48,545 bases of DNA, from positions 1-48,545 of the forward strand of contig JAUQWQ010000013.1 of assembly GCA_030835085.1 (NCBI GenBank), given 5' to 3'. The position numbers and the translations under genes are program-made. The notes beneath the pieces are model-generated. The model worked only from the letters and a program-made list of their open reading frames with translations, made no database searches and was not told the origin of the DNA. Shown here piece by piece: positions 1 through 48,545 of the stretch (positions are counted from its first letter, which is position 1; each line of letters starts with the position of its first letter). This stretch comes from Ignavibacteria bacterium. GTDB lineage: Bacteria; Bacteroidota; Ignavibacteria; Tepidaquicellales; OLB5.

Positions 1-321
1 GCTGTTGAGCTTCCCAAAGTTGAAATAATCAGCTTTGATAAGATCGTGCATATGGGTGTATTCGGTCTGCTTGCAGGATTGTGTTATTTATCATTGATAC
101 ATTTGAATAACGAAAGTATGGTTACACGGAATGTGTTTCTATGGTCAGCAATAATTACCATAATCTATGGCGCATCTGATGAATTCCATCAGTACTTTGT
201 ACCGAACCGTTCTTCTGAAGTTCAGGACTGGTTTGCAGATATTGCCGGCACAATAATTATGCTTCTGATAATAAAATATTTTCTTTCAAAACGATTTAAA
301 TTATTCCAAAGGATTAGCTAA
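1..321 (+). CDS. VanZ-like family membrane protein, 5' partial
   Basis: The reading frame is open from the first base of the window, so the gene begins upstream; the GTG at 46 lies inside it and is not its start. The visible C-terminal ~106 residues carry VanZ-family features: FDKIVHMGVFGLL entering a membrane helix, then YGASDEFHQYFVPNR and a DWFADIAGT stretch leading into a last helix (LLIIKYFL) with a basic tail. VanZ-like proteins are small multi-helix inner-membrane proteins. The family is named for teicoplanin resistance, but most chromosomal members have no proven role, so resistance should not be inferred. The stop codon directly abuts the ATG of the next gene, so the two are probably cotranscribed. 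Confidence 0.85.
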   Translation, partial: AVELPKVEIISFDKIVHMGVFGLLAGLCYLSLIHLNNESMVTRNVFLWSAIITIIYGASDEFHQYFVPNRSSEVQDWFADIAGTIIMLLIIKYFLSKRFKLFQRIS

Positions 322-693
322 ATGGAACTCAAACTTCAGCATGCAGTAATCAGGGTGACTTCAATTGATGCCGCGAGGGAATTTTATCTTAACAAGCTCG
401 GACTCGAATTACTCGAAGATTCCGGCAACTTTTTCGCAGCAAAAGCTGGCGCGGTCAGGTTTTCATTTTTTGCAGGTTACGAAAAGCCGGAAGTATCAGA
501 AGATCCGAAAACCGGTGTTTCATTGATATTCCGCGTTGATGACCTTGAAAATTACTCAAAAGAGCTTAAATTAAAAGGAATTTTGCCACTTGGCGATGTA
601 ATAGACATCCCGAATTTCCATAAATTCCTTGAATATGAAGATCCTGACGGAAATGTGTTCTTTTTGGCAGAATATCACAAAGAGCCTGTTTAA
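322..693 (+). CDS. VOC (glyoxalase/bleomycin-resistance fold) family protein
   Basis: The protein is 123 residues, the length of a single-domain VOC protein. It shows the two babbab halves: HAVIRVTSIDAAREFYLNKL at the N-terminus with a candidate metal ligand His, and YEDPDGNVFFLAEYHKEP at the C-terminus with a candidate ligand Glu. The family includes glyoxalase I, dioxygenases and antibiotic-binding proteins, and the substrate cannot be read from sequence. Its ATG follows the TAA of the VanZ-like gene with no gap, indicating translational coupling. A separate promoter follows it at 710-740. Confidence 0.85.
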   Translation: MELKLQHAVIRVTSIDAAREFYLNKLGLELLEDSGNFFAAKAGAVRFSFFAGYEKPEVSEDPKTGVSLIFRVDDLENYSKELKLKGILPLGDVIDIPNFHKFLEYEDPDGNVFFLAEYHKEPV

Positions 694-709
694 TAATTCT
701 CGAAATAAA

Positions 710-740
710 TTGATTATCTTAACAAAATTGAGTATTTTTG
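710..740 (+). promoter_or_regulatory. Bacteroidota-type promoter for tgt
   Basis: TTG at 710-712 (-33 element) is separated by 20 bases from TATTTTTG at 733-740, which matches the Bacteroidota -7 consensus TAnnTTTG. Transcription would start near 745, giving a short leader with GAGGA at 748-752 as the ribosome binding site of tgt (ATG 759). Assigned by motif match and spacing only. Confidence 0.55.
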
Positions 741-758
741 TAAATATGAGGACATTTA

Positions 759-1895
759 ATGTTCTTTAAAGTTCTTTCTCAGGATAGTAACTGTAAAGCA
801 AGAGTTTCGGAAATTACAACCCCGCACGGTACTTTTCAGACTCCTATTTTTATGCCCGTTGGCACACAGGCAACTGTGAAGGCAATTGAGCAAAGGGAGC
901 TGGAAGAAATAGGCGCGCGGATAATTCTTGGCAACACATATCATTTGTATTTAAGACCGGGAACTGAGGTTTTAAATAAAGCAGGGGGACTGCATAAATT
1001 CATGAACTGGAACAAGCCAATTTTAACAGATTCGGGCGGGTTTCAGGTTTTTAGTTTATCAGCCTTAAGGAAAATAACAGCTGATGGCGCTGAATTTAAA
1101 TCACACCTCGATGGCAGTTATCATATGTTCACCCCCGAAAAAGTTGTGAACATACAAAGAATGATAGGTTCTGATATAATGATGGTACTTGATGAATGTC
1201 TCGAAAATCCCGCTGAGTTTGCGAAAGTTGAAAGCTCAATTAAGCTTACAGCTGACTGGGCAAAAAAAAGCAGGGTGGAATTTAAAAATACCGAACCGCT
1301 TTACGGAAACGAACAGTTTCAGTTCGGAATAATTCAGGGCTCTACTTATAACGAGCTTCGCAAACGTTCCGCATTGGAGCTTGCAGAACTTGATTTTGAA
1401 GGTTATGCAATAGGCGGTCTTGCAGTAGGCGAAGAAAATAATGTGATGTATGATATTGTTGAATATACCACAGAGTTCATGCCTCAAGATAAGCCCCGTT
1501 ATTTGATGGGTGTAGGTACCCCTGAAGACCTGCTGAACGCGATTGAGCGCGGTATTGATATGTTTGATTGTGTAATGCCAACACGCAATGCAAGGAATGC
1601 TACAATCTTTACTTCTAAAGGTAAGCTTAGGCTTCGGAATCTGGAGCATAAGTTCAATTTCGGAAGCATTGATGAAGAAGTAGAAAGTTACACTTCAAAG
1701 AATTTTTCACCGTCATACTTAAGACATTTGTTCATGTGCGATGAAATGCTTGCTGCACAATTGGCTACAATTCATAATCTAAGGTTCTACCTTAACCTTG
1801 TTGAAAGAGCAAGGGAAGCTGTTTCAAATAACTGCTTTTTGGAATTTAAGAAAAGTTTCCTCGGGAAATATAATTCAGGAACGAAAACAGCATAA
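759..1895 (+). CDS. tgt: tRNA-guanine transglycosylase lacking zinc cysteines
   Basis: Tgt exchanges guanine-34 for preQ1 in GUN-anticodon tRNAs, a step of queuosine synthesis. The length (378) and core motifs fit: TDSGGFQVFSL with the active-site Asp, FGIIQG, GGLAVGE, and IDMFDCVMPTRNARNA with the nucleophile Asp. The structural zinc site is odd. Where the usual motif is CxCxxC, this protein has V308-E-S310-Y-T-S313, so all three cysteines are replaced. The fourth ligand, His339 in TIHNLRFY, and the flanking KNFSPSYLRHL helix are kept. Start ATG 759 has GAGGA at 748-752. No queuosine-synthesis gene is adjacent. Identity is secure; how the C-terminal subdomain is stabilised without zinc is open. 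Confidence 0.96.
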   Translation: MFFKVLSQDSNCKARVSEITTPHGTFQTPIFMPVGTQATVKAIEQRELEEIGARIILGNTYHLYLRPGTEVLNKAGGLHKFMNWNKPILTDSGGFQVFSLSALRKITADGAEFKSHLDGSYHMFTPEKVVNIQRMIGSDIMMVLDECLENPAEFAKVESSIKLTADWAKKSRVEFKNTEPLYGNEQFQFGIIQGSTYNELRKRSALELAELDFEGYAIGGLAVGEENNVMYDIVEYTTEFMPQDKPRYLMGVGTPEDLLNAIERGIDMFDCVMPTRNARNATIFTSKGKLRLRNLEHKFNFGSIDEEVESYTSKNFSPSYLRHLFMCDEMLAAQLATIHNLRFYLNLVERAREAVSNNCFLEFKKSFLGKYNSGTKTA

Positions 1896-1976
1896 ACAGA
1901 GTTAAGAAAGTATTCATTATACATTAAAAGTAATCATAGTACATAAAATCAGTAAAATTAAGGAAGGTATATTAAA

Positions 1977-2303
1977 TTGACATATTTATTTATATTATTA
2001 CAGGCTCAGTCAGATGGCATTGCCAGTCTAGTAAGTTCATTACTGCCATTCATTCTTATTATCGCGGTATTTTATTTCCTGATATTAAGGCCTCAGCAGA
2101 AACGCCAGAAAGAACGCGCTAAACTTCTTGAAGGAGTTAAAAAAGGCGATAAGATAATAACATCAGGCGGTATTCACGGTTTGGTTGAAGGTGTTGAAGA
2201 CGATTCAGTACTTGTTAAAATTGCAGATAACGTAAAAGTTAAAATGGATAAAGCCGCAATCGGAACAATTGTTGGCTTAACAGACCAGGTCAAAAAGAAA
2301 TAA
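1977..2303 (+). CDS. yajC: Preprotein translocase subunit YajC
   Basis: A 108-residue protein with one N-terminal membrane helix (LLPFILIIAVFYFLILRPQQKRQKE) and a small cytosolic beta domain beginning KKGDKIITSGGIHGLVEGV. The helix followed by RPQQKRQKE is diagnostic of YajC, the accessory subunit that associates with SecDF beside SecYEG. SecD and SecF are not in this window. The start is TTG at 1977, supported by AGGAAGG at 1961-1967 with a 9-base spacer; there is no in-frame ATG in this N-terminal region. tgt and yajC are commonly neighbours in bacteria, as here. Confidence 0.95.
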   Translation: MTYLFILLQAQSDGIASLVSSLLPFILIIAVFYFLILRPQQKRQKERAKLLEGVKKGDKIITSGGIHGLVEGVEDDSVLVKIADNVKVKMDKAAIGTIVGLTDQVKKK

Positions 2304-2332
2304 ATTTATCCTTTAAATTAAGGAAAGTAATT

Positions 2333-2365
2333 GTGGCGTTTAATTAAGATCGCCACATTTTATTT
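2333..2365 (+). promoter_or_regulatory. Hairpin with U-rich tail just before ribBA
   Basis: GTGGCG at 2333-2338 pairs with CGCCAC at 2351-2356 across a 12-base loop and is followed by ATTTTATTT running into the ribBA ATG. It could end yajC transcription or modulate ribBA. A TTG-initiated 12-codon reading frame (2331-2369) with AAGGAAAG at 2320-2327 spans it, and its TGA overlaps the ribBA start as ATGA. It does not look like an FMN riboswitch: the conserved AGGG/GGGGTGAAATTCCC-type elements are absent. Confidence 0.4.
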
Positions 2366-3715
2366 ATGAAAACACAGAACTCGAAAACACAGAGCACAAA
2401 AACACAGAGCAACAGATCACAGAATAATAAGAGCGCTGCTTTGAAAAGCAAAAACGCTGCTCAATCTTCCAACGGAAGCGAGAGAAGTAACGGGAAATTC
2501 AAATTCAGCTCTATTGAATCAGCTATAGCGGATTTCAAAAAAGGCAAATGTGTAATTGTAATTGATGATGAAGACCGTGAAAATGAAGGAGATCTGATTT
2601 ATTCCGCAGAAAAATCAACCCCGGAACTTGTAAATTTTCTTATAAAGTATACCAGCGGAGTTATCTGCGTGCCTATGGAAGATGAGCGCTTAAAAGCGCT
2701 TAAGCTTGATATGATGACAAATCATAACACGGCACTGCATGAAACAGCTTTTACAGTCAGTGTTGATTATGTACACGGAACATCAACAGGTATTTCCGCA
2801 TCCGATAGAAACAAAACAATACTTTCGCTTGTTAACAAGAAGACAAAACCCGAGGACCTTGGCAGACCCGGTCATGTTTTCCCGCTCAAAGCTTTCCCCG
2901 GTGGAGTATTAAGAAGAGCAGGGCACACGGAAGCTGCTGTTGATCTCGCGAAGCTCGCGGGTCATTACCCTGCAGGCGTATTGTGTGAGATAATTAAAAA
3001 AGACGGTGAAATGGCAAGGGTTCCCCAGCTTTTTGAGCTTGCCAAAAAACACAAGCTGAAAATAATAACAATTAAGGATCTTATTAATTACAGGCTTGAG
3101 CGCGAAGTACTGATAGAAAAAATTGTAGACGTAAACCTGCCGACAAGGCATGGCGCATTCAGGCTGCATATGTTCAAAAATCTTATAGATAATAAAGAAC
3201 ACCTTGCTTTGGTGAAAGGTGAAATTGATCCCAATAAACCTATCCTGGTTCGTGTACATTCAGAGTGCTTAACAGGTGACCTTCTTGGTTCATTGAGGTG
3301 CGATTGCCAGGACCAGCTTTTGAAATCAATAAAGATAATTGAACATGAAAAGAACGGCATTCTGCTTTACATGCGCCAGGAAGGCCGCGGTATCGGACTT
3401 GCCAACAAACTGAAAGCATACAAGCTTCAGGATGAGGGCGCTGATACGGTTGAAGCCAACGAAGCGCTGGGATTTAAAGCTGACCTGCGCGATTACGGCA
3501 TCGGTGCGCAGATATTAAGGAATCTCGGGGTCAAAAAAATGATCCTGCTTACCAATAATCCAAAAAAAGTTGTAGGCTTAAAAGGATACGGTCTTGAGAT
3601 AGTTAAACGTATCCCTATTGAAATACCGGCTAATTCAGTGAACGAAAGATATTTAAAAACCAAAAGAGATAAACTGGGACACTTATTGTTAATCAACAAA
3701 AATCAGGAGAATTAA
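2366..3715 (+). CDS. ribBA: Bifunctional DHBP synthase / GTP cyclohydrolase II
   Basis: Makes the two precursors of riboflavin. The RibB half (~residues 48-250) converts ribulose 5-phosphate to 3,4-dihydroxy-2-butanone 4-phosphate and shows DDEDRENEGDL and RAGHTEAAVDLAKLAG. The RibA half (~255-445) opens GTP and shows the zinc motif HSECLTGDLLGSLRCDCQDQ and RQEGRGIGL. Both halves look intact. The first ~45 residues are a low-complexity tail rich in K, T, Q, S and N (MKTQNSKTQSTKTQSNRSQ) that is not part of the family and is encoded by imperfect repeats of an ACACAGA unit. ATG 2366 is the only usual start upstream of the RibB domain. The remaining riboflavin genes are not in the window. Confidence 0.95.
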   Translation: MKTQNSKTQSTKTQSNRSQNNKSAALKSKNAAQSSNGSERSNGKFKFSSIESAIADFKKGKCVIVIDDEDRENEGDLIYSAEKSTPELVNFLIKYTSGVICVPMEDERLKALKLDMMTNHNTALHETAFTVSVDYVHGTSTGISASDRNKTILSLVNKKTKPEDLGRPGHVFPLKAFPGGVLRRAGHTEAAVDLAKLAGHYPAGVLCEIIKKDGEMARVPQLFELAKKHKLKIITIKDLINYRLEREVLIEKIVDVNLPTRHGAFRLHMFKNLIDNKEHLALVKGEIDPNKPILVRVHSECLTGDLLGSLRCDCQDQLLKSIKIIEHEKNGILLYMRQEGRGIGLANKLKAYKLQDEGADTVEANEALGFKADLRDYGIGAQILRNLGVKKMILLTNNPKKVVGLKGYGLEIVKRIPIEIPANSVNERYLKTKRDKLGHLLLINKNQEN

Positions 3716-3721
3716 TTTATT

Positions 3722-4207
3722 ATGGATTCAAACAACAAAAGTTTTGTGTATCTGACCAAAGACAGGCTTCATGAGCTTGAAACCGAGCTTAACAGCCTGA
3801 AACTTAAAGGCAGAAAAGATATTGCTGAAAAAATTGCCGAAGCAAGGGCGCATGGTGACTTAAGCGAAAACGCAGAGTATGATGCAGCCAAGCATCAGCA
3901 GGAGCAGCTTGAAATGCGAATTGCCAAATTCGAAGAAATGCTCTCAAGGGTAAAAATAATCTCAGCAGATGAACTGCCCAATGATAAAATTTATATTCTC
4001 CATAACGTTAAACTTAAGGACCTTAAAACAAAGGAAGAATTCACTTATAAGCTTGTTTCCCCTGAAGAAGCTGATCTTGAACAGGATAAAATTTCAGTTA
4101 CATCACCTATTGGAAAATCATTGCTCGGTAAAAAGAAAAATGAAGAAGTTGAGATCATTGTTCCTGCCGGCAAACTAAAATATAAAATTGTTGATTTCAC
4201 AAAGTAA
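3722..4207 (+). CDS. greA: Transcription elongation factor GreA
   Basis: 161 residues, normal GreA length. The N-terminal coiled coil carries AEARAHGDLSENAEYDAAKH, whose acidic tip residues stimulate cleavage of backtracked RNA by RNA polymerase. The C-terminal FKBP-like domain ends with ISVTSPIGKSLLGKKKNEEV, a family hallmark. The gene lies six bases after ribBA and 16 bases before the MlaD-like gene, so it is probably in the same operon. Confidence 0.96.
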   Translation: MDSNNKSFVYLTKDRLHELETELNSLKLKGRKDIAEKIAEARAHGDLSENAEYDAAKHQQEQLEMRIAKFEEMLSRVKIISADELPNDKIYILHNVKLKDLKTKEEFTYKLVSPEEADLEQDKISVTSPIGKSLLGKKKNEEVEIIVPAGKLKYKIVDFTK

Positions 4208-4223
4208 CAGTTAGACTCTAATA

Positions 4224-5138
4224 ATGGATAAAGATAAAAAGACTCTTTTAAAAGTCGGTATAACAATAGTAGTTTCCATAGTTGTTCTGTTATGGGGCGT
4301 AGCTTTTTTAAAAGATCTTAAATTCGGTTTGGAAACCAATGAACTGGTTGTCTATTTCTCTGATGTGAACGGCCTCAAAGAAGGCGATCCAGTCAGTGTG
4401 AACGGTGTAACAAAAGGCAAAATTACAAATATAGAACTTGCTCCGGGAGATTCTGTTAGAGTAGATTTTTCCCTTTCAAAAGATGTTACGCTCAGGAAAG
4501 ATTACGATGTATCAGTTGCAATGATAGAGCTTATGAGCGGCAAACAGATATATATTAAGCCCGGTGTATCAAAAGAAACCGCAGATATCACCAAACCGCT
4601 GGTTGGAGCAAAAACCAATGATATTGTAGGCTTAATTGGTACCATGAATGAAGTTGGAGCTGATGTTAAGCTTATAACCAGGAAGCTGGATACTGCTATG
4701 ACCAAAATGACCTTAACAGTTGATAATATTAATTCAATTGTTGGTGATGACGGCCTGAAATCTAATATTAAAGGTGCAGCAAGCAACTTTAACCTGGCCT
4801 CAAGAAATCTTAACCTTATGCTTGCCGATACAAGGAACAGCATTAACTCATTAACACTTAAGCTTAATAATATTGCTACCAATGTTGATAATACTGTTAC
4901 CGATACCAAACCCGAGCTAAAAGAAACCATGCAGGATGTAAGAATACTCACATCAAGGCTGGATTCACTGACAATTAACCTGAATAACCTGGTATTAGGT
5001 GCAAATGATTCGAATTCAACTGTTGGCAAATTATTAAATGAAGATGAAATGTATGATAATATTAATAAAGCCCTGCTGAATATTAATAAGCTTGTAAAAA
5101 AGATCGAAAAAGACGGCATCAGGCTTAAACTGTTTTAA
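4224..5138 (+). CDS. MlaD/MCE-family lipid-transport substrate-binding protein
   Basis: 304 residues. An N-terminal anchor helix (LLKVGITIVVSIVVLLWGVAFL) is followed by an MCE domain (~residues 36-115) with VYFSDVNGLKEGDPVSVNGV and a long helical or coiled-coil region rich in N, L and D (~140-290). MlaD-type proteins form hexameric periplasmic rings on an ABC transporter that moves phospholipids between membranes. The usual partners (MlaE permease, MlaF ATPase) are not in this window, so the transporter must be encoded elsewhere. The C-terminal helices may form a periplasmic needle or tether, as in longer MCE proteins; that is inference. Confidence 0.88.
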   Translation: MDKDKKTLLKVGITIVVSIVVLLWGVAFLKDLKFGLETNELVVYFSDVNGLKEGDPVSVNGVTKGKITNIELAPGDSVRVDFSLSKDVTLRKDYDVSVAMIELMSGKQIYIKPGVSKETADITKPLVGAKTNDIVGLIGTMNEVGADVKLITRKLDTAMTKMTLTVDNINSIVGDDGLKSNIKGAASNFNLASRNLNLMLADTRNSINSLTLKLNNIATNVDNTVTDTKPELKETMQDVRILTSRLDSLTINLNNLVLGANDSNSTVGKLLNEDEMYDNINKALLNINKLVKKIEKDGIRLKLF

Positions 5139-5171
5139 AGATTTTTTGTAACTTAACAAAATTCACGTTAT

Positions 5172-6926
5172 ATGGTCAGAAAAAACCTGGGTTTTCTTGT
5201 TACAACAGGGCTTATTGTTTTATTCCTATATTATGCTTCGCAGTTCAACAATCCCTTAATAGGTTCTCAAAAGAAAAAAGTTGATATAAATTACTCTTCA
5301 GATGTAACCGGGACAAGCGGTATGGTTGTTTCGGCAAGCAAATACGCGTCTGAAGTTGGAGTGAACATACTGCAAAGCGGCGGAAACGCAGTTGATGCCG
5401 CCGTAGCCATGGGCTTTGCGCTTACAGTAACTTACCCGCAGGCTGGTAACATCGGCGGCGGGGGATTCATGGTGATCAAAACAAAAGATAAAGTCACCAC
5501 TATCGATTACCGCGAAAAAGCACCAATTGGCTCGACCCGCAATATGTTCTTAAACGAAAAGGGTGATTTCCTTCCTGAAAAGAGCCAGGTCGGACATCTT
5601 TCAGCCGGCGTACCGGGCTCAGTTGCGGGATTATTATACGCGCTTGAAAAATACGGCTCAATGACACGTGAAGATGTAATGGCTCAGTCAATCAGACTTG
5701 CTGAAGATGGATTTGAAATGGAAGAGAAACTTGCGGAATCTTTAAATTCAAATTATGACCTGTTCTATAAATTCCCGTCTTCAAGAAAAGTCTTTACAAA
5801 AGGCGGATTGAAGTATTCTACGGGCGAAAAGTTTGTTCAAAAAGATCTTGCCAATACACTAAAGCTTATCAGCATTCACGGAAGTGAGGGGTTTTATTCC
5901 GGAATTACAGCTGAGCTAATTGTAAAAGAAATGGAGCAGGGTGCTGGCATCATTTCAAAAGAAGACCTTCTGAATTACCGGCCAATAGAACGTGAACCTC
6001 TCCGCACAAATTATAAGGGTTATGATGTTTATTCAATGCCGCCTCCAAGCAGCGGAGGGATTGCACTTATTCAGTTACTTAATATGATCGAGAATGAAAC
6101 AATTCCCGATAGGAACGATGTTTATTATGGTATTAAGGATCAGGCGAACTATTATCATACGGTAATAGAGAACATGAAACGTGTTTACGCTGATAGAAGC
6201 GAACATCTGGGTGACCCTGATTTCTGGAAGGTTCCTGTAAATGAGCTTACAAGCAAAGATTACGCAAAGGATAGAAGAAAAGAGATTGGCGATAATGCGA
6301 CTCCCCCCAATGAAATTAAACCGGGAGTGTTTGTAAAGGAATCTGACCAGACAACGCATTACAGCATCATTGATAAAGACGGAAATATGGTAAGTGTTAC
6401 AACTACACTGAATAATACATATGGTTCCGGTGTAGTTGTGGATGGGGCGGGTTTTTTGCTGAATGATGAAATGGATGATTTTGCCTCAAAGCCGGGTGAG
6501 CCAAATATGTTCGGTTTGATAGGCAATGAAGCTAATGCGATAGTGCCCGGCAAAAGAATGCTGAGCAGTATGACTCCCACAATTATATTGAAAGACGGGA
6601 ATCCTTTTATGGTGGTTGGTTCACCGGGAGGCGGAAGGATTATTACGGCGGTATTTACAACAATTGTGAATGTAATTGATCATAAAATGTCACTTGATTC
6701 TGCAATAGATAGACCCCGCTTCCATCACCAGTGGCAGCCTGAATACCTGCAGTATGAAGCCGGTGCAATTGATGAAGAAGTAATGGTTAAGCTTACAGAA
6801 AAGGGTCACACTGTAAAACAGATATCAGATTACGGCAGGGTTGAAGGTATATTGATCGATTGGAAGAACAAAAAGTATTACGGGCACAGTGACCGCCGCG
6901 GCTACGGTGCGGCGATAGGCTATTAA
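5172..6926 (+). CDS. ggt: Gamma-glutamyltranspeptidase
   Basis: 584 residues, normal for the family. An N-terminal hydrophobic segment (LGFLVTTGLIVLFLYYA) is a signal or anchor, placing the enzyme in the periplasm. It cleaves glutathione and other gamma-glutamyl compounds. The large-subunit region contains GGNAVDAAVAMGFALTV, GGGGFMVI and DYREKAP. The autocleavage site is at the Thr of TTHYSIIDKDGNMVSVTTTLN, which becomes the N-terminal nucleophile of the small subunit; the GSPGGGRIITAV and HHQWQPEYLQYE motifs follow. A hairpin at 6946-6965 lies downstream. Confidence 0.95.
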   Translation: MVRKNLGFLVTTGLIVLFLYYASQFNNPLIGSQKKKVDINYSSDVTGTSGMVVSASKYASEVGVNILQSGGNAVDAAVAMGFALTVTYPQAGNIGGGGFMVIKTKDKVTTIDYREKAPIGSTRNMFLNEKGDFLPEKSQVGHLSAGVPGSVAGLLYALEKYGSMTREDVMAQSIRLAEDGFEMEEKLAESLNSNYDLFYKFPSSRKVFTKGGLKYSTGEKFVQKDLANTLKLISIHGSEGFYSGITAELIVKEMEQGAGIISKEDLLNYRPIEREPLRTNYKGYDVYSMPPPSSGGIALIQLLNMIENETIPDRNDVYYGIKDQANYYHTVIENMKRVYADRSEHLGDPDFWKVPVNELTSKDYAKDRRKEIGDNATPPNEIKPGVFVKESDQTTHYSIIDKDGNMVSVTTTLNNTYGSGVVVDGAGFLLNDEMDDFASKPGEPNMFGLIGNEANAIVPGKRMLSSMTPTIILKDGNPFMVVGSPGGGRIITAVFTTIVNVIDHKMSLDSAIDRPRFHHQWQPEYLQYEAGAIDEEVMVKLTEKGHTVKQISDYGRVEGILIDWKNKKYYGHSDRRGYGAAIGY

Positions 6927-6941
6927 ACAAGAATTAGTCTT

Positions 6942-6974
6942 CGCAGAGTCTCCCGCTGGGGACTCAGCAGAAAG
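6942..6974 (+). repeat. Hairpin resembling the 3'-end repeat family
   Basis: GAGTC at 6946 pairs with GACTC ending 6965, with further GG/CC pairing inside. The segment begins CGCAGAGTC and ends CAGCAGAAAG. These ends are the reverse complement of the ends of the longer repeats at 47927-48028 and 48333-48414 (CTTTCTGC... and GACTCTGCG), so it may be a shortened, inverted member of that family placed at the end of ggt. The middle is not alignable by eye. Confidence 0.4.
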
Positions 6975-6997
6975 TAATTTTATATTATTACAACTAA

Positions 6998-7369
6998 ATG
7001 AAATCAAAAATATTACTATATTCAATATTTGTAGCTTTATTATTCATCTCTTCATGCTCAGGATTCAAAGAGATCGAAAACTATAAGGGTGAAAACATTT
7101 CCATGGGTGTAGGTGATACATCCTCTGTTAAAATGGAAGCAGATACATATAGCGGGTATGACTGGGTCGTTTCATCAAATAGCAATTCTTCTGTCGCAAA
7201 GTATGATGGCAAAGATAACCTGCCCGGTGAAAAAAATACTGATCCGGTTACACAGGTAATCAAATTTAAAGGATTGAAAAAGGGTAAAACTATTATTACT
7301 TTGAATTACGTGAAAAAGGGTGATATGCTTGCCAAAAAAACCAGAACTGTTAATATTACAGTATATTAA
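6998..7369 (+). CDS. Chagasin-like (I42) protease inhibitor lipoprotein
   Basis: 123 residues. The N-terminus is a lipoprotein signal (LLYSIFVALLFISSCSG) with Cys at about residue 21. The rest is an immunoglobulin-like domain with chagasin/I42 features: a SGYDWVVSS segment in the position of the NPTTGYxW loop, and KFKGLKKGKTIITLNY resembling the G-rich central region. The loops are less canonical than in the homologue at 8278, and the RPW-type third loop is not evident. Family members inhibit papain-like cysteine proteases. It is separated by 18 bases from the hydrolase at 7388, so the two are probably cotranscribed. Confidence 0.65.
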   Translation: MKSKILLYSIFVALLFISSCSGFKEIENYKGENISMGVGDTSSVKMEADTYSGYDWVVSSNSNSSVAKYDGKDNLPGEKNTDPVTQVIKFKGLKKGKTIITLNYVKKGDMLAKKTRTVNITVY

Positions 7370-7387
7370 AATTTAACGGTAAATTAA

Positions 7388-8200
7388 TTGAAGCTAAAAC
7401 TACTATTTGTATCATTGTTTGTCGTATCACAGTTCGTGTATTCGTTCAGTGATACGTCTTCATACTCCGAACCGGGTCAGTATACATTTGTCCGCCAGGA
7501 TTACTTTGGCTTGAACGATGATTACGAAACTCCGTATTTTGTATTTAAAGGAAAAAAACCGGGACCGGTTATGATACTCGATGGCGGGATACACGGCGAT
7601 GAGATAGCTTCATATATGGCATGTGACTCAATTGTCAAATACATTAATCTTTTTTCAGGTACTTTAATTGTTATACCCAGAACAAACATAATAGCCTGCA
7701 AACAGAATACAAGGCAGGTTAATTTTGATTTTAACCATGCTTTTCCGGGTGATTTGACAAATGATACTTATGAATACCGCCTGGCTTACGAATTCATGTG
7801 GCTGGTTGATAGTGTTAAACCCGACCTGATTATAAATCTGCATGAAGCGCGCACAAAATGGTCGCCTAAAGCATTAACCGACCCGGAAAAAGCATATGGT
7901 CAGATAGTAATTTCATGCCTGCAGCCATTTGAAGAGCTGCTGGTGAGAAGTGTGGATAATATGAATAAGAAAATTCCTGAAGGAGATTTTACTTTCCATA
8001 CTCATTATTATTCATTAAGAACTTACAGCTCGCTGGATAACTTTGTTACAAAATTCAATATTAAGTCATATACGGTTGAAACATACCGCGGCTTCGCGAT
8101 CGAAGACCGTATAAAGCTTCAAATCATAGCTTCGCTTCAGTTCATGGAGGAAATCGGGCTGGAGTTCAGTTTTCCCACCGGACAGACAGCATTTAAGTAG
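7388..8200 (+). CDS. Secreted zinc hydrolase, AstE/AspA-M14 superfamily
   Basis: 270 residues with an N-terminal signal peptide (LKLLFVSLFVVSQFVYSFS). The zinc-site motifs of the M14/succinylglutamate desuccinylase superfamily can be read in order: GGIHGDEIA (His and Glu ligands), RQVNFDFNHAFPG (equivalent of the NxR/FPG substrate-binding stretch), INLHEAR (third His ligand) and YTVETYRG (candidate catalytic Glu). It probably cleaves an amide or peptide bond in the periplasm or outside the cell; the substrate is unknown. The start is TTG 7388. It sits between two predicted protease-inhibitor genes. A 15-base odd palindrome (arms GAACATA/TATGTTC) overlaps the stop at 8200-8214. Confidence 0.8.
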   Translation: MKLKLLFVSLFVVSQFVYSFSDTSSYSEPGQYTFVRQDYFGLNDDYETPYFVFKGKKPGPVMILDGGIHGDEIASYMACDSIVKYINLFSGTLIVIPRTNIIACKQNTRQVNFDFNHAFPGDLTNDTYEYRLAYEFMWLVDSVKPDLIINLHEARTKWSPKALTDPEKAYGQIVISCLQPFEELLVRSVDNMNKKIPEGDFTFHTHYYSLRTYSSLDNFVTKFNIKSYTVETYRGFAIEDRIKLQIIASLQFMEEIGLEFSFPTGQTAFK

Positions 8201-8277
8201 AACATATTATGTTCCGAAAGTTTTAGTCTCACAACGTACAGGATTTGGGTAAATCATATATAATTAATTTAAACAGC

Positions 8278-8658
8278 ATGAAAAAAATAATCAGCACATC
8301 CGCAGTAGTATTTTTACTGGCTTTGGTCTCACTTTCCTATTCACAGGAAAAAACATACACCGAAAAAGACGCTGAAATTTCGGCGACAATAGGTGAGAAT
8401 TTTACAATATCGCTTGAATCAAACCAATCAACCGGATACTCATGGTCAGTTGGAATGGTCTCAGATAACGCTCAGGTTGTAGTTGCAGGCATGGATTATG
8501 ACCTTCCCGATAATGCCAAAACAGGGCAGGGCGGAGCCGAAGTGTGGCATATGAAAGCCGTTGCGCCCGGAACAGTCAAGCTTATGTTCTATTACGCAAG
8601 GTCCTGGGAAAAAGAAGCACCTGCCAAGACGATTACGTTCAATGTTACGATACAGTAA
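8278..8658 (+). CDS. Chagasin-like (I42) protease inhibitor, exported
   Basis: I chose ATG 8278 because MKKIISTSAVVFLLALVSLSYSQ is a clean signal peptide; an upstream in-frame TTG at 8245 would add 11 atypical residues. The mature domain has all three chagasin loops: NQSTGYSW (loop NPTTGYxW), the TGQGGAEVWHMKAVAPGTVK stretch (GxG plus central strand) and FYYARSWE (RPWE-type loop). Such inhibitors block papain-family cysteine proteases, in bacteria either self-made or foreign. Two hairpins at 8669-8694 and 8735-8760 follow. A very good family match; the target is unknown. Confidence 0.85.
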   Translation: MKKIISTSAVVFLLALVSLSYSQEKTYTEKDAEISATIGENFTISLESNQSTGYSWSVGMVSDNAQVVVAGMDYDLPDNAKTGQGGAEVWHMKAVAPGTVKLMFYYARSWEKEAPAKTITFNVTIQ

Positions 8659-8668
8659 AAACTAAAAT

Positions 8669-8705
8669 GCTTCCCAAACCGGTATTTGGGAAGCAGGTAT
8701 TTTAT
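8669..8705 (+). terminator. Terminator after the I42 inhibitor gene
   Basis: A perfect 10-bp stem, GCTTCCCAAA (8669-8678) with TTTGGGAAGC (8685-8694), loop CCGGTA, followed by a T-rich stretch (TATTTTATTATT). It lies 10 bases after the stop at 8658. Confidence 0.75.
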
Positions 8706-8734
8706 TATTGTATGGGAAGCAAAAATTTTACTCT

Positions 8735-8760
8735 GTTTCCAAAACTCCAGTTTGGGAAAC
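8735..8760 (-). terminator. Hairpin, likely terminator of the rhodanese gene
   Basis: GTTTCCAAAACT (8735-8746) pairs with AGTTTGGGAAAC (8749-8760) with one mismatch and a 2-base spacer. It lies directly downstream of the minus-strand rhodanese gene (stop at 8766). Its arm shares the TTTGGGAA core with the hairpin at 8669, and a third GGGAAGC occurs at 8714-8720. Confidence 0.55.
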
Positions 8761-8765
8761 CATCT

Positions 8766-9320
8766 TTACTTCTGATTTACTGAAGTTCCTTCAAATTCTA
8801 TCCTTGTATCATTCACGCTTAATATTTCATTCAGCTCGTAAACATTCTTATATCCGTATCCATAAAGATTTAAATATGTCGGAATATTTAAAGCAAGTGT
8901 GATCTCTTTTTCGCTTCCGCCTTTTATACCTTTTAGTTCAGGCATAGATTTTTTTGTCGGGAAGTTCTGTTTGTCATCAATAAAATTATTATTGCAGTAG
9001 ATAAGTATTTTAGTATCAAATGAAGGAATAATTTCTGCGAGAGTCTCCTGGGTGAAATCGGAAAAATTCAGGTTAACTGCACCCTTAACATGCTTGCTGG
9101 TATACATTGTGTTTGACCTGGCATCAAGTATCACTGCATTTTCCTGCTTAGCTAGTTCAGTAAAATCTTCAACACTCAGAAGTCTTGCCTGCCTGTGCTC
9201 TTTAGCTTCGGCCATCAGTTTTTCGTAATCTTCAAAGCTTACAAATGGTGATTTTTCCTGTGAGCAGGCTGTAAATGTATACAGTGATAAAATTAGCAGA
9301 ATTAGATGGATTTTTCTCAT
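8766..9320 (-). CDS. Rhodanese-like domain lipoprotein
   Basis: 184 residues. The lipoprotein signal is MRKIHLILLILSLYTFTACS with Cys19 as the lipid-attachment site. A rhodanese-like domain spans ~residues 50-175: NAVILDARSNTMYTSKHVKGAVNLNFSDF, then the active-site loop ILIYCNNNF with Cys in the catalytic position, and a C-terminal ALNIPTYLNLYGYGYKNVYEL. The loop after Cys (NNNFID) is longer and less basic than in classical thiosulfate sulfurtransferases, so it may be a thiol-redox or sulfide-binding protein rather than a sulfurtransferase. It has its own promoter region, since the upstream gene is beyond a terminator. Confidence 0.82.
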   Translation of the reverse strand: MRKIHLILLILSLYTFTACSQEKSPFVSFEDYEKLMAEAKEHRQARLLSVEDFTELAKQENAVILDARSNTMYTSKHVKGAVNLNFSDFTQETLAEIIPSFDTKILIYCNNNFIDDKQNFPTKKSMPELKGIKGGSEKEITLALNIPTYLNLYGYGYKNVYELNEILSVNDTRIEFEGTSVNQK

Positions 9321-9392
9321 TTTTATTGCGATTTAGATTGATATTATCCTTTATAGCCTTTAATGAGAAAAAATGTTCCCGAAAATATAAAA

Positions 9393-9423
9393 GACCTTTC
9401 GGGTTTTAACAACCCGAAAGGTC
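9393..9423 (-). terminator. Terminator of the TMEM175-like gene
   Basis: A perfect 13-bp stem, GACCTTTCGGGTT (9393-9405) with AACCCGAAAGGTC (9411-9423), loop TTAAC. It lies 42 bases beyond the stop of the gene ending at 9465. On the minus strand the stem is followed by a T-rich stretch. Confidence 0.75.
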
Positions 9424-9464
9424 CGTAAATTTTGTTAATTGCACTTACTCTATCAGTATCTTAT

Positions 9465-10058
9465 TTACTCTTTATTGTATCCATATATAGTTCTTTCTAT
9501 CCTCTTATCAGGCACAAGCCATATGAATGCTACAAGAACATATAAACCGCCCGCAGCCAATTGGCTGATATCAAAAAAAGAAAGGACGATTGCCGCTATA
9601 TACAATACCGGTGATATTTTGCCTTTGATGTCATTACCTATAGCTTTTTTAAGCAGAGATTCGCTGCCATGCAATTTTAAGATCAGCCTTTGCAGTACAA
9701 AATATGAAATAGCCGCCATTAATAAATTTACACCATATAGAGTTAATGTCAACGGCGCGAAATGATTTTCCGCCATCCAGCCGGTTGTGAACGGAACAAG
9801 GCTCAGCCAGAAAAGCAAATGGAGATTAGCCCATAATATTCCGCCGCTTACATTTTTTACTGTATGCAGCATATGATGATGATTGTTCCAGTATATTCCA
9901 AGGTATATAAAGCTTAAAATGTAAGCTATAAAAAAGGGAAGTACAGGCTGCAGAGAGGCAAGGTCAGTACCATGGGGAACCTTAAGCTCAAGCACCATAA
10001 TCGTAATGATTATCGCAAGTACTCCGTCACTGAATGCTTCTAATCGGTTTTTAGTCAA
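9465..10058 (-). CDS. TMEM175-family (DUF1211) potassium channel-like protein
   Basis: 197 residues, about six membrane helices. The N-terminus MTKNRLEAFSDGVLAIIITI contains the family-defining RxxxFSD motif in the first helix, followed by MVLELKVP. Further family features are FFIAYILSFIYLGIYWNNHHHML and LLFWLSLVPFTTGWM. Bacterial TMEM175 homologues are tetrameric cation channels selective for K+, with the pore lined by the first helix. Nothing nearby points to its physiological role. The next gene (10079-10438) lies 20 bases upstream on the same strand. Confidence 0.9.
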   Translation of the reverse strand: MTKNRLEAFSDGVLAIIITIMVLELKVPHGTDLASLQPVLPFFIAYILSFIYLGIYWNNHHHMLHTVKNVSGGILWANLHLLFWLSLVPFTTGWMAENHFAPLTLTLYGVNLLMAAISYFVLQRLILKLHGSESLLKKAIGNDIKGKISPVLYIAAIVLSFFDISQLAAGGLYVLVAFIWLVPDKRIERTIYGYNKE

Positions 10059-10078
10059 CTATTATAATCTTAGATTAA

Positions 10079-10438
10079 TTATGATTGTTTATTATAACCT
10101 TTTTCTCCAAAAGGCTTTATTTCATCAAGATATAATAACTCCAGTTCTTTCACTTCTTTGGCAAGATCCTGTGTACCGTCATCTATTTGCTTTATTTCTG
10201 AAATTATTTCAAATGTAAATTTATCTTTACCCATAGACTTCCAGTCAGACTGAAGTTCAGCATTTGGGTGTGAGCCGAAATCAAGCTGTACACGGCTTCT
10301 GTTCCACATTGCATCCATGTTTACGCTTGAGCCCAGGTATAATTTATTGTTTACCGTATTCCTGATTCCAAAGACTCCCGCTTTGAACTTCATTTGTTTG
10401 TAGTCTTCTTTAAGCTGTTTTTTGGTTTTCTCTTCCAT
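10079..10438 (-). CDS. GIY-YIG nuclease-domain protein
   Basis: About 119 residues from the ATG at 10438 (MEEKTKKQLKEDYK); an in-frame ATG at 10480 would add 14 hydrophobic residues and is less likely. The domain begins KAGVFGIRNTVNNKLYLGSS, where GVFGI and KLYLGSS match the GIY and YIG strands, followed by NR (conserved Arg region), HPNAELQSDWKSMGKDKFTFEII and ELELLYLDEIKPFGEKGYN, where the helix Glu and the final Asn fit the family. It is a stand-alone small domain like those in Bacteroidota of unknown function, not an obvious homing or UvrC nuclease. Activity is not certain. Confidence 0.75.
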   Translation of the reverse strand: MEEKTKKQLKEDYKQMKFKAGVFGIRNTVNNKLYLGSSVNMDAMWNRSRVQLDFGSHPNAELQSDWKSMGKDKFTFEIISEIKQIDDGTQDLAKEVKELELLYLDEIKPFGEKGYNKQS

Positions 10439-10552
10439 AAATCCAAATAGTTTAATTACAAAAATAACAAAAATTGCCATTAATCAAATTACCGGCATGA
10501 TGAAATTAATAAGCAATATTAATTTTATAGCAGGGGATGCTGCTGTGTTATT

Positions 10553-11425
10553 TCAGTTTTCTGGATTATCAGTTGCCATTTTATACGCTTTAACTGATTC
10601 TTCAATTGGGCTCAACGCTTCAAGCAATTTATCATAAGTACCAGATTGTATGGTTTCATCTGCAACTCTTTTTATCAGTGCCAGGGTTGATTTCATAAGC
10701 GAGGAACCAACACTAAGTCTCGCGACGCCAATTTCTTCAAGTTCTTTTATAGTCGGAGGAAGTTCCACTCCGTTGGTTGGATTTGCAAGTATATTGACCG
10801 GTGCTGCTATTTCTTTTACCAATGTCGAAATACTGCTTAGATCAGAAACACACGGAACAAAGATACAATCCGCGCCGGCTTCTTTATAGCTGTTTCCACG
10901 TTTTATTGATTCAGCCATGCAGCTATCTGCCGTTCCCGATAATGTCAGGTATGCATCAGTTCGGGCATTAATTACTAAATGTATCCCAAGAGAATCCGAT
11001 AATTCACGGATCGCTGAAATTCTTTCGGAAAATTCCGATATATCAAGCAATTCTGGGTCCCGGTTTATACTATCTTCAATATTAATTCCAACAACGCCGG
11101 TATTTATGACCTGTTTGATATTATTCACTATATCCTTTGTGTTATTCCCAAATCCTCCTTCGATATCAACTGTCATGGGTAAAGTCACTTTATCGGCTAT
11201 TCTTTTAATAGCCTCCAGCATTTCAGCAAATTGTATTTGTTCACAATCGGGATAGCCTAATGATGCAGAAACTCCCATGCTTGTTGTGCCAATGGCTTTA
11301 AAGCCGCTGGCTTCAATCAGTCTTGAGCTTCCGGGGTCCCAGGAGTTCAGAATAACTAAAATTTCTTTATCGTGATGAAGTTTAAGGAATAGTTCGGCTT
11401 TTTCTTTTTGCGTTAGTTGTCTCAT
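10553..11425 (-). CDS. Isocitrate lyase/PEP mutase superfamily enzyme
   Basis: 290 residues, a full alpha/beta barrel. Family motifs: LVILNSWDPGSSRLIEASGF, AIGTTSMGVSASLGYPD, the metal-binding DIEGGFG, GVVGINIEDS and INARTDAYL, then GADCIFVPCV. The superfamily includes 2-methylisocitrate lyase, oxaloacetate hydrolase and PEP mutase-like phosphonate enzymes. The KKCGH signature of true isocitrate lyase is absent, and no methylcitrate or phosphonate genes are adjacent, so the substrate is undetermined. Monocistronic, with gene-free flanks of ~100 bases. Confidence 0.85.
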   Translation of the reverse strand: MRQLTQKEKAELFLKLHHDKEILVILNSWDPGSSRLIEASGFKAIGTTSMGVSASLGYPDCEQIQFAEMLEAIKRIADKVTLPMTVDIEGGFGNNTKDIVNNIKQVINTGVVGINIEDSINRDPELLDISEFSERISAIRELSDSLGIHLVINARTDAYLTLSGTADSCMAESIKRGNSYKEAGADCIFVPCVSDLSSISTLVKEIAAPVNILANPTNGVELPPTIKELEEIGVARLSVGSSLMKSTLALIKRVADETIQSGTYDKLLEALSPIEESVKAYKMATDNPEN

Positions 11426-11522
11426 CTAATATTTATTGTTAATGTTGTCTGTTTCTGATCGTTTTTTAGAATTATTGTAAAATAGAAACTAATTTACCCT
11501 TCGAAAATAACATTTATTAATA

Positions 11523-11933
11523 TTAATCGTAATACCACCGGGAATAAACTTTTACAGCTATGCTATCTTTATTATACCTTACCTCTGAGCCGAACCATGC
11601 TATATCTCTTAAAAGCGATAATTTCTTATCAGTCCTCCTAATAAGATAACCATCACGGGTATAGTAATTACCAGTTAATGATTGAAGTGTATCGTAATCT
11701 TTATTCATAGGTTCACCAACGAGCTTTTTTACCTCACTAATATGCATTCCTTCTTTAACCAGCTTGAATTTCTCGGGAGTGTAATCCGGTGCCATTTCTG
11801 TATCAGCATAAGGATCAATTATATTGTAACTTTCACCAAGTATAAATCCGCCTGTAAAAAAAATCAGTACTAAAATAAAACTTCCAATTACCAAGGATAA
11901 TGCCTTTAGAACTTTGCGTTTTAGATTGTTCAT
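11523..11933 (-). CDS. Membrane-anchored protein with BamE/SmpA-like repeat
   Basis: 136 residues. One N-terminal helix (LSLVIGSFILVLIFFTGGFIL) anchors a small periplasmic domain. YTPEKFKLVKEGMHISEVKKLVGEP has the BamE/SmpA-OmlA pattern of a helix-turn 'GM..xeV..llGeP' followed by strands. It lacks a lipobox, so it is not BamE itself. Five bases separate it from the gene at 11939-12208, and it is the last gene of the minus-strand cluster starting at 16588. Function unknown. Confidence 0.6.
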   Translation of the reverse strand: MNNLKRKVLKALSLVIGSFILVLIFFTGGFILGESYNIIDPYADTEMAPDYTPEKFKLVKEGMHISEVKKLVGEPMNKDYDTLQSLTGNYYTRDGYLIRRTDKKLSLLRDIAWFGSEVRYNKDSIAVKVYSRWYYD

Positions 11934-11938
11934 GTTGT

Positions 11939-12208
11939 TTATATTAAAATTGAAAGAGAAAATACGAGATAGCCAAGATCAAACGATGCGAACGTAAGAA
12001 CTAATCCAATTTTCATTGCTTTGCTCCACTTATTGGAAAAGCTGCCTTCTAGCCATGGCAAGAAGCACAAACCAAGCACTACGCCCAGTAGTGAAATAAA
12101 AAAGAATAATTTGGTAACATTGCCTGAAGGTTCATAAGGTTGAGTTGTTGTGGTAAGAAAAAATAAAGCGAGCGAAGCAGCAATAATTATTGCTAATATT
12201 AACTTCAT
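11939..12208 (-). CDS. Small membrane protein, unknown
   Basis: 89 residues with about three hydrophobic segments: an N-terminal IILAIIIAASLALFFL, KLFFFISLLGVVLGLCFLPWL, and a C-terminal KIGLVLTFASFDLGYLVFSLSILI. No family recognised. The order and tight spacing (50 bases after the zinc-ribbon gene at 12259, 5 bases before 11933) suggest cotranscription with the cluster. Confidence 0.6.
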   Translation of the reverse strand: MKLILAIIIAASLALFFLTTTTQPYEPSGNVTKLFFFISLLGVVLGLCFLPWLEGSFSNKWSKAMKIGLVLTFASFDLGYLVFSLSILI

Positions 12209-12258
12209 TTCGAGAATCCTTTCGACTGATTAGAAAAAATCGTAAGTTTTCTCTTATC

Positions 12259-12867
12259 TTATGCCACCTCTATTCCTAACACGGCATCTTTCAGCCTGCC
12301 GTTAGGCTGTTTGTAGAACGGTACGCCAAGTACCTGGTAGCTTTTCACATCAATATCGTAATTGATATTCCGGATTGTATCACTTTTCTCGGCTTCAATT
12401 GAAAGGAAAAGAAATTCTGCAATTTTCTTAGCATCTTCCTTAGAGAAATTAAAACCCGTCATCTTCACGTTATACTTCTGCGGTGATGGTACTGCGTTCT
12501 TAAGCGTGTAATTTACGCCAATGTTCTTGGCTGATTCAATAGGCATCCAGAATGCCGGAACGTAGAACTTCACTTCACCTTCAGTCTTATTGGCTCCGCC
12601 AAAAAGATTTGATATCCACCCGCCTGAGGAATCCCTGGAGCGTATATTTACATGCGCGTTAACAAGCCAGAATCCCTTGTAAACAATTTCACCATCACCC
12701 TTTACCAGGGGTGCAGCAAAGTTCACTTCAATGGGAACCAGCTCATCATTTACAATTTCCCAGCCGTTACCGCAGCTTGAGCAATATACAATGCTGTCAT
12801 TCATTTCAACGGTTAACCCGCTATCACATGACTTGCATTTTACAGCTATTAATTTAAAATCTTCCAT
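12259..12867 (-). CDS. Zinc-ribbon protein of the SPFH cluster
   Basis: 202 residues, no membrane helix. The N-terminal zinc ribbon has CKSCDSGLTVEMNDSIVYCSSC, i.e. two CxxC knuckles at ~residues 10-32. The rest is mostly beta: VKFYVPAFWMPIESAKNIGV carries an aromatic xPxFW motif also seen, as YIPYW, YYPLW and YFPVW, in the two other zinc-ribbon proteins of this cluster. Several lines follow of KVKxYxVLGVPFYKQ type. I do not recognise a named family; it is probably a cytosolic partner of the SPFH protein at 15578-16588, by context only. Confidence 0.7.
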   Translation of the reverse strand: MEDFKLIAVKCKSCDSGLTVEMNDSIVYCSSCGNGWEIVNDELVPIEVNFAAPLVKGDGEIVYKGFWLVNAHVNIRSRDSSGGWISNLFGGANKTEGEVKFYVPAFWMPIESAKNIGVNYTLKNAVPSPQKYNVKMTGFNFSKEDAKKIAEFLFLSIEAEKSDTIRNINYDIDVKSYQVLGVPFYKQPNGRLKDAVLGIEVA

Positions 12868-12890
12868 ATTATTCTATCCTGTACGAAGTG

Positions 12891-12920
12891 CCTGCCTGCC
12901 GTAACGGCAGTCCAGGCAGG
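12891..12920. repeat. Nested palindrome of the CCTGCCTGCCG type
   Basis: CTGCCG (12896-12901) pairs with CGGCAG (12905-12910) around TAA, and the outer CCTGC (12891-12895) pairs with GCAGG (12916-12920). It lies in the 150-base gap between two zinc-ribbon genes. It looks like a dispersed GC-rich intergenic hairpin; it could act as a terminator or mRNA end but has no T tract. Confidence 0.5.
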
Positions 12921-13017
12921 AAGGATCTCAATAATGAGACCCAAAATTATTATTAATTGTAGTTTAAAAATATTGTTTCAAATTGATAAGACCCTTCGTT
13001 TTCACTCAGGGTTTATG

Positions 13018-14103
13018 CTATCGCCTCAAAAAGCTCGATGCAATACTTGCCACATCAACAACATTGATACCGGTTGCCATACTTTTCACGGTGTTTGCAT
13101 TCTTGCCGCCAAAGAAACCTTTCTTGGGCGGGGCAACTATGCCCGTGCCTTCTTCAACCTCGCCGCCATAACGGAACTTCTTATATCCCCACATCATAAT
13201 TATGATACCGAATATCAGCGCGAATACATATACAACAAGCGCCGCTTTGGCGCTGTCGCCATCGCCGATAATACCAAAGATGCCGAAGAATGTGACCAGG
13301 TATGAACCTATAGCAGTGCCGAAAATTCCTGCTACAGCACGGTACAGATTGTTGCCCGGCGCTTTACCGTAACAAATAGAGCCGTCTTCGCCATCAACTA
13401 CAACCTGGTATGTTCTGCCCTTATATAAATACCTTACCACCCACAGCGGGTAATAAACTATCGATACATTCGGTCTTACAAGATCGTTATGCTGGAAAGT
13501 AACCTGGTCAACCTTAATCGAATTAACAGCTTCTTCTATGAACTGTGCTTTGGCAATATCAGTAACTTCACGCTCTGAGGAAATAATGTTGAAGAGCATT
13601 CCTTCTGACTGCAGCTCTTCAAAATTTACAGCGCGCATTTCATCGCCTTCAAGATTCACCTTCCTTACGCCAAGCTCAGCAACATCACAAGCAGCAAATG
13701 TCCTGTCAAACGGCTTCTGAATCTTGCGCTCAACATCAACATAATATGTGGTTGTTCTGCCGTTGACGGTTTGTGTGCGGCGTTCTTTGCCGAATACCCA
13801 GCCGATGACATCGGCTCTTACCCGCCAATAGGGTATATAGACAAGGAAAGCATCATCAAGCTTCGCCTGGTTTTTAAGTCCGCGTGCCTTTGCCAGACCC
13901 TTGCCAAGCCAGTTGAACATGTTCTGTATCGCAATATTCCGCTGTACTTTGCGCGGAACGTAATATTTCACAACGCCATCAACACCCTTGGTTAACAAAA
14001 GTGTACCGCAGTACTTGCAGTTGAAGGTTTTTATGCCTTCTCTTAAGTCAAGCTCGCCTGCGCAGGCGGGACACGTTATTCCTTTTAATACTTTTTCAGC
14101 CAA
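13018..14103 (-). CDS. Zinc-ribbon membrane protein of the SPFH cluster
   Basis: 361 residues. The zinc ribbon at residues ~9-36 is GITCPACAGELDLREG...CKYCGTLL. A soluble beta region follows with DDAFLVYIPYWRVRADVIGW, a RTQTVNGRTTTYYVDVERK hairpin, and VSIVYYPLWVVRYLYKGRTY. Two or three C-terminal helices (~285-345) precede a basic tail. The segment YLYKGRTYQVVVDGEDG is closely similar to YNFGGQSYTALVEASSG in the protein at 14680, so the two share a domain besides the ribbon. Likely a membrane partner of the SPFH protein; the comparison is with YdjG-like proteins of Firmicutes, by architecture only. Confidence 0.75.
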   Translation of the reverse strand: MAEKVLKGITCPACAGELDLREGIKTFNCKYCGTLLLTKGVDGVVKYYVPRKVQRNIAIQNMFNWLGKGLAKARGLKNQAKLDDAFLVYIPYWRVRADVIGWVFGKERRTQTVNGRTTTYYVDVERKIQKPFDRTFAACDVAELGVRKVNLEGDEMRAVNFEELQSEGMLFNIISSEREVTDIAKAQFIEEAVNSIKVDQVTFQHNDLVRPNVSIVYYPLWVVRYLYKGRTYQVVVDGEDGSICYGKAPGNNLYRAVAGIFGTAIGSYLVTFFGIFGIIGDGDSAKAALVVYVFALIFGIIIMMWGYKKFRYGGEVEEGTGIVAPPKKGFFGGKNANTVKSMATGINVVDVASIASSFLRR

Positions 14104-14178
14104 TTGAATTTAAATTGAAATGAATATTTTTAAATTAGTCTTTAATTTTTAAAAACCTTACTTGCTTCATCTGAAATC

Positions 14179-14676
14179 TTATTTAAACTTCAAACATGTA
14201 AATAAATTCAGAAACTCCTTATCAGTCATATCATTTTCATCCAGAAAAATAAACATATATGCGACTGCGGTTTTTGATTTATACATATATAATTGCCAGC
14301 ACTGTTTATAACCTATATCGTATTTATCTGAAATTTTAAAAGAGCCTGAACCGGCCTCAGTTGCATTGTATTTGTCCGGGTCGAGCTTAATGGATTCATA
14401 AGTACCATCCTTATAAAGTTTCAGTACTGGATATTTTTTAGATTCTTCGGAGATAAGTTCTATATCAATTCTGATCTCCATTTTTTTATCACTGTGTTTG
14501 AAACATACATCACTCATCGCCAGAGAATCATTACAGTCTTTTTTAAGTTCATAATTATCCGGCAGATCAAACGTCATTTTGCTTTCTTTTAACAGAGCTT
14601 TAAATTCCTTAGGCAGTTCCGTTTGAGCTGAAATTGCGCAAGATAGTACCAGCAAAAAGATAAGTACTTTTATCAT
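14179..14676 (-). CDS. Exported protein, unknown function
   Basis: 165 residues. MIKVLIFLLVLSCAISAQTE is a signal peptide, cleaved after Ala. The mature part is a small alpha/beta protein with two Cys (DCNDSLAMSDVCFKH) that may form a disulfide, and LYMYKSKTAVAYMFIFLDENDMTDKEFLNLF near the end; this resembles stress-response or PsbP-like small secreted domains but I cannot assign it. It lies 3 bases after the upstream zinc-ribbon gene on the same strand, so it is almost certainly cotranscribed. Confidence 0.65.
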   Translation of the reverse strand: MIKVLIFLLVLSCAISAQTELPKEFKALLKESKMTFDLPDNYELKKDCNDSLAMSDVCFKHSDKKMEIRIDIELISEESKKYPVLKLYKDGTYESIKLDPDKYNATEAGSGSFKISDKYDIGYKQCWQLYMYKSKTAVAYMFIFLDENDMTDKEFLNLFTCLKFK

Positions 14677-14679
14677 TAT

Positions 14680-15483
14680 TTATACTTTCTTGGCTATCAC
14701 ATAAGCCATAACGATTAACGGCACTGATACCAGACCGAAAGCGAATATTTTAAAGACCTCTGCTGTCAGCAAAGCTTCTTCCATGTCTCCGCTGTTAAGC
14801 GCAAATCCTATTACGTAACATAGAATACTGGTAATAACAAATGCCGCAATGCTCAGCCCGAATAATATTCTGAAAGGAGCTTCGCTCTTTGCGGGATATA
14901 TATTGGAATATACCTGTCCTGATGATGCTTCAACCAGAGCGGTATAGCTTTGACCGCCAAAATTGTAATAGAACTGGTAGAACGGAATGTGTACTAAAGC
15001 TGCTTCCTTGACGCTATCCAGGCTAACACCGGAACCCTGCAGCCATGCCTGCGCTGAATCATAAAGCACGTCAGGCTTTTTTATCTCATCGTCATTGTGA
15101 ATGGTCTTATCGTAGAACTTTAATGCGCCGGCGGGAATCTGTAATTTTTTAATTTCAGATACTGACGTGCTTGCCGCAGGCTGAAGGTAAATTTTATCAC
15201 CCGATGAATCCTGGGTCTTGAAATACCAGACAGGGAAGTAATAGAACTCAGTCTTTACAATCTGGGCCTTCTGGTCAAGATCCTTGACCGTGTGATTGCC
15301 GGCCATCCATCTTTTCAGGTTGCCTTCGGCTTCGTTTGGTTTAAAATTTGAATTTAAGAGGTAATGGAAAACTACTTTTCGTTTATCTAAAAATAATGCC
15401 GATGCGCAAAACGGACACTCTATGAAAGTTTCATCCTGTTGTACTGTAACATCAGCCCCGCATTGTGTACATTTTATTTGCAT
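14680..15483 (-). CDS. Zinc-ribbon membrane protein of the SPFH cluster
   Basis: 267 residues. Zinc ribbon at the extreme N-terminus: MQIKCTQCGADVTVQQDE then IECPFCASALFLDKR. A beta region follows with TEFYYFPVWYFKTQDSSG and the shared module HIPFYQFYYNFGGQSYTALV. Two C-terminal helices are present (ILFGLSIAAFVITSILCYVIGF and FKIFAFGLVSVPLIVMAYVI). It resembles the protein at 13018-14103 in order of parts but is shorter. Two hairpins (15501-15562) separate it from the SPFH gene. Role inferred from context: probably a membrane-bound complex with the SPFH protein. Confidence 0.72.
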   Translation of the reverse strand: MQIKCTQCGADVTVQQDETFIECPFCASALFLDKRKVVFHYLLNSNFKPNEAEGNLKRWMAGNHTVKDLDQKAQIVKTEFYYFPVWYFKTQDSSGDKIYLQPAASTSVSEIKKLQIPAGALKFYDKTIHNDDEIKKPDVLYDSAQAWLQGSGVSLDSVKEAALVHIPFYQFYYNFGGQSYTALVEASSGQVYSNIYPAKSEAPFRILFGLSIAAFVITSILCYVIGFALNSGDMEEALLTAEVFKIFAFGLVSVPLIVMAYVIAKKV

Positions 15484-15500
15484 ATTTTACAGAAATAGTA

Positions 15501-15562
15501 GCACAGACATTCGTGTCTGTGCATAATAAAATTAAGAAGGACAGACAAAAATTGTCTGTCCT
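15501..15562 (-). terminator. Two hairpins between SPFH and zinc-ribbon genes
   Basis: First stem: GCACAGACA (15501-15509) with TGTCTGTGC (15514-15522), loop TTCG. Second: AGGACAGACAA (15538-15548) with TTGTCTGTCCT (15552-15562), loop AAA. Both are perfect and share the ACAGACA/TGTCTGT core. They lie between 15483 and 15578 and may attenuate or process the operon mRNA so that SPFH message is in excess. Confidence 0.6.
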
Positions 15563-15577
15563 GCTATTAATTTGTTA

Positions 15578-16588
15578 TTACAGTTTTGAAAGCAGATCTT
15601 TTTTCTTTGTATCAAATTCCTCCTGGGTCAATGCTCCTGCATCCTTAAGCTTTGCGAGCTTTTCTATGGTTGCAAGTACATCATCCTGTGACTGCTGTAC
15701 AGGCGGATTGTTCTGCTGCTGCTGGTTCTGGGGATTTTGCTGATTCTGCTGCATTGAGCCCATCATCATGTTAGCCATTGTCATTCCGGCTCCCAAGCCA
15801 ACACCCAAACCGGCTGTGCCGCCTGCGCCTTCATTTTCCGCGGCTTTTTCCATTGCCATAGCGGTTTTGAACTTCATGTAGTTATCCAGATTTCCGATAG
15901 CGCCCATTGAGCTTCTTTCGTTGATCTTTTCCTGTACTTCATCAGGCGGAACTATACCAACTATGATAAGATCGGTAAGCTCTATACCCATTGAATTAAA
16001 GAAATCGGTAACTTCAGCTTTTATGCCTGATTCTATCTGCGGGTAATACTGCCCCAGGTCAAATACTGTTTTAAGATTTTTTCCTAAAACTGAATTTAGC
16101 TTTGATACAATTGAATCCCTTAAGTAATCTTCAATTTCATTGGTGGTGTATTTACCCTGTGTACCGACTATTTCGTTGATAAAGAGCTGGGGATCTTTAA
16201 CCCTCATAGAGAATTTACCCGAAGCTCTTAACTGAACGAATGATAATTCAGTATCACGGAAGTTAATAGGTGATTTGGTTCCCCATTTAAGATCAATGAA
16301 CTTCTTCATTGATACATAATACACCTGTGCCTGGAACGGTGAGTTAAACCCGAAAGGCAGTGAAAGCAGCTTTGTTAAGAACGGGATGTTAGCCGTTGTT
16401 AATGTATGGCGGCCTGCGCCGAATACATCAAGCGCTTTTCCGTCCTTGTAAAATACCGCTGTCTGGGTGTCCTGCACAATAAGCTGCGCACCCATTTTTA
16501 TATCCGTCGAACCGGCCTGCGGTTCGCGGTGAACCAGCTCTTTACCGGATTCATCAAAAAACTGGATTATTTCTAATGCATTACCCAT
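15578..16588 (-). CDS. SPFH-domain protein with C-terminal SHOCT motif
   Basis: 336 residues. The SPFH (band-7-like) region covers ~residues 25-225, e.g. [35 protein letters not shown], then [18 protein letters not shown] and [21 protein letters not shown] Gly/Met/Gln/Pro-rich linker (~250-300, with [18 protein letters not shown]) leads to a SHOCT motif, [19 protein letters not shown]. There is no N-terminal membrane helix. This architecture matches the YdjI-type 'virion core protein' family, which in B. subtilis assembles at the membrane with zinc-ribbon partners and recruits PspA under stress. No PspA gene is in this window. The gene heads the cluster reading down to 11523. Confidence 0.88.
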
Positions 16589-16681
16589 TTTCGTTGTTTC
16601 CTTCTATATTGATTGTTTTATTTTTGTAAAATTAATCATTTGCATATTTAAATACAATTATAGAACCGCCATTTTAACGTT

Positions 16682-16719
16682 TTGTTTCAGGAAAAATTTA
16701 TCCTGTTGTTTCGGGAAAA
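16682..16719 (-). promoter_or_regulatory. Direct repeats upstream of the SPFH gene
   Basis: TTGTTTCAGGAAAA (16682-16695) is repeated as TTGTTTCGGGAAAA (16706-16719), one mismatch, 24 bases apart. They lie ~95-130 bases upstream of the SPFH start, in the spacing of an activator or repressor site. No protein can be named. Confidence 0.35.
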
Positions 16720-16815
16720 GGTATAGATTTGTGCCCTAAAACGGGGAAAATGCCAAACAAAGTAGGATGGTTGTCTTATTATTAAAGAGGGCTTTTGGTT
16801 GAACCTTTGAAAAGT

Positions 16816-18264
16816 CTAATATGGAAGATTATATTGCTCTTTCCTGTACCATTCAAGATATTGAAAAGCATCCGGGAAATCTTTACCGCTGAATTCTACC
16901 AGAATTTCTTTTGCTTTTATTTGTTCATCAGGATACCCCAGTAAATAAATTGATACAGAGTTGTGAAACCTGACGTTTTTCATTAATTCAGTTTCAAATG
17001 TTTTCCATTCTTCTTTTGGGATCATTTTTCCGTATACTCCGGGACCAAAGCCCAGCTCATATAACTGTCTCTTACGTAAATAGTTATTCGGATCTTCAAA
17101 ATAATAGTTAAATAAATCCTCCCTGAAAGTGTCACTCTTCAGTCTGTCGATTCCGTCAAATGAATTGTGAGTATACCACTGTTTAACTTCTAAACTGTTT
17201 TTAAATTTTACACCTGTAATAAGGAAAAGTTTTTCAAGGATACTTTCGCATTCCAATTTTGCATTGAAGGCAGGTAAGAGGTTTTCATTTTCTTCGAGTC
17301 TTTTTGAGGCATACTCAATGTTTTTTCTGCTGAATACAAAATTAAACCTGTAATGAGGCGGATAAGGCATCAATTTGCGAATAGCGATCATATCATATCT
17401 GTCTGCGTTTACTTCATCCCATGAAACAGGAATGCTGTCCGTTCCAGCAAGTATTTCTTTGTCTGAGTATTTTTCAAGCGGAGTGAACTTTAGAGTAATG
17501 GAATCTTTCATTATTTGTGAAATTGTCAGTACATTTTCATTTCCAAATTCTTTCTTTAGGTAATCAGCCAGGTAATATCCCGTTTTTTCCCTTACTGTAA
17601 GAACTTTAGATGGCTTTTCCACGAAACCTTTTTGAAGATGAGCTCCGCCATAAAAGATAAGTATATTCAGGTTACTGTTGTTTTTATAATAACCTGAGAA
17701 ATTAGCTGCAGTTAAACTGTCTCGTTTGTTCACAAACCACAAGTCACCTTCTTTTTCCGGAAGAGTGTCTGTAAAAGAAGATTCAAAGCCTCTAACTTCT
17801 ATTTCTAATTTCTTGTCTTTAGTACTGTCAAGTGAAATCCTGAATCCACGAAGTTTTGTCAGAAATTCAAGATCATCAATATTTGAATAGTAAGAATTGT
17901 ACATAATGGAATCATAAACCGGGTTTGTTAAAAATTGTACAAATTTATCTGCCTTAGCCGAATCTTTTTCTAACACGAGTAATAATTTACTGTCTGAGCT
18001 CTTTCGTTTGGCAATTTCTTTCCATTGATAAAGTACATTTAAGAGTATTGAATACGACCGCATTGATGAATGCCCCATATCAGCTAACATCACAATTTTC
18101 TTTTCAAAAATCAGCTCTGCTATTTTTTTATCCGGGTCTTCGTATATGCTTCTTTCTTTGGTGCAGGATGAGAAACTTATAACAAGCAAAATTCCTATTG
18201 GAAATATTACATGAGAAGAAAATATCGCAGATATTCTGTAAGATATTGCACTGAAAGGTTTCAT
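16816..18264 (-). CDS. Putative lipoprotein, unknown function
   Basis: 482 residues. The N-terminal helix FPIGILLVISFSSCTKE ends in a possible lipobox (FSSC). The first ~250 residues have alternating strands and helices: KKIVMLADMGHSSMRSYSIL, LLLVLEKDSAKADKFVQFLT and NLNILIFYGGAHLQKG. These hint at the EreA/ChaN/TIKI-type superfamily, where His and Glu residues in such positions act in catalysis or metal binding. The resemblance is weak and the Gly-Ala-His near residue ~210 is the best sign. The C-terminal 200 residues are charged and helical with no motif I recognise. Single gene; a divergent permease lies upstream. Confidence 0.6.
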   Translation of the reverse strand: MKPFSAISYRISAIFSSHVIFPIGILLVISFSSCTKERSIYEDPDKKIAELIFEKKIVMLADMGHSSMRSYSILLNVLYQWKEIAKRKSSDSKLLLVLEKDSAKADKFVQFLTNPVYDSIMYNSYYSNIDDLEFLTKLRGFRISLDSTKDKKLEIEVRGFESSFTDTLPEKEGDLWFVNKRDSLTAANFSGYYKNNSNLNILIFYGGAHLQKGFVEKPSKVLTVREKTGYYLADYLKKEFGNENVLTISQIMKDSITLKFTPLEKYSDKEILAGTDSIPVSWDEVNADRYDMIAIRKLMPYPPHYRFNFVFSRKNIEYASKRLEENENLLPAFNAKLECESILEKLFLITGVKFKNSLEVKQWYTHNSFDGIDRLKSDTFREDLFNYYFEDPNNYLRKRQLYELGFGPGVYGKMIPKEEWKTFETELMKNVRFHNSVSIYLLGYPDEQIKAKEILVEFSGKDFPDAFQYLEWYRKEQYNLPY

Positions 18265-18347
18265 GATAATGTGGGTCTAATTATAGAATTATAAGGGCTG
18301 CTCTGTTACAAAATTAATACAATATTTAAGCAATTACTATAAATAAT

Positions 18348-18435
18348 AAACCTCTTTAGGTTTAAAAATACAATCAGTAATGCATCCAAAATTGTTAAAG
18401 CTAAACCTGTCAGGAATTAAAGACCTGCCAGGTTT
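18348..18435. repeat. Two inverted repeats in a divergent intergenic gap
   Basis: AAACCT (18348-18353) pairs with AGGTTT (18358-18363). AAACCTGTCAGG (18403-18414) pairs with CCTGCCAGGTTT (18424-18435) with one mismatch. The 276-base gap between the lipoprotein gene and the permease has no other feature I can support; reading frames in it are not gene-like. Confidence 0.45.
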
Positions 18436-18540
18436 GACCCGCATGCTTGAATCAGCAGGATCAAAGCTAAGTAATCCATTCAAAATTGCTATTAAATTTA
18501 AACATTTGTATTTTGCGGGGTTAAAATAAATGCGTAAAAT

Positions 18541-19962
18541 ATGGAACAAAAGCATTCTTTAATAAGAAAGTTAGGCTTATTTACCGCCGTTACTATAGTA
18601 ATTGGTTCTATGATAGGCTCAGGTATCTTTAAGAAGTCCGCATCAATGTCCGGGGAGCTGGGCGCGCCGGGAATAATTCTCGCTATCTGGCTGATAGCAG
18701 GTATCATCAGCTTAATAGGTGCGCTAACCAATGCTGAAGTTGCAGGCATCCTGCCGCGGGCAGGGGGACAGTATGTGTACTTCCGCGAAATGTACGGCAA
18801 TTTTACCGCTTACCTTTATGGCTGGGCAATCTTTGCCGTTATACAGACAGGCTCAATAGCCTCGATTGCGTACGTATTCAGCGGGTACTTTGAGTACTTT
18901 TTCCCGACCCCGCATCTCTCACCGGAATGGGAGGCATGGGGCTTTTCGCTTAAGTGGGGTGAGCAGGTAATTCTTGACCTGTACCCGCTTAAAGATATTG
19001 GATTAAAGATGCTTACCATAGCTTTGATAATGTTCCTTTCAACCGTAAATTTCTTCGGTGTTGCCTTTGGCGGAATTGTGCAGAATGTATTTACCATACT
19101 AAAAAATATTGCTATAGCATTCATAGTTGTGCTGGCGCTTACTATGGGAGCCGGTTCTGTTGCGAACTTCTCGCCATTTGTAAATTCAGCTTTCCAGTAT
19201 CCATCGGGCGGTCTGCTTGGGGGAATAGTTCTCGCGCTAAGCGGAGCATTTTGGGCGTATGACGGATGGAATAACATTACATATCTGGGGGGTGAAGTAA
19301 AAGACGCTCAGCGGAATATTCCAAAGGCTATGATATTCGGTATGTCATTTGTGATAGCCGTTTACCTGCTTGTAAACCTTGCTTACTTCTACGTTCTGCC
19401 TGCTGATGTGATGAAGGATTCATCTTTCCTTGCCGCTGATGTTATGAAACGCTCAGTGGGTGAGTGGGGCGGCGCATTTGTTGCAATTGCTGTACTTATC
19501 TCTACTTTCGGCACAACTAACGGTACAATTTTGGTGAGTGCTCGAGTATATTACGCAATGGCTAAAGATGGCCTGTTCTTTAAGAAGCTTGAAGATGTTC
19601 ACCATAAATACAAAACCCCCGGTACATCAATTATTATTCAGGGTATCTGGGCGAGCTTAATTACTATGACCGGTACATTTGACCAGTTGACCGATATGCT
19701 GATATTTGTTTCTTGGATATTTTATGGTATGGGCGCATATGGAGTGTTTGTGCTGCGCAAGAAAATGCCAAATGCGGAGCGTCCTTACAAAGCTTTCGGT
19801 TACCCGATACTGCCGGCATTCTTTGTGCTATTCTCAGCATTCTTTGTTGGATTCAGCATTTGGTACAATGTCCGCAATGCAGTCTTCGGTATGCTGCTTG
19901 TGGCAATAGGTATTCCGCTGTATTATTATTTTAATAAACAGAAACGCGAAGCAAAAGTATAG
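18541..19962 (+). CDS. APC-family amino acid permease
   Basis: 473 residues, about 12 membrane helices. The N-terminus LFTAVTIVIGSMIGSGIFKKSAS contains the GSGIF bend of helix 1, where substrate backbone is bound. AGGQYVYFREMYGNFTAYLYGW (helix 3) and GGILLALSGAFWAYDGWNNI (helix 6 region, read here as GGIVLALSGAFWAYDGW) are typical of the L-type amino acid transporter (LAT/SteT) subgroup. Substrate not predictable beyond neutral or other amino acids. The final TAG (19960-19962) overlaps the left arm of the repeat block at 19961-20132. Confidence 0.92.
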   Translation: MEQKHSLIRKLGLFTAVTIVIGSMIGSGIFKKSASMSGELGAPGIILAIWLIAGIISLIGALTNAEVAGILPRAGGQYVYFREMYGNFTAYLYGWAIFAVIQTGSIASIAYVFSGYFEYFFPTPHLSPEWEAWGFSLKWGEQVILDLYPLKDIGLKMLTIALIMFLSTVNFFGVAFGGIVQNVFTILKNIAIAFIVVLALTMGAGSVANFSPFVNSAFQYPSGGLLGGIVLALSGAFWAYDGWNNITYLGGEVKDAQRNIPKAMIFGMSFVIAVYLLVNLAYFYVLPADVMKDSSFLAADVMKRSVGEWGGAFVAIAVLISTFGTTNGTILVSARVYYAMAKDGLFFKKLEDVHHKYKTPGTSIIIQGIWASLITMTGTFDQLTDMLIFVSWIFYGMGAYGVFVLRKKMPNAERPYKAFGYPILPAFFVLFSAFFVGFSIWYNVRNAVFGMLLVAIGIPLYYYFNKQKREAKV

Positions 19963-20132
19963 AACACGGATTAAACAAAAGCGGAACACGGATTAAACGG
20001 ATTGGACTGATTCGCACTGATTGATTTCTGTTTTATCCGTGCATATCCCTTCCTTCCTCCCTCCGTTGCACGGATTAAGGCACAGCGCTCCGCTCTTTAA
20101 GGCAAGCGTTTCATCTGTGTCATCCGTGTTCT
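19961..20132. repeat. Nested inverted repeats of CACGGAT units
   Basis: AGAACACGGAT (19961-19971) is matched by ATCCGTGTTCT (20122-20132), and inside them ATCCGTGC (20035-20042) is matched by GCACGGAT (20068-20075). A further GAACACGGATTAAAC copy lies at 19984-19998. A pyrimidine tract (TTCCTTCCTCCCTCC) sits between. The whole gap between two plus-strand genes is taken by this block, which looks like a mobile-like or recombinogenic intergenic repeat; no target duplication is seen. Confidence 0.55.
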
Positions 20133-20161
20133 ATTGAGCATCCGCATTCACACAATACCAA

Positions 20162-20560
20162 ATGAATAAAGCAAAGCAGCTTCACATATTACGAAAGATT
20201 CTCATCTACCTGCAAATACCGGTATATATACTCGCCCTAAAATTTGTAGTATCGTTTTTCTTTAAGGTTGATGGTGTATCAGAAAGTATTGATAATATTT
20301 TCAATTATTTTCTATGGGTACTATTATTTGCTGTGATTGCTTCGGGAATAGTTGCCGCGATAATGATAGTACTGGCTTATGCTAAAAAGAATATCCTGCT
20401 GTTTCTGGCTCTATCTCTTATAGCGTTATCAGTGTTGTTCACATATATTTTCAGCTTTGCGGGACACTGGATGTTTTTTGTTATACCTGTAATTGTAGTG
20501 TTATATCATGTTGTCATTTTCACAGTATTTGGCAAAACTGAAACTTCGGAAAACAGTTAA
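20162..20560 (+). CDS. Small membrane protein, unknown
   Basis: 132 residues with about four membrane segments (LIYLQIPVYILALKFVVSFF, FLWVLLFAVIASGIVAAIMIVLA, ILLFLALSLIALSVLFTYIF, WMFFVIPVIVVLYHVVIFTVF) and a short polar C-terminus. No family recognised. It is flanked upstream by the repeat block and downstream by a 189-base gap carrying the next promoter. It may be lineage-specific. Confidence 0.65.
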   Translation: MNKAKQLHILRKILIYLQIPVYILALKFVVSFFFKVDGVSESIDNIFNYFLWVLLFAVIASGIVAAIMIVLAYAKKNILLFLALSLIALSVLFTYIFSFAGHWMFFVIPVIVVLYHVVIFTVFGKTETSENS

Positions 20561-20707
20561 ATTTGTGTAAATTCCCCAAATTGCTAACATCCGTATTCTA
20601 TCCTAACACAAACGGAACTATAATTTTACCCCTGTTGTTGAGTAACCTCTGAAAAAAATATTTTTTTCAAGATACCATTTCCTGTTTATTTCACATTATT
20701 TACCTGC

Positions 20708-20715
20708 TATATTTG
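20708..20715 (+). promoter_or_regulatory. Bacteroidota-type -7 element before the barrel gene
   Basis: TATATTTG matches TAnnTTTG exactly and lies 35 bases before ATG 20750. No good TTTG is found 19-20 bases upstream (TTTA there), so the -33 side is weak. Confidence 0.45.
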
Positions 20716-20749
20716 GGTAACCTGATATTGGGTAAATTAATAATCATTT

Positions 20750-21604
20750 ATGACTATCAATAATTTATCTTCCATCCTCCTTGCAGCACTATTCATTATA
20801 AGTACCGTATTCACATCCACATCATTTTCACAGGAAGAAGTAGTTATGGATTCCATAATAACCGGCACCAAGTACCGCATCACAATGTATAACGATAAAG
20901 AAATTATCGGCAGGGTTGCCAAACAGGATTCCGTTTACGTATACATGGTAACCGATGAAGGCACTGTCCGTATCCGCTATGAAGATATCTTCAGTGTATC
21001 CAAAAGTACTGTACCAAGACTGATGAAAGCAATGTTCACCTTAGGCGGGGGAGTGTTGCTACAGGGCGGTGACTTTGACGACGGGTACAGGGATATGAGA
21101 TCGCCGGGTTATTCAATGCAGCTCACCGGACTCTATCCATTCAGCGAAAATAAAGCTATCAGGATAGATCTCAGCTTCGGCAGGATGCAGCGTGAAAGAA
21201 ATGAATATTATTACGGCTACGGCACCCAAACATACGATCCCGAAAAGCAGAATATCAATATTTATAATTTATATGCTGAATTCCTCTTTGGTGATTTTAA
21301 TACAAAATCAAAATTCAGTGTCTACGGCCTTGCGGGAGTTGGTATAATGCATGTCAGAGAAGAAGGATATACATACACCAGTTATAATTATTACGATTCA
21401 AGCTATTATTCTTACTTTAATCCTGATAGAGATTACACAAATTTCAGCATGGCGCTCGGCGGCGGTCTTCGTTTTAAAATAAGCAGCCGCATTGGCGCAT
21501 TTGCAGAAGCGCAGTATAACTTAACCACATACCAGGGTTTCTTCTGGTTCTTCGGCAGCGGGTATTTCCCCATCAGGGCAGGCGTAACTTATATGCTTTA
21601 TTAA
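20750..21604 (+). CDS. Outer-membrane beta-barrel protein with N-terminal beta domain
   Basis: 284 residues. An N-terminal signal peptide (LSSILLAALFIISTVFTSTSFSQ) is followed by a ~50-residue beta domain: YRITMYNDKEIIGRVAKQDS, VYVYMVTDEGTVRIRYEDIFSVSK. This pattern recurs in the next two genes. From ~residue 90 the chain has the alternating pattern of an eight-strand OmpA-like or OMP_b-brl barrel, with LFGDFNTKSKFSVYGLAGVG and GGGLRFKISSRIGAFAEAQY strands, a Tyr-rich loop, and an aromatic last strand ending RAGVTYMLY. Likely role: surface or envelope protein of unknown ligand. Confidence 0.75.
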   Translation: MTINNLSSILLAALFIISTVFTSTSFSQEEVVMDSIITGTKYRITMYNDKEIIGRVAKQDSVYVYMVTDEGTVRIRYEDIFSVSKSTVPRLMKAMFTLGGGVLLQGGDFDDGYRDMRSPGYSMQLTGLYPFSENKAIRIDLSFGRMQRERNEYYYGYGTQTYDPEKQNINIYNLYAEFLFGDFNTKSKFSVYGLAGVGIMHVREEGYTYTSYNYYDSSYYSYFNPDRDYTNFSMALGGGLRFKISSRIGAFAEAQYNLTTYQGFFWFFGSGYFPIRAGVTYMLY

Positions 21605-21616
21605 CGGGGAGCCTCT

Positions 21617-22336
21617 ATGAAAATAATTATTTTTCTTGCGGCATTGTTTATGATGCTGGCATACTGCTTTAATACTAATTCGCAGACTGATTCTTTAAGG
21701 CTTGGCAGGGATTGTAAAGTAGTACTGTTTAACGGATTCCAGGCTGAAGGCAAAATTGTAAACAGGGCATCAGATACCATTACGCTTCAGACTGATATCA
21801 CAAAGTTGTTCATTCCCCTTAAGGATATAAAGTTCGTTTTGAATCCTGAAGTTGATATATCTGATATTGAAGTGATGGATACTCTCAGCATCATAGATTA
21901 TATTGATGCGGTAAAAATAGATACAACCGGAAGATGTGATATTTACCTGCAGGATAAATCTGTTATGAATGATGTTTTGCTGGTAATTGATACAGATTCA
22001 ACCATTAACGTTATAAAGGGAAACAGAGCAAAGATACTTAGCATTGCAGGTATCAGGAAAATTGTTTTTAAAAACATTGCCCCGTTTGGAAAAGGATATT
22101 GGATCGGTTCTATAATCGGGGCAGGGGTTAGCTTTCTTACAATTTATGTATTATCTCTTGGTGGTGGAGAAGTATATCAGTATATAGTATATTCTGCGTT
22201 AGGCTCTATCCCGTTTGGTATTATAGGCGGATTGATAGGTGAAATTTTTTCAAAAGATGATGTTTACCTTTTCAATAAAGGCATTTATCCGCAAAAGGTA
22301 AAAAGAATAAAAACCCTGATACAAAAACACACTTAA
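21617..22336 (+). CDS. Envelope protein with two small beta domains, paralogue A
   Basis: 239 residues. GGGGAG at 21606-21611 supports ATG 21617. A signal peptide (IIFLAALFMMLAYCFNTNSQ) is followed by a beta domain, CKVVLFNGFQAEGKIVNRAS / DTITLQTDITKLFIPLKDIKFV, and a second, weaker copy (CDIYLQDKSVMNDVLLVIDTD...RAKILSIAGIRKIVF). The C-terminal part has Gly-rich membrane helices (GSIIGAGVSFLTIYVLSLGGG, IPFGIIGGLIGEIF) and a basic tail. It is about half identical by eye to the next gene. The beta domains look like SH3/Sm-like barrels, but no named family is recognised. Confidence 0.7.
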   Translation: MKIIIFLAALFMMLAYCFNTNSQTDSLRLGRDCKVVLFNGFQAEGKIVNRASDTITLQTDITKLFIPLKDIKFVLNPEVDISDIEVMDTLSIIDYIDAVKIDTTGRCDIYLQDKSVMNDVLLVIDTDSTINVIKGNRAKILSIAGIRKIVFKNIAPFGKGYWIGSIIGAGVSFLTIYVLSLGGGEVYQYIVYSALGSIPFGIIGGLIGEIFSKDDVYLFNKGIYPQKVKRIKTLIQKHT

Positions 22337-22358
22337 CACTTAATTAATCAGTTAACAT

Positions 22359-23096
22359 ATGAAAATTATCCTCATAGTAAGTATTATTATTCTGAACCTG
22401 GTAAGTACCGCAAACTCACAAAACAATTCAGGTGATTCGCTAAGACTTGAAAGAAACTGTAAAATTGTCATGTACAACGGCTTTCAGGCAGAAGGTAAAA
22501 TTATAAACAGGGCAGCAGACACTATAACGCTTCAGACTGATGTTACAAATCTCTTCATCCCTGTAAAAGATATCAAATTTGTATTGAACCCCGAAGTTGA
22601 ATTATCCGACCTTGAAGACAATGATACGCTTGTTTACGGCAGGGATGTAGTTGAAGCAGTTAAGATAGATACCACTGATAAATGTGATATCTTCATGAAT
22701 GATAAATCAGTAATGACTGATGTGAGAATTATGATTCATACAGATTCAACTCTAAAAGTTATAAAAGAAAACAGAACAAAGATTTTGAACATTGCAGGCG
22801 TCAGGAAGATCGTGTTCAAAACTTCTGCGCCCTTTGGTAAAGGTTACCTGTTTGGCTCTGCAATAGGTTTTTTTATCGGGTTCATTCCGTTAGCATTCAT
22901 CGCAGACGGGGGACACCCTGATATAAGCGGATTCGGCCCCGGAATATTGTTTGGTTTATTGTGTTCAATCCCCGCGGGATTAGTAGGAGGCGTTGTTGGA
23001 GTGCTTACTGCTGCTGATGATGTATACCTTTTTGATAATGGAATTTACCCGGCTAAGATCAAGCGAATACATCATGCAATGTCAAAGCATTATTGA
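22359..23096 (+). CDS. Envelope protein with two small beta domains, paralogue B
   Basis: 245 residues, a tandem duplicate of the preceding gene, 22 bases downstream. The most conserved blocks are CKIVMYNGFQAEGKIINRAA, DTITLQTDVTNLFIPVKDIK and IAGVRKIVFKTSAPFGKGYL. The acidic stretch ELSDLEDNDTL corresponds to DISDIEVMDTL in copy A. The membrane segment differs most: copy B has ~20 residues GSAIGFFIGFIPLAFIADGG with an added Gly/Pro loop. The near-identical head and divergent membrane part suggest two related subunits or one duplicated sensor. The palindrome at 23105-23132 ends the unit. Confidence 0.7.
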   Translation: MKIILIVSIIILNLVSTANSQNNSGDSLRLERNCKIVMYNGFQAEGKIINRAADTITLQTDVTNLFIPVKDIKFVLNPEVELSDLEDNDTLVYGRDVVEAVKIDTTDKCDIFMNDKSVMTDVRIMIHTDSTLKVIKENRTKILNIAGVRKIVFKTSAPFGKGYLFGSAIGFFIGFIPLAFIADGGHPDISGFGPGILFGLLCSIPAGLVGGVVGVLTAADDVYLFDNGIYPAKIKRIHHAMSKHY

Positions 23097-23104
23097 GTAA
23101 ATCA

Positions 23105-23132
23105 AAAAGGGCTCTTTTAAAAGAGCCCTTTT
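23105..23132. terminator. Bidirectional terminator between convergent genes
   Basis: A perfect 14-bp palindrome: AAAAGGGCTCTTTT (23105-23118) with AAAAGAGCCCTTTT (23119-23132). It is flanked by A and T runs on both sides and lies between the end of the plus-strand gene at 23096 and the end of the minus-strand gene at 23155. Confidence 0.85.
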
Positions 23133-23154
23133 CATTTAAAGCAATACACTGAAT

Positions 23155-24114
23155 TTACTTCTTCCTCAAATCCCTTAACTGCTCAAATAATTTCTTTTCT
23201 TCCGGTGACAGGTCTTTCGGAGTCTGAAGATCTATTTTCACAAACAGGTCACCATGTTGTGAATCTTTGCCGTACTTTGGCATTCCAAGTCCGCCAAGTC
23301 TCAGGGTTTTACCGTTTGATGTTTCAGGGGGAATTGTAATTTTGATTTTACCCTTCAACGTCGTTACATCCAGCTTACCGCCAAGCACTGCGGTAAATAT
23401 ATCTAATGGCAGGTCCATGTACAGGTCATCATCTATCCTGTTATATAGCGGATGTTTTTGCAGCTTTAACGTAAGCAGCAGGTCACCGTTCGGACCGTTA
23501 TTATGTCCGGGGTAACCTTTACCTGCAAGCTTTAAGGTCTGACCGTCATATGCACCTTTTTTAACTTTAAGCTTTATTTTCTGACCGCCAATTTCGAATA
23601 TGGTTTCGGCTCCGTTATAAGCATCTTCCAGCCTGATGGGGAGCTCAGCCTGCATATCGTCACCCTTCAACTGCTGCCTTTTGCCGCCGCGTTGTTTAGC
23701 GCCGCCGAAACCGGAGCCCGCTCCGCCGAAGAAGGCTTCGAAGAAGTCGCTGAAACCGCCGCCTCCTCCGCCAAAAGTGCTGCCAAAGTCACCGAAATTT
23801 GTGCTGTAAGTCTGCCCGCCCTGGCCGCCGTATTGCTGCTGGTACTTGCCCCAGTCAAATCCGCCGCCCGTCTGACCGCCCTGCTGGTATGCATTCCAGT
23901 TTGAGCCCAGCTCGTCGTACTTTCTGCGTTTCTCCGGGTCGCCGATTACCTCATTGGCTTCGTTCACTTCTTTGAACTTCGCTTCAGCGGTTTTATCGCC
24001 CGCATTTTTATCTGGGTGATACTTCATTGCCAGCTTACGGAATGCTTTTTTTATTTCATCTTGCGAAGCCGATTTTGAAACACCTAATATTTTATAATAA
24101 TCTTTATAATCCAT
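23155..24114 (-). CDS. DnaJ-family co-chaperone of the CbpA type
   Basis: 319 residues. The J domain (1-65) has the HPD motif in [18 protein letters not shown]. It is followed by a long Gly-rich region (~75-150) with Phe, Gln and Ser, and a two-part C-terminal substrate domain: [38 protein letters not shown] and a final [20 protein letters not shown]. The cysteine zinc region of DnaJ is missing, so this is a type II (CbpA-like) protein that stimulates DnaK. Transcribed with GNAT, pta and mnmA on the minus strand. A promoter candidate is at 24130-24137. Confidence 0.92.
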
Positions 24115-24129
24115 ACCAATTTATAAATG

Positions 24130-24137
24130 CAAAAGTA
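24130..24137 (-). promoter_or_regulatory. Bacteroidota-type -7 element before the co-chaperone gene
   Basis: The plus strand reads CAAAAGTA, i.e. TACTTTTG on the minus strand, matching TAnnTTTG. It lies about 15 bases upstream of the ATG (24114), so a transcript would have a very short leader. No clear -33 TTG. Confidence 0.4.
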
Positions 24138-24181
24138 TAAAAAAAAAGTTCCTTAAAATTTAACAGTTACCGCCGGACCGC

Positions 24182-24628
24182 TTAGTCACATTTCCAGAAA
24201 AAGTTTGCATGCATGTCGTCTTTTATCCACCCGGTTTTAATATATAGCTTCTGAGCGGGGTGATTTTCGTTCTGTGTTTCAAGCACCATCCCGGCTGCGC
24301 CTGTTTCACGGCAAAGTTCCTTTGCTCTTTCTATAAGGCTTTCTGCAACTTTTTTATGCCTGTGGATGATATCAACATACAGGTCGTTTAATATCCACAT
24401 TCTTTTCATGCCAATTGATGTGAATGAAGGATACATCTGGGCAAATCCCATGCCTTCATTGTTATCATCAAGAGCAATGTATATCACCGATTCATTATTC
24501 TTCATCCGTTCATTTATGAACTTCAGCGCGCCTTCAATATCCGGCTCCTGGTCATAAAATACGCGGTAATCGTCAAATAATTTCGCAGTCTGTTCAAGTT
24601 CTGCAAGTGTAGCTTGTATTATTTTCAT
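24182..24628 (-). CDS. GNAT-family N-acetyltransferase
   Basis: 148 residues, a single GNAT domain. Signals: an N-terminal strand MKIIQATLAELEQTAKLFDDYR, the central IYIALDDNNEGMGFAQMYP, then the acetyl-CoA region WILNDLYVDIIHRHKKVAESLI and the C-terminal ETGAAGMVLETQNENHPAQKLYIKTGW, typical of GNAT motif A/B. The substrate is unknown. It is 28 bases from pta on the same strand. Confidence 0.85.
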   Translation of the reverse strand: MKIIQATLAELEQTAKLFDDYRVFYDQEPDIEGALKFINERMKNNESVIYIALDDNNEGMGFAQMYPSFTSIGMKRMWILNDLYVDIIHRHKKVAESLIERAKELCRETGAAGMVLETQNENHPAQKLYIKTGWIKDDMHANFFWKCD

Positions 24629-24656
24629 TAAGTTTTATTTGTACTGCTTTAATTTA

Positions 24657-25622
24657 TCAATAAAGCGAAGCTATTATACTCATATTTACAATATCATCTG
24701 CATTGCAGCCGCGGCTTAGATCCATAACAGGCAGGGCCAGACCCTGCACTATCGGTCCCGTTGCAACTGCTCCGCCGATTCGTTCGGTTATTTTATACGC
24801 AATATTACCGGCATTCAGATCTGGGAATATAAACACATTCGCGTCACCTTTTATTTTTCCTTTAGGATCTTTTCTTTTTGCGACTTCCGGCACAAATGCT
24901 GTATCAAACTGCATCTCGCCATCACATAGTAATCCCGGCATGCGCCTACGGGTGAGGTGCATTGCTTTAATTACCTTCTCGGTCGTTGCATCCTTTGCAC
25001 TGCCTTTTGTGGAAAAACTAAGGAATGCGGTTTTTGGCTTAATACCGGTTAATTTTTTAAAGTTCAGCGATGTTTGAATCGCGATATCGCTCAACTGCTC
25101 CGCAGTTGGATTCGGTAATACACCGCAATCGCCATAAGCAAAAACTTTTTCTGCCATTTTATGAGCTTTTGGAAAGCTCATCAGGAAAAATGATGAAACA
25201 GTTTTATTCCCTTTGCTTAAACCAACTGTTTGAATCGCACTCCTCAACACATTGCCGGTTGAATAAACACTACCAGCTACTACTGCATCAGCATATTTAT
25301 TTTTCAGCAGCATGCAGGCAAACATCAAAGGGTCTGTTAACGCAATAGAAGATTTTTGATCGTTATAACGTGGATCCTTTTTTAAACGGAGTTTTGTGAA
25401 TTCCTTTACAAACTGCCCTGAAAAACCCAGGTCAATTATATCAAGGTCATCGTGTTCAGGCAGCCTGATATTCTTACCCGTATAGATCATGATCAGTTTC
25501 GCAAGCTTCTTCTTTAAAATGACTTTCGCCGCCTCAATTACTCTCGGGTCATATGATTCCGGAAGAATTATCGTTTTCTTCTTCCGCTTCGCCGCTGCCT
25601 CTAATTTTCTGAATATATTCAA
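24657..25622 (-). CDS. pta: Phosphate acetyltransferase
   Basis: 321 residues, the short catalytic-only form of Pta, interconverting acetyl-CoA and acetyl phosphate. Key regions: TIILPESYDPRVIEAAKVIL at the N-terminus, VVAGSVYSTGNVLRSAIQTV, FLSFSTKGSAKDATTEKVIK, VFIFPDLNAGNIAYKITERI and the C-terminal GPIVQGLALPVMDLSRGC. The regulatory N-terminal domain of the E. coli enzyme is absent. The acetate kinase gene is not in this window. Confidence 0.92.
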   Translation of the reverse strand: MNIFRKLEAAAKRKKKTIILPESYDPRVIEAAKVILKKKLAKLIMIYTGKNIRLPEHDDLDIIDLGFSGQFVKEFTKLRLKKDPRYNDQKSSIALTDPLMFACMLLKNKYADAVVAGSVYSTGNVLRSAIQTVGLSKGNKTVSSFFLMSFPKAHKMAEKVFAYGDCGVLPNPTAEQLSDIAIQTSLNFKKLTGIKPKTAFLSFSTKGSAKDATTEKVIKAMHLTRRRMPGLLCDGEMQFDTAFVPEVAKRKDPKGKIKGDANVFIFPDLNAGNIAYKITERIGGAVATGPIVQGLALPVMDLSRGCNADDIVNMSIIASLY

Positions 25623-25646
25623 TATAAAATTCGTAATTCCTAATTC

Positions 25647-26747
25647 TTAATTCGTGATTTTCTGTATGATCCCGCCGCCTATCAGATCGTCGCCATCATA
25701 AAATACCGCTGACTGCCCCGGTGTAATTGCTTTTTTCGGTTCATCAAATATAACTTTAATTTCGTTATTATTTAACTGCTGAATTATTGCGGGAGAACCT
25801 TTATCCTTATACCTTATTTTAACTACAGCGGGGGTCTGTGAATCAAGCATTCCATATTTCTGCAGGTTTATTTCACTGCAAATGAACTCACTATCATATA
25901 TACCCGTTTCATCATCAACATATACAACATTATTATCGGCGTCTATTTTTGATACATATACAGGTTTGCCCAGTGATACTTCAAGTCCGCGTCTTTGACC
26001 TATAGTATAATTAATGTAACCCTTATGTTTGCCGATTTTTTTATCGTGATAAATTATATCGCCGCCTTCAATAGCATGTTTAAGCTCAGGCATTCTTATT
26101 TGTATAAGCTGCCTGTAATCATCATTCGGCACAAAACATATCTCCTGTGAATCGGGGATATCAGCCGATTTGAGTCCGAGTTTTTTGGCTATTGCACGAA
26201 TCTCAGTTTTTTTGAATCCCCCCAAAGGGAAAAGCGTTTTAGCCAACGAGTGCTGCGAAAGCTGCCATAGTGCATAGGATTGGTCCTTGGTCAGATCAGC
26301 TGCCCGGCTGATGTAATACCTGCTGAGATTCACGTCAAAATTCACCTGGGCATAATGACCCGTAGCTATATAATCTGCCCCCAATTCTTCGGCTTTTTCA
26401 AGCAGGGCACCCCATTTTATGGCTTTGTTGCAAAGTACGCACGGATTGGGTGTATGTCCCTTAAGGTACTCCTCAATAAAATTGCTTATAACTACTTCAT
26501 TAAATCTATCTGTAAAATCCATAGTATAATGAGGGAAACCCAGGAGTTGTGCCGTATTTCTGGCACTATAAATTGTTTCAAGGGAACAACAGCCGGAATC
26601 CTTTTCGGGGATATCGTCAAATCCCCAGGTTTTCATGGTCACCCCTATCAGGTTATAGCCCTCTTCAGCCAGTAAATGGGCTGCCACAGAGGAATCAACC
26701 CCTCCGCTCATAGCAATAAGTACTGTTTTTTGTGATTTTTTGACCAT
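25647..26747 (-). CDS. mnmA: tRNA-specific 2-thiouridylase
   Basis: 366 residues. It makes the 2-thio group of the wobble uridine (s2U34) in Lys, Glu and Gln tRNAs. The PP-loop ATPase motif is SGGVDSSVAAHLLAEEGY. The catalytic cysteines are in PNPCVLCNKAIKWG (nucleophile) and SQEICFVPNDDYRQLI (sulfur-carrying). GQRRGLEVSLGKPVYVSKID marks the beta-barrel linker and GGGIIQKI the C-terminus. A 24-base gap separates it from pta. Confidence 0.96.
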   Translation of the reverse strand: MVKKSQKTVLIAMSGGVDSSVAAHLLAEEGYNLIGVTMKTWGFDDIPEKDSGCCSLETIYSARNTAQLLGFPHYTMDFTDRFNEVVISNFIEEYLKGHTPNPCVLCNKAIKWGALLEKAEELGADYIATGHYAQVNFDVNLSRYYISRAADLTKDQSYALWQLSQHSLAKTLFPLGGFKKTEIRAIAKKLGLKSADIPDSQEICFVPNDDYRQLIQIRMPELKHAIEGGDIIYHDKKIGKHKGYINYTIGQRRGLEVSLGKPVYVSKIDADNNVVYVDDETGIYDSEFICSEINLQKYGMLDSQTPAVVKIRYKDKGSPAIIQQLNNNEIKVIFDEPKKAITPGQSAVFYDGDDLIGGGIIQKITN

Positions 26748-26795
26748 TTATGCAAAATACCTATAATTTACTAACTATAAAAGATGAAAAATTGG

Positions 26796-26826
26796 TTTGA
26801 TACTACAAATAAAATAAGTATATTTG
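26796..26826 (+). promoter_or_regulatory. Bacteroidota-type promoter for the Lys/Tyr repeat gene
   Basis: TTTG (26796-26799), 19-base spacer, TATATTTG (26819-26826), matching both halves of the consensus. A start near 26832 gives a 38-base leader with AAAGGGGGG at 26855-26863, an unusually strong ribosome binding site, before ATG 26870. One of the best promoter matches in the window. Confidence 0.65.
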
Positions 26827-26869
26827 TAACTGATTTACTAAATTTAACTACTCGAAAGGGGGGTAATTA

Positions 26870-27355
26870 ATGACCAAAAGATCATTTCTCGTATGGGCTA
26901 TGGTATTCATTTTTGGTATCGCCAGTCTGCCTGTTGTTGGATTCTCTGCTGAAAGCAAGCAAACCGCTAATACCGAATTACTAAAGAAGAAAAAGCCCAA
27001 GAAGAAATTTTCCAAAAAGACCAAAAAATCTTTAAAGAAAAAGAAAGGCTCCAAAAAGAAGTACTCAGGCGGTAAAAAGAAGTACTCCAAGAAGAAAAAA
27101 TATTCCAAGAAGAAAAAGTATTCCGGAAAAAAGAAATATACCGGCAAGAAAAAGTACTCAAAGAAGAAAAAATATTCAAAGAAAAAGAGCTATAAAAGAA
27201 AATATACAGCTCCCAAAACTAACAGCAGCAATGTTGAATACAGGAACTACAAAAGAAGCAATGATCCTGAAAACAGCGGAAATAATGATGTGAATATTGA
27301 AAAGATCGCACCTTCAAAGGAAATCAGAAAAGAACCTAAAAAGGAAGATCAATAG
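26870..27355 (+). CDS. Exported Lys/Tyr repeat protein
   Basis: 161 residues. A signal peptide (MTKRSFLVWAMVFIFGIASL, then PVVGFSA) is followed by ~75 residues of nearly pure K, Y, S and G in short units of KKKYS, KKKYSG and KKKYT type, then ~50 residues richer in N, E, P and K (NSGNNDVNIEKIAPSKEIRK). The basic region has no Cys or Trp and is encoded by repeats of an AAGAAGAAATATTCC-like unit. Its charge suggests electrostatic binding to polyanions such as DNA, LPS or exopolysaccharide, or, with the Tyr, a cross-linked or adhesive layer; this is inference. It has a strong promoter, a strong ribosome binding site and its own terminator, so it may be abundantly made. Confidence 0.85.
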   Translation: MTKRSFLVWAMVFIFGIASLPVVGFSAESKQTANTELLKKKKPKKKFSKKTKKSLKKKKGSKKKYSGGKKKYSKKKKYSKKKKYSGKKKYTGKKKYSKKKKYSKKKSYKRKYTAPKTNSSNVEYRNYKRSNDPENSGNNDVNIEKIAPSKEIRKEPKKEDQ

Positions 27356-27382
27356 TTAATTTATATAATTAATGAATATCCT

Positions 27383-27416
27383 AAGCCCCGTAAGCATTGC
27401 TTGCGGGGCTTTTTGT
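27383..27416 (+). terminator. Terminator after the Lys/Tyr repeat gene
   Basis: AAGCCCCG-T-AAGC (27383-27395) pairs with GCTT-G-CGGGGCTT (27399-27411), one T/G mismatch, loop ATT, followed by TTTT. Twenty-seven bases after the stop at 27355. Confidence 0.85.
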
Positions 27417-27501
27417 TTGCCGTAAAATTGTAAATTTTGCATTTAATTTTAAATTAAAAATTGTGATAATTGCGTATTACCAATTATAAAGGGAGCCTGC
27501 A

Positions 27502-30480
27502 ATGAAATTAAAATTCTCATACTATTTTATTCTGTTATTTATTATAACCGCCGGTGTAAATTCTCAAACACTGGTATCTACATACAATTTTCCCGCAACA
27601 ACTGTTTATAACGGATTTTGGGGAATTACCCAGTTAAATGACACTCTCAGGATTGGCTCAAGCAGTAACGGAAAGATATATACAATTTCTAAAACAGGAA
27701 TAATCAAGGATAGTATAACAACCGTTTTTAATTTTAATAACGGACTTGCTTACGATGGCACAGGGTTCTGGATCGCAAGAAATGCCTCAGGCACCACTTC
27801 CAGGATAATTAAAGTGAATTCAGCGGGTAACCCTGTTGATACAATAAGGATAAATGCTTTATACGGAAGCTCAACAATCGGCATAGGCGGTATTGCCATG
27901 GATGGCCCCGGCCATTTATGGGCAGCTATATACTACCCGGATTTTGCTTCATACCCGTTTGCTTATGCATACAAATTTGATCTTGCTACAAAAAATGTGG
28001 TTGATTCGATACCTTTGCGCGGAAAACAGGTGCAGGGTATTACCGTAAAAGGTGATACTATATTATATGTCACTGATAACTTTCAGAGCGATGCCGAGCG
28101 CATTTACGGCTACCGCAAAGCGGTAGGCGATACCATATTTTCTTTTGCCGCGCCGGACCCGGATGGTGATTGCGACCCGCGCGGATTATTTTGGGATGGC
28201 GCGAATTTGTGGCTTATGGCTTACAGGGTTGGGACAAACGTTGGGCAATACCGCACGCTGTACAAATATCTGCTTAACGGACAAGGAAGCCCGACAATTA
28301 CTACTAATGTAAGCTCAATCAATTTTGGTAATGTAACAATTGGTACTACCGGTAATCAGCCGTTAACAATTAATAATACAGGTGCAGGTAAACTTATCAT
28401 AAGCGCATTTAATTTTACCAATCCAAGATTTTCAATTACGCCTTCAGCTGTACCTGATACAATTCAGCCCGGCGGTTCAAAAAATTATACGGTTGGGTTC
28501 ACCCCATTGGTTTATGATTCAACTTCAGGCGCGCTGAATATCTCAAGCAATGATCTGGCTAATCCGGTCAAGACTGTAACGCTCACTGGCAGGGGAGTAT
28601 TTAACGGAGCATATTTCGGACATTCAGCTTCGGCATTTAGTTTTAACAGCAGGCGGGTAAATTCACTTAACGGATTTACATTCGATGTCACAAACCAGGG
28701 CACTCAGCCGCTTACAATAAATTCATGCTCATTTTCAACAGCGCGTTACAGGTATGATACAACCAACGCAAAATTTCCCATTACAATAAATCCGCAATCA
28801 ACCAGAACGCTCAGGATATGGTTCAACCCGAATTCAGCGGGAACGTTTAATGATTCGGCAATATTTCAAACAAATGCTGTAAATAATTCATCTGCAAAAA
28901 TATCGCTTTCGGGTACTGGAATTGAAGTCGCGTCTGTACTAGGTAATATCGTTTGGGAAGGCGTTGTGCCTGACAATCCGCTTACAACTGCAGATGACCC
29001 GCAGCCAAAAAGCTTAAAACAAATTCCCGATGTGAACGGTGATGGCGTTGCTGATATGATATGCGCGACAGAGAATTACTGGACGATCTGTTACAACGGT
29101 AATTCATCAGGTGCGGCTGATACTATTTGGAAGTTCAATTCATGCTTTGGTACAAACAACACAGGCTCGGTTGACTGGGAAGACGCAATGCAGATAATGG
29201 ATGATTTAAACGGCGACGGAATAAAAGAAGTTGTAGTTGGATGCGGCGGCGGAAATGAAGAAGTGTATGTACTATCCGGCGGAACAGGCAAAGTTATTTG
29301 GGAATATGCAGGACCCAACACGAATTATGACGGTGATATTATGGGAATAAAGATAGACCGCGATTTTAACGGTGACGGCAGAAAAGATGTGCTCATTTCC
29401 GCAAGCGGTGAGGGGTCAACAAATCCCGGCAGGCACTCTGCAATTTGCCTGAACGCCGTAAACGGCCAGGTATTATGGACTAACATAATTAATTCAGAAT
29501 TTACTTATGACGTTGTTGCTACCACTGTTGGCGGTGCTATTGCATTTACAAATAACAGCGGTCCTTATGGAATTATTGGCTTTAACGGTAATGGCAATAC
29601 AACATGGAACTACCCGATACCGGGAACGCTCAACGCTGTATGGAGCATGAGAGAAGTTGCGGATATAAATGCAGACGGCAATACTGATATAGTTGGCTTA
29701 TATGGATTTAACGGAACGGTCATTGCTTTATCAGGCAGCTCAGGCACCGAGGAGTGGACTGTCAATATGGGTTCAAGCAATAACGGTACAGTAGAGTTGC
29801 TTGACGATCTTGACCGGAACGGATTCAAGGATATCACCTGCTCGGGTCCGCAAACTGCTTTCCGTGTTGATAGCAAAACCGGCCAGCAGATGTGGGTTCA
29901 GTCATTCGGCGCATCATATATCCGTGATGCAGGTGTACTTGGTGATATTACAAGCGATACAGTTGCCGAAGTATTGTATTCAACACAGGCGCCGGGCAGA
30001 GTGTATGTGCTCAACGGTAAAAATGGTACAGTACTTTTCAGTTATGAGTTCGGCTCAACGTTAACATACAGGGCTGATAGGGTTGCTGCATTAAACAGTA
30101 TTGATGGAAACCAGTGGAATGAGTTTGTTGGCGTATGCCGTGATGGCAGGGTGAAATGTTTTAACGGGGGACCCGGTGAAGTTATCGGTATCACAACAAT
30201 TAATACAAACATCCCCGAAAAATACGCATTGTATCAGAACTATCCAAATCCGTTTAACCCTGAAACACAGATAAAATTTGATGTTCCCAAATCAGCAAAC
30301 ATAAAAATAGCTGTATATGATATGCTGGGCAGGGAAGTAGCTATACTCGTGAACGGAAAAATGGATCCGGGTGTTTATAATGCATCATGGAATGCAACTC
30401 CATACGCAAGTGGCGTGTATTTCTACAGACTCACAAGCGATGATTTTGTTAGTGTGAAGAAGATGATAGTAATCAAGTAA
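27502..30480 (+). CDS. Large T9SS-sorted protein with FG-GAP/VCBS and anchor-D domains
   Basis: 992 residues. A signal peptide (FSYYFILLFIITAGVNSQ) leads into a beta-propeller-like region (~30-265, with FNNGLAYDGTGFWIAR). Two ~100-residue Ig-like domains (270-475) start ISSINFGNVTIGTTGNQPL (choice-of-anchor D type). Five calcium-binding-like FG-GAP/VCBS repeats (~480-900) read DVNGDGVADMI, DLNGDGIKEVV, DFNGDGRKDVL, DINADGNTDIV and DLDRNGFKDIT. The C-terminal sorting domain (~915-992) contains NYPNPFNPETQIKFDVP, LGREV and a last strand SVKKMIVIK. Such proteins cross the outer membrane by the type IX system. GGGAG at 27490 supports ATG 27502. Probably a surface or released scaffold or adhesin. 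Confidence 0.85.
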   Translation: MKLKFSYYFILLFIITAGVNSQTLVSTYNFPATTVYNGFWGITQLNDTLRIGSSSNGKIYTISKTGIIKDSITTVFNFNNGLAYDGTGFWIARNASGTTSRIIKVNSAGNPVDTIRINALYGSSTIGIGGIAMDGPGHLWAAIYYPDFASYPFAYAYKFDLATKNVVDSIPLRGKQVQGITVKGDTILYVTDNFQSDAERIYGYRKAVGDTIFSFAAPDPDGDCDPRGLFWDGANLWLMAYRVGTNVGQYRTLYKYLLNGQGSPTITTNVSSINFGNVTIGTTGNQPLTINNTGAGKLIISAFNFTNPRFSITPSAVPDTIQPGGSKNYTVGFTPLVYDSTSGALNISSNDLANPVKTVTLTGRGVFNGAYFGHSASAFSFNSRRVNSLNGFTFDVTNQGTQPLTINSCSFSTARYRYDTTNAKFPITINPQSTRTLRIWFNPNSAGTFNDSAIFQTNAVNNSSAKISLSGTGIEVASVLGNIVWEGVVPDNPLTTADDPQPKSLKQIPDVNGDGVADMICATENYWTICYNGNSSGAADTIWKFNSCFGTNNTGSVDWEDAMQIMDDLNGDGIKEVVVGCGGGNEEVYVLSGGTGKVIWEYAGPNTNYDGDIMGIKIDRDFNGDGRKDVLISASGEGSTNPGRHSAICLNAVNGQVLWTNIINSEFTYDVVATTVGGAIAFTNNSGPYGIIGFNGNGNTTWNYPIPGTLNAVWSMREVADINADGNTDIVGLYGFNGTVIALSGSSGTEEWTVNMGSSNNGTVELLDDLDRNGFKDITCSGPQTAFRVDSKTGQQMWVQSFGASYIRDAGVLGDITSDTVAEVLYSTQAPGRVYVLNGKNGTVLFSYEFGSTLTYRADRVAALNSIDGNQWNEFVGVCRDGRVKCFNGGPGEVIGITTINTNIPEKYALYQNYPNPFNPETQIKFDVPKSANIKIAVYDMLGREVAILVNGKMDPGVYNASWNATPYASGVYFYRLTSDDFVSVKKMIVIK

Positions 30481-30551
30481 AACTTCCTCTGCCTATGGTG
30501 AGTAAGTCAAGAAGGGAAACTTCCTCTGCTGCCGCAGAGTAAGTCAAGAAG
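30481..30551. repeat. Tandem 34-base repeat downstream of the T9SS gene
   Basis: AACTTCCTCTGC...GAGTAAGTCAAGAAG occurs at 30481-30514 and 30518-30551, identical at both ends and different in the ~9 central bases (CCTATGGTG versus CTGCCGCAG). It abuts the stop codon. Confidence 0.6.
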
Positions 30552-30573
30552 TAAAAAGGCAAAAATTGTTTTT

Positions 30574-30627
30574 AAGAGGCCTCCTTCCACGCCTTGCCGA
30601 AGGCAAGAGGGGCGTCTCTTTTTTTAT
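30574..30627 (+). terminator. GC-rich terminator-like hairpin
   Basis: AAGAG beginning 30574 can pair with CTCTT ending 30620, with extra G-rich/C-rich pairs, and encloses a second stem CTTGCC/GGCAAG; a T7 run follows. The fold is imperfect, so the terminator is likely but not certain. Confidence 0.5.
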
Positions 30628-30661
30628 GACAATAATCATTATTTTGGATTAAAAGATGTGT

Positions 30662-30669
30662 TATATTTG
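30662..30669 (+). promoter_or_regulatory. Bacteroidota-type -7 element before the frameshifted T9SS gene
   Basis: TATATTTG, 17 bases before ATG 30686. A TTTG at 30643-30646 is present, but the spacer is 15 instead of ~19. Confidence 0.45.
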
Positions 30670-30685
30670 AAGTGACAAATACATT

Positions 30686-32157
30686 ATGAGTAAAAATACT
30701 AAATATTACCAAAAACCCGGACAAAAATTTAACGTTTTATTCATGTTATTTTTTAGCTTTTTATTATGCGAAAGTTTAAGCAGCCAAAGTATTATGTGGC
30801 AAAGAACTTATAATGGACCGGCAAATCAAAATGACAGAGTATTTTCATTGTCCCCTGCGGATGGAAATAATTTTTATGCTGTAGGCAGTACAGTTATTAG
30901 CGGAAATTATCACTATATACTAAAGTTGAATGAATTTGGAGACACAATATGGACCAGATTATTTCAATTTGCTCCACCATTTGGTGATTTTAGCTTAAGC
31001 TCTACAGAAGACGGAAACGATGGAGTTGTAGTAACCGGAGACAGTGATTCAAGTTTTACATTGAGACTGGATAAAAATGGAAATATAGTCTGGTATAAAA
31101 GTTATAATATGATTGCAGTTACTGGCAATAGAGTAATAAAAAAAATAACAATGGGTATTTAATTTGCGGAAGGAAGTTGAGTGCTGATTATTATGGTTAT
31201 GTTTTAAACATTGATTCCACAGGGAATATGATTTGGCAAAAACTTTTTCCTTCAACTGAGTTTAAAAATTATGAAGGTGTGGTTGAACTTAATAACGGTT
31301 TTTATTTATCAGGTGATGTTATGGATGCAATTATTGATACGCAGCATGTATTATTAACAAAAATAAATTACTCGGGGGATATCGAATGGGAGAAAAGATA
31401 CACCGTTTTGGGTAGAGGAGGAAATGCAAAAAAAATAGTAAAATTGCCAGGAAGATTATTGATTGCAGGGACAACAACTGATTCTTTACCAAGCGGAAAA
31501 GGATATTTCATAATTACAGATACGAATGGAAGCCAAACAACTACAAAAGTTTTTCACTATCCCAAAAATGAAAGATTAAGTGATGCCATTGTGATTAATA
31601 GTAATAAGCTATTATTTACATTAGTACGGGATTCTACAGATATTTTAAGTATAACACGTGTATTGCTTACTGATACGGCGGGAAATATTTTACAGGAAAG
31701 ATTTTTTGTACCACCTCAAAGAGAAGGTTATATTTTTTTCGAGTCAATGATGGAGGCCAATAACGGTGATTTTATTTTCGGAGGTTACAGTCAACTTGAT
31801 ACAAATATTTCACATGAAGATGTATACATAGCAAGAACTGATAGCCTCTTGTATGCACCACCAATTGGGATACTATCACAAAATACAAATCTATTAGAGC
31901 AATTTGAATTGTATCAAAATTTTCCGAATCCGTTCAACCCAACAACTACAATAAGCTACGAAATACCAAAAGATGTAAATGTATCAATAAAGATTTATGA
32001 TCTTCTTGGTAGAGAAGTCTTCAGTTTAAGTGAATTCAAAAGAACTGGAAGTTATGAATTTCAGTTTGACGGATCGTATTTTGCCAGCGGAATATATTTC
32101 TTTACATTAGAAGCTGATGGGTATATTGATACGAAGAAAATGGTATTGTTGAAGTAA
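30686..32157 (+). pseudogene. T9SS-sorted protein gene with a frame break in an A8 run
   Basis: The 5' part (30686-31162) encodes a signal peptide (FNVLFMLFFSFLLCESLSSQ) and repeats of IMWQRTYNGP, YILKLNEFGDTIWTRLF and LRLDKNGNIVWYKSY type, which is the pattern of a repeat-rich surface protein. The frame then ends at TAA 31160-31162. The 3' part (from ~31141, open to 32157) continues the same repeats (VLNIDSTGNMIWQKLF) and ends with a T9SS domain (NFPNPFNPTTTISYEIP...KKMVLLK). Adding one A to the eight As at 31138-31145 joins the two parts in frame, giving ~490 residues. It may be a true pseudogene, a phase-variable gene, a slippage-translated gene or an assembly error. Confidence 0.75.
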
Positions 32158-32329
32158 GAATAATGATATTTAATTAGACATCCAAAAAGAGTCGACCCAG
32201 GGTTCACCTTTTTTTATTGATTTTAGCCAGATTCCCGTATCACGTTTTGACTGTATTGCTAAATCCTACATATGAAAATATATTGATTTAAAATTTACGA
32301 TAAATTATAATTTCTTCAGGGGGTTGAAA

Positions 32330-33592
32330 ATGAAATTAGCAATTACAGCGATCTTTACATTATTTTTTATTACAGCAATTAATTCACAGCCAATAAGTTG
32401 GGTTGAGCAAACCAGCGGTCTTACCACACAGTTAACATCTGTATCAGTGGTTGATGATAATAACGCATGGATATGCGGCTATGCCGGCAGAGTGCTCCGC
32501 ACAACAAACGGCGGCGCGAATTGGGTCAGTGTTAACTCTGCGCCAATTCCCGGAACACTTGATCTGCACAGCATTTTTGCAATTGATGCAAATACAGCGC
32601 TTGTCGCGGGTTCAGGCACTTCGTCATTCCTGTTCCGTACATCAAACGGCGGAGCAAACTGGACGCAGGTTTTTACAGAATCAGGCGGATTTATAAATTC
32701 CGTGCAGATGGGTAATGCATTTGCCGGTTTTATGATGGGTGACCCCGTTGGCGGAAGATGGTCACTGTGGGGCACAACCAATGCAGGTTTAACATGGGAT
32801 TCAACTAATTTTTACCTGCCGCAGGCTGGTTCTGACGCAGGATGGAACAATTCGTTTTTCTTTGATGTATCAGCGGGTGTTTGGTTTGGTACAAATAATA
32901 CAAGGGTATATAAAAGTTTAACTCTGGTGAATTGGACAACACAGCCAACTACAGGGCAGGTAAATTCATACGCAATTTGGTTCAATAATCCTTTAACAGG
33001 TTTTACCGGGGGCACCGCATTACTTATGACAACAAACAGCGGTCTGAACTGGGTTAACCCGCCAGCGGCGCTGCCGGGTACAGCGAACCTGAGCGGTATT
33101 ACAGGATTTGGAACCCAGTGGGTTGTTACAAGGCAGGCTACGGTGATCTATTTAAGTCCCGATAACGGCGCTACCTGGACAACAAGTTACACAGCTCCCG
33201 CTGGTAACTTCCGGCATGTAGCCAAAAACAGGGCTAATAACCTGGTTTATTATGGAGTGCGCTCAAACGGCGGTATTTCCAAAGGCAATTTGCTGGTTGG
33301 TATTGAACCGGTTTCGAATATTGTTCCGGATAGATTTGAATTGAAACAGAATTACCCGAATCCGTTTAACCCGAATACTACTATTGAGTTTTCAATTCCA
33401 AAGAACAGCTTTGTAAAGCTGGCAGTATATGATGCATTGGGCAGGGAAGTGAATTCTTTATTGAATAACGAGCTTAAAGCAGGTGAGTACAACATTAATT
33501 TCAGCGCGGCTGATTTATCGAGCGGTACTTACTATTATAAATTAATTTCAGGTGAGCTGGTAGAGACAAAGAAAATGATATTAGTGAAGTAG
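32330..33592 (+). CDS. T9SS-sorted protein with Ycf48/BNR-type propeller
   Basis: About 420 residues. I chose ATG 32330, which has AGGGGG at 32318-32323 and a 6-base spacer, rather than the TTG two codons upstream. After a signal peptide (LAITAIFTLFFITAINSQ) it has propeller blades of Ycf48/BNR form: AWICGYAGRVLRTTNGGANW, FLFRTSNGGANWTQV, GTTNAGLTWDSTN, LLMTTNSGLNW and YLSPDNGATWTT. The C-terminal sorting domain is NYPNPFNPNTTIEFSIP...LGREVNSLLN...TKKMILVK. A surface or released protein; ligand unknown. The promoter side is a 170-base gap with a weak hairpin at ~32184. Confidence 0.85.
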   Translation: MKLAITAIFTLFFITAINSQPISWVEQTSGLTTQLTSVSVVDDNNAWICGYAGRVLRTTNGGANWVSVNSAPIPGTLDLHSIFAIDANTALVAGSGTSSFLFRTSNGGANWTQVFTESGGFINSVQMGNAFAGFMMGDPVGGRWSLWGTTNAGLTWDSTNFYLPQAGSDAGWNNSFFFDVSAGVWFGTNNTRVYKSLTLVNWTTQPTTGQVNSYAIWFNNPLTGFTGGTALLMTTNSGLNWVNPPAALPGTANLSGITGFGTQWVVTRQATVIYLSPDNGATWTTSYTAPAGNFRHVAKNRANNLVYYGVRSNGGISKGNLLVGIEPVSNIVPDRFELKQNYPNPFNPNTTIEFSIPKNSFVKLAVYDALGREVNSLLNNELKAGEYNINFSAADLSSGTYYYKLISGELVETKKMILVK

Positions 33593-33663
33593 GCAAAAGG
33601 CAAAAGTGAAAAGGCAAAAATAGATTTTGTTAAAGGTGTAATTAATCCAATAAAATAATTTAT

Positions 33664-33696
33664 AAAAAGGCATCTTAAAAATAAGATGCCTTTTTT
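33664..33696 (+). terminator. Terminator after the Ycf48-like gene
   Basis: AAAAAGGCATCTTA (33664-33677) pairs with TAAGATGCCTTTTT (33682-33695), loop AAAA. The stem runs straight into a T run. It lies 71 bases after the stop at 33592. Confidence 0.85.
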
Positions 33697-33721
33697 ATTT
33701 GCAGTTTATTTATCTTTGTAG

Positions 33722-34198
33722 ATGGACAATAATAATATCAAAGAAAATAAGGAAATTAATACCCGTACGCTTGGCGGCTGGCTGATAGCTGTTCAGGCAT
33801 TTATAATACTTAATGCCATAAGCTGGGTTGGTAACCTGCAAATGTACTACAAATTGCTGGGTGAAAAGGACGTATTGATAAAAGAGAAGCCGCCCGCTGA
33901 TGCAGGCTTGCTCAACGTTTTTGTATATTACGAACTCGCTTCAAGCCTTGTTTTTGCTTTCCTTTGTTTTGTGGTATTCTACTTTTTCTATAAACGGAAC
34001 AGGAATTTTCCGTTAATAATGATTATTTATCTTATAGCTGAAATAATAGTTGAAGGAATATCATATCTGTTATTCGCGCACCTATCTAATGATCCGGTTT
34101 TAATGCTGCAAAAGCTTGCTTTCAGTGCTGCCATAGCAGCGGCAATAATAGTGTATTTAAAACGCTCTGAAAGGGTAAAGCAGACTTTTATTTTTTAG
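33722..34198 (+). CDS. DUF2569-like membrane protein
   Basis: 158 residues, about four membrane helices (LGGWLIAVQAFIILNAISW, YYELASSLVFAFLCFVVFYFF, FPLIMIIYLIAEIIVEGISYLLF, KLAFSAAIAAAIIVYL). The opening LGGWLIAVQ is the DUF2569 signature. Function unknown in the family. TATCTTTG at 33711-33718, a -7-like element, is only 3 bases before the ATG, so the transcript could be leaderless; there is no Shine-Dalgarno. The 220 bases after this gene, before pheT, hold no supportable gene. Confidence 0.7.
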   Translation: MDNNNIKENKEINTRTLGGWLIAVQAFIILNAISWVGNLQMYYKLLGEKDVLIKEKPPADAGLLNVFVYYELASSLVFAFLCFVVFYFFYKRNRNFPLIMIIYLIAEIIVEGISYLLFAHLSNDPVLMLQKLAFSAAIAAAIIVYLKRSERVKQTFIF

Positions 34199-34409
34199 TC
34201 ATTCGTACCACGAATCCGGGACATTCTGGTTTTTGGAGATATCGAGTATTGTAAGATTTGATGTTTAATATAGTTTCTGATTTCGTGGAACGAGTATCTT
34301 CTGATTTCTACAACAGCTATTTCATTGTTGTATTGGTACAGTCTAATCACTCCAAAATTATCTTCAAAACCGCACAAATTCATTCCTTTATACTTAAATC
34401 GCTGTTAAG

Positions 34410-34417
34410 TATATTTG
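34410..34417 (+). promoter_or_regulatory. Bacteroidota-type -7 element next to the pheT start
   Basis: TATATTTG, six bases before ATG 34424. The predicted start site would fall at or just before the ATG, implying a leaderless or nearly leaderless pheT transcript. The -33 side is TTTA rather than TTTG. Confidence 0.45.
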
Positions 34418-34423
34418 CAAATT

Positions 34424-36487
34424 ATGAAAATTTCACTGAATTGGTTACGGAATTATATTGATATTTCTCTTTCTGTAGATGAATTGGTTAAAGGTTTAAC
34501 TGATCTTGGTATAGAAGTCGAAAGTGTCGAAAATCAGCAGGAAAAGCTTAATAAGTTTGTTATTGGCAAGGTTATTGAGCGCAGTAAACATCCCAATGCT
34601 GATAAATTAAGCGTTTGCAAGGTGGATGCCGGTACGGGCGAGATTCTCAATATTGTATGCGGTGCGCCGAATGTTGATACAGGGCAAACGGTCTGCGTTG
34701 CAATGGTTGGTGCTATTGTGCCTAACGGCGGATTTGAGATCAAGAAGGCTAAGCTTCGCGGTGAGCTCTCCGAAGGTATGATATGCTCCGCTAAAGAGCT
34801 TGAGCTTGGAGATGACCACAGCGGAATTATGGTACTTGATACTGAGCTTCCTGTTGGCACTCCGTTTGCAGATTACCTGAAACAGAATGATGTGATACTT
34901 GAAATAGGTATTACACCAAACAGGGGTGACCTGCTTTCACACATTGGTGTTGCAAGAGAACTTGGCGCATTAACAGGCAATAAAATTAAAGAGCCGGAAT
35001 TGAAAAATGATTTTTCCGGCGGTGATATAGGCAATAAAATATCAGTTGAAATAGAAAATACCAGAGGCTGCTTAAGATATTGCGGCTCAATGGTTGAAGG
35101 TATCACGGTAAAAGAATCACCAGAATGGCTGAAATCATATTTAAACGCTGTTGGGCTAAGACCCATTAACAATATTGTTGATATCACAAATTATGTAATG
35201 ATGGAATGCGGTCAGCCCCTGCATGCATTTGATTACGATGCAATATCAGGCAAAAAGATCATTGTCCGCTCCGCAGGAAGTGATAGGAAGTTCAAAACTC
35301 TCGATAGTAAAGAGCGCACACTGCGTGATGATGTACTTATGATATGTGACGGCGATAAACCCGTTGCATTGGCAGGTATTATGGGAGGCGAGAATTCAGA
35401 GATTAATAATGCAACTACAAGTGTATTTATTGAAAGCGCTTATTTTGATCCTGTGTTAACCAGACTTTCATCAAAATATCTTGGTTTGCAAAGCGATTCA
35501 TCATACCGCTTTGAGCGCGGAGTTGATATTGATAGGACCGAGTGGGCTTGCAAACGCGCCGCGGAATTAATTGCAGAGCTTGGCGGAGGAAAAGTAACAA
35601 ACGGATTCATTGACAACTATCCAAACAGATTAAACAAGCTGAATGTGCCTTTAAGGTTATCCCACTTAAAGCGTATTGCAGGTGTTGATTATTCTTCTGA
35701 TACTGTGAAAGAATTACTTGGAAGAATTGATATTAAATTCATTTCTGAAAGTGACGGAGCAATGCTCTTTGAAATTCCGCAATCACGCCGTGAAGACCTG
35801 ACCCGTGAAATTGACCTGGTAGAGGATGTCATCAGGCTGAATGGTTACGATAAGATCGATATTCCCGAATATGATAACCTGTATCTTGATACCCGTGATT
35901 TCGCAAATAAAGAATATGACAATTTGCGCGAAGTGAGAAAGTATATAGTTGGCAGGGGCTTCAAAGAAGTGATCTCAAACACTCTTGTGGAAGAAAATTT
36001 CCAGAGGAAATTTGATGAGAATTATGTTAGCTTAATGAATCCTTCAAGTGACAAAATGAACGTTTTGAGAAGTAATTTATATATCGGAATGTTTGAAGTA
36101 ATTAAGCTGAATTTCGAAAATTCCAATAATTCGCTAAAGCTGTATGAAACGGGTAATTCATTCAGAACTGATGAAAAAGGTAATATTGTGGAAAACAGAA
36201 GCATTTTATTGGTAATGGCAGGTGAACGGGATATTAGGTCATTTAGCGAAAAACAGCGAAATTTCAACATTTTGGATATGGCAAGTGAAGCTGAAGGGTT
36301 GTTTGGAAAATTAAGCGTTGAAAATATTAAAAAATATGATTATAATGCTCAAAATGCTATGATGGATTATTCCATAGAATACAAAAGCCGGAACAATATT
36401 ATTTGTAATATCATTAGCTTCTCCGGTAAATTTTTAAATTCAATTGGAATAGAAAGACCTGTGATTATATGCCAGATACCATATTAA
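34424..36487 (+). CDS. pheT: Phenylalanyl-tRNA synthetase beta subunit, truncated before FDX-ACB
   Basis: 687 residues from ATG 34424 (MKISLNWLRNYIDI); a TTG at 34415 would add three residues. Recognised parts are the tRNA-binding OB domain (VIGKVIERSKHPNADKLSVC), GGFEIKKAKLRGELSEGMIC, ITPNRGDLLSHIGVARE, the B3/B4 editing region with GLRPINNIVDITNYVMM and GQPLHAFDYD, then SDSSYRFERGVD and the B5 region. Normal PheT is ~790-800 residues and ends with an anticodon-binding FDX-ACB domain. Here the frame stops at residue 687 (...IGIERPVIICQIPY), and that domain is in the -1 frame just downstream. A one-base insertion near 36475 would restore a full-length protein. pheS is not adjacent. Confidence 0.9.
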   Translation: MKISLNWLRNYIDISLSVDELVKGLTDLGIEVESVENQQEKLNKFVIGKVIERSKHPNADKLSVCKVDAGTGEILNIVCGAPNVDTGQTVCVAMVGAIVPNGGFEIKKAKLRGELSEGMICSAKELELGDDHSGIMVLDTELPVGTPFADYLKQNDVILEIGITPNRGDLLSHIGVARELGALTGNKIKEPELKNDFSGGDIGNKISVEIENTRGCLRYCGSMVEGITVKESPEWLKSYLNAVGLRPINNIVDITNYVMMECGQPLHAFDYDAISGKKIIVRSAGSDRKFKTLDSKERTLRDDVLMICDGDKPVALAGIMGGENSEINNATTSVFIESAYFDPVLTRLSSKYLGLQSDSSYRFERGVDIDRTEWACKRAAELIAELGGGKVTNGFIDNYPNRLNKLNVPLRLSHLKRIAGVDYSSDTVKELLGRIDIKFISESDGAMLFEIPQSRREDLTREIDLVEDVIRLNGYDKIDIPEYDNLYLDTRDFANKEYDNLREVRKYIVGRGFKEVISNTLVEENFQRKFDENYVSLMNPSSDKMNVLRSNLYIGMFEVIKLNFENSNNSLKLYETGNSFRTDEKGNIVENRSILLVMAGERDIRSFSEKQRNFNILDMASEAEGLFGKLSVENIKKYDYNAQNAMMDYSIEYKSRNNIICNIISFSGKFLNSIGIERPVIICQIPY

Positions 36488-36819
36488 CTTTAAGCAATAC
36501 TTTAAACCACAAAGTGGTTTTTGAACCATATTCAAATTTTCCTCCGGTTTTGAGGGATCTTTGCATAATTGCGGATGGCGGCTTAAAACAGGGCGAAATT
36601 ATGGATACGATACTTTCAGTAAATTCAGGTAAGTTGTTAAGGAAAGTATCATTATACGATATATATGAACCAAAGAATGAAGCCGGTAAAAAGAGCTATA
36701 CTTACAGTATTGAATACCGCGCTGATGACAGGACTTTGACAAACGAAGAGGTTAACAAAATTCAGGATAAAATTGTAGCTGAACTGCAGAAAAAGCATAA
36801 AGCTGAATTAAGAAAATAA
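36469..36819 (+). CDS. Separate FDX-ACB (anticodon-binding) domain of PheT
   Basis: 116 residues, overlapping the end of pheT by 19 bases in the -1 frame. YSNFPPVLRDLCIIADGG and MDTILSVNSGKLLRKVSLYDIYEP, then SYTYSIEYRADDRTLTNEEV, are the FDX-ACB pattern of the last ~100 residues of PheT. The ATG is TATATGCCAG. Either one base is missing in the pheT/FDX-ACB junction (true frameshift or assembly error) or the cell makes the domain as a separate chain. pheT is essential, so a working product is expected in some form. Confidence 0.75.
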   Translation: MPDTILTLSNTLNHKVVFEPYSNFPPVLRDLCIIADGGLKQGEIMDTILSVNSGKLLRKVSLYDIYEPKNEAGKKSYTYSIEYRADDRTLTNEEVNKIQDKIVAELQKKHKAELRK

Positions 36820-36856
36820 ATTACAGGCAGTTAATTATATTTTAACAGGTCCATTC

Positions 36857-37216
36857 ATGGATAATTCTATACTAAAGGTTAACGATTCAGGGCTGAAGAG
36901 TGAACTTGAGAAAATGTTCTCAAAGGTCAAAATTCTTGTGGATAAATATAATATATCCAAGGATGAGAACAAATTACTCAAAGAAAAGGTTAAAGAATTA
37001 GAACATTCGCTTAGCGAAGCTGAGATCAAGGTCTCGAACCGTAATAGTGAACTTTTGGTTAAAGATAAGGAAATTACGGATCTTAAGAACAAGGTTCTTG
37101 AAGAAAGAAAAAATAAAGTTTCAGGGGAAGACAAAGCGCAGTTAAAATCAAGGATTCGCGAACTTATGGTAAGGCTTGATACACATCTCGAACAGAAGAC
37201 CAATAATAATTTTTAG
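36857..37216 (+). CDS. Coiled-coil protein between pheT and zapA
   Basis: 119 residues, with no Cys and few aromatics; nearly all helical with heptads (LKEKVKELEHSLSEAEIKVSNRNSELL, KDKEITDLKNKVLEERKN) and a C-terminal segment LKSRIRELMVRLDTHLEQK. No signal peptide. Its position, length and coiled-coil form suggest a ZapB-like partner of ZapA in Z-ring assembly, but there is no diagnostic motif, so this is inference. It lies between pheT and zapA. Confidence 0.65.
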   Translation: MDNSILKVNDSGLKSELEKMFSKVKILVDKYNISKDENKLLKEKVKELEHSLSEAEIKVSNRNSELLVKDKEITDLKNKVLEERKNKVSGEDKAQLKSRIRELMVRLDTHLEQKTNNNF

Positions 37217-37351
37217 TTTTATCTAAATAAAGAGCAGCAGATAACAAAGAGCAGCGTTTTTTAATATTTCAGACTAAAAATTATCATTTGTTTTTGCTTC
37301 ACAATAAGGTCGGGATTTAATAAAGGTAAAATTTAAACTTCAATAAATCGT

Positions 37352-37651
37352 ATGGACTCTAAGGATATCAGGATCAAAATATTCAATAATCATTACACTC
37401 TGAAGGGTGATGATGTTGAGCTTTTGGAAAAAAGCGCGCAGTATGTTGATACATTGATGCATAAAGTGCAGAATGATATTCCAAACCAGTCCGATTTTAC
37501 GGTAGCTATAGTTTCTGCATTAAATATCGCAGAGAATTATTACAGGGAAAAGAACTCAAGCTTCGTTCTTGACCAGAACTATAAATCATTGATCAGCGGA
37601 CTTAATTCGCAGGTCAAAGAAATAAATGATTATATAGAAAGCAACACGTAA
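37352..37651 (+). CDS. zapA: Cell division protein ZapA
   Basis: 99 residues, normal ZapA length. N-terminal beta domain KDIRIKIFNNHYTLKGDDVE, then a helix with LEKSAQYVDTLMHKVQ, followed by FTVAIVSALNIAENYYREK and a coiled-coil C-terminus. ZapA bundles FtsZ protofilaments at the Z-ring. It is followed by a structured RNA and rny. Confidence 0.88.
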   Translation: MDSKDIRIKIFNNHYTLKGDDVELLEKSAQYVDTLMHKVQNDIPNQSDFTVAIVSALNIAENYYREKNSSFVLDQNYKSLISGLNSQVKEINDYIESNT

Positions 37652-37731
37652 AAAAAAAGCTGTAAATTACGTTTTTTTTGAAGTAAAGATCCATCGTTCT
37701 TTGATCATAGGTTATAATTTTTTACAAGTTT

Positions 37732-37992
37732 ACCGCACCGACCGGCCGTAGCCAAAAATTAAATAGATCCAACACTATTTAATTGGGGAGAACGCTCGAT
37801 ACCAATGTCAATTACAGGCCTCGCTTACAGCTTGCTGTAAGATCGCCGGAACCTTCGGGTTCCACAGTACCGTTAACCGGTACTGTATCCGTGATCAGTG
37901 GAAGTTAAAAGACATTTCGGCACTCACCCACTGTGTTGAAAGAGGGATCTATAACTCTTTCGCTATGGTTTTAGTTCGCGTGCGGTTTTTTA
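37732..37992 (+). ncRNA. ssrS: Structured RNA between zapA and rny, probably 6S RNA
   Basis: ACCGCAC (37732-37738) closes on GTGCGGT (37980-37986) and the closing stem is followed by T6ATT6, i.e. its own terminator. Inside are stems: 37757-37766/37775-37784; 37824-37830/37835-37841; GGAACC-TTCG-GGTTCC at 37848-37863, a cUUCGg tetraloop; ACAGTACCG/CGGTACTGT at 37864-37886; AATGTC (37804)/GACATT (37911); CAGTGG/CCACTG (37896/37928); and GAAAGAG/CTCTTTC (37938-37961). Position downstream of zapA is the classic position of 6S RNA, and GTTAAAAG...GGCACTCACC followed by a hairpin resembles the 3' bubble strand of E. coli 6S (TTAAAAC...ACATTCACC). At ~260 nt it is longer than most 6S RNAs, so the family assignment needs a covariance search. 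No tRNA-like or RNase P signatures are seen. The rest of the 438-base gap holds nothing else I can support. Confidence 0.6.
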
Positions 37993-38089
37993 TTTTTTAA
38001 AATTAAAAATTTTCATTAATTAACATAAACTATTTAAGAGGAATTGCTTCAACCCAAAATCATATGTTAGAATTACGGAGAAATAAAAT

Positions 38090-39658
38090 ATGCTTCAGGA
38101 AATTTATGTACTAGTACCGCTGATCGTCATACTCTGTGCGGCGACATTTTATCTTGGCTGGTTCATGCAGAACAAGGTAACAAAAGGTAAACTAAACAGC
38201 GCAGAGGAGCAGGTAAAAAGAATACTTGCAGACGGCGAAAAAGCAGCGTTAAATATCAAAAAAGAAAAGCTGCTTGAGGTTAAGGACGAATGGTACAAGA
38301 AGAAACAGGAATTCGATTCAGACTACCAGTCCAAAAAGAATAAGCTTAAATCATTTGAAAAACAGCTTCAGGATAAAGAAGAGGTCATTGGCAAAAGAAT
38401 CGATGAATATGCCAAAAAAGAGAAAAGCATCAATAAGCTTGAAAATGACTACAATAACAAGATAAATTCTGTTTCTGAAAAGGAAACAAAGCTTGATAGC
38501 CTTATCCAGGAGCAGAACAATAAGCTTGAGAACATTTCGGGTCTGACCGCTGAAGAAGCCAAGACGATCCTGATGAATAATCTCATCGAAGAGACCAAAA
38601 TGCAGTCAGCAACCAGACTGAAAGAGATCCGGGATGAGATGAAGCTTGAAGCCAAAAAGCTTGCGCGCAATCTTATTGTTCAGGCTATACAGAGAAGTGC
38701 TGCGGATCACTCCGTTGAAACAACTGTAAGCGTTTTGAACATACAAAGCGATGAGTTAAAAGGCCGTATTATCGGTAAAGAAGGCCGTAATGTTCGCGCA
38801 TTTGAAGCAGCTACGGGAGTTGATGTCATTGTTGATGATACACCCGAAGCTATTACAATTTCCGGATTTGATCCTTTCCGCCGTGAGGTTGCGAAGATCG
38901 CAATGGAAAGACTTATCTCTGATGGTCGTATTCATCCTACAAGGATAGAAGAAGTTGTTGATAAGGTCCGCAAGGAGCTTGAAGAAGAAATTATCCGTGT
39001 TGGCGAGAACTCAATTATTGAGTGCGGTCTGCATGGTTTGCATGCTGAAATGGTTAGACTAGTAGGCAGAATGAAGTACCGTACAAGTTATGGTCAGAAC
39101 TTACTGCAGCATAGTATTGAAGTTGCCCATTTATGCGGAATCATGGCTGTTGAGCTTGGACTCGATCCTGTTATGGCTAAACGTGCGGGTCTGCTGCATG
39201 ATATCGGTAAGGTCATAGATAGAGAAGTCGAAGGACCGCATGCTATACTTGGCTATGAATTAGCCAAAAAGTATAAAGAGCATCCTGTTGTATGCAACGC
39301 CATCGGCGCACATCATGAAGATATGGAAATGGAAACACCCATTGCCGTTATCGTTCAGGCCTGCGATGCTATCAGCGGGGCACGCCCCGGCGCAAGGCGC
39401 GAATCAGTTGAAGGTTACGTTAAACGCCTGCAAAAGCTTGAAGAGGTTGCCAAGTCCTTCGAAGGTGTAGGTAGAACTTACGCCATCCAGGCAGGAAGGG
39501 AAGTAAGGGTTATTGTTGAGCATGATAAGGTAAGTGACGCACTGGCTGACCAGCTTTCTGTTGATATCGCGACAAGGATCCAGGAAGAAATGGAATACCC
39601 GGGTCAGATAAAGGTTACGGTTATCAGGGAAAGACGTTCAGTAGCTTACGCTAAATAA
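38090..39658 (+). CDS. rny: Ribonuclease Y
   Basis: 522 residues. N-terminal membrane helix ([19 protein letters not shown]), a long coiled coil (~30-185), a KH domain (~205-265; [19 protein letters not shown]) and an HD domain (~330-430) with [15 protein letters not shown] and [18 protein letters not shown], where H and D are metal ligands. RNase Y is the membrane-bound endonuclease starting mRNA decay. ATG 38090 has GGAG at 38077-38080. Confidence 0.96.
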
Positions 39659-39667
39659 ATTGAATGT

Positions 39668-40285
39668 ATGCCCGCTAAAGAGCTGAGGAAATCCGGCAAG
39701 CTTAAAATAGGTATCACCGGCGGTATTGGCTCGGGAAAGAGCCTTGCCTGCAAATACTTTGAAAAGCTGGGCTACAAAGTCATTTATGCCGATAGAGTTG
39801 CCAAAGAGCTCTATTTAACAAACAAGCAGCTTATTAAAAGACTGGTTGCTGAATTCGGTAAAGGAATACTTGACGAAAACGGTATGCTTTCAAGACCCAA
39901 TGCCAGAAGGATAATTTTTTCAAATAAGAGAAATATTAAAAGGGTGAACTCTATAGTTCACCCTTTTGTATTCCGTGAAATGGATAAAATGGTAAGCAAG
40001 CTCAAAGATAAAGTTGTGCTCTTTGAGGCAGCCATTATGTTTGAATCAGGCAGTTATAAAAGAATGGACTACGTTGTATTGATATATGCCAACAAAGAAA
40101 CCCGCATTAAGCGCATTATCAAAAGAGACGGCGTGAAACGCCGCGATGTATTAAAGCTCATGAAGCTTCAGCTTGATGAAAGGGAAAAAGCTAAACGTGC
40201 TGATTTTGTAATTAAAAATAATACTACTGCTCTTGAACTGCAGAAAAATATCAAAGCTTTTAATAAGATCTTAAAAACACTTTAA
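39668..40285 (+). CDS. coaE: Dephospho-CoA kinase
   Basis: 205 residues. P-loop GITGGIGSGKS at residues ~15-25, the last-step signature of CoA synthesis. YADRVAKELYL, IVHPFVFREM and VVLFEAAIMFESG (LFEAxxxxE lid) fit the family. The start ATG lies nine bases after the rny stop. N-terminal MPAKELRKSGKLK adds ~10 residues to the usual start. Confidence 0.93.
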   Translation: MPAKELRKSGKLKIGITGGIGSGKSLACKYFEKLGYKVIYADRVAKELYLTNKQLIKRLVAEFGKGILDENGMLSRPNARRIIFSNKRNIKRVNSIVHPFVFREMDKMVSKLKDKVVLFEAAIMFESGSYKRMDYVVLIYANKETRIKRIIKRDGVKRRDVLKLMKLQLDEREKAKRADFVIKNNTTALELQKNIKAFNKILKTL

Positions 40286-40301
40286 ATTTCATTATTGATT
40301 T

Positions 40302-41483
40302 ATGAATATCATAGACCTGAAAACACAGGAAGAGAACGATTTTTTTCATACTTACAAGCGCCTGCAGATAGAAATAGAGCGCGGTGAAGGATGTTTTTTG
40401 TATACTTCATCCGGTGATAAGATACTGGATATGTTCGGCGGACTGGCAGTTAATGTGCTTGGCTATGGTCATAAAAAGATGAACGATGCCATTAAAAGCC
40501 AGGTTGATAAGTATATTCACATATCAAATCTGTTTTACCTGGATAAACAAATTGCGCTAGCTGAAAAAATAAAACAGCTTTCGGGGTTTGAAAAAGTCTT
40601 CTTCTGTAATTCAGGAACCGAAGCCACAGAGGCAGCTATTAAGGCTGTGCGCAAATTTTTCCTGGGAACGGAGAAGACCACGCTCGTATCATTCACCGGC
40701 TCATTCCATGGGCGCACAATGGGTGCGCTTTCTCTCACTGCGCGCAAGAAATACCGCGAGCAGTTCCAGCCGCTTTTGCCTGATGTGAAACATCTTGAGT
40801 TTAATTCCGTTGCTGAACTTGAAACTGAAATTAATGATAAAACCGCTGCTGTATTTATTGAATGCCTGCAGGGCGAAGGCGGTATTAATCCCGCGCAGGC
40901 TGAATTCATTACTAAGCTTAATGAATTAAAGAAAAAGTACGGATACATTATTGCCGCCGATGAAATACAATCAGGAGTTGGCAGAACAGGTACCTTTAAT
41001 GCATTTACACAATTCGGACTTGATGCGGATATTATAATAATGGCAAAAGGCATCGGCGGCGGCTTGCCGCTTGGTGCAATTGCGGGTAACAAGCGGGTTG
41101 AAAATGTCTTCACATTTGGCGAGCATGGTTCAACTTTCGGCGGGAACCCTGTTGCCGCAGCATCGGGACTCGTAGTAATGGAAGAACTTGAACAGGGATT
41201 AATGCAGAAGAACAAATCAAATGGTGAGATATTGCTAAGTACACTTAATTCCATAAAGCAGAAATATCCGGCTAAGATCAAAGAAGTCCGCGGAATGGGT
41301 TTAATGCTAGGTGTGGAATTAACATCTCCGGGCCAGGCAGTTGTAGATGAGTTAATGAAACGAAATGCACTTGTAAATTGCACTAATGAAAATGTTATAA
41401 GGCTGCTGCCTCCGTACATAATTGCTGAAACTGAGATCGAATTGTTTTGCGTAAAGTTTGATGAAGTCATTTCGAATTTGTAA
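40302..41483 (+). CDS. Class-III PLP aminotransferase, acetylornithine type
   Basis: 393 residues. Class-III features: LDMFGGLAVNVLGYGHKKMN, VFFCNSGTEATEAAIKAVRK, the FHGRTMGALSLTARKKYREQ block, ADEIQSGVGRTGTF (PLP-binding Asp) and IIMAKGIGGGLPLGAI with the Schiff-base Lys. This fits acetylornithine/succinyldiaminopimelate aminotransferase (ArgD-like), but related ornithine or 4-aminobutyrate enzymes share all these motifs and no arginine gene is adjacent, so I leave the symbol empty. A terminator follows at 41512. Confidence 0.88.
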   Translation: MNIIDLKTQEENDFFHTYKRLQIEIERGEGCFLYTSSGDKILDMFGGLAVNVLGYGHKKMNDAIKSQVDKYIHISNLFYLDKQIALAEKIKQLSGFEKVFFCNSGTEATEAAIKAVRKFFLGTEKTTLVSFTGSFHGRTMGALSLTARKKYREQFQPLLPDVKHLEFNSVAELETEINDKTAAVFIECLQGEGGINPAQAEFITKLNELKKKYGYIIAADEIQSGVGRTGTFNAFTQFGLDADIIIMAKGIGGGLPLGAIAGNKRVENVFTFGEHGSTFGGNPVAAASGLVVMEELEQGLMQKNKSNGEILLSTLNSIKQKYPAKIKEVRGMGLMLGVELTSPGQAVVDELMKRNALVNCTNENVIRLLPPYIIAETEIELFCVKFDEVISNL

Positions 41484-41511
41484 GAGTTCTAAGATTAATG
41501 AGTTAATTTAA

Positions 41512-41541
41512 AAAAGCCGTCTGTTCAAACAGGCGGCTTTT
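41512..41541. terminator. Terminator between convergent genes
   Basis: AAAAGCCG-T-CTGT (41512-41524) pairs with ACAG-G-CGGCTTTT (41529-41541), one T·G pair, loop TCAA. Both sides have A/T runs, so it can end both the aminotransferase and the ferredoxin gene (stop at 41563). Confidence 0.85.
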
Positions 41542-41562
41542 AGTGTTTAGACAAATCCTAAT

Positions 41563-41919
41563 TTATGCGAAACCCCATTTAGCTTTGTTCTGAGCTATAT
41601 CTTCCGGTGTCGGATTCTTTTTAATTGGTGTGGGTTCCGTTGTGAAATCTTCCGAAGGATGTACTTCAAATATTTTTGCATTCAGTTCAATATCATCCTT
41701 GAATAAAGCAGGGACCTGTGAATCTTCGTAAATTGCCTGCCAGGGACAAGCGGGTTCGCAGGCAGCGCAATCGATGCACTCAGCAGGGTGTATGTAAAGC
41801 ATGTTCTTTGAAAAATTCTCGTCGTCAACCTGAATCTCATAAATACAATCGACGGGGCAGACTTCTGCACATTCTGTATCTTTGCAGTCAAGACAGAGTT
41901 TGGTAATTACCCATGGCAT
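41563..41919 (-). CDS. 7Fe-type ferredoxin (FdxA-like)
   Basis: 118 residues. The N-terminus has C9-x2-C12-x4-C17-x3-C21-P-x2-C25 (LCLDCKDTECAEVCPVDC), the pattern of the 3Fe-4S/4Fe-4S ferredoxins such as Azotobacter FdI; a second CIDCAACEPACPWQAIYED group follows. The ~50-residue tail after the clusters is acidic and Lys/Pro-rich. Likely cytosolic electron carrier. AAGGAG 10 bases upstream of ATG 41919 supports the start. The 200-base AT-rich gap to 42119 contains no gene. Confidence 0.9.
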   Translation of the reverse strand: MPWVITKLCLDCKDTECAEVCPVDCIYEIQVDDENFSKNMLYIHPAECIDCAACEPACPWQAIYEDSQVPALFKDDIELNAKIFEVHPSEDFTTEPTPIKKNPTPEDIAQNKAKWGFA

Positions 41920-42119
41920 AGTTTAATATCTCCTTATATAATGAAACGTGTTATACAAATATAATTATAAACAGTAAATTAAAAAGTGGAGTTTTACGGT
42001 ATATGATTTTTATCCACTCATTTTTATGACTTAAATCAATTTTTCACCCTTATAAACATAACATTTGTCATAAAATTACATTTTCTTTAAAAATAATTTT
42101 GTTGAAATAAAAATATACA

Positions 42120-44213
42120 TTAAGGAATGTTATTACGCTTCCTTAAAATCCATTCAACTGAAAAGAGCAGAATTACCAGCATCAGGTAATACTTATTACC
42201 CCACAAGTCAAAGCGCAGATACTTTTCACGGACTTCCTCTTTGGGCAATGATTCCTTTAGCCTGCCAAGTATAGCTGAGTATTCCTTAACGCTATCAGCC
42301 GCAATCAAAGCGCCGCCGGTTTTTGAAGCTAGCTCGTTTAAGAGATCTATGTTTGGCCTGGTTTCAAGATACTCTGTATTCAGTGTATCGCTCAAAAACC
42401 GGTTATAATCCTTAGCCCAGTAAGTACCGTTATATTCTGCATCGCACTCTATGTAATAATCATTTGCGGGAAGCGGGGGTAGCTCAGCGGTAAACTTGTT
42501 TTCTACTGCTGTGAACTTCAGTTCACCGGCACTTGTGCCGTCTTTGCGTGTGACCTTACCTGTCAGCTTTGCATTGCGGGTAAGCATGTAATTCTCATCA
42601 TAAACTTCAGCATATATTTTAACCGGTTCAGTATAATCAAATATATCCTTTGCAGGGTATACTCTTAATTTTGTACGCTTTTCTTTCTGCAGCGTCATAT
42701 TTATCATTTCCATCAGCATTGCTTCAAGTGTTTTTTCGGCATTTGTTCCGGGGTTCAGTTTCCACCGCCAGAGGCCGTAACCAAGGAATGCCGATGAACG
42801 GCTCATGCCGGATACACGGTTAATTATCATTGGTTCGCCGGATGCTTTATCAGTTGCGAGAGTAACGCTGCCCGGCTTAGGCAGAATCCCAGAAACATTT
42901 TTAAATATTTCATTCGTTGCACCAAGCCCCGGGATTTTATCCAGCCCGTTATCCATTCCGCTGACAGGCTGCAGCCTGAACATATTCTCTCCTGAATTGG
43001 GGCGTGAAATGCTGAAAGGAACCAGCTCTTCAAATGACCCCAGCTTCTGGTAATCTGAATTTTTGCCCGCAAAGAATATTACCGGCACATTGTACTGCTT
43101 TGTGCTGTTTGCAATATCGCTTACTAGCGCAGCTGATGTTACACTTGTAGGGAAGTTGAGCAAAAAGAGAGTTGAGAGCTCCGCAAACTGCCTTGTATCT
43201 ACCGGACCTTCGTAGAATTCACCCGCAGATTTCTGCGTTCTGTAAGTAATATTATAATTGCCAATTCGCTTCAGTACTGAACCTGTAAACTCGTTATCGT
43301 AACCGGGACCACCTGATATAACCAATATATTTATTTTATTATCAATATAGGTAATATAGAAATCACTCTTGTTATTCTTATACGTTAATTCTTCAGGCAG
43401 ATTCTCTGCTGTTATCGTATATCTTATTTTCCCCGGGGCGGTTTCGGTGATATCAAAATCAGACTCGTAATTATTCATGCCCGGTTGTGTAGTAACCTGC
43501 TGGGATTTTATTTCAATACCTTCTCTTAGCAGCTTTAAATTGATCACTGCGGGGGCTGATTTAAATATGTGCAAATAGGTTTTAATTTTTACAGCCGTAC
43601 CTGTAAAAGCCTTTTCGTTGGCGGCAATTTTTTTTATCACAATGTCCTTTTTTACGGCGGTATCGCCTGTGGGGAACACCACAAACGGAGCAGCGAACTT
43701 CTGCGCCTCATATAATGGGTTGCCGCCATCTGTGAATATACCATCTGTAATAACCGTAACAGAGCTGTATGAACCGTCAGGGAATTGCTCTTTAAGCTGC
43801 CTGAGAGATGCCGAGAGATCGGTATTGAAACCATTGAATACAATTGAATCAGTGTTACTGATCTCAGCTGTGCTTCCTGAAAACCCGAATATGTTTCCTT
43901 CGTTGTTACTTATGCCTGTTTCATCAAGGATATTTTTAATTTCTTCACTCCTGTTTTCAATTGCAGAGCTGCGTGATATATCTATCAAAACAATATCTCT
44001 GCCTTTTTTATCGCTGCCTGTTAAATATGAAAGTACGGGTTCTATGAATAATGCAAGCAATGTAAATATTGCTATGGTCTTTAATGCTATCAGAACATAT
44101 TTTTTTGTATTGCTTAATGCGGTATTACGGTAAAAGTACCATGATACTGCGGCAGCAATCAGAATAAAGAGGACCAGGAACAGGGGAGAGTAGCTTGAGG
44201 AAAATCCGGGCAT
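42120..44213 (-). CDS. VWA-domain membrane protein
   Basis: 697 residues. Two N-terminal helices (LFLVLFILIAAAVSWYFY and IALKTIAIFTLLALFIEPVL) precede a von Willebrand A-like domain (~75-230) with the MIDAS-type DIVLIDISRSS and SYSSVTVITDGIFTDGGNP. An Ig-like domain (ETAPGKIRYTITAENLPEEL), a glutamine-amidotransferase-like segment (INILVISGGPGYDNEF), and further beta regions follow, with one C-terminal helix (YYLMLVILLFSVEWIL). The whole resembles the Bacteroidota BatA-adjacent VWA/GATase-like proteins; its role (envelope stress or protein quality) is inferred. The downstream ferredoxin gene is ~200 bases away and probably separate. Confidence 0.78.
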   Translation of the reverse strand: MPGFSSSYSPLFLVLFILIAAAVSWYFYRNTALSNTKKYVLIALKTIAIFTLLALFIEPVLSYLTGSDKKGRDIVLIDISRSSAIENRSEEIKNILDETGISNNEGNIFGFSGSTAEISNTDSIVFNGFNTDLSASLRQLKEQFPDGSYSSVTVITDGIFTDGGNPLYEAQKFAAPFVVFPTGDTAVKKDIVIKKIAANEKAFTGTAVKIKTYLHIFKSAPAVINLKLLREGIEIKSQQVTTQPGMNNYESDFDITETAPGKIRYTITAENLPEELTYKNNKSDFYITYIDNKINILVISGGPGYDNEFTGSVLKRIGNYNITYRTQKSAGEFYEGPVDTRQFAELSTLFLLNFPTSVTSAALVSDIANSTKQYNVPVIFFAGKNSDYQKLGSFEELVPFSISRPNSGENMFRLQPVSGMDNGLDKIPGLGATNEIFKNVSGILPKPGSVTLATDKASGEPMIINRVSGMSRSSAFLGYGLWRWKLNPGTNAEKTLEAMLMEMINMTLQKEKRTKLRVYPAKDIFDYTEPVKIYAEVYDENYMLTRNAKLTGKVTRKDGTSAGELKFTAVENKFTAELPPLPANDYYIECDAEYNGTYWAKDYNRFLSDTLNTEYLETRPNIDLLNELASKTGGALIAADSVKEYSAILGRLKESLPKEEVREKYLRFDLWGNKYYLMLVILLFSVEWILRKRNNIP

Positions 44214-44231
44214 CTTAAAAATTTAAGTTTA

Positions 44232-44265
44232 AAAGGCAGTATGAATTTTTTAACATACTGCCTTT
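44232..44265 (-). terminator. Terminator after the SurA-like gene
   Basis: AAAGGCAGTATG (44232-44243) pairs with CATACTGCCTTT (44254-44265), loop AATTTTTTAA. On the minus strand the stem continues into TTTTAAACTT. It separates the gene ending at 44273 from the VWA gene starting at 44213. Confidence 0.8.
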
Positions 44266-44272
44266 AATAAAA

Positions 44273-45553
44273 TCAGAGTTTTATTTCGAGGTAAATAGTT
44301 TTTTTCAGCTCTTCAAGCCACTCGCCAAGCAGTTTCTGCTCTTTGAACTTTTGTGCGTACTGCTCTATAAGCACATAATCGCTTTCAAGCGTAGCTTTGT
44401 GTTCAGGGAATTTATCATTAACGCGGTACATGTAATAGCCGTAATATCTTTCATCACCCACTTTAACCGGGTCAGATAGACCGCCAATAGAAAGCGGGTT
44501 TAACGCGGCAACTTCAAGCGGGTCAAGGTTATTGACACTCAGCTTGCCTATATGGCCGCTATCAGCGGCTGATTTGGGATCCTGGGAATACTCAATTGCT
44601 GCTTTGTTGAATGTTATCTGCCCTGAGTTTATTTTATCTTTCAGGTCCTTAAGAAAATTTATTTCAGTGAAATCCGCAGCTTCAAGCCTGGGGAATTTAA
44701 CCAGTATATGCTGGCAGGTGATAAAATCACCGGTCTTATCGTTAAGCTTGATTATATGATAGCCGAATTCAGATTCAACAATGCCCGATACTTCACCGGG
44801 TTTTAAAAGGAATGCTGCATCTTCAAATTCCTTTACAAAGGAACCCTTTTTGCTTTTACCAAGGGCTCCGCCCTGAATGGCGCTTAGGGAATCATCTGAA
44901 TTGCGTTTTGCAAGCTCATCAAAATTTCCGCCTGCTTTAATACTGTCAAGTATTTTTTCGGCTTTATCGCGCGCTATGAACTTGGCATCCTCGGTTATCT
45001 TTGGTATCCTTATTATCTGCGATAGGTCATATGTTTCAGGTACCATAGGAAGCGAATCCTGGTAGTCATTGTAGAACTTTGTGACTTCCGGTTTGGTAAC
45101 ATAAATACCATAACCGAACTTTGCCTGCTTTACGCGTGTAAGCATCATATTGCGTTCTGTCTGGTCCCTCAGCAGGTTCTTTATCTTTGGAATAGTAAGT
45201 CCGTAAGCTTCCTCAACGTTCTTTTCAGAGCCGAACTGCGCTACCATTTCACGTATCCTGCCTTCTACCTGTTTATTCACTTCATCAGTTGAAATGAAGA
45301 TACTATCCTGCTCTGCCTTTGCGAGCATAAGCTTTTCAGATACAAGGTTCTGGAAGACCTGCTGAACCATTTCATTGCTTATTTCCTGGATATTGTTCTG
45401 CTGCATGTATGTATAGAGCTGAAAGTTAAGGTCTGACTGCAATACTACATCATTGCCTACAATGGCTATTATTTTATCGCCTTCACCCTGTGAAAATACA
45501 CTGAAGGAGACAAGAAGGCTGAGTGCTGCTATTAATATTTTTATTTTATTCAA
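44273..45553 (-). CDS. SurA-like periplasmic chaperone/peptidyl-prolyl isomerase
   Basis: 426 residues. Signal peptide (IKILIAALSLLVSFSVFSQG), a SurA N-terminal helical region (~20-170; ISNEMVQQVFQNLVSEKLML), then two parvulin domains: ~175-275 (QGGALGKSKKGSFVKEFEDA, SEFGYHIIKLNDK) and ~280-400 (CQHILVKFPRLEAADF, ADSGHIGKLSVNN). In such proteins the second parvulin domain is usually the active one; here both keep the GG/GH and fold. Escorts outer-membrane proteins to the Bam machine. Paired with the gene at 45627. Confidence 0.88.
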   Translation of the reverse strand: MNKIKILIAALSLLVSFSVFSQGEGDKIIAIVGNDVVLQSDLNFQLYTYMQQNNIQEISNEMVQQVFQNLVSEKLMLAKAEQDSIFISTDEVNKQVEGRIREMVAQFGSEKNVEEAYGLTIPKIKNLLRDQTERNMMLTRVKQAKFGYGIYVTKPEVTKFYNDYQDSLPMVPETYDLSQIIRIPKITEDAKFIARDKAEKILDSIKAGGNFDELAKRNSDDSLSAIQGGALGKSKKGSFVKEFEDAAFLLKPGEVSGIVESEFGYHIIKLNDKTGDFITCQHILVKFPRLEAADFTEINFLKDLKDKINSGQITFNKAAIEYSQDPKSAADSGHIGKLSVNNLDPLEVAALNPLSIGGLSDPVKVGDERYYGYYMYRVNDKFPEHKATLESDYVLIEQYAQKFKEQKLLGEWLEELKKTIYLEIKL

Positions 45554-45626
45554 TAATTTAATTTTTAAATCCTTTTATATTACTGCAAATTACCTGCATC
45601 TCTGCAATCTGCATTTTGTAATTTTA

Positions 45627-47384
45627 TTATTCTTTAAAAGCTTCAGCCAGAATATCTTCATGAATTGTTATGGGATATTTAGCCCTGAGTGCATCAAGAT
45701 AAGCTTTTTCTGAATCCTTATACTTTAACTGCTGAAGTTCGTTTGAAATTTCAGCTTTTGATTCATCAAGTGTTTTCATTACCGGTTTGCCGGTTGAGTC
45801 TGTTTTGGTATATTTTGATTTATTTGACTCGTAATATGTTGTCAGGTCAGCATCATTAACCTTTACCTTGCTCCATAGCTCATCCTGGTCTATCCTGAAG
45901 ACAAGCAGACCATTCTCGTAATCTGTTATGCTTGCAATATATTCATCATCTTTTTCTATGTTTGAATCCTTTGCTTTTTTGTTGAGTATTGGACTCTCAG
46001 CGGATGAATTTATTATTGATGTGATAGTCTGCTCTGTTAAACCCATCCTTGCGTAATCCCGGTTTATATTCAGATGATTGATAACATCTATAAGTTTAAC
46101 CTGTCCGCCATCGTATGATGCAAGTATTGTTTCTTTATCCTGCGGAGTGAAAAGACTGTCTAAATTATAGTCAGATATAGTTTTAACTGAATCAAATTTA
46201 CCCTTTAAGAAAGCAATACCTTCGGGTATAATCTTATAACTGTATTTTCCCTTTAATGTTTCAACAAATTTTGCGTATTCATCTTTGTAAGCCTTGGTTT
46301 TTTTGAACTCATTCTTAATTGTCTCGAATTCTTTTTCCAGTGTGCCTACTTTTTTCTCGCCGAATTTCTTTACAATATGCCATCCGTAGGGGGATCTTAT
46401 CGGGCCGGCAACATCACCAACACCCATTGTGAACGCAGCGGAATCTATAGGCTGTGCAAGCCTTCTTCTTTCAACATTTCCCAGGTCGCCGTTCTGCACC
46501 TTTGAGCCTGCGTCTTCTGAAAACTGCTGTACAAGTGATTCAAAGCTATCGCCGCCTTTAGCTTTGTTGTATACATCAAGAGCTTTCTGGTAAGTACCTA
46601 CTGAATCAATTACATTACCAATGCTGTCGCGTTTATCCTGTATAAGTATGTGTGATATTTTAACTGATTCAGTTCTTGGCTTGCGGTCAGTCAGCTTGAT
46701 TATATGCAGCCCGAACATTGTTCTTACGGGTTTTTTGGAATAATCGCCAACGCTCAGCTCATATACTGCGTCTTCAAATTCAGGCACTGTCATACCTGCG
46801 GTAAAGTAATACAGGTCACCGCGGTTTGATTTTACAGTTCTGTCCATCGAGTACTGCAGGGCAACTTCCCCGAAATCTTCGCCGGCTTTAAGTTTTGCAA
46901 TAACAGAATCAGCTTTCTGGTATGCGAGGATCGAATCCTGCGGTGAAGCGTTTTCCGGGAGATTTATAAGTATATGTGATGCGCGAACTTCATCTTTTCT
47001 TTTTTCGTATAGCTCTTTTACCTTTGTGCTTACAATTTCTTTATCAACAAGGTATGTTGGGGCGAAATTCCTTTTATATTCTTCTACATCTTTCTGAATA
47101 TCCGGATTATTAAGCAGGCCGCGCTCACGGGCATCTTTAACTTTCAGCCTGAAATTGATATACAGGTTCAGGAACTGCTTTTTTTCATCAATTGATTTGT
47201 TTTTTGCGCTGTCTAGGCTTCCAACAGTCTTTAAATACTGTTTTTCAAACTCACCAAGAGTGATCTTATCATCACCAATATCTACAAGGGTTTTGTTTGC
47301 TTTATTGCAGTTTGAGGCAGTAAAAGCAAGCATGGCAATAACTAATAAAATTCCGTACATTTTGAATTTATTCATTTTATTCAT
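45627..47384 (-). CDS. Lipoprotein with two parvulin domains (PpiD/PrsA/SurA type)
   Basis: 585 residues. N-terminal lipoprotein signal MNKMNKFKMYGILLVIAML, AFTASNC, with Cys26. It has two parvulin domains: VRASHILINLPENASPQDS...GDLYYFTAGMTVPEFEDAVY...FGLHIIKLTDR (~130-255) and VKISHILIQDKRDSIGN...GDLGNVERRRLAQPIDSA...YGWHIVKKFG (~260-370), followed by ~200 residues of helical C-terminus with further charged helices. The pair with 44273 has the logic of an inner/outer-membrane folding couple. 73 bases separate the two genes. Confidence 0.86.
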   Translation of the reverse strand: MNKMNKFKMYGILLVIAMLAFTASNCNKANKTLVDIGDDKITLGEFEKQYLKTVGSLDSAKNKSIDEKKQFLNLYINFRLKVKDARERGLLNNPDIQKDVEEYKRNFAPTYLVDKEIVSTKVKELYEKRKDEVRASHILINLPENASPQDSILAYQKADSVIAKLKAGEDFGEVALQYSMDRTVKSNRGDLYYFTAGMTVPEFEDAVYELSVGDYSKKPVRTMFGLHIIKLTDRKPRTESVKISHILIQDKRDSIGNVIDSVGTYQKALDVYNKAKGGDSFESLVQQFSEDAGSKVQNGDLGNVERRRLAQPIDSAAFTMGVGDVAGPIRSPYGWHIVKKFGEKKVGTLEKEFETIKNEFKKTKAYKDEYAKFVETLKGKYSYKIIPEGIAFLKGKFDSVKTISDYNLDSLFTPQDKETILASYDGGQVKLIDVINHLNINRDYARMGLTEQTITSIINSSAESPILNKKAKDSNIEKDDEYIASITDYENGLLVFRIDQDELWSKVKVNDADLTTYYESNKSKYTKTDSTGKPVMKTLDESKAEISNELQQLKYKDSEKAYLDALRAKYPITIHEDILAEAFKE

Positions 47385-47585
47385 TAAATATGATATATTT
47401 TTAATTAATTTTTCTTCGGTTTAATCTCAATTTTAGCTATTATTAACATGAGTTTCAAGGCAGTTTTGGCTAGTTGTCAGGTGATAGTTTATTATTGATA
47501 GTTGATGGTTAAAATGCTGATGGCTTAATCATTTAAACAGATATATGTCTTTTCGGTTTCAGTTAAAGCAGGTTTTTTTGCATAA

Positions 47586-47792
47586 TGATTATCACTTAGA
47601 AAGCAATATTTTTTTTGAGCGTTTCGGGAGCTGTTTTTTGAGAAATCAGCCCGTTTTTCTTATTTATTATTTTCTCATTATGAATAATTTCATGTTGGGA
47701 ATGGTTTCTGCGTGATAATCATAGTGAGAATGGATTGAAATTTCAGAGCTTTATAAACGTGTAAATTCCCATTATGAATATTCATAATGAGA
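47586..47792. repeat. Inverted repeats and 20-base perfect palindrome
   Basis: TGATTATCAC (47586-47595) is matched by GTGATAATCA (47712-47721). TTCTCATTATGAAT (47672-47685) is matched by ATTCATAATGAGAA (47779-47792). CATTATGAATATTCATAATG (47770-47789) is a perfect 20-base palindrome. All lie within 210 bases upstream (in minus-strand sense) of the gene at 45627-47384. Confidence 0.6.
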
Positions 47793-47926
47793 ATGATTCT
47801 ACCCCGTATACCTCCATCACAATCCGCCATGGCGGACCAGTTTGGGATGGCAAAAATAAGCAAATGACAATCACACTTTACTCCATTTCTATTGAATTAT
47901 TAGAATTGACCGTCTCCGCAGGGTCC

Positions 47927-48028
47927 CTCGCTTTCTGCGTTTTTTTGTCCCGAAGGGACTCTCCAAAGGAGTCCTTCGGACCTTCGGAGCAGTCCCGCGT
48001 TTCTGCTTAAGCGGGATTGAGGACTCTG
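47927..48028. repeat. Dispersed repeat, copy A (102 bases)
   Basis: Runs from CTCGCTTTCTGCG to GAGGACTCTG. It differs from copy B (48333-48414) by a 20-base insertion (TCCAAAGGAGTCCTTCGGAC) that duplicates an internal segment, and a few single-base changes. GGGACT/AGTCCC and related stems can form inside it. Confidence 0.75.
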
Positions 48029-48133
48029 CGGATCAACAAAGGAATTTATTTTATTAAGATTTTTCATGTTAAAAGATATTAGTTATTAAATGCAGGTAAA
48101 AATTTTGTGAACCTGGAATTTTCCGGGAAAAAC

Positions 48134-48150
48134 TGACGCCGTAGGCGTCA
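48134..48150 (+). repeat. GTA-loop hairpin repeat 1
   Basis: TGACGCC-GTA-GGCGTCA, a perfect 7-bp stem, followed by AACATTTATA. One of four related units in 170 bases. Confidence 0.75.
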
Positions 48151-48180
48151 AACATTTATAATTGATGAAAAGAGATCATA

Positions 48181-48197
48181 CGACACCGTAGGTGTCG
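48181..48197 (+). repeat. GTA-loop hairpin repeat 2
   Basis: CGACACC-GTA-GGTGTCG, a perfect 7-bp stem, followed by CACATT. Same loop and inner CC/GG as unit 1 but different outer stem pairs. Confidence 0.7.
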
Positions 48198-48231
48198 CAC
48201 ATTCCGCGACCAACCGGTTTTTATTTATGTG

Positions 48232-48248
48232 CGATACCTACGGCATCG
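48232..48248 (-). repeat. GTA-loop hairpin repeat 3
   Basis: On the minus strand: CGATGCC-GTA-GGTATCG, with one G·T wobble, followed by CACATAAATAA. Inverted relative to units 1 and 2. Confidence 0.65.
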
Positions 48249-48279
48249 GTTTACATACAATAATTTAACTATAAATGTG

Positions 48280-48296
48280 GAATCCCTACGGGATTC
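48280..48296 (-). repeat. GTA-loop hairpin repeat 4
   Basis: On the minus strand: GAATCCC-GTA-GGGATTC, a perfect stem, followed by CACATTTATA. Inverted relative to units 1 and 2. Confidence 0.7.
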
Positions 48297-48332
48297 TTTT
48301 TAGAGCTAATCCCGATTGTTTAAGCAGCTACA

Positions 48333-48414
48333 CTCGCTTTCTGCGCTTTTTTGTCCGGAAGGGACTCCTTCGGAGCAGTCCCGCGTTTCTGCTTAAGCTG
48401 GATTGAGGACTCTG
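48333..48414. repeat. Dispersed repeat, copy B (82 bases)
   Basis: Runs from CTCGCTTTCTGCGC to GAGGACTCTG and contains GGGACTCC-TTC-GGAG...AGTCCC pairing. Copy A at 47927-48028 has the same ends plus the 20-base insertion. Confidence 0.75.
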
Positions 48415-48442
48415 AAGTAGAGTACTAAGAAGTATATTTCGC

Positions 48443-48525
48443 CCCTGCAGGGTCTTATATTTTTATAATTACCCCTACTTCGAACACAACTCCGTTGTGT
48501 TCTCTTCTCCCCCTGTTAGGGGGAG
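48443..48525. repeat. Palindromic elements at the window end
   Basis: CCCTGCAGGG (48443-48452) with a T/A-rich tail (TCTTATATTTTTATAATTA); AACACAAC/GTTGTGTT around TCC (48483-48501); CTCCCCC/GGGGGAG around TGTTA (48507-48525). The first resembles the GTA-loop units in layout (palindromic head plus TTTATA-like tail). Confidence 0.6.
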
Positions 48526-48545
48526 ATTGAGAGGGGGTATTTTTG

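Follow-up and report, generated by a model that had tools for sequence, protein, structure and literature searches.

A PspA-less, expanded set of SPFH and zinc-ribbon genes in one order of Ignavibacteria

In a 48,545-nucleotide stretch of DNA from an Ignavibacteria bacterium (contig JAUQWQ010000013.1; hereafter the window, meaning the whole stretch analysed), seven minus-strand genes bring together an SPFH protein, zinc-ribbon proteins and small envelope proteins. An earlier note, made from the sequence, related these genes to the YdjG/YdjH/YdjI proteins that act with PspA in Bacillus subtilis membrane stress, and proposed them as the best candidate in the window for an undescribed system. This raises the question of which of the seven genes belong together, and whether what they form is new or is a variant of a known membrane-protection set.

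All seven open reading frames (A to G) are present as described, within positions 11523-16588 of the minus strand. Gene A (15578..16588) encodes an SPFH (Band_7_1) protein of 336 aa with a Gly-rich linker and a C-terminal SHOCT domain. Gene B (14680..15483) encodes a 267-aa protein with a zinc ribbon (C5, C8, C23, C26), an aromatic beta module and two transmembrane (TM) segments, and gene D (13018..14103) a 361-aa protein with a zinc ribbon (C11, C14, C29, C32), the aromatic module (YIPYW at residue 89, YYPLW at residue 217) and likewise two TM segments. Gene E (12259..12867) encodes an order-specific, soluble zinc-ribbon protein of 202 aa. The other three genes are accessory: C (14179..14676) encodes a small exported protein with a signal-like N-terminus, F (11939..12208) an 89-aa membrane protein with about three TM segments, and G (11523..11933) a protein of 136 aa that has a single TM segment at its N-terminus and a BamE-like match below the cut-off.

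The seven genes differ in their conservation. Among 30 loci compared from the genus and a neighbouring family, all within one Ignavibacteria order, A, B, D and E keep an identical order and strand in every complete locus of the two families, with roughly 50-99% identity. Phylogenetic profiling over 44 genomes of the order, proposed by the earlier note as a check, bears out their co-inheritance: A occurs in 35 of the 44 genomes and D in 36, with the mismatches at contig ends, and contig edges aside the four genes are present either all together or not at all. A-B-D-E is thus a real conserved unit of four genes, gained and lost together. All four are missing from 6-7 of the 44 genomes, and the set is therefore dispensable. 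In contrast to this intact core, C, F and G turn over rapidly: a homologue of C was found in one close relative, at the same position, homologues of F in three relatives, and homologues of G in about five, all of them from the genus. A seven-gene system was rejected because these three genes are not conserved; C lies outside the conserved unit.

Within this unit, the gap between A and B contains two strong hairpins on the minus strand (15501..15562; AGGACAGACAATTTTTGTCTGTCCT and GCACAGACACGAATGTCTGTGC, with arms GGACAGACA...TGTCTGTCC and CACAGACA...TGTCTGTG), found by a scan for terminator-like structures. Several close relatives have comparable hairpins between A and B, and the motif of the first one is found a single time in the window. 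They could possibly act as an attenuator or a read-through terminator; a terminator has been reported inside the B. subtilis pspA-ydjGHI operon.

The assignment of A is firm. Both of its domains score above the Pfam cut-offs (Band_7_1, PF13421, E 3.1e-62, 210 bits against a cut-off of 24; C-terminal SHOCT, PF09851, E 4.3e-9, 36 bits against 27), and no hydrophobic segment was found in it by hydropathy, in agreement with the earlier description of an SPFH protein that lacks a membrane helix and has a SHOCT tail. It is also the sole strong Band_7_1 gene of its genome. Being TM-free and encoded in one operon with membrane-spanning zinc-ribbon proteins, A is of the YdjI type, for which B. subtilis offers the parallel (PMC8581546).

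The zinc-ribbon proteins B, D and E each have a single CX2C-X14-CX2C ribbon, whose four cysteines are invariant among 22-24 homologues of each protein. Hydropathy places two TM segments at the C-terminus of both B and D and none in E, so that the description of two membrane proteins and one soluble one stands. The set had also been read as triplicated, with all three proteins sharing a module after the ribbon. Over ribbon and module, B and D align at 97.7% hhalign probability (E 2e-12, 193 columns). When the ribbon was removed and the profiles were compared with reversed and column-shuffled controls, the B-D match became weaker but persisted (E 1e-4; controls at least 0.076). The region of E downstream of the ribbon is marginal by itself (E 0.005-0.04), and its match to D overlaps the shuffled controls. 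The shared module and the repetition of the set therefore hold for B and D, whereas for E they extend to the ribbon, the module not being demonstrable. The aromatic expression [YVF]xPx[WYF] was discarded as evidence, since it also matches two of four unrelated flanking proteins; its match in E (YVPAF, residue 102) differs in position from those in B and D.

These comparisons extend to proteins outside the order. In Vibrio, Paracoccus, Comamonas, Tsukamurella and many carrier Bacteroidota, a gene directly downstream of a Band_7_1 SPFH gene encodes a protein with two zinc ribbons, the same aromatic module and one C-terminal TM segment. D aligns to the second ribbon and module of this two-ribbon family (hhalign 98.8%, E 1e-16; module alone, E 3e-10), and B to the ribbon and first module (96%; module alone, E 2.6e-4, controls at least 0.018). 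By profile comparison, B and D thus belong to this widespread, unnamed membrane protein family. With ribbon and domain homology, a C-terminal TM region and an SPFH neighbour in each case, both are of the YdjG type, B being divergent. E reaches 90-91% against the same family from the ribbon through a [VY]YxPFW stretch and may be a compact relative; every complete locus includes it in the operon, and samples of the class and phylum held no full-length homologue of it outside the order. In a tree, B and D cluster against all other family members (96/96), which fits a duplication within this lineage, although their branches are long. Structural comparison added little: a search for solved structures related by sequence found none, the AlphaFold models were weak (pLDDT 48 for D and 55 for E, with few close relatives in the input), and a fold search with the E model returned zero significant matches.

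The two-ribbon family adjoins SPFH genes in Proteobacteria, Actinobacteria, Bacteroidota and Enterococcus. Across 247 genomes of the phylum, the ribbon-module family occurs in 13, all of which also have a strong Band_7_1 gene, compared with 34 of the 247 overall (P ~6e-13, uncorrected for kinship; ten families); in 10 of the 13 the two genes are adjacent. The aromatic module was covered by neither a Pfam nor an NCBIfam model. The tails of the SPFH proteins vary by lineage (SHOCT, GYF_2, HTH_17 or a zinc ribbon), as if these differing short domains filled one role.

Several of the loci examined have neighbourhoods of their own. On the Paracoccus ferrooxidans plasmid pFER4 (L104, 1695-6413), genes for TelA-type toxic anion resistance and a DUF2927 protein precede the pair on the same strand, which may hint at a connection with tellurite-type stress genes. 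On a Vibrio coralliilyticus plasmid (L103, 72-6133), the pair adjoins a divergent cluster in which one gene encodes a TIR-domain protein. Two Bacteroidota loci (L143, 6360-9492; L142, 3443-6581) encode an SPFH-SHOCT protein, zinc-ribbon proteins of 80 aa and 312-314 aa, and a protein of 318-320 aa; this set differs from that of the window, is kept in two genomes and was not flagged for the YxPxW motif. In a further Bacteroidota locus (L141, 6067-9551), an SPFH-SHOCT gene is followed by a RanBP-type zinc-finger protein and three tandem copies of a protein of about 150 aa.

The link to YdjG itself runs through Enterococcus gallinarum, where an SPFH gene is followed by genes for a ribbon protein and then a TPM protein, a ydjI/G/H-type set of the kind described for Firmicutes (PMC11237479). 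D matches this SPFH- and TPM-flanked ribbon protein by BLASTP (E 8e-9) and by profile (96.7%), and homology accordingly supports the suggested relation to the B. subtilis ydjGHI/pspA genes. PspA, by contrast, is absent, as the earlier note had observed for the gene set. No PspA/IM30 match was found in the genome of origin (a 99% complete MAG) or in any of the 44 genomes of the order, whereas the same search gave matches above the cut-off in 8 of 17 other SPFH-carrying Bacteroidota genomes and 9 of 14 controls. A domain search found no TPM (YdjH) gene at the window locus. Two adjacent TPM genes lie elsewhere in the genome (contig C182, 5929-7038), but TPM genes are common and this pair was not accepted as a proven YdjH counterpart.

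We consider it about an even chance (roughly 50%) that A-B-D-E is a PspA-independent membrane-protection set of the YdjI-YdjG type. Because of the homology with the B. subtilis set, A would be the scaffold and B and D its anchors. A would form a cytosolic SPFH oligomer incapable of binding the membrane alone; B and D, anchored in the inner membrane by their C-termini, would hold it through their cytosolic ribbon and aromatic beta module, and E would join this assembly as a soluble ribbon adaptor. Lining the cytoplasmic membrane from the inside, the scaffold would take the place of a PspA/ESCRT-III coat and preserve membrane fluidity and integrity during envelope stress. The soluble YdjI of B. 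subtilis depends on YdjG and YdjH for recruitment to the membrane and forms foci that persist when PspA is absent; the membrane becomes more rigid when YdjI is lost (PMC8581546). The presence of two TM segments each in B and D while A has none supports recruitment of this kind, whereas the lack of a YdjH-type partner at the locus counts against it, as YdjH touches YdjI in two-hybrid data. The absence of the whole set from several genomes of the order also speaks against the overall reading. A role in membrane stress is inferred from B. subtilis. A broader version, in which SPFH-ribbon pairs are a widespread PspA-independent module and the two diverged anchors B and D build with the soluble ribbon E a hetero-oligomeric scaffold that replaces the PspA coat in an order where searches found no PspA, is less probable and is put forward tentatively.

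Other functions have to be weighed against this membrane-protection reading. The one that survives best, although we regard it as unlikely, is membrane protein assembly or quality control unrelated to stress sensing, in which an SPFH cage comparable to HflK/C-FtsH would enclose its clients and the ribbon proteins would be adaptors for clients or a protease. In favour of it, A has a weak match to HflK, SPFH proteins generally form enclosing oligomers (PMC10936438, citing a solved bacterial homologue), and a chaperone-like role has been ascribed to band-7 and TPM domains within PSP contexts (PMC11237479). However, the HflK match lies far under its cut-off, and among the loci examined the pair had no conserved neighbour that could be recognised as a protease or AAA gene. 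Less probable still is a membrane-tethered regulator, whose TFIIB-like ribbons would bind nucleic acid while the SPFH scaffold released or sequestered them to control transcription. DNA binding was suggested for YdjG by Popp et al. (PMC9239133), in some relatives the ribbons score against the TFIIB model Zn_Ribbon_TF (E-values 1e-6 and 4e-7), and one SPFH relative has an HTH tail; yet B, D and E gave no match to that model, ribbons mediate protein contacts equally, and the set has no conserved regulator gene beside it in the order. Given the rapid turnover of C, F and G, one could also take the cluster for small envelope genes that lie side by side neutrally and share no function. This is highly improbable and already contradicted for A-B-D-E by collinearity and all-or-none inheritance in two families and by an SPFH-ribbon adjacency that spans four phyla.

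Anti-phage defence was also considered and rejected: PADLOC gave no accepted match, its best hits (E 0.004-0.04) lying mostly over the ribbon, and viral contigs contained no relatives. Zinc-ribbon matches in 'phage' records came from unannotated contigs, some of them labelled unverified, which are probably host DNA.

The prevailing view of B. subtilis YdjI is that of an adaptor through which PspA reaches the membrane. The conservation and co-inheritance of an SPFH-anchor set in an order without detectable PspA point to a separate function of the adaptor half, and provide a clean natural system in which the SPFH-anchor part is separated from PspA. It also marks the zinc-ribbon/aromatic-module family as a regular partner of SPFH proteins in four phyla. 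The reading as an undescribed system was overstated, as the locus represents a lineage-specific form of the SPFH-zinc-ribbon pair, which is widespread though functionally uncharacterised.

Among known systems, the flotillins FloA and FloT bind the membrane themselves and are not known to have zinc-ribbon partners. With NfeD, they too represent an SPFH membrane scaffold that affects fluidity (PMC8581546). A shares its architecture with Band_7_1-SHOCT proteins, SHOCT being joined to Band_7_1 more often than to any other domain (PMC3581485); the passages there that deal with it cover the architecture and not zinc-ribbon gene partners. The pairs of an SPFH protein and a 'TFIIB-type zinc ribbon-containing protein' on Comamonas, Vibrio, Paracoccus and Tsukamurella plasmids likewise have an adjacent ribbon/aromatic-module/TM gene and no PspA gene beside it, but they consist of two genes only, and their SPFH tails are GYF_2 or HTH, with SHOCT in Novosphingobium and some Bacteroidota. 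The B. subtilis set also places a TM-free SPFH protein beside zinc-ribbon membrane proteins. Unlike that set, the window genome lacks PspA and the locus lacks TPM; A carries SHOCT where the B. subtilis SPFH protein carries a C-terminal zinc ribbon, B and D have one ribbon and two TM segments each where the B. subtilis type has two ribbons and one TM segment, and the B/D duplication and the extra protein E are found at the window locus and not in the B. subtilis set. The locus is therefore best described as a PspA-less, expanded set of the YdjI-YdjG type, in which the ribbon anchor is duplicated and E is a third partner specific to the order, rather than as something categorically new.
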